Below the pieces are notes generated by a model. That model saw nothing but the letters and a program-made list of their open reading frames with translations. It did no database searches and had not been told where the DNA came from. Positions 1 through 41,496 of a stretch of DNA of 41,496 bases are shown here, piece after piece (position 1 is the stretch's first letter; every line of letters starts with the position of its first letter). Source of the stretch: Cnuella takakiae (GTDB lineage: Bacteria; Bacteroidota; Bacteroidia; Chitinophagales; Chitinophagaceae). The position numbers and the translations under genes are program-made. The stretch spans positions 3,813,945 to 3,855,440 of the forward strand of contig NZ_MTFE01000010.1 in assembly GCF_001953305.1 (NCBI RefSeq), given 5' to 3'.

Positions 1-97
1 GGCTTACCTTCCGTAGTTACTACTTCCTTTCCCGTCTTTCCCGTCTCTTCTTAACACTCTTTTCTCCTTTTCCCGATTTCGGACTATACTAAATAAT

Positions 98-105
98 TAG
101 CTTTG
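98..105 (+). promoter_or_regulatory. candidate -7 box for the PBP1A gene
   Basis: TAGCTTTG matches the Bacteroidota -7 consensus TAnnTTTG. It ends only 9 bases before the ATG at 115, so transcription would start a few bases before the start codon and leave almost no leader. A weak T-rich -33 candidate (TTTCG, 77-81) lies upstream. This is a motif match only. Confidence 0.4.
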
Positions 106-114
106 GCCCTACGT

Positions 115-2556
115 ATGAAGACTTCTGTCAAGATCTTTTGGCGCATCCTTTTAGGTGGGCTGGGTTTGTTTGTACTGATTATTGTGCTTGCCATGGTGGG
201 TGTTTTTGGAAAACTTCCCTCCCTTAAGGAACTGGAAAACCCCAGCATCCTGCAGTCGTCGGAGGTTTATGCCGCCGATGGCACGCTGATGGGCAAATAC
301 TACCGCGAACGTGGCAACCGCAGCAATGTGGCCTACCGGGACATTTCCAAGCACGTGATTAATGCCCTTATAGCTACGGAGGACGAACGGTTTTACGACC
401 ATGCTGGTATTGATGTGCGCTCTACTACCCGTGCGGTGGTACTGCTGGGCAAGGAAGGCGGTGGCTCCACCATTACGCAGCAGCTGGCTAAAACCCTGCT
501 GGACCAGGGCAACCGCAACAAGCTGGCCCGCCTGATGGAAAAGGTGAAAGAATACATCGTGGCCCTGCGCCTGGAACGCAACTTTACCAAGGAGGAAATC
601 ATTGCCCTTTACCTCAACGCTGTGCCTTTTTCCGATAACGTGTATGGCATCCGGAATGCTGCGCGTACTTTTTTCCAAAAGGAACCTGACCGCCTTTCCA
701 TTGAAGAAGCTGCCCTGCTGATAGGCACCCTCAAGGCCAACTACTCTTATAACCCCCGCCTTTTCCCGGTAGCGGCCAAAGAGCGCCGCGACATTGTGCT
801 GGGACAAATGGAAAAAAACGACATGCTGACCGGTGCCGAGTTCAGCAGGCTGCGGGCGACCCCCATCCAACTGAACTACAAAAAACTGGATGAGAATACC
901 GGCTATGCACCTTATTTCCGCGAGGTGCTGAAAGACGAGGTACGCCAGGCACTGAAAGGCATTACCGGGCCTGATGGCGAGGAATATGATATCTATGATG
1001 ATGGTTTGAAGATCTATACCACCATCAACCCTAAAATGCAGGAATATGCCGAAGAAGCCGTAGCCCAGCAAATGCCGCAACTGCAAAAGTCACTGAACCG
1101 CCAGGGCAATATCCGCAACGGCAAGGTGTGGAACGGCCACGAAAACGTACTGGAAGCTTCGATGAAGGCCAGCGACCGTTGGGAAAACATGCAGGAAGAA
1201 GGCGCCTCGGAAGAGGAAATCCGCCGGACCTTCAAAGAAAAAGTGCCCATGCGCATTTTTGCATGGAACCAGAAAAGGGAAACCGATACGGTGATGACAC
1301 CGATGGATTCCATCAGGTACCACCGCCAGATGCTTCAAACCTCTTTTATGGTAATGGACCCGATTACCGGCGAGGTAAAAGCCTGGGTTGGCGGCATCGA
1401 CTTTAAAACCTATAAGTACGACCACGCCAATATCAAAACCAAGCGCCAGGTAGGTTCTACCATCAAACCCCTCCTCTACTGCCAGGCAATGGAAGAACGG
1501 GGAATGGATATGAACACACCCGTGCAGGATGTGCAGCAGTCTTTCGGTTCCCTGGGTCTGGTGCCCGCCACCGGAAAAACCTGTACCGGCCGTACCGTTA
1601 CGATGGCTTCGGCGCTGACCTGGAGCCGCAACTGTGCCACCGCATACATCATGAAACAGGTTGGCGCAGCCCAGTTTGCCGCATTCCTGGAGCGCATTAA
1701 TATCCCAACAAAAGTGGAACCCTTCCCCTCTATTGCTTTGGGTGCTTGCGACCTCAGCCTGTACGAAATGATGTGGGGTTATACCATTTTCCCCGGTCGT
1801 GGCTTTTCTACCAAGCCCACCTTCATTTCCCGTATTGAAGACCGCAATGGCAACGTGATTAAGCGTTTTGACTATAGCCAAAACCGCAAGGAAGCCGTAA
1901 GCGAAGTAACCGCCTATAAAATGGCCCGCATGATGGAAGGCCCCGTGACCATGGGCACTGCTGCCGGACTGATGCAACGCCTGGGTGCTGCCGAAATGGG
2001 TGGCAAAACAGGTACCACCAACGAAAACTCAGATGCCTGGTTTATGGGATACACTCCCCAATTGCTGGCAGGCACCTGGATTGGTTGCGACGACCGTTTT
2101 ATCCGTATTGAAAGCGGCCTCGGTTATGGCGGACAGGCTGCCCGCCCCATCTGGGAAGCGTTCTTTAAAAAAGTATATGCCGATAAAACCCTGGGCATCG
2201 ACCGGTCGGCAACTTTTGCAAAACCCGCCGACCTGGAAAACGAAATTTCTACGGCTGATATCATGGAAGTGATTCCCAATGCACCGCCTCCCGGTGCCGA
2301 AGGGGAAGACATGGGCGTTGGCAATGCCGATGATTTTGGATTGGATACTTCTTATGAGTTTATGCGTCCCGAATCGAAGGCTCCCGTAGAAGAAGATGCA
2401 CGCAAGCAAAACGCGCCTGCCAACCAGCAAAAACGCGATACAGCACGAAAGACAGCAGCACCCCGCATTGGCGAACAGGTGGAGGAGCCGCAAAAGAAAA
2501 AAGGACTTTTCCGCAAAGTATTTGGCGGCAAAAACAAGGAACAAAACGATTATTAA
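115..2556 (+). CDS. mrcA: penicillin-binding protein 1A, bifunctional transglycosylase/transpeptidase
   Basis: This class A PBP polymerises lipid II glycan strands and cross-links the peptides at the outer face of the inner membrane. The 813-residue product has a short cytoplasmic start, one membrane anchor (about residues 10-33), a GT51 glycosyltransferase domain and a penicillin-binding transpeptidase domain. The GT51 motif EDERFYDHAG gives catalytic Glu89, followed by TITQQLAKTLL. The transpeptidase shows GSTIKP (nucleophile Ser448), SRN (SxN box) and KTGT beginning at Lys631. The C-terminal tail is rich in Lys, Pro and Glu and looks disordered. The frame is open from a TTG at 103, but the ATG at 115 gives the normal basic-then-hydrophobic N-terminus. 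A strong hairpin follows the stop, so the gene appears monocistronic. Confidence 0.95.
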   Translation: MKTSVKIFWRILLGGLGLFVLIIVLAMVGVFGKLPSLKELENPSILQSSEVYAADGTLMGKYYRERGNRSNVAYRDISKHVINALIATEDERFYDHAGIDVRSTTRAVVLLGKEGGGSTITQQLAKTLLDQGNRNKLARLMEKVKEYIVALRLERNFTKEEIIALYLNAVPFSDNVYGIRNAARTFFQKEPDRLSIEEAALLIGTLKANYSYNPRLFPVAAKERRDIVLGQMEKNDMLTGAEFSRLRATPIQLNYKKLDENTGYAPYFREVLKDEVRQALKGITGPDGEEYDIYDDGLKIYTTINPKMQEYAEEAVAQQMPQLQKSLNRQGNIRNGKVWNGHENVLEASMKASDRWENMQEEGASEEEIRRTFKEKVPMRIFAWNQKRETDTVMTPMDSIRYHRQMLQTSFMVMDPITGEVKAWVGGIDFKTYKYDHANIKTKRQVGSTIKPLLYCQAMEERGMDMNTPVQDVQQSFGSLGLVPATGKTCTGRTVTMASALTWSRNCATAYIMKQVGAAQFAAFLERINIPTKVEPFPSIALGACDLSLYEMMWGYTIFPGRGFSTKPTFISRIEDRNGNVIKRFDYSQNRKEAVSEVTAYKMARMMEGPVTMGTAAGLMQRLGAAEMGGKTGTTNENSDAWFMGYTPQLLAGTWIGCDDRFIRIESGLGYGGQAARPIWEAFFKKVYADKTLGIDRSATFAKPADLENEISTADIMEVIPNAPPPGAEGEDMGVGNADDFGLDTSYEFMRPESKAPVEEDARKQNAPANQQKRDTARKTAAPRIGEQVEEPQKKKGLFRKVFGGKNKEQNDY

Positions 2557-2573
2557 AATATAGCTGCAACAGA

Positions 2574-2602
2574 AGCCCGGACCAAGTGGTCCGGGCTTTT
2601 TT
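2574..2602 (+). terminator. Rho-independent terminator after the PBP1A gene
   Basis: An 11-bp perfect stem (AGCCCGGACCA / TGGTCCGGGCT) with a tiny loop is followed directly by a T run, 18 bases after the PBP1A stop. Confidence 0.9.
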
Positions 2603-2736
2603 GTAGGTGTATGTAAAGGCATACAACCTTTGGCTTATGATGGTTGCAATATGTTTGGTGCAGCTATACAACAGGCAGGGTATCAAACAAAACAAAGGGG
2701 CTTGAAAAACAGTTAGGCATTGACGTGAGGTCAGCT

Positions 2737-2744
2737 TAGTTTTG
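2737..2744 (+). promoter_or_regulatory. candidate -7 box for the exported protein at 2766
   Basis: TAGTTTTG matches TAnnTTTG and ends 21 bases before the ATG. A TTG (2720-2722) lies 14 bases upstream, closer than the usual -33 spacing, so only the -7 element is convincing. Confidence 0.4.
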
Positions 2745-2765
2745 ATCCCTCAATTATCTTATACC

Positions 2766-3356
2766 ATGAAAACAATTAAAAATGCTGTACTCACCAGCCT
2801 TTTGGCATTAGGCGCAGCGGCACCTGCTTTTGCCCAGGAATCAAAGAAGGAATCCGAATTCCAGCTCTTATTGGGTGGCGCCCTTGAATTGGGGGGCGAC
2901 AATATCGCAACTGTTTACTTTACCAATGGCGAAGATCAGAAAGTAAACGCCGGCCAGGGTGGATCCATTGCGGTTGGCGGTCAATTGAAACTGGCCAATG
3001 CACCCAGGTTTTTGTTGCGTACCACGGTTGGTTTTAAATACCTGACCACACAGGCCGACAATGTACATATCCGGCTCACCCGCATTCCTTTTATTACAAC
3101 AGCCAACTGGATGGTGGCACCCAAACTGCGCATAGGCGCAGGCCTTTCAGCCCATACAGGAATCCGCTTCAAAACGGGTGGCATCGGTGATGATATGAAA
3201 TTTAAAGGTGCCGTTGGTCCTATTCTGGAGATTGCTTACAGCGGTATTGGCTTAAGCTACACGGCAATGAAATACACCGACACTGAAAAGAATACTTATT
3301 CCGCAAATGCAATAGGTATAACCATATCGGGTGTGGTAAGACCTAAGAAGAAGTAG
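2766..3356 (+). CDS. exported beta-rich protein, probable small outer-membrane barrel
   Basis: I do not recognise a named family. The 196-residue product begins with a clear signal peptide (MKTIKNAVLTSLLALGAAAP, cleavage probably after AFA-Q). The mature part is dominated by short alternating polar/hydrophobic strands joined by Gly-rich turns and contains no cysteine, as in small outer-membrane beta barrels. It ends in basic residues (RPKKK) rather than the aromatic residue typical of many barrels, so a periplasmic beta-sandwich is also possible. The frame extends to a TTG at 2742, but the ATG at 2766 directly precedes the signal peptide. It lies alone between two terminators. Confidence 0.7.
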   Translation: MKTIKNAVLTSLLALGAAAPAFAQESKKESEFQLLLGGALELGGDNIATVYFTNGEDQKVNAGQGGSIAVGGQLKLANAPRFLLRTTVGFKYLTTQADNVHIRLTRIPFITTANWMVAPKLRIGAGLSAHTGIRFKTGGIGDDMKFKGAVGPILEIAYSGIGLSYTAMKYTDTEKNTYSANAIGITISGVVRPKKK

Positions 3357-3370
3357 GAAAATGTGGTTAA

Positions 3371-3420
3371 TAAAAAAGCTCCGGAGCAAAGTCATTCGAC
3401 CCTGCTTTGGAGCTTTTTTA
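3371..3420. terminator. bidirectional terminator between convergent genes
   Basis: An A-run plus GCTCC on the left pairs with GGAGC plus a T-run on the right (AAAAAAGCTCC / GGAGCTTTTTT). It lies 14 bases after the 2766-3356 gene and 30 bases beyond the stop of the leftward yigZ, so it can serve both. Confidence 0.8.
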
Positions 3421-3450
3421 TTTATAGCCAATACTGCCGGCAACCGGGTA

Positions 3451-4047
3451 TCAGCCCTTCCGTACTTCCACCCCATGCAGGTCGCCGATGCGTTGCAGGA
3501 AATAAGGCTCTTCCGCTTTGGGCACGCCAATTTTAAGATTGCAAAACAGCTGCATTTCATTGTGCAGCACAATACAATTAAACTTCTTTACTACAATCAT
3601 CACTTCATTCATCAGGTCGTAGGCAAACTCCAAAGTATAATCCTGTACAATGGGCTTTTGAATGATGGGCGTAAGCTGGATGGCGAAAGAAGTAGCCGTT
3701 TTATAAGCATTGATCAAACCCGGCACCCCCAGCAGGGTACCGCCAAAATAGCGCACCACGATAACCGCGGTATTGGTAAGTCCCTTGCTGTCGATGGTAT
3801 TCAATATGGGTTTACCTGCCGATCCCGAAGGTTCGCCATCGTCCCCGGAACGGAAGTTATTACCATCTGTACCCAGGCGGTAAGCAAAGCAATGATGAAC
3901 CGCCTTGGGGTGTTCTTCTTTTAATTCTTTGATGCGCTTTTTGAATTCCTCCACCGACTGAATAGGATATGCATAAGCAATAAAGCGGCTGCCCCGGTCC
4001 TTAAATTCTGCCATCGAAGGCTTTTCAATAGTCTGGTAGTGCGTCAT
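3451..4047 (-). CDS. yigZ: YigZ/IMPACT family protein (UPF0029)
   Basis: The 198-residue product matches the IMPACT/YigZ family. The N-terminal domain contains the family signatures DRGSRFIAYAYP, SGDDGEPSGSAGKPIL and VVRYFGGTLLGVPGL. A short DUF1949-like ferredoxin-fold domain follows. Eukaryotic IMPACT regulates GCN2, while the bacterial proteins have no settled biochemical role. The frame runs up to 4125 and would overlap the DMT transporter gene, but the ATG at 4047 gives the usual family length of about 200 residues and leaves a 49-base gap. It is the last gene of the apparent ribD - DMT - yigZ unit. Confidence 0.9.
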   Translation of the reverse strand: MTHYQTIEKPSMAEFKDRGSRFIAYAYPIQSVEEFKKRIKELKEEHPKAVHHCFAYRLGTDGNNFRSGDDGEPSGSAGKPILNTIDSKGLTNTAVIVVRYFGGTLLGVPGLINAYKTATSFAIQLTPIIQKPIVQDYTLEFAYDLMNEVMIVVKKFNCIVLHNEMQLFCNLKIGVPKAEEPYFLQRIGDLHGVEVRKG

Positions 4048-4096
4048 GAAATGTGCGGTATGATCTTTCTGCTTTGGATGGTTGCAGCTTGCAAAA

Positions 4097-4978
4097 CTAA
4101 CCAAAAGCAATGAGGGCAATGGCAACTAAGGACAAACCAATACCCAGCCAGTTGATGCGGGACATACGCTCACCCAGCAGCAGAAAGGCTGCCACAGATC
4201 CTGCCAGCACAATACCCATATTGTTTACCGGTATGATGGCCGCGGAACGGCCAGGGTTTAATTGTAAAGCTTTCACCAGGCACCAAATGGAAAAATAGTT
4301 GGGAATACCAATGGCAATGCCGGCCAGAATGCTCCTTGGATTGAATTGTTGTTTGCCCCTTGCTACAAGTACAGCCAGCACAATGGAGCCGATGGTTGCG
4401 GCCGTAGCAAAAGAGGTAATCAGGTAGGCATTACTGTTCGCTGTATTCAGAAAACCCTGTTCTACATACTTCAGCAGGGTATCGAGCAAACCGGTAGAGA
4501 TGAACAACACAAGCGGGATCAGCAAGCGCACAAAAGGAGAAAGGCGCTGGTCGCCATGACCGGCTTTCCTGTCCGGGATACTGGTCAAAACCACGGCCAT
4601 CAGGGCCACGAGCAATCCGCCAACCTGTACCGCTGAGACCTTTTCGCTATAGAGGTAAATGGAGAACAGGAAAGGAATGACCAAAGAAAGCTTGGTGACC
4701 ACCGACACTACCGACACGCCAATCTTTTGTGCCGTAAAACCAATCAGGTTAAAAATGGATACGAACATGGTACCCATCAGCAGGGCCCAGTAAAACCAGG
4801 GTTGCCCTACCGATGCAGTATTTAACGGAAAGCTGCCGATGATAAAACAGCCCGTGATCACACAGGTGATATAATTGAACACGATGGCCTGCAACACGGG
4901 AATACCAAAGCGTTCCACAACCTTGAAAGAAAGAAACAGGTAGGCATTCAAAAGAATGGACAGAAGTAGATACAACAA
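4097..4978 (-). CDS. EamA/DMT-superfamily transporter
   Basis: This is a 293-residue integral membrane protein with about ten hydrophobic helices in two similar five-helix halves, typical of EamA-type drug/metabolite transporters. The substrate cannot be read from the sequence. The first codon in frame after the ribD stop is a TTG (4978). No ATG occurs until far inside the protein, so TTG is the likely start. It begins 14 bases after the ribD stop, which implies co-transcription and possibly coupled translation. A flavin-pathway substrate is one guess from context, but amino acid or metabolite export is equally possible. Confidence 0.85.
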   Translation of the reverse strand: MLYLLLSILLNAYLFLSFKVVERFGIPVLQAIVFNYITCVITGCFIIGSFPLNTASVGQPWFYWALLMGTMFVSIFNLIGFTAQKIGVSVVSVVTKLSLVIPFLFSIYLYSEKVSAVQVGGLLVALMAVVLTSIPDRKAGHGDQRLSPFVRLLIPLVLFISTGLLDTLLKYVEQGFLNTANSNAYLITSFATAATIGSIVLAVLVARGKQQFNPRSILAGIAIGIPNYFSIWCLVKALQLNPGRSAAIIPVNNMGIVLAGSVAAFLLLGERMSRINWLGIGLSLVAIALIAFG

Positions 4979-4992
4979 AATGTAGGAAAGAT

Positions 4993-6108
4993 TTAAAGGT
5001 GCCGGAAATAACGGATGGTATCGCCATCCAACTGCTCCATGCGCTGCAGCTGCTGGTGCGACAAAACAGGAGCTGGCAAGCCATGGAGCGCATTTAGCGA
5101 TTCGTTGGTGATGGTGCGGGCTTCATCCCATATACCGGCATCAATAAACGATTGTAGCATGCCGGCACCACCCTCCACAAAAAGACTCTGAACCTGCAAC
5201 TGGTACAAGGCATTTACTACCTGGTGCACCAGCGATACATCTTCGGTTACCTGGTAATAAAAAACGCCACCCTTTGCTGCACGCAACCGGGCAGCATCAG
5301 TTAAGGTATGTTTAGTAAGGCTGAACACGATGGTGGTAACGCTGCCATCAAATAACTTCAGGTGTTGCGGCAGCCTATTGTGCAGGTCGGGTACCAGCCT
5401 GATGGGATCAGGTCCGGGCCAGAGCCTTGTAGTGAGCGAAGGATCATCGGCAAGGGCTGTTTGTGTGCCTACCAAAATACCAGCCTCCTCGCTGCGCCAG
5501 CGGTGTACCAGGCGGTTGGATTGCGCACCCGTAATCAGGAGCCTCTTTGCTGTGGTCACTGAAGGATTGGACGCCTGGATATAATTTCCAAATGCAGCGT
5601 CACCGGCAATGTTGCCATCACCTGTTTGGGCCCATTTCAGCGTGATATACGGACGATGTAGGGTATGAAAACAAAAGAACCTTTTATTCAATTCCAGGCA
5701 ATCCTGCTCCAACACACCTACTACCACATCGCAACCGGCAGCCTGCAGTTTTTCGATGCCCTTACCCGCAACTAAAGGAAATGGATCACGGCAGCCCACC
5801 ACTACTTTTTTGATCTGGTGTTTAATGAGGAGGTCGGCGCAAGGAGGCGTTTTACCAAAATGCGCACAGGGCTCCAGCGATACATACATGGTAGCATCGC
5901 CAATCAGGTGCTGATCGCTTTCTTTAACCGAATCAATGCAATTTACTTCGGCGTGGGGCCCGCCATATTGCCGGTGCCAGCCTTCACCAATAATGCGGTC
6001 ATTGTACACCAGCACAGCGCCCACCATGGGGTTGGGCGCTACCCTGCCCTGTCCCATTTGGGCCAGTTGCAAACAGCGGTACATATATCGTTCGTGCTGG
6101 CTATGCAT
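4993..6108 (-). CDS. ribD: bifunctional riboflavin biosynthesis deaminase/reductase RibD
   Basis: RibD deaminates the pyrimidine intermediate made from GTP and then reduces its ribosyl side chain with NADPH, the second and third steps of riboflavin synthesis in the cytoplasm. The 371-residue product has an N-terminal CDA-type zinc deaminase domain with the HAE motif (His52, Glu54) and the zinc cysteines in PCAHFGKTPPC (Cys81, Cys90). The C-terminal DHFR-like reductase domain follows, with TLKWAQTGDGNIAG and the conserved FVEGGAGML near the end. The length is normal. No other rib gene is in the window. It is divergent from prmC across 272 bases. Confidence 0.95.
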   Translation of the reverse strand: MHSQHERYMYRCLQLAQMGQGRVAPNPMVGAVLVYNDRIIGEGWHRQYGGPHAEVNCIDSVKESDQHLIGDATMYVSLEPCAHFGKTPPCADLLIKHQIKKVVVGCRDPFPLVAGKGIEKLQAAGCDVVVGVLEQDCLELNKRFFCFHTLHRPYITLKWAQTGDGNIAGDAAFGNYIQASNPSVTTAKRLLITGAQSNRLVHRWRSEEAGILVGTQTALADDPSLTTRLWPGPDPIRLVPDLHNRLPQHLKLFDGSVTTIVFSLTKHTLTDAARLRAAKGGVFYYQVTEDVSLVHQVVNALYQLQVQSLFVEGGAGMLQSFIDAGIWDEARTITNESLNALHGLPAPVLSHQQLQRMEQLDGDTIRYFRHL

Positions 6109-6305
6109 TTAACCCGGTAAAAGTAGGAATAAAGCAATTAGCCAGGTTGGCGTTTACAATAGGGCGGGCACTCCGGTATTTGCATGCGCTGAAGCTATGT
6201 GAACACAATCCAATGCAATTGACCTGGCTCTTGTACCTAAAAACCTTGCCTGGCTGGGAATATAACCTGGATATGCTTTACAAGGAATGCAAAAAGGCGA
6301 TGTGC

Positions 6306-6313
6306 TATGTTTG
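6306..6313 (+). promoter_or_regulatory. candidate -7 box for prmC
   Basis: TATGTTTG matches TAnnTTTG and ends 67 bases before the prmC ATG, inside the gap divergent from ribD. If real, it shows that the open frame upstream of 6381 is leader rather than coding sequence. Confidence 0.4.
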
Positions 6314-6380
6314 CACAACTGGCAGCAAAAAGTGCGCAGCCAGCGGCTCTAAGCCATCCCAAAATATTAACCACGCCAAC

Positions 6381-7280
6381 ATGAACATTGCTGCTGCAGA
6401 ACTATGGTTGTCCAACAAACTGGCAGACATTTATGAACCTTCCGAAGCCATACAGATGGCCAGCATGGTAATGGAAAAAATCACCGGGCTGTATGGCGGC
6501 AACCGAGCTTTCCAAAGGGCCAAAGAACTCAACGCCGAACAGGAACAACAATTGAAAGCCTACTTCATCCGGCTGGAGCAACATGAACCCGTTCAGTATG
6601 TGTTAGGGGAAGCCTGGTTTTACGACTTCCCTTTGTATGTGGATGGCAATGTTTTGATCCCCCGTCCCGAGACGGAAGAACTGGTGGAATGGGTACTTAA
6701 AGATGTGCAGGCAAGCGGCAAACCTGTTTTTCAAAAAACGCCTACCGATGCAGACCGCACCAACCTGTTGAAGGTGCTGGATGTGGGCACCGGCAGTGGC
6801 TGTATTGCCCTGGCACTGAAAAGAAAAATGCCGCTGGCAGAAGTGTGGGGTTGCGATGTCAGTGATGGTGCGCTGAATGTTGCCAGGCGCAACGGCTCAG
6901 ACTTGGACATACGGGTGGACTTTGTTGGCCTCGACTTTTTGGATGAAGCACAATGGCGGCAATTGCCAACTGTAGATATCCTGGTTAGCAATCCACCTTA
7001 TATTCCGCTAACAGAAAAGGACAGCATGGCTGCACATGTAGTCAACCACGAACCACACAAAGCATTATTTGTACCCGACCAGGACCCATTAATTTTTTAC
7101 AAGGCCCTGGCCAATTTTGGTCACCACCGGTTATATCCGCAAGGCTCCATCTATCTTGAAATACACGAAAACCTGGGAGCAGCAGTTTGCCGTTTGCTGG
7201 ATGTAGCAGGCTATACTACCGAGCTGCGCAAAGACTTACAGGGAAGGGACCGGATGATCAGGGCGTCCAAAAAATTGTGA
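6381..7280 (+). CDS. prmC: release factor N5-glutamine methyltransferase PrmC
   Basis: PrmC methylates the Gln of the GGQ motif in peptide-chain release factors, using S-adenosylmethionine. The 299-residue product has the N-terminal helical release-factor-binding region, the SAM-binding loop LDVGTGSGCIAL (GTGSG at 136-140) and the diagnostic catalytic motif NPPY at 204-207, with IPRPETEE before the Rossmann fold. The reading frame is open back to 6147. The extra 78 residues do not resemble the family, whereas the ATG at 6381 starts a normal PrmC N-terminus. It converges with exbD. Confidence 0.95.
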   Translation: MNIAAAELWLSNKLADIYEPSEAIQMASMVMEKITGLYGGNRAFQRAKELNAEQEQQLKAYFIRLEQHEPVQYVLGEAWFYDFPLYVDGNVLIPRPETEELVEWVLKDVQASGKPVFQKTPTDADRTNLLKVLDVGTGSGCIALALKRKMPLAEVWGCDVSDGALNVARRNGSDLDIRVDFVGLDFLDEAQWRQLPTVDILVSNPPYIPLTEKDSMAAHVVNHEPHKALFVPDQDPLIFYKALANFGHHRLYPQGSIYLEIHENLGAAVCRLLDVAGYTTELRKDLQGRDRMIRASKKL

Positions 7281-7346
7281 ATGGCTACACGCCTTTGCAC
7301 TTGATTTGTTGGTAAAGCAGTGGTTATATGTATTTCAACCATCCTG

Positions 7347-7754
7347 TTATTGCGCATTCCTGTCAACCGACAACACCGTGCGGGCGTTGAGTTGCTGGCC
7401 AAGGCGCATTACACCAACTACATACTCGAGCGGTACACTCTTGTCGGCGTTGATCACGATGGTAGGCTCCTGAAGCGAATCGCGTTGCAGTAAGGGAATA
7501 AGGGCGGCCTTCATGGCGCTGTCGCCATCTACGCGGTTGGTACCTACAAAATAGGTTTTGTTGGCATCAATGGACACCACCACGGTTTGCTTGGCCTTGG
7601 TATCGCTCTTTGCCTTTGGCTGCGACAGCTTGATCACGTTGGGATTGGCAAGTGTGGCTGCAATCAGGAAGAACAACAGCAGGATGAACAGGATATCATT
7701 GAGCGGCCCGGTATGCACTTCGGCATGCGACTTTAACTTTCTTCGGATATTCAT
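7347..7754 (-). CDS. exbD: ExbD/TolR family biopolymer transport protein
   Basis: The 135-residue product is an ExbD/TolR protein. It has a short basic cytoplasmic N-terminus, one membrane helix (about 18-37) with the conserved channel Asp at position 20 (GPLNDILFILLLFFL), and a periplasmic domain. With ExbB it forms a proton-driven motor that energises TonB or Tol/Pal-type partners. The frame extends upstream to 7808, but the ATG at 7754 gives the standard N-terminus. It lies 96 bases downstream of exbB. No tonB gene follows, so the partner is encoded elsewhere. Confidence 0.9.
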   Translation of the reverse strand: MNIRRKLKSHAEVHTGPLNDILFILLLFFLIAATLANPNVIKLSQPKAKSDTKAKQTVVVSIDANKTYFVGTNRVDGDSAMKAALIPLLQRDSLQEPTIVINADKSVPLEYVVGVMRLGQQLNARTVLSVDRNAQ

Positions 7755-7850
7755 GGAACCGGTGATTTGCAAGATTAAAAAAGAATTGATAGGAAACAGC
7801 CGGAGCAAAAATTGCAGCGCAACTTTGAACTACCAACTAGTATCTCCCGG

Positions 7851-8549
7851 CTATCTGGTTGGTTCCTGCAATACATCCACAAACTCGGCACTCGCGGCTT
7901 CCATCTTGTTGGCGTTCTTATCCACCTGGGTGTTGAGGTAGCTGTAAGCGATATAGGCCAGCAAGCCGATGATGAGACCAACAGCGGAAGTGATCATCTT
8001 GGTATAGATACCGTTGGCCATGCTTTGAATGGTGAACTCACCGGTAGATGCCAGGCGGTAAAAAAGCTGGAACATACCAATGATGGTACCCAGGAAACCA
8101 AACATAGGTGCAATACCTGCAATCAGCGAAAGCACGGAGAGGTTGCGTTCCAGGTTGTACAGTTCCAGCTTGCCCACGTTTTCCATGCTTTTTTCAATGG
8201 CATCAATGGGTTTGCCAATACGCTGGATGCCTTTATCGATGATGCGGGCTACGGGGTTGGCCGTGTTCTTGGCAAAAGACCGGGCAGCGCTCACATTACC
8301 GTTGTAGACGTGGTCGCGGATGATGTTCATAAAGTTGGGATCCACACGACCAGCCTTTTGGATGGCGAGATAACGCTCTACAAAAACATAGATGGTAATC
8401 AGGAAAAGCAACAGCAGCGGGATCATGATCCAGCCACCCATGGTCAACAGTTCTACCAGGGAAAGTTTGCCATCGCCATTAGCGTCACTCTGGGCTACGG
8501 TTTGGGCGGCCTGCACTACCGTATCTGCCATCTGCAGCAGGTTCATCAT
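7851..8549 (-). CDS. exbB: ExbB/TolQ/MotA family proton channel with N-terminal EF-hand-like loop
   Basis: The 232-residue product is the stator-type subunit partnered with the downstream ExbD. It has three membrane helices (about 35-57, 130-155 and 185-205) and a cytoplasmic domain between the first two. The motif APMFGFLGTIIGMFQLF is the conserved ExbB/TolQ signature. Residues 22-33 just before helix 1 read DANGDGKLSLVE. This fits a 12-residue EF-hand calcium loop, with Asp22, Asn24, Asp26, Gly27, Leu29 and Glu33. By ExbB topology this segment should be periplasmic. The start is one of two tandem ATGs (8549 or 8546). Confidence 0.9.
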   Translation of the reverse strand: MMNLLQMADTVVQAAQTVAQSDANGDGKLSLVELLTMGGWIMIPLLLLFLITIYVFVERYLAIQKAGRVDPNFMNIIRDHVYNGNVSAARSFAKNTANPVARIIDKGIQRIGKPIDAIEKSMENVGKLELYNLERNLSVLSLIAGIAPMFGFLGTIIGMFQLFYRLASTGEFTIQSMANGIYTKMITSAVGLIIGLLAYIAYSYLNTQVDKNANKMEAASAEFVDVLQEPTR

Positions 8550-8630
8550 AAGGTTTTCAGTTTTATACTTTGTATTGCTTCTCCAAAAAACGCCCCTGCC
8601 CCTCTTTTAGTATCGCGGGCCGGGCCGCGG

Positions 8631-8638
8631 CAAAAATA
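8631..8638 (-). promoter_or_regulatory. candidate -7 box for exbB-exbD
   Basis: On the minus strand this reads TATTTTTG, matching TAnnTTTG, 81 bases before the exbB ATG. A GC-rich palindrome (CGCGGGCCGGGCCGCG, about 8615-8630) lies immediately downstream, in what would be the start of the leader. No clear -33 element is visible. Confidence 0.35.
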
Positions 8639-8694
8639 ACCGCCTAATCCACTCTTGACGGGATCGACCCTAAATTTTTATCGCTTTTAACCAC

Positions 8695-8728
8695 AAAAAA
8701 GTAATGGGCAGCTTTTGCCACCCATTAC
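8695..8728 (-). terminator. Rho-independent terminator after the SPFH gene
   Basis: On the minus strand an 8-bp stem (GTAATGGG / CCCATTAC) encloses a GGCAAAAGCTGCC sub-hairpin and is followed by a run of six T. It lies about 40 bases beyond the stop of the leftward SPFH gene. Confidence 0.85.
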
Positions 8729-8766
8729 CAGCACATTAGCAAATCGTTTTATCAACTCATTATTCC

Positions 8767-9711
8767 TTACCCCATCAACTCACCAGCCCTTCCCGCCTGT
8801 TTTACCATGAGGGCCTGGATCTGCTTCATGGTTCTTTCCATGCCATCGGCCGATCCATCCAGGAAAATGACATTACCCTTACCGTATTCGGCAAAGTTCT
8901 TCACCGCCTCGGTCCACATGCTAAACAGGATGACATTGGTATCGAGGTTGGCCTGTTTCATTTGTTCGGCGGCTTCGGTCATACCGCGGGCCACTTCCTG
9001 GCGGAAGAGGGCAACACCCTGTCCACGCAGTCGGGCAGCTTCCCGTTCTGCTTCCGCGGCAATCTTGATGGCGTTGCCTTCCGCTTCTGCACTTTTTGTT
9101 TTGGTGATCAGGAGGGCCTGGCCTTCATTTTCGGCAGCGGCCTTCAGGTTGTTGGAAGCCACCACCTTGCTCATGGAGTCAATGATTTGCTTGTCGAACG
9201 TGATGTCGTTGATCTGCAGATCGAGCAGGTGATATCCCCAATCTTCAATCACATGATCGATCTCGCTTTTTACATATTCCACCAGGTCTTTGCGTAAGCC
9301 CAGGATTTCCGCTTGCTTTTTAGTGGCCACAAAAGAACGGATATTGCCTTCAATGGTGCGGGTTAAAGCCTGCATCAGGTCGCGGTCGGCAATAAACTTG
9401 AACGCCACTTTCTTGATGGTTTCCTCATCGGCGTTCTGAACCGCATACAACAGCATGCTTTTAAAATACACATTGGCCTGGTCTTGGGTAACGGCCTGGA
9501 ACTCCATTTCAACCGAGCGGTTCTGGATCGATACCCTTTTATTAACCTGTTCCAGGATGGGTATTTTGATATTCAGTCCGGGCCGCACAATACGCCGGTA
9601 TTTACCAAACATGGTAATAACACCGATATAGCCCTGGTTGATGGTAAAGAGGCCGCTGAACACGATGATCAACAGGATGATCAGCCACCAAAAATTTGCA
9701 AGAAAGCTCAT
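8767..9711 (-). CDS. SPFH/band 7 (prohibitin/stomatin-like) membrane protein
   Basis: The 314-residue product has one N-terminal membrane helix (about 6-24), then an SPFH domain with VRPGLNIKIPILEQVNKRVS and VEMEFQAVTQDQANVYFKS. A long charged Ala/Glu-rich helix (AEAEGNAIKIAAEAEREAA) follows for oligomerisation, and then a short tail. Such proteins form ring-like membrane scaffolds and often modulate proteases, but the specific role here is unknown. The frame extends to 9861 through a strange Cys-rich stretch. The ATG at 9711 is chosen because it sits directly before the membrane helix; an ATG at 9732 is an alternative. A terminator follows, so it appears to be transcribed alone. Confidence 0.9.
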   Translation of the reverse strand: MSFLANFWWLIILLIIVFSGLFTINQGYIGVITMFGKYRRIVRPGLNIKIPILEQVNKRVSIQNRSVEMEFQAVTQDQANVYFKSMLLYAVQNADEETIKKVAFKFIADRDLMQALTRTIEGNIRSFVATKKQAEILGLRKDLVEYVKSEIDHVIEDWGYHLLDLQINDITFDKQIIDSMSKVVASNNLKAAAENEGQALLITKTKSAEAEGNAIKIAAEAEREAARLRGQGVALFRQEVARGMTEAAEQMKQANLDTNVILFSMWTEAVKNFAEYGKGNVIFLDGSADGMERTMKQIQALMVKQAGRAGELMG

Positions 9712-9910
9712 AGCAGTTAATATTTGAAACATAAATGTAGGCAAATGCGGGAGGCTTTCACCAGCACAATACCCGCTGCGCTGTTTATTACAACCACCAT
9801 AACAAGGCCGACTGCAACAGCAGGTGGAGCAATAACAAAAGGAAGTGGGGCAGCTATCCAATAACAGCCTCGCTTTCTATAGTCATTTTCCCCTATACCT
9901 GCCCATACGC

Positions 9911-12900
9911 TTAAGGTTTTACCTTCACAGGCAACTGCGGCGAAGGAGCTTTCTGCGGTGGATTTTTCTTTAATGCATCCAGCACAATCTGGATAGCTTT
10001 TTCCAACTGCGGGTCGTGTCCTTTAATTACCTCCGAAGGCCACTGTTCCACTTCCACATCGGGTGGGGTACCCACGTTTTCAATACCATATCCGTTTTCA
10101 TTGAAGAAGGCCAGGTTGGGGGCTGTCACTGCGCCGCCGTCAATAAATTCGGGGAAACCCAAAATGCCTACCAGCCCGCCCCAGGTGGTTTTGCCCACCA
10201 GGGTGCCGAGGCCTGCCTGCCGGAAGAGGTAAGGCAGGTAATCGCCCCCCGACCCTGCTGTTTCATCTATCAGCATCACCTTGGGCCCCTGTATGGAGGC
10301 ATTGGGTGCCTTCTGGTCTTTACCATGGCGGTACTTCCAGTACGACTGCACGGGCCGCTTCAGCAGGTCGATATAATAATCAGCCAGTTGCCCTCCCCCG
10401 TTAAACCGTTCGTCTACAATGATGGCGGCTTTGTTGGCCTGCGGAAAAAAGTAGCGTTTGAAGTATTCATGCCCCTCGGTGGTAGTGTTGGGTACATACA
10501 CATAGGCCACCTGTCCGTTAGTAGCATCAGCCACCTTACGGATATTACCTTCCACCCAGTCGCGGTTGCGCAAGGCCGCTTCGCTGGCCAGAGGCACCAC
10601 TTTTACGGTGCGCTTGTTGGCTCCTTCGGCCGACGTTGCCACCGTGAGGTTTAGAATCTTATCGGCGGTATTTTCAAAATAGCTGTACAAATTTTTATCC
10701 GCGGTTACCTCCACGCCATTCACTTCCAGGATATAATCGCCTACAGCTACATTTACCCCAGGTTCGGTAAGCGGCGAGCGCAGGTCGGGCGACCAGTTTA
10801 GCCCGCCATAAATCTTCTTTATCCGGAAGCGGTTGTTGCTTACTTCGTAGTCGGCACCCAGCAGCCCACCCGGAACCGTATCTGGATTAACACGGCGGTC
10901 GCCGGTGGCACTAAAGCGGTGGTGCCCTACCGATAGTTCGCTGAACATCCACTGCATGACCTGGTACAGGTCGGCAGTACTGGCTACATCCGCCACCAGG
11001 GGTTCATATTTCTGTTTCATGGCCTTCCAGTTCACGCCATGCATGTTCGGGTCGTAGAAATAATCGCGGTTTACGCGCCATGCTTCGTTGAAGATGTTCG
11101 GCCATTCTTCTTTGGGCACCACCTTTACCTGTATGGAAGCAGTATTCAGCAGGGCCTCGGCGCCAGGCTTCTGCCCCGTGGCTGCTGTACCCCACTTGCC
11201 TTTACTCAGATATACCGTCTTCTCCCCTTTGGCCGCAATTTTATACCCGTCGGCAGGCATGATGACCTCCTCCTTGCGTTTTTTCAAACTAAACAGGTTG
11301 AGTGTTGCAGGGGTTGCATCATGAGGCGCACCGGCAAGATAAAAGAGCTCGCCCTCCTTCATCACCTGCAGCGACCGGTAGCGCCCCTTGGGCACGGGAA
11401 GCGGAACGATCCTGCTTTGTATACCGGCCCAGTCTATTCTGAGTTTGGTACTGTTCGAATCTGCTTTGTAGGGCCCCTTTGCGGCGGCACTGTCGCGGGC
11501 TTCCTCCTGTTCGTTTTCTTTGGCAAAAGGCGATACTACCTGCTTTTGCAAGGTGATGAGGTAGATAGCATTGGTGGATTCCATATCCTGGCCCGACTGG
11601 TCGAACCAGTTGAGTACCGGCCCCGCATCGGTGCTGGCCAGCAGGTACAGGTATTTTCCCGAAGGGTCGAAAGTAGGCTCCGTTACATTCGACAGGGCAT
11701 CGCTCACGGGGTAGGATTTATTTTCCGCCACCGAATACACCCATGCCCGCTCGAAATTGGTTTGGGCAATGGTGGTATAAGCCAGGAAGTTCGCATCGTG
11801 CGACCAACTGCCAAAAAGGTCGCGGTAAGGCCCGGGAATATAGTTGGTGTCGGCTGCGATGGGGATGGTTTTGCCATTGGCGATATCGGCGATATACAAC
11901 TTGCGGCCATTGTCTACAAAAGCAATTTTACGGCTATCGGGCGACCAGTGCAGGTGGGCATAAAACCCCGAGCCACTGAGCGCTATAACCCGCGCCTTGC
12001 CGCTGCCATCGTGGTTTTGGATGTGGAGCGCATACTCGCCGGAAGCATCACTCAGGTAGGCGATGTATTTGCCATTGGGCGACCAGGCGGGATCTTTTTC
12101 GTGTACGCCCGGTGTGTTGGTCAGGTTGAACACATCGCCTTTTGTAGCAGGGAGCGTAAGGATTTCGCCCCGGTAATCCATTGCCAGCCGGGCGCCGGAG
12201 GGTGAAATATCGACGCTGCGGATGTGCTGCTCGCCTTTCACAAACCTGGAGCGGTGATCCAGCAAATCGGCGGCAACACCCACCTGAAGCTTTGTGGTAG
12301 CGCGGGTGGCTGTATCATACCGGTGGAGGTAGCCACCCTGTGCAAAGATTACCTGACCGCTCCCTGCTTCCAGGCTCGATACGGGCAGGTCGGCAAACCT
12401 GCTGATTTGGGTAACGGCTTTGGAGCCAATATCATAACTGTACAGGTTCAAAGCGCCATCTCGGTCGCTGCGGAAATAAATTTTGTTGCCTTCCCACACG
12501 GGTTTAGAATCGTTGCCGCCGCCCTGGGGCTTGGGTATTTCCACCACCGCATGGGTTTGGGTATTGTACAGCCAGATGCGGCTCATGGTGCCCCCGCGAT
12601 AGTTTTTCCACTGGTCAAACCTGTCCTGGAGCGGGGTGTAGGCAATGCTGCTGCCATCGGGGCTATAAGAAGCCCAATAGGCATTGGGAATGGGCAACTG
12701 CTGCTCGGAACCGGTGTTTATATCCACGGTAAACAGCTGGTGGTAGCGGTTTGTAAAGCTGTTGCGCTGCGAGGCAAACAAGATCTTTTTGCCATCGGGC
12801 GAAAAGTCACGCACCAGGTCGGCACCGGGGTGCCAGGTAAGCCTTCGCGGAACGCCTCCCGAAGCAGGCACCACAAATACATCGGTATTGCCATCGTACT

Positions 12901-13159
12901 GCCCCGTGAAAGCGATCATGCTGCCATCGGGCGAAAACACAGGATTGGACTCGGCACCTTCACCCACGGTGATTCTCCGGGGATAAGACCCATCCGGGTT
13001 GGCTACCCACAAGTCTTCGGCGTAGATAAAAGCGATGGCATTTTTGCTGATGGCGGGCTGCCATAGCAGCCGGGTGTCGGTAGTGTTTTGTGCTGATAGC
13101 ACCAGAGACTGCAGCAACAACAGCAGGCATGATAGGTAAAGGGGGCGCAGCATAGTCAT
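9911..13159 (-). CDS. exported Tricorn-type serine protease (family S41)
   Basis: The 1082-residue product begins with a signal peptide (MTMLRPLYLSCLLLLLQSLV) and is probably periplasmic. The N-terminal half contains WD40/TolB-like propeller repeats with the recurring motif W-SPDG-KIAF (for example FSPDGKKILFASQ and WSPNGKYIAYLSD). The C-terminal half has the Tricorn core domain, a PDZ-like segment (LTEPGVNVAVGDYILEVNG) and the S41 catalytic domain. Candidate catalytic residues are His746 (SVGHHRF), Ser970 (GSGGDY) and Glu1027 (GIENVGTPPD), close to the known archaeal Tricorn positions 746, 965 and 1023. It probably degrades peptides in the cell envelope. The start could be 13159 or the ATG two codons later. 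Confidence 0.93.
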   Translation of the reverse strand: MTMLRPLYLSCLLLLLQSLVLSAQNTTDTRLLWQPAISKNAIAFIYAEDLWVANPDGSYPRRITVGEGAESNPVFSPDGSMIAFTGQYDGNTDVFVVPASGGVPRRLTWHPGADLVRDFSPDGKKILFASQRNSFTNRYHQLFTVDINTGSEQQLPIPNAYWASYSPDGSSIAYTPLQDRFDQWKNYRGGTMSRIWLYNTQTHAVVEIPKPQGGGNDSKPVWEGNKIYFRSDRDGALNLYSYDIGSKAVTQISRFADLPVSSLEAGSGQVIFAQGGYLHRYDTATRATTKLQVGVAADLLDHRSRFVKGEQHIRSVDISPSGARLAMDYRGEILTLPATKGDVFNLTNTPGVHEKDPAWSPNGKYIAYLSDASGEYALHIQNHDGSGKARVIALSGSGFYAHLHWSPDSRKIAFVDNGRKLYIADIANGKTIPIAADTNYIPGPYRDLFGSWSHDANFLAYTTIAQTNFERAWVYSVAENKSYPVSDALSNVTEPTFDPSGKYLYLLASTDAGPVLNWFDQSGQDMESTNAIYLITLQKQVVSPFAKENEQEEARDSAAAKGPYKADSNSTKLRIDWAGIQSRIVPLPVPKGRYRSLQVMKEGELFYLAGAPHDATPATLNLFSLKKRKEEVIMPADGYKIAAKGEKTVYLSKGKWGTAATGQKPGAEALLNTASIQVKVVPKEEWPNIFNEAWRVNRDYFYDPNMHGVNWKAMKQKYEPLVADVASTADLYQVMQWMFSELSVGHHRFSATGDRRVNPDTVPGGLLGADYEVSNNRFRIKKIYGGLNWSPDLRSPLTEPGVNVAVGDYILEVNGVEVTADKNLYSYFENTADKILNLTVATSAEGANKRTVKVVPLASEAALRNRDWVEGNIRKVADATNGQVAYVYVPNTTTEGHEYFKRYFFPQANKAAIIVDERFNGGGQLADYYIDLLKRPVQSYWKYRHGKDQKAPNASIQGPKVMLIDETAGSGGDYLPYLFRQAGLGTLVGKTTWGGLVGILGFPEFIDGGAVTAPNLAFFNENGYGIENVGTPPDVEVEQWPSEVIKGHDPQLEKAIQIVLDALKKNPPQKAPSPQLPVKVKP

Positions 13160-13677
13160 TGTTTTATAGGTTGGTAAGTCTTATCGGGATTGACGTGTAT
13201 TTGAAATGTTTGCTGTTTCGTGGTAATACCAACCTGGACAAGAGCCACAGGCTGTAGGAACACAACCCAACGAAAAAACAAGCATGGACCATTCACACCC
13301 TGGTACAGGAATCACAAAAGCTAAAGCGGCAAGGGTTGAAAAGAACCGGTGCCACAACCTACAACAAAATCCATCAGAGGGCAGCATGACAATCAGGCGG
13401 ATGCATTCTGAATTGTCGCACATCCACAGGATTGTGTGGACACAGCCCGGGCAGCCGCTGGTTTGTGTCCACCCAAAACAGAAAGTAATTTGGAATACCC
13501 ACAATAAGGCAGAACAGCCGGGGTGTTTCGCCTAAGGATCAGGGCATGTAGCGATACCTTAAATGGCCTTTTAGCTCCATTTAAATGACGGCTAAATAAA
13601 GCGGGGAAACAGGAAGCGCTCTGAAGGCACGCTCCGGTTTCCCCGCATTCTTACGCAGTTATTTATCAATCAGCCTT
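13160..13677. other. 518-base intergenic stretch
   Basis: Overlapping open frames exist on both strands (13284-13535 plus, 13181-13504 minus). Neither has a recognisable family, a signal peptide or protein-like composition, so I do not call a gene. The right part holds the pepT terminator hairpin, and the left part must contain the Tricorn promoter, which I could not locate. Confidence 0.5.
13601..13646 (-). terminator. probable terminator after pepT
   Basis: GCGGGGAAAC at 13601-13610 pairs with GTTTCCCCGC at 13637-13646, a 10-bp perfect stem with further pairing inside. On the minus strand it is followed by TTTATTTAG, an imperfect T run. It lies 31 bases beyond the pepT stop. Confidence 0.65.
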
Positions 13678-14925
13678 TCAGCTACGCTCTTCCCACACCT
13701 GCACCAAGTGCACGATGGTTTCAACGGCTTTGTGTAAATCCTGCACGGAAATAAACTCCCGCTTGGAGTGGATGGCCTGCATACCGGTAAACAGGTTGGG
13801 ACAGGGCAAGCCCATAAAACTTAAACGGCTGCCGTCGGTGCCACCGCGGATGCTTTCCATTTTCAGGGGCAAGCCAGCCCGCTGAATGGCTTCTTTTGCA
13901 TTGGCAATGATCTGCGGGTGCAGGTCCAGCACTTCCTTCATATTGCGGTACTGCTCCGTTACTTTCATTTGGTAGGTTGCACCGGGGTGTTGCTGCAAAA
14001 CTTCCTGTACGATCCCTTCCAGAAAGTTTTCCTTTTCCTGTAAGCCTGCAGTTACAAAATCACGGATGATAAACTCCAGGGTGCACTGCTCTGAAAGGCC
14101 ATCAACCCGGGTGGGATGAATAAAACCTTCTTTGCCTTCGGTGGTTTCGGGCGACAAACTGTCTTTAGGTAAAGCAGCCAGGATTTCCCCGGCTATCTTC
14201 AGGGCATTCACCAATTTTCCCTTGGCATCGCCCGGGTGGGTAATAATTCCCTTGATGGTAAGGGTCACACCATCTGCGCTAAAGGTTTCATCTTCCAGCG
14301 AACCGCGGTCGCCACCGTCGAGGGTATAGCCCAAATCAGCACCCAGCTTTTGCAGGTCCACCCTGGCCGTGCCGCGGCCCACTTCCTCATCGGGCGTAAA
14401 GAGCACCTTGATGGTACCATGCTGCATTTCAGGATGGCTCACCAGGTACTGCACGGCATCCATGATAGCAGCCACACCGGCCTTATCATCGCCGCCCAAC
14501 AGGGTGGTGCCACTTGCGGTGATGATATCCTGACCAATACAGGTTTTCAGGTAAGGCAGTTCCGTTGGGCGCAACACAATGGCCGGGTCATCGGGCAGCA
14601 CCAGGTCGCGGCCGTCATAGGCCTCGTGCAAGAGGGGTTTTACACCGGTGCCGCTGGCATCGGGGGCAGTGTCTACATGCGAACAGAAACAGATTACCGG
14701 AACGGCCTTATCGGTATTGGCGGGTAAGGTTGCGTATACATAACCGTACTCGTCCAGGTGGGCATCAGTAAGTCCAAGCGCCTGCAGTTCGTCGGCAAGC
14801 AGTGCACCCAGGTTCTTTTGCTTTTCGGTGGAAGGCTGGCTTTGCGAAAGTGGATCGCTTTGGGTATCGATCTGAACATACCGCATCAGGCGGCTGGCGG
14901 CGGAGAAAGGGTATCCTGCAAACAT
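13678..14925 (-). CDS. pepT: tripeptide aminopeptidase PepT (peptidase T, M20)
   Basis: Peptidase T removes the N-terminal residue from tripeptides in the cytoplasm using two zinc ions. The 415-residue product shows the M20 metal and catalytic motifs in order: CSHVDTAPDASG, GGDDKAGVAA, TPDEEVGRG with the Glu-Glu pair, and a C-terminal HSKREF with the last zinc His. The lid-domain segment lies between them. The N-terminus reads RLMRYVQIDTQSDP, as in known PepT proteins. The frame is open to 14979, but the ATG at 14925 matches the family start. It could finish degradation of short peptides produced by other proteases, such as the neighbouring Tricorn homologue. Confidence 0.93.
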   Translation of the reverse strand: MFAGYPFSAASRLMRYVQIDTQSDPLSQSQPSTEKQKNLGALLADELQALGLTDAHLDEYGYVYATLPANTDKAVPVICFCSHVDTAPDASGTGVKPLLHEAYDGRDLVLPDDPAIVLRPTELPYLKTCIGQDIITASGTTLLGGDDKAGVAAIMDAVQYLVSHPEMQHGTIKVLFTPDEEVGRGTARVDLQKLGADLGYTLDGGDRGSLEDETFSADGVTLTIKGIITHPGDAKGKLVNALKIAGEILAALPKDSLSPETTEGKEGFIHPTRVDGLSEQCTLEFIIRDFVTAGLQEKENFLEGIVQEVLQQHPGATYQMKVTEQYRNMKEVLDLHPQIIANAKEAIQRAGLPLKMESIRGGTDGSRLSFMGLPCPNLFTGMQAIHSKREFISVQDLHKAVETIVHLVQVWEERS

Positions 14926-15054
14926 GCGGCAAAGATAAAGGGCCGCAAGCCGGCGCCCTATTTCTTTGCTTTTGCTCAATAACTAAGGAAGGCTATTGTC
15001 GGGCTAAAAGATACAAGCTCAGCCATTTCATTTATTTTTAAACAAACCAACATC

Positions 15055-15657
15055 ATGAAAAGAACCCTCTTTGCAGCCTTCATTGGCGGGCTGCTGCTCT
15101 TTATCGTGCAGTTCCTCAGTTGGGGATTGCTCAACCTCCACCAGCCTGCCCAGCAATACACTTCCCGGCAGGACAGCATCCTGAACTTTCTGCAACAACA
15201 GCAACTGCCTGCAGGCGGCTACCTGATGCCCAACGTGCCGGAAAATGCCAGTATGCAGGAATACGACCAGATGTTGCTGGCTGCGGAAGGCAAGCCCTGG
15301 GTAAGCATTCAGTACCACCACCGAAACAATTCCAGGATGGGTCTGAACATGGCAAGGGGATTGGCAACCAATATCCTTACCGTTGGCCTGTTGTGCTGGA
15401 TCCTGGGCCGGTGGCGCAGGCCACAGTTCCGCTCTTATTTTATGGCTGCCCTGTTTACCGGCACAATCGTTTTTCTGAACGCGCCCTATACCTACCACAT
15501 CTGGTACCAGAGCTTCGACCTTTATGCGCACCTTTTTGACGCACTGGCGGGATGGGCGCTCTGCGGGGTTTGGCTGGGCTGGTACCTGCCCGGGGTACAG
15601 CAAAAAAGCACAAGGCCGGACTGGACGGCGGAGGCATCCACCATGAATATTGACTGA
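15055..15657 (+). CDS. small four-helix membrane protein of unknown function
   Basis: I do not recognise the family. The 200-residue product has about four membrane helices: residues 4-25, 103-121, 127-150 and 160-182. Between helices 1 and 2 lies a non-membrane loop of about 75 residues with a Gln-rich patch (NFLQQQQLPAGGY). The helix 3 region is aromatic (NAPYTYHIWYQ). The short basic start MKRT and Bacteroidota-like composition support a real gene. It is transcribed divergently from pepT and ends at a bidirectional terminator, so it is probably monocistronic. No catalytic motif is visible. Confidence 0.75.
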   Translation: MKRTLFAAFIGGLLLFIVQFLSWGLLNLHQPAQQYTSRQDSILNFLQQQQLPAGGYLMPNVPENASMQEYDQMLLAAEGKPWVSIQYHHRNNSRMGLNMARGLATNILTVGLLCWILGRWRRPQFRSYFMAALFTGTIVFLNAPYTYHIWYQSFDLYAHLFDALAGWALCGVWLGWYLPGVQQKSTRPDWTAEASTMNID

Positions 15658-15667
15658 CCCGTACCGC

Positions 15668-15698
15668 CAAAAAAAGCGCCCTTTGGGGCGCCTTTTTT
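15668..15698. terminator. bidirectional terminator between convergent genes
   Basis: A run of A, then GCGCCC paired with GGGCGC across a TTTG loop, then a T run. It lies between the stop at 15657 (plus) and the stop at 15718 (minus) and fits termination from both sides. Confidence 0.9.
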
Positions 15699-15717
15699 AT
15701 GTTCGAACCTATTTGTA

Positions 15718-16170
15718 TTAAGGCATAATGATCCGGGAAGCAGGAACGATCTCTACCAGTTCGATATCGAAAACCAGCTCCTGGCCAGCCAGGGGATGGT
15801 TGGCATCCAGCATTACGCTTTCTTCCTTTACTTCGGCAATGGTAACGGGGAACTGCTGACCCTGGCCATTGTTCATCATCAGTTGCATGCCCACCTCGGG
15901 GTTCATGTCTTCAGGAAACTGGTTCTTGGGAAACTCGATGATCATCTCGGAGCTTTTCTCGCCATAAGCGTTCTGCACATCGATTTCAACGGTGCGCTTG
16001 TCGCCTACCGACATTCCCATCACACCCTGATCGAAGCCGGGAATTACCTGGCCACCACCTACGGTAAACTCCAGCGGCTCACGGCCTTCGGAGGAGTCAA
16101 AAGTTTCGCCGCTGCGCAGCTTGCCATGGTAATGTACCCTTACCTTATCACCATTTTGTACTTGTTGCAT
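15718..16170 (-). CDS. FKBP-type peptidyl-prolyl isomerase, SlyD-like
   Basis: The 150-residue product catalyses prolyl cis/trans isomerisation and probably acts as a folding helper in the cytoplasm, since no signal peptide is present. The split FKBP domain shows VRVHYHGKLRSGETFDSS and QVIPGFDQGVMGMSVGDKR. After AYGE comes an inserted IF (insert-in-flap) chaperone domain (about residues 70-120), and the strand NHPLAGQELVFDIELVEI closes the FKBP fold. This is SlyD architecture, but the His-rich nickel-binding tail of E. coli SlyD is absent. The start codon is the ATG at 16170. Confidence 0.93.
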   Translation of the reverse strand: MQQVQNGDKVRVHYHGKLRSGETFDSSEGREPLEFTVGGGQVIPGFDQGVMGMSVGDKRTVEIDVQNAYGEKSSEMIIEFPKNQFPEDMNPEVGMQLMMNNGQGQQFPVTIAEVKEESVMLDANHPLAGQELVFDIELVEIVPASRIIMP

Positions 16171-16465
16171 GTTGGTGCAATTTTTAAGTGTAAAAATTCA
16201 TGTATCGTTCCAGCCTTTGCCTGCGCAAAAGCCATCAGAACTGCCGTACCAGGTGGGGCAAAAGCAGGGCCGAAGGGAAAGATTCAAGGGCGGGAAGGTA
16301 CGGAGTGATTGCCGATTTCAGCCTTTGGATTTGAAAAGGCTATTCCATTCAGCAAACATCCCTTCCTCCACAACCACCGGAAACCGAAATCATAAATCCG
16401 TCATTCATCACCGCCTGCTCCTCGCTTTCTCCCTATTTTAGCAGCCACTACAACCCCGGAAACTG

Positions 16466-17788
16466 ATGCTGATGCAAAACTCCTGCCTTAAGTTGTGCGC
16501 CCTCTCCCTATCTGCCCTTTTGGCCCTGGGTTGCGGTGCGCAAAAAACAGCCCAGGCAACGCCTGCCCAAAACATAAAAACCATCGCTACCAACAATTCC
16601 ATTTTACCCGCCGCCGAACGCACGCAGGCCTACCTGCCCCTGCTCAAAGGCAAAACTGTTGCCGTTTTTGCCAACCAAACTTCTATGGCGGGCAAGCGCC
16701 ACCTGGTGGATGTGCTGAAAGAAGCAGGCGTAAAGGTGAAGGTTATCTTTGGCCCCGAACACGGGTTTAGGGGCACGGTAGAGGCAGGCGAAAAGGTATC
16801 GAGCAATGTGGATGCAAAAACCGGCATCCCGGTAGTTTCCCTGTATGGCAAAAAACGGAAACCTTCCAAGGAGGATGTCGCAGGGGTAGATGTGCTCCTC
16901 TTCGATATCCAGGACGTAGGCGTCCGGTTTTATACCTATATCTCCTCGCTGCAGGATTATATGGAAGCAGCCATCCAGTACAACATCCCCCTGATGGTGC
17001 TGGACCGGCCCAACCCCAATGGCTTTTATGTGGACGGCCCCGTGCTGGAACCCAGATACAAATCATTCGTGGGCATGCAGCCCGTGCCGGTGGTATACGG
17101 CATGACCATTGGCGAGTACGCCAAAATGCTACTGGAGGAAGGCTGGCTGGGCAAGGAAGCCATGGATGCCTATACCCAAAATGTGCTGGCGGCCACCTAT
17201 CCGCCCGGCGCTAAATATTTCGGCCTCACGGTTATTCCCTGCGGCAATTATACCCATAGCAGCAAGTACGTGCTGCCGGTAAACCCCTCGCCCAACCTGC
17301 CGGAAATCCAAAGCATTTACTGGTATCCATCCACCTGTTTTTTTGAAGGCACTACGCTGAGCGAAGGGCGTGGTACGGAGAAGCCTTTCCAGATCTTTGG
17401 CCACCCCGACCTGCCTAAGACCATGTACGCTTTTGTGCCCCAACCAAGGGATTATGCCAGGGAGTCGAAACCTTATGGCAAGCAGTGCTACGGATGGAAC
17501 CTTGCCGGCACTCCCGAGGAAGTACTGAAGCAGATGGACAACAAAATACAGTTGAAATACCTGCTGGAAGCCTACCGGCTTTTCCCGGATAAAAGCAAGT
17601 TTTTTATCCTACCCAAGAGCGGCAATGATGCGGAAGCCTTTTTCAACAACCTGGCAGGCACCCATACCCTGATGCAACAAATAAAGGCAGGCAAGAGCGA
17701 AGCCGAGATCAGGAAAAGCTGGGAACCTGCCCTGGCAAGGTTCAGGGAGATCAGGAAAAAATACCTGCTGTACCCCGATTTCAAATAA
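16466..17788 (+). CDS. namZ: exo-beta-N-acetylmuramidase NamZ (DUF1343), lipoprotein
   Basis: DUF1343 proteins include NamZ, which releases MurNAc from the non-reducing end of peptidoglycan fragments during wall recycling. The 440-residue product has a lipoprotein signal with the lipobox LALGC (Cys23), so it is probably envelope-anchored. Family motifs include VAVFANQTSMAG, FGPEHGFRG (Glu98 is the likely catalytic residue), FDIQDVGVRFYTY, LDRPNPNG and EGRGTEKPFQ. The start is ATG 16466 or ATG 16472. It precedes fmt by 51 bases on the same strand and may share a transcript. Together with the PBP1A gene it gives the window both wall synthesis and wall turnover. Confidence 0.92.
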   Translation: MLMQNSCLKLCALSLSALLALGCGAQKTAQATPAQNIKTIATNNSILPAAERTQAYLPLLKGKTVAVFANQTSMAGKRHLVDVLKEAGVKVKVIFGPEHGFRGTVEAGEKVSSNVDAKTGIPVVSLYGKKRKPSKEDVAGVDVLLFDIQDVGVRFYTYISSLQDYMEAAIQYNIPLMVLDRPNPNGFYVDGPVLEPRYKSFVGMQPVPVVYGMTIGEYAKMLLEEGWLGKEAMDAYTQNVLAATYPPGAKYFGLTVIPCGNYTHSSKYVLPVNPSPNLPEIQSIYWYPSTCFFEGTTLSEGRGTEKPFQIFGHPDLPKTMYAFVPQPRDYARESKPYGKQCYGWNLAGTPEEVLKQMDNKIQLKYLLEAYRLFPDKSKFFILPKSGNDAEAFFNNLAGTHTLMQQIKAGKSEAEIRKSWEPALARFREIRKKYLLYPDFK

Positions 17789-17839
17789 TACCAGCCCTGT
17801 ATCCAAATAAGGCAATACAACACACAGAACAAAACAGCG

Positions 17840-18778
17840 ATGAGAGATTTCAGAGACTTACGAATCGTATTTATGGGCACACCCGAGTTTGCAGTAGCCT
17901 CCCTGCATGCACTGGTAGAAGCCGGCTGCACTATTGCAGGCGTTATTACCGCTCCCGACAAACCTGCCGGCCGCGGCATGCAACTCCAGCAAAGCGCGGT
18001 AAAGAAATACGCCGTTGAAAAAGGCCTGAACGTACTGCAGCCTGAAAAGCTGAAAAACCCCGAGTTCCTGCAGGAACTGGCAGCCCTTGAAGCCGACCTG
18101 CAAGTGGTAGTGGCCTTCCGGATGCTGCCCGAGGTGGTGTGGAGCATGCCCGCCATGGGCACCATTAATGTGCATGGATCGCTGCTGCCCCAATACAGGG
18201 GTGCTGCACCCATCAACTGGGCCATCATCAATGGCGAAAAGGAAACCGGTGTAACCACCTTTAAACTCCAGCACGCCATTGATACCGGTAATATCCTGTT
18301 GCAGGAACGTATTGTTATCACAGAAACGGAAACTGCAGGCACCCTGCACGACAAAATGAAAATGGTGGGTGCCGAACTGCTGGTAAAAACTGTAAAAGCC
18401 CTGGCCCACGGTACCCTGGAAGAAACACCGCAGCAAACCATTGCCGATGAAGCTTCCATCAGGCATGCACCAAAAATCTTTTCCGATACCTGCCGCATCA
18501 ACTGGAACCAGCCTGTATCGGCAGTGTACAACCACATCAGGGGCCTTGCCCCCTACCCGGCCGCCTTTACACAACTGGATGGCAAGGTGCTGAAAGTATA
18601 TGCCGTTGAAATGAAAGAAGGAAGTACTAGCCAGGAACCTGGCCGCCCTGACACTGATGGCAAAACCTACCTGCGTTTTGCCTGCACCGATGGCTGGATA
18701 GCAGTGCAGGAATTGCAACTGGAAGGGAAAAAGCGCATGCAGGTAGGCGACTTTTTGCGTGGGTATCGAAAGTCATAA
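17840..18778 (+). CDS. fmt: methionyl-tRNA formyltransferase
   Basis: Fmt transfers a formyl group from 10-formyl-tetrahydrofolate to initiator Met-tRNA. The 312-residue product has the N-terminal formyltransferase fold with IVFMGTPEFAVASL at the start and the catalytic signature HGSLLPQYRGAAPINWAI. The C-terminal OB-like tRNA-binding domain follows, including NHIRGLAPYPAAFT. The length is normal for the family. It follows namZ by 51 bases and ends before a strong bidirectional terminator. Confidence 0.96.
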   Translation: MRDFRDLRIVFMGTPEFAVASLHALVEAGCTIAGVITAPDKPAGRGMQLQQSAVKKYAVEKGLNVLQPEKLKNPEFLQELAALEADLQVVVAFRMLPEVVWSMPAMGTINVHGSLLPQYRGAAPINWAIINGEKETGVTTFKLQHAIDTGNILLQERIVITETETAGTLHDKMKMVGAELLVKTVKALAHGTLEETPQQTIADEASIRHAPKIFSDTCRINWNQPVSAVYNHIRGLAPYPAAFTQLDGKVLKVYAVEMKEGSTSQEPGRPDTDGKTYLRFACTDGWIAVQELQLEGKKRMQVGDFLRGYRKS

Positions 18779-18796
18779 GGAACAAGATTATTGCAC

Positions 18797-18824
18797 GCAA
18801 AGGACGCAGCGGTGCAAAGGACGC
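18797..18824 (+). repeat. CGCAAAGG-type short direct repeat
   Basis: The 11-mer GCAAAGGACGC occurs at 18797-18807 and again at 18814-18824, a 17-base period. It resembles the CACGCAAAGG repeats at 38471-38494 and 38741-38764 and lies in the gap between fmt and its terminator. Confidence 0.6.
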
Positions 18825-18906
18825 GAAGTGCTTTCTGTGGTTTAAATCTGCGCCCCGCTCCTCCTCTAGCTCTGCATGAAACACATGCCTGCTTAAATAA
18901 ACCCCA

Positions 18907-18946
18907 TCAAAAAGCCCGCAACCAATAACAGGTGCGGGCTTTTTGA
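18907..18946. terminator. bidirectional terminator between fmt and the LysM gene
   Basis: A 14-bp perfect stem (TCAAAAAGCCCGCA / TGCGGGCTTTTTGA) with a 12-base loop has T-rich 3' sides on both strands. Confidence 0.9.
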
Positions 18947-19017
18947 TACTTTACCAGTAGTACTAAATCAATCTTCGGAGTTTAAAGCTCCTCCCACCGG
19001 GAGGGGTTAGGGCTGGG

Positions 19018-20019
19018 CTAATAGTTCACCCGAACCACAAACTTCTCCCCATCCCCTTCTTCCAGGGCTGCGGCTGCGGCATTGGAAATACGTATATCCA
19101 AACCGGTATTCTGGCGGATGCCGCTCATTTCACCCAGCACTTTGGCAAACACCACTTTATTGTTGCCAGGATTTACAATCCGCACAATGGTGCCGGGTTC
19201 TACCCCGTCCATGAGGGCATAAAACTTTCCGTCCTGCCAGCCCGAGGAGGTTTTGAAAATACCTGCGGAAAGTGTCAGGTCCTTACCGGCATTCTGGGTG
19301 CGGCTCTGCGCCTCAAACTGGCCTTTGAAATACCCGGAACCCGGGGTACTCAGCTGGCGGGCAGGCTGCGCTGCCTCCTGCGGCCTCGGTGCTACCGGAG
19401 CCGGTTTGTTGCCGGCATTTTCCCGAACTTTTACTTCGGCAGGCGGGTCCTGCCGGGCAACTTCACGGGTTTGCTGTGCCGGCTTTACCGGTTCGGGGTT
19501 ACTGGCCACAGTTTGCCTGGGCGCTTCCTGTGGTTTTGCAGCGGGTTGTTGTGCGGCCACGGTGCTGGCAGGGGTTGCAGGCAGCCCGGTGGACTGGATA
19601 TAACCCACAATCAGCTTCTGACCCGTCGCAATATTATCCGATGCCAGTTTGTTCCACTTGCGCAGGCTGGCCATCTGAACCTTGTTGTTTTTAACACTCA
19701 CCCGGTACAGGCCTTCCTTTTCACCCACCAGGTAGTAAACGGGGGTGCCGTTCTCATTGGTTTGGGAAAAATTGGCGGAAGTAAGGGGTACATTAATCAC
19801 CTGTCCCACGCTCAGGCCACTGGCCATATCCACCCCGTTGAAAGCGGCAATGTCTTTAGGTGATATAGCATACAGGCGGCCAATTGAGTAAAAGTTTTCC
19901 TTGGGGCTAACGGTATGGGGCACATACATGCCCTTATCATTGCTCTGTACCAACACCTCCTGTGCAGATGCAGCCAGGGCAAACAGCCACATTCCCAAAG
20001 CGAGCAAAGTCTTTTTCAT
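19018..20019 (-). CDS. exported LysM protein with C-terminal double-psi-barrel-like domain
   Basis: The 333-residue product has a signal peptide (MKKTLLALGMWLFALAASAQ). A LysM domain follows (about 30-75: HTVSPKENFYSIGRLYAIS ... GQVINVP), then a second weaker LysM-like segment (about 85-135, ending GQKLIVGYIQ). Next come about 85 residues rich in Pro, Ala, Gln and Val, probably a flexible linker. The C-terminal domain of about 110 residues resembles an RlpA-type double-psi beta-barrel (GKFYALMDGVEPGTIVRIVN ... LDIRISNAAAAAL). It probably binds peptidoglycan. Whether the barrel is catalytic cannot be read here. The frame is open to 20106, but the ATG at 20019 precedes the signal peptide. Confidence 0.82.
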   Translation of the reverse strand: MKKTLLALGMWLFALAASAQEVLVQSNDKGMYVPHTVSPKENFYSIGRLYAISPKDIAAFNGVDMASGLSVGQVINVPLTSANFSQTNENGTPVYYLVGEKEGLYRVSVKNNKVQMASLRKWNKLASDNIATGQKLIVGYIQSTGLPATPASTVAAQQPAAKPQEAPRQTVASNPEPVKPAQQTREVARQDPPAEVKVRENAGNKPAPVAPRPQEAAQPARQLSTPGSGYFKGQFEAQSRTQNAGKDLTLSAGIFKTSSGWQDGKFYALMDGVEPGTIVRIVNPGNNKVVFAKVLGEMSGIRQNTGLDIRISNAAAAALEEGDGEKFVVRVNY

Positions 20020-20159
20020 TGTTACAAATTTCTTTCGGTGGTAGCGCCGGATGGCGGGTGTGCAAATTAAGGATTTCAGATTAGGGATTGCAGATTTCAG
20101 GAGCAAGTGGCGGCAATACCTTTGCCAGTTTTAACATCTGGCAAAAAGGCGTCTGCCTT

Positions 20160-21554
20160 TTACTGATCGGGGCCGCCCTGCTTCAAAATGCGCAACTCTT
20201 TCGGATAGTAGTTGTTCAGCCGGTTGCCCAGTGCATTGATCCAGCCCAGTTCGTGGCCCTTGTACCGCACGGTTTGCCAGCCTCTTTTTTCCGGCACAAA
20301 AGAAAGATCCTGGCGCTGGAGATAACGGATGGCATCTTCAAGCGAGAGGTCGGTTCCCGGCACATCGTCGTGCAACAGGCCACTTAAGGCCAGCGCATGG
20401 TCGGGTACCAGTTTGTCCTTCATCACCTCTCCCAGCCGGATACCTGCTTGCTGCACATAGAGGTTGGCCTTAACCATGCTGTAAGCTTCCAGCAAATGCG
20501 CTGGAAGGGCATACAGGAAACCTTCTTTCAGCACTTCCAGTTGGCTGGTGTCGAGCCAGGTAGCAAGTGCAGCTACTTCTTTGGCACTGGCCTTTTCTGG
20601 TTTAGCCGTTTTATAACGGGTATCATCAACCGCTTTTTTGCGGAAGCAGGCCAGGTAAAACCCTTCGCCCTTTGTTTTATCCGGAAAAAAGCGATAACCC
20701 TTTGGACCGCTGGCAGGTGCCGAGGTGGTCACAATCTGCCATTCGGCAGGCACTTCCAGTTGGAGGGGCTCCATGCCACAGTCCTGCACCAGCCAGTCGG
20801 CGATAGCTTCATCTTCTTCGGCGGAATAGGAACAGGTGGAATAAACCAACAACCCACCGGACCTGAGCGCTGGCAGGGCATCGGCAAGGATACGGCGCTG
20901 GCGGCCGCAACAAAGCTGCACGGCATCTTCGCTCCACACATTGATGGCCTGCGGATCGCGGCGGAAAAGACCGCTGCCACTGCAGGGCGCGTCCACCACC
21001 ATGATATCAAAGAAGCCGGCAAGGCGTGCAAAATGCTGTGGGTCGTTATTGGTGACCACGGTATTTGCGGCACCCCACCGGGTAAGGTTTTGCTTCAGTA
21101 TACCCGCCCGTGCTTTGATCACTTCATTGCTCACCAGCAGGCTTCCCGCACTGATCAGCGACTGTATATGGGTACTCTTGCCGCCAGGTGCGGCACAAAG
21201 ATCCAGTACTTTTTGGTCCTGTTCCAACTGGCCATGTTGCAAAAGGGCCTGCTCCAGGAACATGCTGGAAGCTTCCTGCACATAGTAACACCCTGCGTGG
21301 AACAGCGGATCGAATGTAAATGAAGGCCGCTGTGGCAGGTAAAAACCATATTGGGACCAGGGGACAGCAACAGGATTTGTATTGGTTAGCTGTACGCCAC
21401 TAAAATGCGCTACATCTTCCAAACCAAACTTCACCGGGTTGATGCGCACACTGGTCACCTTTTCCTCAGCGGCATGCACGGCAATAAAAGCTTCCTTATC
21501 GAAATGGGGCAGCTGCTCCAGGGAATGAATCAATGCGGCAGGTACTGTGGCCAT
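20160..21554 (-). CDS. rRNA cytosine-C5 methyltransferase, RsmB/RsmF (NOL1/NOP2/Sun) family
   Basis: The 464-residue product is an m5C RNA methyltransferase. It has the SAM motif CAAPGGKSTHI, the motif IV cysteine in VVDAPCSGSGLFRRDP and the catalytic motif VI cysteine in VYSTCSYSAEEDE. The N-terminus carries the RNA-binding-type segment VTSVRINPVKFG. A C-terminal extension of about 170 residues resembles that of RsmF, the enzyme for position 1407 of E. coli 16S rRNA, so RsmF is the better guess. The start is the ATG at 21554; the frame extends to 21602. Confidence 0.9.
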   Translation of the reverse strand: MATVPAALIHSLEQLPHFDKEAFIAVHAAEEKVTSVRINPVKFGLEDVAHFSGVQLTNTNPVAVPWSQYGFYLPQRPSFTFDPLFHAGCYYVQEASSMFLEQALLQHGQLEQDQKVLDLCAAPGGKSTHIQSLISAGSLLVSNEVIKARAGILKQNLTRWGAANTVVTNNDPQHFARLAGFFDIMVVDAPCSGSGLFRRDPQAINVWSEDAVQLCCGRQRRILADALPALRSGGLLVYSTCSYSAEEDEAIADWLVQDCGMEPLQLEVPAEWQIVTTSAPASGPKGYRFFPDKTKGEGFYLACFRKKAVDDTRYKTAKPEKASAKEVAALATWLDTSQLEVLKEGFLYALPAHLLEAYSMVKANLYVQQAGIRLGEVMKDKLVPDHALALSGLLHDDVPGTDLSLEDAIRYLQRQDLSFVPEKRGWQTVRYKGHELGWINALGNRLNNYYPKELRILKQGGPDQ

Positions 21555-21849
21555 GAGGGATGCTTGATAAGTGAATGGTGATGTGTGATGGGCGAGTGGC
21601 AATGAGTTTTGTGAACGGACTGTTGGCTGGAATTATTTGATACCGGGATAAACTAAGGTATCTAGCACGGTGCGTACACATCTAAAAAAGGAAAATGCAC
21701 GGTTTATTGTTCTAAAAATCCAGTTCCTTTTTCCATACAAATGATTGGGCCAACAGCAGAACCTTTCCGAAGCATGAGAAAAATTCGGGTAGTAAAAACA
21801 ACATCGGTTTATGAGGGCTGGAAAAACCTGCTCACCACTCACCAACCAC

Positions 21850-23397
21850 TCATATATTCTTGATCTCCGCAATTAAATCCTGCAATACTTTTTTGGCATC
21901 ACCAAAAAGCATGGAGGTCTTGGGGCGGAAGAACAGGTCGTTTTCGATGCCGGCATAGCCTGGCTTCATGCTCCGCTTGTTGACGATTACCGTTTTGGCA
22001 AGTTCCACATCCAGTATGGGCATACCATAGATGGGAGATGCAGGGTCCGTTTTGGCGGCAGGGTTCACAACGTCGTTTGCACCCAATATCAATACTACAT
22101 CCGTTGTTGGAAATGCTTCATTGGCCACCTCCATTTCTTCAAGTTTCTCGTAAGCCACATCCGATTCTGCCAGCAATACGTTCATATGCCCGGGCATACG
22201 GCCTGCAACGGGGTGGATGGCATATTTTACATCCACGCCTCTTTCCACCAGCAGTTTTTCCAACTCGTGGCAGGCATGCTGGGCCTGCGCTACAGCAAGA
22301 CCATAACCGGGAACGATCATTACTTTGTTAGCATAACCCAGTACAACGGCGGCATCGGCAAGGCTGATCTCTTTAAAACTGCCCTGCTCTTCTGCCCCGC
22401 TTGCAGCAGCCACCGTGCTGCCGCCAAACGCACCTATCAGCACATTCTTCAGCGACCGGTTCATGGCCTTACACATCATGATGGTGAGCAGGGTACCTGC
22501 GGCACCTACCAGTATACCACCGGTCATCATGGCATTGTTCTCGTACAGGAAGCCACCACAGGCTGCGGCTACACCGGTAAAGGAGTTGAGCAGGGAAATA
22601 ACTACCGGCATGTCGGCGCCCCCAATGGGCAGTACAAACATTACCCCGTAGGCCAGTGCCAGCAACAGGATGATATAGAACAATACAAATACAGAAAGGG
22701 GCAGCCTGATCCGGATCTTGTTGAACAGGTTTACGGCACTCAGGGTACCAATGTCACCAGAAGAAACCACAAACTGCGCGTAGATATTATACAACAGGGT
22801 TGCACCCAGAACTACGATCAGTCCAAGGATCACCAGGTTTACAATATGCTGGCCTTTGAACACCTTATCGGGAATCTTGCCATTGAGTTTGCCCCAGGCT
22901 ATGATGGAACCGGCAAAAGAAACAGAGCCGATGATCAATCCAATGAGTACGGTAACCATGATGCCCATGCGTACCGGCAGCACCAAGGTTGCTTCATCTA
23001 TAGAATCTGCATTCTGGTAGGCTTCGTGAATCTGGAAGGTAAAGTCGGTGGAAGCAAAATGGTTGAACTCCGCAATAGAGATCAGCGCAGCACAGGCGCC
23101 CCCCATGCCATTGAAAAGGGACACCATTTCGGGCATGGCAGTCATCTGTACCTTTTTTGCCGATACGGTACCAATGGCGCCGCCCACCAGTAAGCCCGCA
23201 AAGATCCAAACCTTGTTGTGGAGGAAGGCACCCTGCTCATTCTGGTACAGGAAAATAGTACCCAGTATGGCGAGCCCCATGCCGCCAGCTGCCACCCAGT
23301 TGCCCTGCCGGGCAGTTTCGGGATGGGCCAGCATTTTCAGGCCGATGATAAAGGATACGGAACTGATGATATAAACGATGATGAGTAAACTATCCAT
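21850..23397 (-). CDS. pntB: NAD(P) transhydrogenase subunit beta
   Basis: PntB carries the NADP(H)-binding domain and part of the proton channel of the membrane transhydrogenase, which uses the proton gradient to make NADPH from NADH. The 515-residue product has an N-terminal membrane domain with about nine helices, including PIGGADMPVVISLLNSFTG and MCKAMNRSLKNVLIGAFGG. The C-terminal dIII domain contains VPGYGLAVAQAQHACHEL, HPVAGRMPGHMNVLLAE and GANDVVNPAAKTDP. It is about 50 residues longer than E. coli PntB, with the extra length in membrane-domain loops. It is the last gene of the pnt operon, 100 bases after pntAB. Confidence 0.94.
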   Translation of the reverse strand: MDSLLIIVYIISSVSFIIGLKMLAHPETARQGNWVAAGGMGLAILGTIFLYQNEQGAFLHNKVWIFAGLLVGGAIGTVSAKKVQMTAMPEMVSLFNGMGGACAALISIAEFNHFASTDFTFQIHEAYQNADSIDEATLVLPVRMGIMVTVLIGLIIGSVSFAGSIIAWGKLNGKIPDKVFKGQHIVNLVILGLIVVLGATLLYNIYAQFVVSSGDIGTLSAVNLFNKIRIRLPLSVFVLFYIILLLALAYGVMFVLPIGGADMPVVISLLNSFTGVAAACGGFLYENNAMMTGGILVGAAGTLLTIMMCKAMNRSLKNVLIGAFGGSTVAAASGAEEQGSFKEISLADAAVVLGYANKVMIVPGYGLAVAQAQHACHELEKLLVERGVDVKYAIHPVAGRMPGHMNVLLAESDVAYEKLEEMEVANEAFPTTDVVLILGANDVVNPAAKTDPASPIYGMPILDVELAKTVIVNKRSMKPGYAGIENDLFFRPKTSMLFGDAKKVLQDLIAEIKNI

Positions 23398-23497
23398 TGA
23401 CTAAACCGTATTCATTTAGGATGCAAACAGGATCAAACTACTAAGGGAAACACTATTACAGCAATGGTTACCTTACTGTTGAAATGCAGGCAGCTGT

Positions 23498-23815
23498 TTA
23501 TTTCTTTTGTCTTTTGCCTTTGAACATTTCCAGCATGCGGTCGGTAACCATAAAGCCCCCCACCACGTTGAGCGTACCCAGCACCACGGCAACAAAGCCA
23601 AGTAGCAGCGCAAAAATATTATCAGGATCTGCCTGCCCCATCACAATAATGGCTCCTACCACCACAACGCCATGAATGGCATTGGCGCCGCTCATTAAAG
23701 GCGTGTGCAAAACGCTGGGCACCCTGCCAATGACTTCAATACCTACGAAGATCATCAGGATAACAATGTAGATGGTTTGCTGGTTTGCCGCCAGCCAGTT
23801 GATGGTGTATTGCAT
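23498..23815 (-). CDS. pntAB: NAD(P) transhydrogenase alpha-2 (membrane) subunit
   Basis: This 105-residue protein corresponds to the membrane tail of E. coli PntA, encoded separately here as in Rhodospirillum rubrum. It has about three or four hydrophobic helices and the conserved stretch VPSVLHTPLMSGANAIHG, which contributes to the proton channel. The frame extends to 23848, but the ATG at 23815 gives the expected length. It lies 46 bases downstream of pntAA. Confidence 0.93.
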   Translation of the reverse strand: MQYTINWLAANQQTIYIVILMIFVGIEVIGRVPSVLHTPLMSGANAIHGVVVVGAIIVMGQADPDNIFALLLGFVAVVLGTLNVVGGFMVTDRMLEMFKGKRQKK

Positions 23816-23861
23816 ATTTGTGTGTTGCGACCATGGACAATTGACCATGGCCCATGGTCTT

Positions 23862-24983
23862 TTAAACCGCTTCTGAAATCAGGCTTTTTACTCTTTCATT
23901 CACCACTGCACCCTCATGCGCAATGCAGGCGCCTTTCACCAGGTCGTCTTCCCAGTTCAGGTGCAGGCCGCCTTCCTTATTAAAGAGCAGGGACAGGAAA
24001 TTGGTGATATTCTTTCCGTACAATTTGGAGGCATCGGCAGGCATGGATGCAGCAAGGTTGCTATTGCCTACAATGGATACGCCGTTGAAATGAACCGCCT
24101 CGTTGTTTTGGGTAAAAGGTGTATTGCCGCCTGTTGCAGCGGCAAGATCAATTACAACTGACCCGGAACGCATCCTGCGCAGCATGTCCTCCTGTATCAG
24201 CACGGGTGCTTTTTTACCCGGAATCTGTGCGGTGGTAATCACCACATCGGCTTTGGCAATGCTATCGGAAATACGTTGCTGCTGCCGTTGCAGGTAGGCT
24301 TCGGATTGCTCCACTGCATAGCCGCCAGCCCTTGATGCATCGGCAGCGCCTTCAACTTCGATGAATTTGGCACCCAGGCTTTGCACTTCTTCTTTTACCG
24401 CAGGGCGGGTATCAAATACTTCCACCACGGCGCCCAGCCTGCGGGCAGTGGCTACCGCCTGCAGGCCTGCCACGCCGGCACCCAAAACCAACACCTTTGC
24501 AGGTGCAACCGAACCGGCGGCCGTCATGAACATGGGGAAATAGCGGGGGTACAATTGAGCTGCCAGCAGCACCGCCTTGTAACCGGCAATATTGGCTTGC
24601 GAGGACAGTACATCCATAGCCTGCGCCCTTGTAGTGCGGGGCAGCATATCGAGGCTGAAGACGGTAAGACCAGAGGCTGCCCATGCAGCCATGAGCTGTT
24701 GTTGATATAGGGGTTGAAAAACGCCGATAAGGACCGTTCCAGTTTTAATGGATTGCCGTGGCGGGTGCATGCTCAACACAAGGGCAGCGCTGTCCAGGAT
24801 TTCGGTTGCACTGCCTATTTGCGCACCTGCGTTGCGGTAGTCTTCATCCGATGCAAATGACTGCTGGCCCGCGCTGGATTCCACCCAAACGGTTTGTCCC
24901 TTCCTGGTCAAAGCCGCAACCCCTTCCGGCAATAAGGACACCCTTGTTTCAGGTGCCGGCTCGCGCAAAACCCCTATGATCAT
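23862..24983 (-). CDS. pntAA: NAD(P) transhydrogenase alpha-1 (NAD-binding) subunit
   Basis: This 373-residue soluble subunit binds NAD(H) and belongs to the alanine dehydrogenase/PNT fold. It starts with IGVLREPAPETRVSLLPEGV and shows the dinucleotide loop VLGAGVAGLQAVATARRLGA. The segment QSEAYLQRQQQRISDSIAKADV forms the mobile-loop region, and VVIDLAAATGGNTP follows. It is the first gene of the leftward pntAA-pntAB-pntB operon. The ATG at 24983 is preferred over the longer frame to 25016. No -7 box was found upstream. Confidence 0.94.
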   Translation of the reverse strand: MIIGVLREPAPETRVSLLPEGVAALTRKGQTVWVESSAGQQSFASDEDYRNAGAQIGSATEILDSAALVLSMHPPRQSIKTGTVLIGVFQPLYQQQLMAAWAASGLTVFSLDMLPRTTRAQAMDVLSSQANIAGYKAVLLAAQLYPRYFPMFMTAAGSVAPAKVLVLGAGVAGLQAVATARRLGAVVEVFDTRPAVKEEVQSLGAKFIEVEGAADASRAGGYAVEQSEAYLQRQQQRISDSIAKADVVITTAQIPGKKAPVLIQEDMLRRMRSGSVVIDLAAATGGNTPFTQNNEAVHFNGVSIVGNSNLAASMPADASKLYGKNITNFLSLLFNKEGGLHLNWEDDLVKGACIAHEGAVVNERVKSLISEAV

Positions 24984-25136
24984 AGTCTGTAAATTGACGC
25001 GTTGAAGGTAAAGCAAATGAATGAGGTAAATGGATGCAGGATGAAGAACGCCACAGTTATATTGAACAACAGGAATTACTCAGACATCAGGAAAATGCAA
25101 CACCTGAAAAACTAGGGAAAAGCTTTTCATCCACTA

Positions 25137-25934
25137 TCAGTAGCGGATCACAAAATCCTGCCGCTCCCGAAACTCGCTGCGGAATAATACAATACCCAGG
25201 AAGAACAGGTCGATGGTACAGCGCACCCGCGGATCTGTTTTGATGGCTTCCCAAGCACGTTCCATTTCGCTGCTCCAGTGAATATCATCAAATACCAGGA
25301 AGGTATCGTTATGGCAGAAAGGCAGCAGCTGTTGAAAATATTTCAGCGTGGGTTCGTACCGGTGATTGCCATCAACCAACACAAAATCCACCTTTTTCAT
25401 TTCCTGTAAAATGGCCGGCAGGCAGTCGTCGAAAGCTCCTGCAACAGATTGGATTTGCGGCACACCCAACTGCTTGAAATTATCTACTGCCACCTGCCTG
25501 ATGGAAGGATTGCCTTCAATGGTATACACCTTTGCATTGGCATTGGCCAGGGCCAGGTAAGCTGTTGTAATACCCAACGAGGTACCCAACTCCAGTATTT
25601 GCGTTGGCTGGTAATGGTGAACCATGCGGTACAACAAATGGCTGTACCGGGCAGGCATCAAAGCAGTACGGGCAATTCTTTTTACCACCAACTGTTCCAT
25701 GGCTCCTGCCCTCGAACCGGCCCCTAAATCATTAGGCGGCAAAGCCCGGTTGTCTTTTCGCATAGTTCGTCGCAAAGCTTCCACAGCTGGCGGCGGAGTA
25801 TAACCTTGCCCGTTGTTCAGCACCTTTACAATAAACTGGAAAACAAAAGGCGAATGCATGCCATGCCCTTTGCCATTCATGGCGGTGCGGTAATAGTGCA
25901 GGTACTTTCGGGCAAGCCTGAAAGAAGAGTACAA
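25137..25934 (-). CDS. SAM-dependent methyltransferase of the O-methyltransferase type
   Basis: The 265-residue product shows the class I SAM fold: ILELGTSLGITTAYLA (motif I), VYTIEGNPS (acidic end of strand 2), VDFVLVDGNHRYEPTL (motif IV) and FLVFDDIHWSSEMERAW (metal-site-like motif V/VI). The N-terminal segment GHGMHSPFVFQFI precedes the fold. The substrate is unknown. No ATG is available before that segment except at an internal Met (25880), so the TTG at 25934 is the likely start. It begins 41 bases after the folA stop, at the end of the thyA-folA operon. Confidence 0.85.
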   Translation of the reverse strand: MYSSFRLARKYLHYYRTAMNGKGHGMHSPFVFQFIVKVLNNGQGYTPPPAVEALRRTMRKDNRALPPNDLGAGSRAGAMEQLVVKRIARTALMPARYSHLLYRMVHHYQPTQILELGTSLGITTAYLALANANAKVYTIEGNPSIRQVAVDNFKQLGVPQIQSVAGAFDDCLPAILQEMKKVDFVLVDGNHRYEPTLKYFQQLLPFCHNDTFLVFDDIHWSSEMERAWEAIKTDPRVRCTIDLFFLGIVLFRSEFRERQDFVIRY

Positions 25935-25975
25935 AAGGAAATGGATTTGAAATGAAGATTATGAAACCGGATGTG

Positions 25976-26479
25976 TCACTGCTTTTTTTCCCATACCTGG
26001 AAGGTGTGGGCGTAAGCATTTTTTTCATCCGCAGCACAGGGCACTTCCTTTACCAGTTGCCAGCTGTTTTCATCTACCGGCGGCAAAAACACATCGCCTT
26101 CAAAGCAGTGGTGCACACGGGTAAGATAAAGCCGCGAAGCCTGTGGGTATGCCGTGCGGAAAATTTCGGCGCCGCCAATCACGAAAATTTCACGGACACC
26201 TGCTTCAGCAGCCTGCTTTAGCGCATCTGCTACCGAATGCACCACTGCTACCCCATCCTGCTGCCAATTCATGCTGCGGGTAATCACGATATTTTTCCTG
26301 CCGGGCAAAGGCTTACCAATAGAGTCATAGGTTTTGCGTCCCATAAGGATGGGCATTCCCCAGGTAATGTTCTTGAAATACTTCAAGTCGTTGGGCAGGT
26401 GCCAGGGCAACTGGTTGTCTTTACCAATAACATTGCCTTCATCGGCGGCTACAACAAAACTGATCAAAGGGGCATCCAT
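25976..26479 (-). CDS. folA: dihydrofolate reductase
   Basis: The 167-residue product reduces dihydrofolate to tetrahydrofolate with NADPH. Motifs are FVVAADEGNVIGKDNQLPWH (Met20-loop region), the substrate-binding acid in LPNDLKYFK, MGRKTYDSIGKPLPGRKN and FVIGGAEIF for NADPH. The length is normal. It lies 81 bases downstream of thyA, whose reaction produces the dihydrofolate it uses, so the pair forms a functional unit. Confidence 0.96.
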   Translation of the reverse strand: MDAPLISFVVAADEGNVIGKDNQLPWHLPNDLKYFKNITWGMPILMGRKTYDSIGKPLPGRKNIVITRSMNWQQDGVAVVHSVADALKQAAEAGVREIFVIGGAEIFRTAYPQASRLYLTRVHHCFEGDVFLPPVDENSWQLVKEVPCAADEKNAYAHTFQVWEKKQ

Positions 26480-26560
26480 GGATAGTGTTCTTTGGAAAAT
26501 ATGCAGGTTTCAAGGTTCCGATTGCAGCAGGCCGGAAACAGTTTCCGGCAGCTGCCCTAC

Positions 26561-27355
26561 TCACACCGCCACTGGGGCCTTGATGGCAGGATGGGACTCG
26601 TAATTTTCGAGGGTAAAATCTTCAAACCGGAAGCTGAAAATATCCTTCACTTCGGGGTTGATGCGCATAGTGGGCAAAGCAAAAGGCTGACGGGATAGCT
26701 GAAGTTGTACCTGCTCCATGTGGTTGCTGTAAATATGCACATCGCCAAACGTATGAATAAACTCGCCGGGCTCCAGTCCGCATACCTGCGCGATCATCAT
26801 CGTCAGCAAAGCATAAGAGGCAATATTGAAAGGCACGCCCAGGAATACATCTGCCGAACGCTGGTATAGCTGGCAGCTGAGTTTGCCATTGGCCACGTAA
26901 AACTGGAACAGGGCATGGCAGGGCATCAGGGCCATTTCCGTCAGGTCGGCAACATTCCAGGCCGAAATAATCATGCGGCGGCTGTCCGGGTTGGTTTTTA
27001 TTTGCCGGATCAGGTCGGAAACCTGGTCCACCACCTTGCCACCGGCACCTTCCCAGCTACGCCATTGTTTGCCATAAACCGGACCCAGCTCGCCGTTGGC
27101 ATCGGCCCATTCGTCCCAAATACGAACGCCATGCTCCTTCAGGTAAGCGATATTGGTTTCGCCCTTTAAAAACCACAACAGCTCGTGGATAATGCTTTTG
27201 AGGTGCACTTTCTTGGTGGTTACCAACGGAAAGCCTTTTTGCAGGTCGAAACGCATCTGGTAGCCAAACACACTTTGCGTGCCGGTGCCGGTACGGTCGC
27301 TTTTAATCACCCCGTTATCCAGGATGTGGCGGAGCAGGTCGTGGTACTGTTGCAT
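26561..27355 (-). CDS. thyA: thymidylate synthase
   Basis: ThyA methylates dUMP to dTMP using methylene-tetrahydrofolate. The 264-residue product has the same length as E. coli ThyA. Conserved features are [12 protein letters not shown] (phosphate-binding Arg), [12 protein letters not shown], the catalytic cysteine in [33 protein letters not shown] and [10 protein letters not shown]. It is the first gene of a leftward thyA-folA-methyltransferase unit. Confidence 0.97.
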
Positions 27356-27466
27356 GGCCGCAAGTTAAAACCCAGCACAATAAGGTGAACCGGATTTTGC
27401 TAACATCCCCGGTCACAGTTTAACCATGTATGCTTTTGCCGGCTAGTACTTGCTACACAGGAAGAT

Positions 27467-27474
27467 TATATTTG
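27467..27474 (+). promoter_or_regulatory. candidate -7 box for the gene at 27490
   Basis: TATATTTG matches TAnnTTTG and ends 15 bases before the ATG. A TTG at 27450-27452 is 14 bases upstream, closer than usual. Confidence 0.4.
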
Positions 27475-27489
27475 AGAAAACTTTGCAAT

Positions 27490-28122
27490 ATGAAGCAACT
27501 TACCATTTCCCTGCTTGGCGCCTGCTGCTTGCTGCTGGCTGCACCCGCCGCTTTTGGGCAGCTGATGTTGGGCGGCCAGGCCTCCTACCTCACGGGCGAC
27601 GATCAAAACCTGTGGGGCGGCGGCGCCCAGATAAAATTGCTGGTAGGCCAAAGAATAGCCATCGGCGCAACGGTGCGCAGCTATCCCAAGTCGTATGACG
27701 AGCGGCCGATTGGCGGCACCAACCCCGGCACCATCCGCACGGCCAACACCATTACCCCGGTATTGGGCACCCTGGAATATTATTTTGGCAAAGACAACGG
27801 CATACAACCTTATATCGGCGCAGATGCCGGGCTTTACCTACACCGCGTATTTACCGAAATAAACTCGGGCAACACCCTGGTACTGGATACCGATGAAGGC
27901 CAAACCTATTTTGGCATCGCACCCAAATTTGGGCTCCTGTTCAAAACCGGTGCGCTGATAGCACCCTTTGTGCAGGCGCAGTACCACGCCAATTTCGGCT
28001 CCGGCGAAGGTGATGATATCACGGTACCAGGTATCACCAATCCCATCAAAACAGAAATCGCCAATTCTTTTGCTACGTTTGATGCAGGCATCATCATCCG
28101 GCTAAGGGCTGCCGGTAAGTAA
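27490..28122 (+). CDS. exported outer-membrane beta-barrel-like protein
   Basis: The 210-residue product has a signal peptide (MKQLTISLLGACCLLLAAPA, cleavage probably before QLMLGG). The mature protein consists of alternating-residue beta strands: QLMLGGQASYLTGDDQNLWG, QPYIGADAGLYLHRVF, FGIAPKFGLLFKTGAL, and a last strand FATFDAGIIIRLR. This pattern is typical of eight-stranded OmpA/OmpW-like barrels of Bacteroidota. The exact family is not identified. The ATG at 27490 is chosen because it directly precedes the signal peptide. It ends at a very strong bidirectional terminator. Confidence 0.8.
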   Translation: MKQLTISLLGACCLLLAAPAAFGQLMLGGQASYLTGDDQNLWGGGAQIKLLVGQRIAIGATVRSYPKSYDERPIGGTNPGTIRTANTITPVLGTLEYYFGKDNGIQPYIGADAGLYLHRVFTEINSGNTLVLDTDEGQTYFGIAPKFGLLFKTGALIAPFVQAQYHANFGSGEGDDITVPGITNPIKTEIANSFATFDAGIIIRLRAAGK

Positions 28123-28127
28123 AAAAG

Positions 28128-28166
28128 AAAAAGAAAGGGCGGTGATGATCACCGCCCTTTCTTTTT
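28128..28166. terminator. 18-bp-stem bidirectional terminator
   Basis: A perfect 18-bp inverted repeat (AAAAAGAAAGGGCGGTGA / TCACCGCCCTTTCTTTTT) with a 3-base loop. The right arm reaches into the TAA stop codon of the leftward GloVer gene at 28165, so terminator and coding end overlap. Confidence 0.93.
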
Positions 28167-30864
28167 ATTGTCCCTGTTTGATCAGTTTTAATTTAACGAG
28201 CCGGTCGCCTTGTCTTAACTCCACCAGGTAAAAACCGGGTGTATAATTGCGGCCAAGGGTCAGCACTTTCCCTGTTTGCAGGTTCTGGAATACCTCCACC
28301 TGTTTGCCAGCTCCATCCAACACCCTGAGCGATACCTTTTCCGTACTGCCAGCCTTTACCGACAGGCGGAACTCGGTGGCAGAAGGGTTGGGATAAGCGT
28401 CAAGGCTCAAAGCAAGCATTTCAGCAATTGCAGGTGCATTGCGCCCCTGCTCCGTGCGGGAAGTAGTGGTGCAGGTTTCGTCTACCAGGCCGTTACAGTT
28501 GTCGTCCACACCATTGCCGCATATTTCTACAGCACCAGGTTTTATAGAAGGCGCAGCATCGTTGCAATCCAGATGATTGCTCACGAATCCAGCGGGTGCG
28601 CTGCAGGCCTGTATGCTATAGGCTGGGGTACCAAAGCCGTCACCATCTCCATCGCGGTAAAAAGTTGCAGGGCTGGTACAATGCTGGGTAAGACCTGCAC
28701 TGGCAGGGTTGGCGGTTCCGGAATGTACAAAGCTTTTCAGCTTTTTGGTTGCGCCATCAGCAGGATCGTACCTGAAGATGATACCGGAATCGCTGATGCC
28801 ACCTTTTTGGGTAAAACCGTACAGGCGTCCATCTTCCCGCATAGCAAGCCGGCCAAATGGATGGGCACCCTTGTTGCCGTCAAAATGAAACAGAACCGTG
28901 AAGGTTCCCAACTTAGGGTCAAAGCAAAAGAGTACCCCTTTGTTGTACTTGCCGCCTGCAGGCGTAGTGCCATACAGTTTATTGTCGTGGCCCATCACTA
29001 CCCTGCGCAGGGGATTGCTACCGGTGGCACCGTCAAAATCATACAATTTCTTGGTGGTGCCTGTTGCAGGATCAAAAGCATAAAGGACTCCCAGGTTGTG
29101 CGCTCCGCCCCATTGGGTAACCCCATAAAGCCTGGTTCCGGCACCCATGGTCAGGCCGTCAATCGGATTGGCACCATCGGCGCCCGAAAAGGACAGCAGG
29201 CGGGTAAAGATGCCCGTTGCAGGCTGGAAGCGGAATAGGGCCCCCTGCCCGTTGGCACCGCCGCTGTTGGCAGTTCCGTAAAAAGCACCATCGTCACCCC
29301 GCAGCAGGCTGCCATCGGGATAAGCGCCACCAGCTTCTGAAAATTGAAAGACCGGAGTTGCATTATTATGAACAGGATCAAAAGAAAATATCTGCCCAGC
29401 GCTGTTGGCTCCTCCGGTGCTCAGCATGCCGTACAACTTACCATCGGCACCTACAGTAAACCCACTGGCCATATACTGCCCAAGGGTGGCATCCATGCGG
29501 TAGCGGGACTGGTACTTTTTTGTAACCGGGTTAAATGAAAAGATAACGCCCCGGCCACCGCTACCACCACCGGTAGTAGCGCCATACAATAGGCCATCGG
29601 TATATCGGGTCAGATCGGCAACCGGGTTGATACCATTGGGGGCTTCTTCAAAAGTTTTGACAGTATGGAATACTGCCGTTGGGAGGTTGTAAGAAAATAA
29701 GGTCCCGTAATCGGCACCACCATATGGCGCCACTCCATAAAGGGTGGTGCCTGCAAGGGTAAGGCCACCTTTGGGATAGATGCCATCCTGTGCCTTCAAG
29801 GCATAAAGGTTTGCGTAACTGCTGCTGGCAATATCAAAAGCAAACAAGCCGCCATTGTCATAAGTATTTCCAGCCTGGGTAAGTCCGTAAAGCCTGCCTT
29901 CATGAAACAGCAGGTTACCGGTAGGCTTGCCGCCTGTTTCAGTAGCAAAGCTGTACAGGCTGTTGTACGTTTTGCTGGCCGTATTGAAGCGGAAAAGTAC
30001 GCCTTCATTGCTGGCGCCGCCACGTTGCGTTGCGCCGTACAACTGGCCATCGGTTCCTACCGTTAACCCGCCTGCAGGATCGGAGCCCAGTTTGTTATCC
30101 CAACGAAAATAAAAGAGGTGGCTGAGCCGGTTGGTAGCGGCAACATAGCGAAAGATGCCACCCGCATGTGTATCTTCTGTACCACCCATTGCAGTAGCGC
30201 CATACAGCGAACCATCCTTGGCCAGCACCAGGCTGGTGGCAGGATATGCACCGGTTGCAAGTGAGAAATCCTGCAGCCTGGCATAGGTACCGGTATTGGG
30301 ATCAAAAGAAAACAGTACTCCCAGATCTTCGTTACCGCCAGCCTGCGTCACACCATACAACTTGCCATTGCTGTGCATCACCAATCCACCTACCGGACTG
30401 CTGCCATTAGCGCTATCAAAATGATAGCGACCAGCAAATACTTTTGTTTTGGGATCAAAGGAAAACATGTAACCATTTCCATTGTTACCGCCACTGGCAA
30501 ACAGGCCATACAATTTACCATCACCTGCCAGCACCAATTCGCCGGTAGGCTGCCCCGCGTCCTGCTGGCTAAAGGTGTACAACAACTGGTAACTCCCGCT
30601 AAAGGCATCCAAAACAAAGATGCCTCCGGCGCCTTCCGCGCCGCCCTGGGCAGCAATACCATAGAGCCTTCCATCAGCGCCCTTTGTAAGGCTGCCTGTA
30701 GGCATCACAGCCTGCACTTCGGTTTTGTAAACAGTAGCAATAGCGGAAGTAGCATTATCGTACAAAAACACAGTGCCGCCCTTATAATCGGACACTCCGT
30801 AAAACTGTTGCGCATTACTCCATAAGGCACAACAAAAACATAACAGGGTACAAATAAATTTCAT
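28165..30864 (-). CDS. secreted GloVer-repeat protein with MopE-type motif and T9SS sorting domain (paralogue 1)
   Basis: The 899-residue product has a signal peptide (MKFICTLLCFCCALWSNAQQ). About 50-residue repeats follow whose core reads LYG-T--GG----GVLF-FDP; I count 13 clear copies plus one degenerate first copy (FYGVSDYKGG). They match the Gloeo/Verruco (GloVer, TIGR03803) repeat and should form beta-propeller blades. Next is a MopE-type metal-binding motif with YRDGDGDGFG, DCNDAAPSIKPGAVEICG and GVDDNCNGLVDE. The C-terminal T9SS type A sorting domain starts at AYPNPSATEF and ends KLIKQGQ. The protein is thus expected at the cell surface. The ligand or substrate is unknown. The frame extends to 30930, but the ATG at 30864 begins the signal peptide. 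Confidence 0.88.
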   Translation of the reverse strand: MKFICTLLCFCCALWSNAQQFYGVSDYKGGTVFLYDNATSAIATVYKTEVQAVMPTGSLTKGADGRLYGIAAQGGAEGAGGIFVLDAFSGSYQLLYTFSQQDAGQPTGELVLAGDGKLYGLFASGGNNGNGYMFSFDPKTKVFAGRYHFDSANGSSPVGGLVMHSNGKLYGVTQAGGNEDLGVLFSFDPNTGTYARLQDFSLATGAYPATSLVLAKDGSLYGATAMGGTEDTHAGGIFRYVAATNRLSHLFYFRWDNKLGSDPAGGLTVGTDGQLYGATQRGGASNEGVLFRFNTASKTYNSLYSFATETGGKPTGNLLFHEGRLYGLTQAGNTYDNGGLFAFDIASSSYANLYALKAQDGIYPKGGLTLAGTTLYGVAPYGGADYGTLFSYNLPTAVFHTVKTFEEAPNGINPVADLTRYTDGLLYGATTGGGSGGRGVIFSFNPVTKKYQSRYRMDATLGQYMASGFTVGADGKLYGMLSTGGANSAGQIFSFDPVHNNATPVFQFSEAGGAYPDGSLLRGDDGAFYGTANSGGANGQGALFRFQPATGIFTRLLSFSGADGANPIDGLTMGAGTRLYGVTQWGGAHNLGVLYAFDPATGTTKKLYDFDGATGSNPLRRVVMGHDNKLYGTTPAGGKYNKGVLFCFDPKLGTFTVLFHFDGNKGAHPFGRLAMREDGRLYGFTQKGGISDSGIIFRYDPADGATKKLKSFVHSGTANPASAGLTQHCTSPATFYRDGDGDGFGTPAYSIQACSAPAGFVSNHLDCNDAAPSIKPGAVEICGNGVDDNCNGLVDETCTTTSRTEQGRNAPAIAEMLALSLDAYPNPSATEFRLSVKAGSTEKVSLRVLDGAGKQVEVFQNLQTGKVLTLGRNYTPGFYLVELRQGDRLVKLKLIKQGQ

Positions 30865-31453
30865 GGCAAATATCTTTTGATGGTGGGTTGATGCCGGTCG
30901 TTTTGAAATGGGCAATTCAGATTGGGTCATTTTTTACCGGGGTATGCTATAGGCTCAAACACAACAGATGCATACAAAGACACATAAAGGCAAAAGCTTT
31001 CCGGGCCACGTAAAGCAGCAAAACACACGGGATAGGTTCATGATTATAGAATTAATTGGATTTTGCCAGAAGCAATATTGAAAGGTTAGTGCTTGTTATA
31101 AAGTTTCGGTTGAGCATGTAAGTGGGTGAGGCGGGAGCGTTCCTGTTGTGCGCAGAAAATCACCATTTGAAAGCGGATAAAAATTGATTTTAATGTCTTT
31201 TTATTTTTACCGTCACTAAAGGAAAACATTTACCTGTCTTCCAATTAAAGTGTAAAAGTAAACACCTATTCGTTCACTACAAATAAGGATTTATACGTAT
31301 TTAACTTGTAGTACATATGTATGAAGTGAAGTAGGCCTTTAAGAGGCACCAATTTAAAAAGGATGTTGCCATGCAACATCCTTTTTTGCTATCTAACAGC
31401 ATAACTACAAAAACTGTTCGTGCAGTAAAATTTTGCTTTTAGAAACAAGCATG
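30865..31453. other. 589-base AT-rich intergenic region between the GloVer paralogues
   Basis: No credible open frame is present. The right end holds the terminator of the upstream paralogue (31356-31387). The rest is AT-rich and probably contains the promoter and leader of paralogue 1. A perfect 10-base palindrome, TACATATGTA, lies at 31312-31321. No TAnnTTTG box was found on the minus strand. Confidence 0.5.
31356..31387. terminator. terminator after GloVer paralogue 2
   Basis: A 14-bp perfect stem (AAAAAGGATGTTGC / GCAACATCCTTTTT) with a CAT loop has T runs at the 3' side of both strands. It lies about 70 bases beyond the stop of the leftward gene at 31454. Confidence 0.9.
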
Positions 31454-34400
31454 CTATTGCGCTTGTTTCAACAATTTCAGCCTTACCGAAACACCATCCT
31501 GCACAACATCTACCAGGTACATACCGGGATGATATTGCGCACCAATCCGGATAGGTTGTGCAGCAGGCAGGCCACGCCGCACTTCGATGATCTTGCCTGT
31601 GGCATCCGATACCGTAAGGGTCACCGGGCCGCTGCCCTTGAAAGATGGCACCAGTTGAAAGCCGGTTGCCGAAGGGTTGGGATAGGCGGTAACAGCAGGT
31701 GCACCTTCCTCCATGATCCCAGCTGGCCTCAAACCAGGCGCGGCAAAATTTCCACTTGGCTGTGCCGATTTATCGCGAATGGTGATGCGCACCATCGTTT
31801 GATCCAGGGTCACACCCTTGGGATCAAACAAATACACTTTGAAGTTCTCATCCTCTTCGGTTTGCTGGTCGCGGTATACCGGTATGAAAACGGTAACAGA
31901 AGAACTGCCTTTGGGTAACTTAATAAGACCTGCCCTTGAGGCGAAGTCAAGGCCAGCCTTGGCACTTCCCGACTCGGTGCGGTAATGCAGTTTGATCTCC
32001 TTGGTTGCAGGCTGGCTCAATTGAAACACCAGCTTTGCCTGTCCGTCCTGTTCCTTTACCGTCATGGTTGATACTACCGACAGGTGCAAGGAGCCGCACT
32101 GCTCGTCTACCTGGCCATTGCAATTATCATCAATGCCATTACCACAAATTTCTGTTGCGCCGGGATGAATGGCAGCTACTGCATCGTTACAATCCGTATT
32201 GTTGGCAGCATAGCCGGGAGGCACACTGCAGGCAAGCAGGGTTTGCGATCCAGCACCATAGCCATCACCATCCTGGTCGCGGTAGAAAGCGGTAAGCTGG
32301 CTGCAGTACTCCGACAATGCACTGGTAATTGAATTTGCCGTTCCGCTGCCATCAAAGTCTTTTGTTTTGGCAACGCTGCCTGTTGCAGGATCCAATACAA
32401 ATACAACACCTTTTCCCTTTACGCCACCTTCGCGGGTTACGCCGTACATTTTTCCATCGGCACCCAGGCTCAGCCTGCCGGAAGGATGTGCGCCATTGGG
32501 GCCATCAAAGTGAAAGAGTACTGCAAACTGGCTACTCGCCGGGTCGAATGAATAAAGCACGCCCAGGTTGTTTTTTCCACCACTGGGAGTAGTTCCATAC
32601 AACTTTTTATTGGCGGCAAGTACCAGTCCACGGAGCGGATTGGCGCCATTGCTGCCGCTGAATTCAAACAGCTTGCTGATGCTGCCCGCTGCAGGATCAA
32701 AAGCATACAGCGTACCCAGGTTGGCTGCACCACCCAACTGGGTAATGCCATACAGCTTGTTGTTGGCTCCGCGGGTCAAGCCATCCATGGGCATCGATCC
32801 ATTGGTACCATCAAAGGATGCCTTTGCGGTATATACAAGCGTCGCAGGGTCAAACTGAAATACGGTACCGGCATTGGCAGTGCCACCGGCAGTTGTAACG
32901 CCAAACATCCCGCCGCCATCTGCAGGCAACAAAGCACCTTCAGGGTACGCACCATTGGCATAGTCGAAATTATACAGCACCTGCACCACCTTGCCTGCAG
33001 GGTCGAAGGAAAAAATCTGTCCTGACCCATTAGCCCCGCCACTGCTTAACATACCATACAATTTACCGCCAGTACCTCGGGTAAATGCGGCGCCCATATA
33101 CTGTCCATGCTCCTGTGAAAAGCGAAATACTGTTTGGTAAGTTTGGCTGGCAGGGTTGAAGGCATAAATAACACCCTTACCATAATGACCACCATTAACA
33201 GTACTGCCATACAGCAGGCCGTCGGTATGCGGTGCCGGTGCAGCAACAGGATACATACCATCAGGCGCTTCATCAAATTCTTTGAGTTTGGAAAATACTT
33301 TTGTGGCCTTGTTGAAGGTGAAGAGCGTACCGTACTCTGTACTACCACCAAAGGGTGCCACGCCATACATGCGGCCATCGGTACCCAGGCACAAAGCGCC
33401 TGCATGATCGTAGCCATCTGTAGCAGCAAAAGCATACAGGTTGGTAAAGCTTAAAGTAGCAGGATCGAACGTGAAGATGCCGCCATGATCATTGGTATTA
33501 GCCCGGCGGGTAATGCCCACCAGTTTTCCATCGCCTGAAGCCACCAGGCCACCGGCAGGCTCCACTCCACCCTGCTCCGCCAGGTTGTACAACACTTTGT
33601 ACCGGGAGCGCACGGGGTCGAAACGAAAGATCACACCGCCGCCATTGGTACCGCCATCACTGGTAGCACCAAACAATTTACCATCGGGCATAAAGGTGAA
33701 GCTTCCTACTGCACCATAGCCGCTGACATCAGATGCATTGAAGTAATACAGGTGTCCGAGGGTGTCTTTTGCAGGGTTATAGCGGAAAATAGAACCCGCC
33801 TGCCACCAATCTGCACCACCAAATGCGGTGGCACCATACAGCAATCCATCAGGGCCTTTTGTCAGGCTGCCTTCGGGGTAGGCACCACTGGCTTCATCAA
33901 AATCAGCCTGCTTTTTATATAGGCCTGTAAGGGTATTGAAAGAGAATAAAACGCCGTCTTCATTTACACCACCCAGTTGGGTAAGCCCATACAATTTGCC
34001 GTTGCTGCCTGCAGTTAATCCCCCGGTAGGGTTGGCGCCATCGGTGCCGTTGAATTGGTAAAGTACTTTATAAACAAGGCTTTTAGGATCGAACGAAAAC
34101 AACACACCGTTGTTGTACTGCCCGCCATAAGTAGTAAGGCCATACAGCAGGCCATTACTTCCCCAGGTAATAACACCGGTGGGCTGGCTGCCGCTTGTTT
34201 CATCAAACTGGTAAAGTGTTGTGTAAGCTCCGGTGGAAGTATTATAACGGAAAATAGCACCCTGGCGGGCACCGCCGCCACTCAGCGTCATGCCATAGAG
34301 CTGGCCATCGGGGCCTTTGGAAAGTGTACCGGTGGGAAACACCTCGTTTACCTGGTGCTTATAAACAGTGCCTAGGCTATTGGCGCCAGCCTGGTAACGA

Positions 34401-34501
34401 AAGAGGCGGCCAACCGCATAATCGGAAACACCATAGAATGTGGGCTGGGCATGAAGGGAAGTAGCTATTACAAATAGCAGGAGGGTAAAAATATTTTTCA
34501 T
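31454..34501 (-). CDS. secreted GloVer-repeat protein with MopE motif, Calx-beta domain and T9SS sorting domain (paralogue 2)
   Basis: The 1015-residue product is a paralogue of the 28165-30864 gene. It has a signal peptide (MKNIFTLLLFVIATSLHAQ), a degenerate first repeat (FYGVSDYAVG) and 13 clear GloVer repeats (for example LYGLTTYGGQYNNGVLFSFD). A MopE-type motif follows (YRDQDGDGYG, DCNDAVAAIHPGATEICG, GIDDNCNGQVDE). It then carries an extra domain of about 100 residues resembling Calx-beta (SAKAGLDFASRAGLIKLPKG, TEEDENFKVYLFDP), a calcium-binding fold of surface proteins. The T9SS sorting domain (AYPNPSATGFQL ... KLLKQAQ) ends the protein. It starts 17 bases after the DUF4907-like gene, which suggests one transcript. 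Confidence 0.88.
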   Translation of the reverse strand: MKNIFTLLLFVIATSLHAQPTFYGVSDYAVGRLFRYQAGANSLGTVYKHQVNEVFPTGTLSKGPDGQLYGMTLSGGGARQGAIFRYNTSTGAYTTLYQFDETSGSQPTGVITWGSNGLLYGLTTYGGQYNNGVLFSFDPKSLVYKVLYQFNGTDGANPTGGLTAGSNGKLYGLTQLGGVNEDGVLFSFNTLTGLYKKQADFDEASGAYPEGSLTKGPDGLLYGATAFGGADWWQAGSIFRYNPAKDTLGHLYYFNASDVSGYGAVGSFTFMPDGKLFGATSDGGTNGGGVIFRFDPVRSRYKVLYNLAEQGGVEPAGGLVASGDGKLVGITRRANTNDHGGIFTFDPATLSFTNLYAFAATDGYDHAGALCLGTDGRMYGVAPFGGSTEYGTLFTFNKATKVFSKLKEFDEAPDGMYPVAAPAPHTDGLLYGSTVNGGHYGKGVIYAFNPASQTYQTVFRFSQEHGQYMGAAFTRGTGGKLYGMLSSGGANGSGQIFSFDPAGKVVQVLYNFDYANGAYPEGALLPADGGGMFGVTTAGGTANAGTVFQFDPATLVYTAKASFDGTNGSMPMDGLTRGANNKLYGITQLGGAANLGTLYAFDPAAGSISKLFEFSGSNGANPLRGLVLAANKKLYGTTPSGGKNNLGVLYSFDPASSQFAVLFHFDGPNGAHPSGRLSLGADGKMYGVTREGGVKGKGVVFVLDPATGSVAKTKDFDGSGTANSITSALSEYCSQLTAFYRDQDGDGYGAGSQTLLACSVPPGYAANNTDCNDAVAAIHPGATEICGNGIDDNCNGQVDEQCGSLHLSVVSTMTVKEQDGQAKLVFQLSQPATKEIKLHYRTESGSAKAGLDFASRAGLIKLPKGSSSVTVFIPVYRDQQTEEDENFKVYLFDPKGVTLDQTMVRITIRDKSAQPSGNFAAPGLRPAGIMEEGAPAVTAYPNPSATGFQLVPSFKGSGPVTLTVSDATGKIIEVRRGLPAAQPIRIGAQYHPGMYLVDVVQDGVSVRLKLLKQAQ

Positions 34502-34518
34502 ACAGTTAGTTTAGGTGA

Positions 34519-34914
34519 TTACCAGGCGGCTTGCTTTTCGTCCAGATTCAGTTTGCTGGCAATATTGGGCGGGATCAGGTCTGGAAAAACACCGTCCTTA
34601 CGATAAGCAGCAATCATCCAGTTGGCAGCTCTGAAAGCGGCTTCCCTGTTGGCAAATCCTTCTGCCTGGCGGGTAGCTGGATTCAGTTGCACATTGTGCA
34701 CGGGTTTACCTTTCTGGTAAATGGTAAAAAGAAAGCTGCGGCGGATGGCAGGCTTCAGGATAACCGAAAAACCATCGTCCTCTTTTTTATCCAGCTTTGG
34801 ATTGAGCGGGTTTACCGATTTGACTTTTGCATGCGGGTTTGGGGTACGATGCTGCTGGGCAAACGACGCCAGGGCTGCTGCATGGAGCAACAACAAGAGG
34901 CAAGCTCTTTTCAT
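34519..34914 (-). CDS. small exported DUF4907-like protein
   Basis: The 131-residue product has a signal peptide (MKRACLLLLLHAAALASFAQ), a Lys/Pro-rich stretch and a compact domain. That domain reads FTIYQKGKPVHNVQLNPATR, then GFANREAAFRAANWMIAAYR and DGVFPDLIPPNI. The pattern of a strand, a conserved Pro segment, GF plus a helix, and a P-x-I ending resembles DUF4907, a small Bacteroidota family of unknown function. The assignment is from memory of the family pattern and should be treated as probable. Its stop is 17 bases from the start of GloVer paralogue 2, so the two are probably co-expressed and both exported. Confidence 0.7.
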   Translation of the reverse strand: MKRACLLLLLHAAALASFAQQHRTPNPHAKVKSVNPLNPKLDKKEDDGFSVILKPAIRRSFLFTIYQKGKPVHNVQLNPATRQAEGFANREAAFRAANWMIAAYRKDGVFPDLIPPNIASKLNLDEKQAAW

Positions 34915-35519
34915 GGGTTAGCTTTAGAGGTGAATAGAAGGATTAGCCTGCTGAAAATTCAGAAGACCGGCAATTGGTACAGAAGAAGCCGGTTGCGTAT
35001 GGAGCGGAATGGGTTTGCACATAAGCATTGGTTGGCGAATGATTGTATTCAGCAAACAAGCTCGACTAAAAATGTGCCAGTGCGGACTAAAAACTACAAG
35101 CTGGGTAGATAAATGGTGCTAGAAATGAAAATCAGGCTTATTGTCGAGTTTGATGTAAATATAAACCCTTATTCACATATATAGAAATTTTAATTTCAGC
35201 CAAATTGCACCCGCATGGCTGCAATCATAAGAAGCACGAACAAATTAAATGGGGCGCAGTATACTACCTGGTTGAGGTCGAATTTACCCAAGGAAATACT
35301 ATTTTTTTATAGCAATAAATGAGCGGCAAATACTGAAACACTGCGCCAAAGCACTTGGATCATCGTAGTAGATAAATGAACTGTTGCGCATGCAGCATTA
35401 TTCTATTCATTACACTATACTTCATGGCAATAAAAAAACACCCCGATGGGTGTTTACTGAAATTTTATTGTTGTAAAAGCATGAGTTTCCAAACTTCGAA
35501 ACCAAACCGCGGGATTTCC
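34915..35519. other. 605-base intergenic region
   Basis: It is flanked by leftward genes on both sides. The right part contains the proline dehydrogenase terminator (35432-35455). The left 250 bases probably hold the promoter of the DUF4907-GloVer unit. The centre, about 35110-35330, is AT-rich. No convincing gene is present; the short open frames have no protein-like features. Confidence 0.5.
35432..35455 (-). terminator. terminator after proline dehydrogenase
   Basis: AAACACCC and GGGTGTTT form an 8-bp stem with a CGAT loop. On the minus strand a T run follows directly. It lies about 65 bases beyond the stop at 35520. Confidence 0.8.
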
Positions 35520-36755
35520 TCAGTTCCTTCTTCTCCGTTTCAGTTCCTTTTCGATCAATGCCAACTCCCGGCCTGTCTGTCCTTTTACCGAAGTATTTTC
35601 CTGTGCACGTCGCATCAGGTAAGGTATCACATCCTCAATTGGACCAAAGGGCAGGTACTTGCTTACCGAGCAGCCGGACTTTGCGAGGTTGTAAGTAATG
35701 TTATCACTCATACCATATAACTGGCTGAAATGAATATGTGGATGATGATGGGGCAAACCCTTTTCATCCAGCAGCTGCACGGCCAGCAGGTTGCTGTATT
35801 CATTGTGCGAAGCAACGATCACTCCTATACGGTTGATATGATCAATACAAAAACTAACGGCTTCATTATAGTCCTGGTCCGACGATTCTTTTGAAGGTTG
35901 TATGGGTGAAGCATAACCCATCTCTGTTGCGCGTTTTCTTTCTTTTTCCATATAAGCGCCGCGCACCAGTTTTACACCCAGCAGAAAGTTGCGCTCAACG
36001 GCTGCAGCCCCGCATTTTTTCAGAAAAGCCAACCGGTCGTGGCGGTATAGCTGTATGGTATTGTACACTACCAACTTTTCGCGGTTGTACACATCCATCA
36101 TCACCATGGTCAATGCATCAACAGGATCTTGTATCCATGTTTCCTCTGCATCCACCAGGAAGCCAACACCTGCTTCCTGTGCGGCTTCGCATATGGTACG
36201 AAAGCGGGCTACTACCCTTTCCCATTCTTCCTGCTCAGTGGCAGGCAATGTGGCCAGTGCTGCATGATAGCGCTTTACCAATGTGTCGGCACCCGAAACA
36301 TGCATGGCAGCATCCAGTTTTTCCAACAGTGCAAAGCGGGCAAAGCCGGTGACCTTTACACTCATAAAAGGAATATTGGGCTGGGTGGCTGCAAAATGAA
36401 TCACCCGGATAAACTCGTTGCGGGCATGGTCGTAGCTGGCTTCACCACTCATGCCTTCCACTCCGTAATCAAGAATGACCTGCACCTTATAGCGCGCCAT
36501 GCGCTGAACGGCAAGCGTAGTTTCTTCAAGGGTTTCGCCGCCAACAAATTGTTTGAAAATTGTATTGCGGATGATGCCTTTTACCGGCAAGCCCGATTTG
36601 ATAGCCCATGGAGTAAGACGGGTACCCAGCTTTACCAGCCAGGGATAGCTCATACTGTTGAATAGGAAATGCGCTTCCTTCAACTCCTTATCCGTCTTAT
36701 GGGCAAAAGCAATTTCAGTATTGTCGAACGACAACACGGGGGGTGATGTAATCAT
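35520..36755 (-). CDS. proline dehydrogenase (monofunctional, FAD)
   Basis: The enzyme oxidises proline to pyrroline-5-carboxylate and passes electrons to quinone. The 411-residue product is a PRODH beta/alpha barrel: VILDYGVEGMSGE, FMSVKVTGFARF, FLVDAEETWIQDP, GVKLVRGAYMEKERKRA and the FAD/proline-binding end LPFGPIEDVIPYLMRRAQEN with its two arginines. The DNA-binding and P5C-dehydrogenase parts of long PutA proteins are absent, so it is the short monofunctional type. The partner P5C dehydrogenase is not in the window. The gene is divergent from the photolyase homologue at 36943. Confidence 0.94.
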   Translation of the reverse strand: MITSPPVLSFDNTEIAFAHKTDKELKEAHFLFNSMSYPWLVKLGTRLTPWAIKSGLPVKGIIRNTIFKQFVGGETLEETTLAVQRMARYKVQVILDYGVEGMSGEASYDHARNEFIRVIHFAATQPNIPFMSVKVTGFARFALLEKLDAAMHVSGADTLVKRYHAALATLPATEQEEWERVVARFRTICEAAQEAGVGFLVDAEETWIQDPVDALTMVMMDVYNREKLVVYNTIQLYRHDRLAFLKKCGAAAVERNFLLGVKLVRGAYMEKERKRATEMGYASPIQPSKESSDQDYNEAVSFCIDHINRIGVIVASHNEYSNLLAVQLLDEKGLPHHHPHIHFSQLYGMSDNITYNLAKSGCSVSKYLPFGPIEDVIPYLMRRAQENTSVKGQTGRELALIEKELKRRRRN

Positions 36756-36942
36756 AGCAACGCGTTAATGCCGCAAATGTAGGCCAAATGCCACAGGACA
36801 AAGATGAGATAAAGCAATGTGCAGGAGAAGTAGCCGCAGAAAGCGACCAGTTCAACAAGTTTTAACCCCTTGTATACAGATACGGATCGGAGCTGCTGCT
36901 TTTTTCTACAACCATTCGTACCCAAAACTTGTCTTTAATGCT

Positions 36943-38466
36943 ATGACCGAAGTAAGCCTTGTTTTTCCGCACCAGCTGTTTCGCCAGCACCCGGCACTTG
37001 CCAAGGACCGTACCGTTTACTTGGTTGAAGAGCCGCTTTTCTTCACACAGTTTGCTTTCCACCAACAAAAGCTGGTACTCCACAGGGCCAGCATGCAGTT
37101 TTACCGGCAGTGGCTGCAGCAACAAGGATTTACGGTACACTACATTGCTTGCAAAGCTGCCAATGCAGATATTCGGGTATTGGTAAAGGAACTGGCAAAT
37201 GAAGGGGTGACCGCTTTCCACCTGTGCGAACTGGCAGATGACTGGCTCACCCGGCGGCTGCAAAAGGCTGCTGGTAGCAACAGCCTGGTATGGCACCGGT
37301 CGCCTGCATTTCTGAACAGCGCAACCGAAGGTTCCCTTCTTTTTCCTAAAGGCAAATATTTCCAGACCGATTTTTATAAGGCCCAACGGCAGCAGCGCAA
37401 CCTGTTGCTGGATGATGGCAAACCTTTGGGTGGCCGCTGGACTTTTGATGATGAAAACAGACTCAAGTTACCCAAAGAAGTACCGGTTCCACAGATGCCT
37501 TTACCAACAGCAAACCAGTGGGTAGATGAGGCGCTTAATTATGTACAGCAAAACTTCTCTAAACATTACGGCAGCACCCAGGCACCATTTACCGAAGGCA
37601 GAACGGAACGGTTCTACCCTACCACTTTTGAGGAGGCAGATGAATGGTTAGGCCATTTCCTGGAACAGCGCTTTGCATTGTTCGGCCCCTATGAAGATGC
37701 CCTTTCGCAGCGGCACCCGGTTATGTTTCACTCTTTATTATCGCCCCTCCTCAATACGGGTTTACTCACCCCGCAACAGGTGTTGAATGCAGTGCTGGAA
37801 CATGCTTCCCAACATGAAATCCCCATGAACTCGCTGGAAGGATTTATCCGGCAGCTAGTGGGCTGGCGCGAGTACATCCGGCAGGTATATGAATTGGAGG
37901 GACGCAAACAACGCACCCGCAATTACTGGGGCTTCAACCGGTCCATACCCGCATCATTTTACAACGGCACTACCGGCATTGCACCTATTGATGCCGTGAT
38001 CAAAAAAGTGCTCCAAACAGGTTATGCACACCACATTGAAAGGCTGATGGTGCTGGGCAACTTCTTCTTGCTCTGCGAATTTCACCCGGATGAAGTATAC
38101 CGCTGGTTTATGGAACTATTCATCGATAGCTACGACTGGGTGATGGTGCCCAATACTTACGGCATGACGCAGTTTGCGGATGGCGGACTGATGATGACCA
38201 AACCTTATATCAGCGGCAGCAATTACCTGATGAAGATGGGTGAGTTTACCAAGGGGCCATGGCAGGAAGTATGGGATGGATTGTTCTGGCGCTTTATGCA
38301 TGTACAGCGTAATTTCTTTTTGCAAAACCCAAGGCTGGGTATGCTGGTGCGCACTTTTGATAAAATGCCGGAGGCAAAAAGGCTTGCGCACCTGAAAGTA
38401 GCAAACGAGTTTTTGAAAAAGATAGACCGGAAAGAAGTGGTACAGGAAGCGCCGTTGCTGTTTTAG
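36943..38466 (+). CDS. PhrB/FeS-BCP family photolyase-like flavoprotein lacking the iron-sulfur cysteines
   Basis: The 507-residue product matches the deoxyribodipyrimidine photolyase-related (FeS-BCP, PhrB) family. The N-terminal alpha/beta antenna domain starts VSLVFPHQLF and contains VYLVEEPLFF. The FAD domain shows FIRQLVGWREYIRQVY, GYAHHIERLMVLGNFFLL and NTYGMTQFADGGLMMTKPYI. The two active-site histidines are His363 and His364. By alignment from memory, the four cluster cysteines of Agrobacterium PhrB (350, 438, 441, 454) fall on Pro348, Thr436, Pro439 and a shortened loop, so no [4Fe-4S] cluster can form there. The protein has three other cysteines, none in those places. The frame opens at 36817, but the ATG at 36943 gives the family N-terminus. 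Confidence 0.88.
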   Translation: MTEVSLVFPHQLFRQHPALAKDRTVYLVEEPLFFTQFAFHQQKLVLHRASMQFYRQWLQQQGFTVHYIACKAANADIRVLVKELANEGVTAFHLCELADDWLTRRLQKAAGSNSLVWHRSPAFLNSATEGSLLFPKGKYFQTDFYKAQRQQRNLLLDDGKPLGGRWTFDDENRLKLPKEVPVPQMPLPTANQWVDEALNYVQQNFSKHYGSTQAPFTEGRTERFYPTTFEEADEWLGHFLEQRFALFGPYEDALSQRHPVMFHSLLSPLLNTGLLTPQQVLNAVLEHASQHEIPMNSLEGFIRQLVGWREYIRQVYELEGRKQRTRNYWGFNRSIPASFYNGTTGIAPIDAVIKKVLQTGYAHHIERLMVLGNFFLLCEFHPDEVYRWFMELFIDSYDWVMVPNTYGMTQFADGGLMMTKPYISGSNYLMKMGEFTKGPWQEVWDGLFWRFMHVQRNFFLQNPRLGMLVRTFDKMPEAKRLAHLKVANEFLKKIDRKEVVQEAPLLF

Positions 38467-38470
38467 CGTT

Positions 38471-38764
38471 TCACGCAAAGGTGCTAAGGAGCAAAGCCGC
38501 AAAAGGTTTTCACGCAACGGCGCAACATTATGTTGTTGCCTCATAATTTGTATATAAATAAGAATGGTCATGCCGAAGTATGCCGGCATCTCCTCCTACT
38601 GTAGAACACTCTAATGTTATTGGGGATGCCGAAACGAGTTCGTCATGACAAGCCGTTAAGCTTTAACTACTCCTATATGCTCAAAAAGACTTTGCATTTT
38701 TGCTCCTTCACGCCTTTGCGTGCTACAAAACTTTACATCGTTGCTCCTTAGCACCTTTGCGTGA
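38471..38764. repeat. nested inverted-repeat element
   Basis: The 24-mer TCACGCAAAGGTGCTAAGGAGCAA at 38471-38494 has a perfect reverse complement at 38741-38764. Inside lie two REP-like units, 38567-38593 (GTCATGCCGAAG...GGCATCTCC) and 38623-38649 (GGGATGCCGAAACGAGTTCG...CATGAC), which are imperfect reverse complements of each other. No reading frame spans the 294 bases and no target-site duplication is evident. It fills most of the 326-base gap between the photolyase-like gene and the TIGR03643-like gene. Confidence 0.8.
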
Positions 38765-38792
38765 CACCTTTCTCTGCGCCGCTTCGTGCCAC

Positions 38793-39068
38793 CTATCGCT
38801 TGGCAATTTTATTCATCGATACTGTTCTTTGCCGGCTGCACTTAAAGCGGTCCACAGCTTTGTTGCGCAGAGCTACATGCTTGGTACTGCGTCCCTGCAC
38901 CCTTTTGCGCCACATGCGGAATGAAGTAGCTTTCATTTCCTGCCGCATAATGCGAATCACGTTTGCTTCCGTAACACCAAACTGGGCCTCAATAGCATCA
39001 AAGGGCGTACGGTCTTCCCATGCCATTTCCACAATGCGGTCCCTTTCTGTTTGCGACAAATATTGCAT
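38793..39068 (-). CDS. TIGR03643-like (DUF2805-like) small helix-turn-helix-type protein
   Basis: The 91-residue product carries the conserved core of a small bacterial family I recognise as TIGR03643/DUF2805: DRIVEMAWEDRTPFDAIEAQ, then FGVTEANVIRIMRQEMKATS and FRMWRKRVQGRSTKH. The helical pattern and basic C-terminus suggest nucleic-acid binding, but no function is established to my knowledge. From memory, members often sit beside photolyase/cryptochrome genes, as this one does on both sides. The last 25 residues are poorly conserved-looking and basic. It diverges from the gene at 39110, with only 41 bases between start codons. Confidence 0.8.
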   Translation of the reverse strand: MQYLSQTERDRIVEMAWEDRTPFDAIEAQFGVTEANVIRIMRQEMKATSFRMWRKRVQGRSTKHVALRNKAVDRFKCSRQRTVSMNKIAKR

Positions 39069-39109
39069 GCAGTATCAACAAACAGGTGTATGAATTGTTA
39101 TGATCCACC

Positions 39110-40198
39110 ATGCATCATTTCCCTACGTCCTACCCACAAATACTGGAACGTATGCACCGCATCGACCCAGTACGGTATGCCAAAACCCGCAACTTTATAG
39201 ATGGCGACATCACGTATTTATCACCTTATATTTCCCGTGGCGTCATTTCGCTGCCACAAGTGGGGGATGCCGTGCTGGCAAAAGGCTACAAACCCTACGA
39301 GGTAGAAAAGTTTTTGCAGGAGCTTGCCTGGCGCGAGTTCTTCCAAAAAGTATGGTGGCAAATGGGCGACCGGATGTTTGCCGATATCAAACAACCACAG
39401 GCGGACGTACAACACCGCAGAATGATCCGGAGCCTTGCCGATGCCCAAACCGGCATTGAAGCCATTGACGAACAGATAAAAGGCCTGTACCAAACAGGTT
39501 ACCTGCACAACCATGCCCGCATGTATATAGCAGGCATGGCCTGCAACCTGGGCCGGGCACACTGGCAGGCACCATCGGAGTGGATGTATTACCACCTGCT
39601 GGATGGCGACCTGGCATCCAACACCTGTAGCTGGCAATGGGTAGCAGGATCGTTCAGCAGTAAAAAGTACATCGCCAACCAGGAAAATATCAACCGTTAC
39701 CTGCACAGCAATCAACGCGGCACTTTCCTCGATTGCGGTTATGACACCATACTGGACCAGGATGTGCCGCTAGCCATGCAAGCTACTACCGAGTTGCAAC
39801 TGGAAACACCATTACCTGCAGTGCAGCAATTGCAACTGGACGACGCCAAGCCTTTATTGCTGTACAATAGCTATAACCTCGATCCCACATGGCGGCAGCA
39901 GGACCAAGCCAACAGGGTATTGGTGCTGGAACCCGAACATTTTCGCCAACACCCCGTATCTGGTAAGGTGCTCAACTTTATTCTTGCTTTGGGCCAGAAT
40001 ATCGAAGGCCTGCAGCTATGGACAGGGGCAGTACAGGATATTCCGGGCATCAGGCAAATGAAAGTGTATAGCCGCATGCATCCGGTATCTGCGCACTATC
40101 CTGGTACGAAAGATCCTTACCCCTGGATGTTTCCGCAGGTGCAGGGTCAGTTCGGGTCATTCTTCTCTTTTTGGAAAAAAGCAGCGCGGTATTTATAG
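39110..40198 (+). CDS. photolyase-like flavoprotein with FAD domain first and shortened alpha/beta domain last
   Basis: The 362-residue product begins directly with the photolyase FAD-binding helical domain: DITYLSPYISRGVISLPQVG, FLQELAWREFFQKVWW, TGYLHNHARMYIAG and LLDGDLASNTCSWQWVAGSF. Asp165, Asn171, Trp175 and Trp177 correspond to E. coli photolyase Asp372, Asn378, Trp382 and Trp384. No N-terminal antenna domain precedes it. Instead residues from about 245 on read LLLYNSYNLDP, then NRVLVLEPEHFRQHP and a helix plus IEGLQLWTG. This resembles the strand-helix-strand start of a photolyase alpha/beta domain moved to the C-terminus. Repair or signalling function is unknown. It diverges from the TIGR03643-like gene. 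Confidence 0.82.
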   Translation: MHHFPTSYPQILERMHRIDPVRYAKTRNFIDGDITYLSPYISRGVISLPQVGDAVLAKGYKPYEVEKFLQELAWREFFQKVWWQMGDRMFADIKQPQADVQHRRMIRSLADAQTGIEAIDEQIKGLYQTGYLHNHARMYIAGMACNLGRAHWQAPSEWMYYHLLDGDLASNTCSWQWVAGSFSSKKYIANQENINRYLHSNQRGTFLDCGYDTILDQDVPLAMQATTELQLETPLPAVQQLQLDDAKPLLLYNSYNLDPTWRQQDQANRVLVLEPEHFRQHPVSGKVLNFILALGQNIEGLQLWTGAVQDIPGIRQMKVYSRMHPVSAHYPGTKDPYPWMFPQVQGQFGSFFSFWKKAARYL

Positions 40199-40273
40199 AT
40201 CTTTTATCTTTTGAAGAGATAGAAGATCAGGGTAAACCTTCAAGGTGTTCAAGACCTTAAAGATTTAAGGGTT

Positions 40274-40281
40274 TACATTTG
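40274..40281 (+). promoter_or_regulatory. candidate -7 box for the thioesterase gene
   Basis: TACATTTG matches TAnnTTTG and ends 15 bases before the ATG at 40297. No strong -33 element is visible. Confidence 0.4.
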
Positions 40282-40296
40282 CGTCAAATTGGATGC

Positions 40297-40812
40297 ATGA
40301 ACGTTAAGAAACCTGCGGATAGTTATACAATGATGACCGAGCTGGTGTTACCCAACGACACCAATGTTTTTGGCAACCTGATGGGTGGCCGACTGATGTA
40401 CTGGATGGACATTGCCGCTGCCATTGCCGCAGCTAAACATTGCAATGCACCCGTTGTTACGGCCTCTGTTGACAATATTTCTTTTGAAAACCCTATAAAG
40501 CTGGGCAACGTGGTACATATTGAAGCCAATGTTACCCGCGCCTTCAGCACATCGATGGAAGTACACCTTAAGGTATGGGGTGAAGACCTGACGCAGCAAT
40601 ACAAGTACAAGAGCAATGAAGCTTATTATACATTTGTTGCCCTCGATCCAAACCGCAAACCCCGTCAGGTACCCAAGCTGGAACCGGTAACCGAAGAAGA
40701 CCAGCGGTTGTTTGACGGCGCCCTTCGCCGCCGCCAGCTGCGCCTGATCCTGGGTGGCAAGATGAAGCCCGATGATGCCGCCGAACTGAAAGCCCTGTTT
40801 ATTAAAGAGTAG
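40297..40812 (+). CDS. acyl-CoA thioesterase, hotdog fold (YciA/BFIT-like)
   Basis: The 171-residue product hydrolyses acyl-CoA thioesters. It has the hotdog-family signature LPNDTNVFGNLMGGRLMYWM followed by Asp and a long central helix (IAAAIAAAKHC). VVTASVDNISFENPIKLGNV comes next, and VHIEANVTRAFSTSMEVHLK forms the sheet. A charged C-terminal helix (about residues 125-171) extends beyond the core, as in cytosolic acyl-CoA hydrolases. The acyl specificity cannot be read. The ATG at 40297 is preferred over an upstream TTG at 40279, which lies inside the -7 box. The DUF1330 gene follows by 17 bases. Confidence 0.9.
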   Translation: MNVKKPADSYTMMTELVLPNDTNVFGNLMGGRLMYWMDIAAAIAAAKHCNAPVVTASVDNISFENPIKLGNVVHIEANVTRAFSTSMEVHLKVWGEDLTQQYKYKSNEAYYTFVALDPNRKPRQVPKLEPVTEEDQRLFDGALRRRQLRLILGGKMKPDDAAELKALFIKE

Positions 40813-40829
40813 ATTAAAATTGATTGGCT

Positions 40830-41123
40830 ATGCCTGCCTATGTGATTGTAGAAATATACATCCACGACCCTGCAGCTTATGAAGGCTACAAACTGCTAAC
40901 CCCTGCTGCAGTAGCTGCATACGATGGCCGCTTTGTAGTGCGGGGTGCACAATCGGAAAGCCTTGAAGGTGATTGGATTCCGCAACGCATGGTCGTATTA
41001 GAGTTCCCATCTGTAGCGCGGGCAAAAGAATGGTGGCACTCACCTGAATATGCCGAAGCAAAAAGCATCCGGCAAAAAGCTGCTACTACTAAGATGTTGG
41101 TGGTGGATGGGTTTAACGGTTAG
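40830..41123 (+). CDS. DUF1330 family protein
   Basis: The 97-residue product matches DUF1330, a dimeric alpha+beta barrel family of unknown function: AYVIVEIYIHDPAAYEGYK, then RFVVRGAQSESLEGDWIPQR, MVVLEFPSVARAKEWWHSPE and YAEAKSIRQKAATTKMLVVD. The length is typical. It starts 17 bases after the thioesterase stop and is probably co-transcribed. The ATG at 40830 is used rather than the TTG at 40824. Confidence 0.9.
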   Translation: MPAYVIVEIYIHDPAAYEGYKLLTPAAVAAYDGRFVVRGAQSESLEGDWIPQRMVVLEFPSVARAKEWWHSPEYAEAKSIRQKAATTKMLVVDGFNG

Positions 41124-41161
41124 TAGTTTGTAGTTTACCTGAATTGAATAATGCTTAATGT

Positions 41162-41207
41162 AAACGAACAAGGCCTGCGGAGTTTTCCGGACGCCTTGTT
41201 CGTTTTT
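41162..41207 (+). terminator. terminator after the thioesterase-DUF1330 unit
   Basis: A 13-bp perfect stem (AAACGAACAAGGC / GCCTTGTTCGTTT) is followed by T residues. The 18-base interior contains a further CGG/CCG pairing. It lies 38 bases after the DUF1330 stop. Confidence 0.88.
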
Positions 41208-41214
41208 CCTTTAT

Positions 41215-41240
41215 CATGCCGAACTTGTTTCGGCATTTCC
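41215..41240. repeat. REP-like palindrome, copy 1 of an inverted pair
   Basis: CATGCCGAACTTGTTTCGGCAT contains the arms ATGCCGAA / TTCGGCAT. It is the reverse complement of the unit at 41365-41392 and closely related to the two units inside the element at 38471-38764. Confidence 0.8.
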
Positions 41241-41364
41241 GTTTGATGTTGTATTCTCAAATTTTACTTGGGAGACTTCAAGAAGTTCAGCACGATCGTA
41301 CATGATTGGCTTTGTCATTTTGACGCCGCAGCAACTTCATTTCTTCTTAGCACCCAATGGTGCC

Positions 41365-41392
41365 GGGGATGCCGAAACAAGTTCGGCATGAC
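41365..41392. repeat. REP-like palindrome, copy 2 of an inverted pair
   Basis: GGGGATGCCGAAACAAGTTC continues to GGCATGAC. The hairpin arms are ATGCCGAA / TTCGGCAT with a 5-base loop. It is inverted relative to 41215-41240, with 124 bases between the two, and differs by few bases from 38623-38649. Confidence 0.8.
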
Positions 41393-41440
41393 GGACCCAA
41401 ACAGACACCTGATTTCTTTTGTACCTTAAGCAGTTTTTTT

Positions 41441-41496
41441 CAATCACCAATCACCAATCACCAATCACCAATCACCAATCACCAATCACCAATCAC
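41441..41496 (+). repeat. heptanucleotide tandem repeat (CAATCAC)8, cut by the window edge
   Basis: Eight perfect copies of CAATCAC run to the last base. The true length of the array is unknown because the window ends inside it. Confidence 0.97.

Follow-up and report, generated by a model that had tools for sequence, protein, structure and literature searches.

The window (41,496 nucleotides from Cnuella takakiae) encodes a 362-residue protein that is best explained as a reversed-order photolyase of the NewPHL/SPL kind, with an N-terminal FAD domain containing a CPD pocket and a C-terminal reduced antenna that is probably free of pigment. The probability of this reading is put at roughly 80%. 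The layout itself is known, and the protein extends the known reversed-order photolyases by a conserved branch that is mostly from Bacteroidota. The initial annotation had held that the antenna comes first in all known photolyases, and had proposed a novel permuted or domain-swapped family unless published members of the same architecture existed. Such members (NewPHL, SPL, Phr7 and Phr4/5/6) are described in the accessible parts of PMC9426592 and PMC13274461. Circular permutation as a novelty was consequently rejected.

Judged by its sequence and by analogy with published relatives, the protein is most likely an antenna-less CPD photolyase. In the proposed mechanism, the N-terminal helical domain would bind FAD and house the CPD lesion pocket. 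We infer that the C-terminal domain, a reduced Rossmann-like antenna, probably holds no pigment now and seals the FAD domain instead. FAD would be photoreduced along a two-tryptophan path (W175, W152), after which the excited FADH- could pass an electron to the CPD, leading to its splitting. The damaged strand would probably be single-stranded DNA, on which published reversed-order relatives repair CPDs according to the available sections of PMC9426592 and PMC13274461.

Table 1. Features of the probable reversed-order photolyase gene and of its neighbours (positions in the window; residue numbers refer to the 362-residue product unless stated otherwise)
Feature	Positions	Strand	Basis
Neighbouring photolyase, 549 aa, PF04244 domain, usual order	36817..38466	+	PF04244 E 8.7e-51
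Small TIGR03643 gene, function not known	38793-39068	-	E 8e-35
Whole gene, probable reversed-order short photolyase (NewPHL/SPL-like), 362 aa, ATG start	39110..40198	+	Homologues aligned from 39/51 loci; AF2 pLDDT 95.1
FAD/catalytic domain, residues ~8-214	39131..39751	+	Pfam FAD_binding_7; PDB sequence match; AF2 helices
HNHARM, residues 133-138, reversed-order photolyase signature	39506..39523	+	HNHxRM counts across ORFs
DGDLASN (165-171) and SWQW (174-177): FAD-binding aspartates, Trp1 W175, CPD-pocket W177	39602..39640	+	PDB alignment
KKYIANQENIN, residues 185-195, clade-specific, immediately past the FAD core	39662..39694	+	Motif counts
Compact C-terminal alpha/beta domain, residues ~245-362, probable reduced antenna	39842..40195	+	AF2, profile match

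Domain order and the C-terminal domain

Pfam assigned residues 68-187 of the product to FAD_binding_7 (E 8.6e-22), and its scan of the product did not find an antenna domain; neither the PF04244 domain nor the N-terminal antenna of class I photolyases is present. In a phmmer search against PDB sequences, residues 23-184 matched residues 227-398 of the class I photolyase 1tez (E 1.8e-16), which places the beginning of the FAD domain close to the N-terminus. Four NCBIfam photolyase/cryptochrome models place residues 19-189 on the C-terminal half of photolyases, with scores far below their cut-offs. The full-length AlphaFold2 model (40 sequences; pLDDT 95.1, pTM 0.93) contains helices up to residue ~214. 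These are followed by strands 249-253 and 268-273, helices 275-280 and 285-295, strands 301-305, 319-322 and 333-335, and a final helix 351-359. The earlier description of the 362-residue ORF thus held: an FAD domain within ~30 residues of the start, the DGDLASN and SWQW elements, and an alpha/beta domain thereafter. When the full model was compared to the PDB by Foldseek, all 50 matches listed were photolyases or cryptochromes (best E 8.1e-8; 200-258 columns), 1dnp among them with 216 columns at an rmsd of 2.9. From the column counts, these matches appear to correspond to the FAD part.

Residues 240-362 modelled alone gave a pLDDT of 93.5 and a pTM of 0.79. This part of the protein is best read as a reduced antenna domain; profile-profile comparison supports this moderately, short of proof. 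A canonical antenna profile (PF00875 type) was pooled from 16 cluster-type and 29 class I-type sequences, and its sparse columns were trimmed. In hhalign, the C-terminal domain scored 32.1 against this profile (P 1.3e-4), a value reached by none of 300 column shuffles (best 22.1) and compared to 14.2 for the reversed profile. When the pool was extended by four Deinococcus antenna domains, the score was 41.2 (P 6.5e-6) over 86 columns to the domain end; these strongest values follow pooling and trimming and are the best of about ten comparisons. The untrimmed pooled profile scored 27.9, and the highest score among 25 decoy families was 19.1; these families were assembled from different ORFs at the same loci and were neither pooled nor trimmed. 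Untrimmed single-group profiles lay just above the decoys (class I-type 21.4, cluster type 20.0, Deinococcus 19.5), and the first hhalign runs with such profiles gave P values of 0.023 to 0.39. Scores as good against the C-terminus of the window clade were obtained by 0/60 shuffles for Deinococcus and by 1/60 each for the class I-type and the cluster type; one class I-type shuffle scored 132.6, which is unexplained. All antenna alignments start at the second strand of the C-terminal domain.

Further evidence comes from other proteins with the same domain order. Six are encoded on alphaproteobacterial plasmids (L057, L058, L073, L074, L075 and L077; 390-410 aa) and three on Deinococcus plasmids (L056, L076 and L078; 456-480 aa, with CxxC in 3/3). 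In Deinococcus sp. QL22 (L114) the two domains are split over a pair of ORFs, with the FAD ORF at 1896-2669 and the antenna ORF at 2666-3187 of that locus, overlapping by 4 bases. The Deinococcus C-terminal domains scored 60.5 against the canonical antenna profile (P 3e-8). PF00875 was found on two of the three Deinococcus C-termini (E 7.2e-4 and 1.1e-3; both fall short of the curated cut-off), and a class I-type antenna HMM placed two of the three above the best decoy (E 1.2e-4 and 3.7e-4 vs 0.013), with L056 below it at 0.017. The alphaproteobacterial C-termini resembled the Deinococcus ones (32.1, P 2.9e-4) and, weakly, the canonical antenna (23.0, P 0.021).

The best-surviving rival, which is considered unlikely, holds that the C-terminal domain is an unrelated small alpha/beta domain, so that the protein would be a fusion and not a reversed photolyase. 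It is consistent with the Pfam results, as no family other than FAD_binding_7 fell below E 0.01 in 40 members, and with the HMM-to-sequence searches between the window-clade C-terminal profile and antenna domains, where nothing rose above shuffled decoys in either direction. Foldseek with the C-terminal model yielded no PDB match that reached E <= 0.001, and the 50 matches listed, led by assorted Rossmann-like and other proteins, included no photolyase. Similarity was likewise not detected between the C-termini of the window clade and the alphaproteobacterial ones (18/60 shuffles and 17/25 decoys as good), nor with the PF04244 antenna, for which 17/60 shuffles and 8/25 decoy families did as well. 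Against this rival stand the pooled antenna scores with their shuffle and decoy controls, as well as the PF00875 matches in the same-order Deinococcus proteins. In addition, a Fowlpox virus 'hypothetical photolyase' heads the listed BFVD matches of the C-terminal model (E 0.04, probability 0.89). None of the remaining 49 listed there exceeded a probability of 0.41, and a photolyase-domain protein of Salmon gill poxvirus ranked 35th (E 0.89); the poxvirus matches are only suggestive of an antenna origin.

The initial annotation had likened the C-terminus to the start of the antenna domain, taking the neighbouring photolyase as the example. This likeness stood for the PF00875-type profile; for the PF04244 neighbour it did not exceed the controls. 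The profile search that it had proposed for the last 120 residues succeeded only at the profile-profile level. If the reduced-antenna reading is followed, the sequence resemblance thus points, at moderate strength, to the PF00875 type rather than to the PF04244 type of the neighbour.

Lesion pocket and tryptophans

Residues were mapped to the numbering of the A. nidulans photolyase through the PDB alignment and the columns of the tree alignment, and the pocket and Trp residues were given the roles generally ascribed to those A. nidulans positions. The FAD contacts are given in a figure legend within the accessible part of PMC9426592. Conservation was read from an alignment of 40 rows, composed of the window protein and homologues from 39 of 51 loci. 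Four pocket residues (W74, N134, M138 and W177) are invariant in 40/40 rows. The fifth, at position 71, is E in 27/40 and Q in 13/40, and either residue matches the class I-type rows. Trp1 (W175) is kept in 40/40 and Trp2 (W152) in 37/40.

The third tryptophan is missing: its column is without W in 22/22 window-kind rows, in 6/6 alphaproteobacterial and in 4/4 Deinococcus reversed rows. It is present in 26/29 class I/DASH-type, 6/6 PF04244 and 1/8 usual-order cluster-type rows. The cluster type shows that Trp3 can be missing outside the reversed proteins as well. The window protein therefore shows the tryptophan dyad in place of a triad that is a feature of NewPHL/SPL; the NewPHL of D. shibae is said to have 'a mere Trp dyad' in the portion of PMC8948257 that is available. 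A separate tryptophan, W82 (39353-39355), is kept in 37/40 homologues and is found in neither the alphaproteobacterial nor the Deinococcus reversed rows. In the window clade it might substitute for the absent third tryptophan.

A cryptochrome-like light sensor, or another non-repairing protein, is a still less probable identity. The lack of the third tryptophan would suit it, and the photolyase-family genes that are often present nearby could perform the repair. The pocket argues otherwise, as four of its five positions are invariant and the fifth varies in the manner of class I-type enzymes, and reversed-order relatives are reported to repair CPDs (PMC9426592 and PMC13274461, as far as these texts are available). 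A CPD photolyase of reversed order is thus preferred.

HNHxRM occurs in 61/61 window-kind proteins, in 5/6 alphaproteobacterial and in 3/3 single-ORF Deinococcus reversed proteins, and in 0/88 other photolyase ORFs (a few of the 88 being duplicate copies of one gene). KKYIANQENIN is exact in 45/61 window-kind proteins and fits the pattern KKY.ANQ.N[IVL]N in 57/61, while KKYIANQ was found in 0/88 other photolyase ORFs. CxxC is absent from 61/61, and the window kind therefore fits the Phr7/NewPHL kind and not the Fe-S kind.

Distribution and gene neighbourhood

The ORF is real and conserved, and not a chance reading frame. Relatives are encoded at 51 genome loci (38-62% identity), the closest of them in Chitinophagaceae and Flavihumibacter (55-62%). 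The reversed ORF was recognised in 48 of the 51 loci, in two of them shortened. An artefact of gene prediction or assembly, by which a normal photolyase would have its antenna half upstream in another frame, has a negligible chance, given that 46/61 proteins of the window's kind measure 358-379 aa, that the model reaches a pLDDT of 95 and that the upstream gap of ~640 bases holds the TIGR03643 gene on the opposite strand.

The window protein is part of a conserved clade whose genomes mostly bear Bacteroidota names, and genes of this clade often lie near one or two full-length photolyases. The survey of Bacteroidota for the same domain order that the initial annotation had called for returned full-length matches (E < 1e-100) in 18/395 sampled genomes of the phylum, its own genome counted; a second genome of the source genus was without one. 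Locus L007, one of the 51, is labelled Verrucomicrobia, and another, L037, bears the name of the verrucomicrobial genus Rubritalea. One scan of viruses gave 29 pattern matches without a relative among them, and 10 phage records matched, none of them across >80% of the query.

The source genome contains three FAD_binding_7 proteins, namely the window protein, its PF04244 neighbour and a 488-aa protein that is encoded elsewhere and bears PF00875 at its N-terminus. A neighbour of the PF04244 kind, recognised by its motif pattern, is found in 17/48 homologous loci and a second photolyase-type ORF in the flank of at least 26/48. In at least 13/48 loci a usual-order photolyase ORF lies directly downstream (-75 to +29 bases). 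The last two counts are lower bounds, as contig ends cut many flanks.

Several observations were made on these surroundings. The TIGR03643 gene sits between the two photolyase genes of the window, and genes of this family occur near photolyases elsewhere. In the PF04244 neighbour, cysteines are confined to its residues 2, 19, 112, 137 and 420; by sequence, the Fe-S cysteines known from the FeS-BCP photolyases seem to be missing from it. Members of that group without a cluster are mentioned in the accessible part of PMC9178010. The full-length photolyase type found downstream at other loci (e.g., L005:3117-4628, L022:7108-8595, L060:5028-6548 and L115:4070-5539) has an altered FAD/lesion pocket in 8/8 rows: the pocket N is replaced by F, the pocket M by A, the second D of DGD by E, Trp1 by F and the pocket W by M. 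Its nearest tree row is a Halobaculum protein, and it is possibly a subgroup with a different substrate. At the end of the window (~41440-41496), a 7-base unit, CAATCAC, was read by eye as repeated head-to-tail.

Reversed-order relatives and known systems

A tree of the FAD domain was built from 75 rows and 200 columns, with PF04244 proteins as an outgroup on a long branch. The window-kind proteins form one group (94/94), and the class I/DASH-type and cluster-type proteins together form another (100/99). In the free tree the alphaproteobacterial reversed proteins stand beside the canonical photolyases (93/76), apart from the other reversed groups. Forcing all reversed proteins into one clade (the window clade, the six alphaproteobacterial relatives and Deinococcus, with no characterised NewPHL sequence among them) cost 5.8 log units and was not rejected (p-AU 0.394). 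A single origin of the domain reversal is thus possible.

SPL/NewPHL have been proposed in the literature to be primitive, antenna-less ancestors of photolyases. The present data permit a tentative reading that opposes this proposal and falls somewhat short of even odds: the C-terminal domains of all reversed-order photolyases would be one antenna domain, variously reduced since the domain order was swapped once, with the window clade the most reduced, and SPL/NewPHL would not be primitive ancestors. From the end of the FAD-core match to the C-terminus there are 162 residues in the window protein, 181-192 in the six alphaproteobacterial proteins and 221-246 in Deinococcus. Confidence in this reading was lowered slightly because the C-terminal part of the window protein is only ~20-30 residues shorter than the alphaproteobacterial one. 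The analysis nevertheless supplies a statistical link between the short C-terminal domain of reversed-order photolyases and the antenna domain. If this link holds in structure, the antenna-less origin of photolyases becomes directly testable. The 362-residue protein also offers a natural small photolyase for biochemistry.

The trees in the two key papers on reversed-order photolyases, by Emmerich et al. (2020) and Xu et al. (2021), may include Bacteroidota sequences. The literature search, with subscription papers mostly outside its coverage, returned no paper on the Bacteroidota reversed clade or its gene cluster. The NewPHLs or SPLs are described as having 'an inverted domain topology' in the available part of PMC13274461, and this topology, with the FAD domain N-terminal and a short domain C-terminal, is that of the window protein. 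NewPHL/SPL, including Prochlorococcus Phr7, share with it the FAD domain first, the short alpha/beta domain last, a CPD-type pocket and the Trp dyad. They also have in common the absence of CxxC, Phr7 being without Fe-S cysteines according to the accessible text of PMC9426592. An Fe-S cluster is stated for the SPL ancestor in the part of PMC9649867 that is available, and four Fe-S cysteines for Phr4/Phr6 in that of PMC9426592; these cysteines, which mark the SPL ancestor and Phr4/5/6, are absent from the window kind. Compared to its alphaproteobacterial NewPHL-like relatives, the window protein differs in its separate clade, in KKYIANQENIN and in being often clustered with other photolyases.

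Phr4/Phr5/Phr6 of Synechococcus/Cyanobium and the Deinococcus proteins also have the FAD domain followed by an antenna domain, and the Deinococcus proteins carry the same pocket residues and HNHxRM. Unlike the window kind, Phr4/Phr6 possess the Fe-S cysteines, and the Deinococcus proteins have CxxC and a longer C-terminal part. Phr4/Phr5 are split into two genes, and the split pair of L114 resembles the published phr4/phr5 of marine Synechococcus.

The class I CPD photolyases share the fold of the FAD domain (Anacystis nidulans 1owl, 212 columns, rmsd 2.9) together with the FAD and CPD-pocket residues. In contrast to the window protein, their antenna domain comes first, their HNH motif carries R where the window protein has H (29/29 rows), and they retain Trp3 in 26/29.
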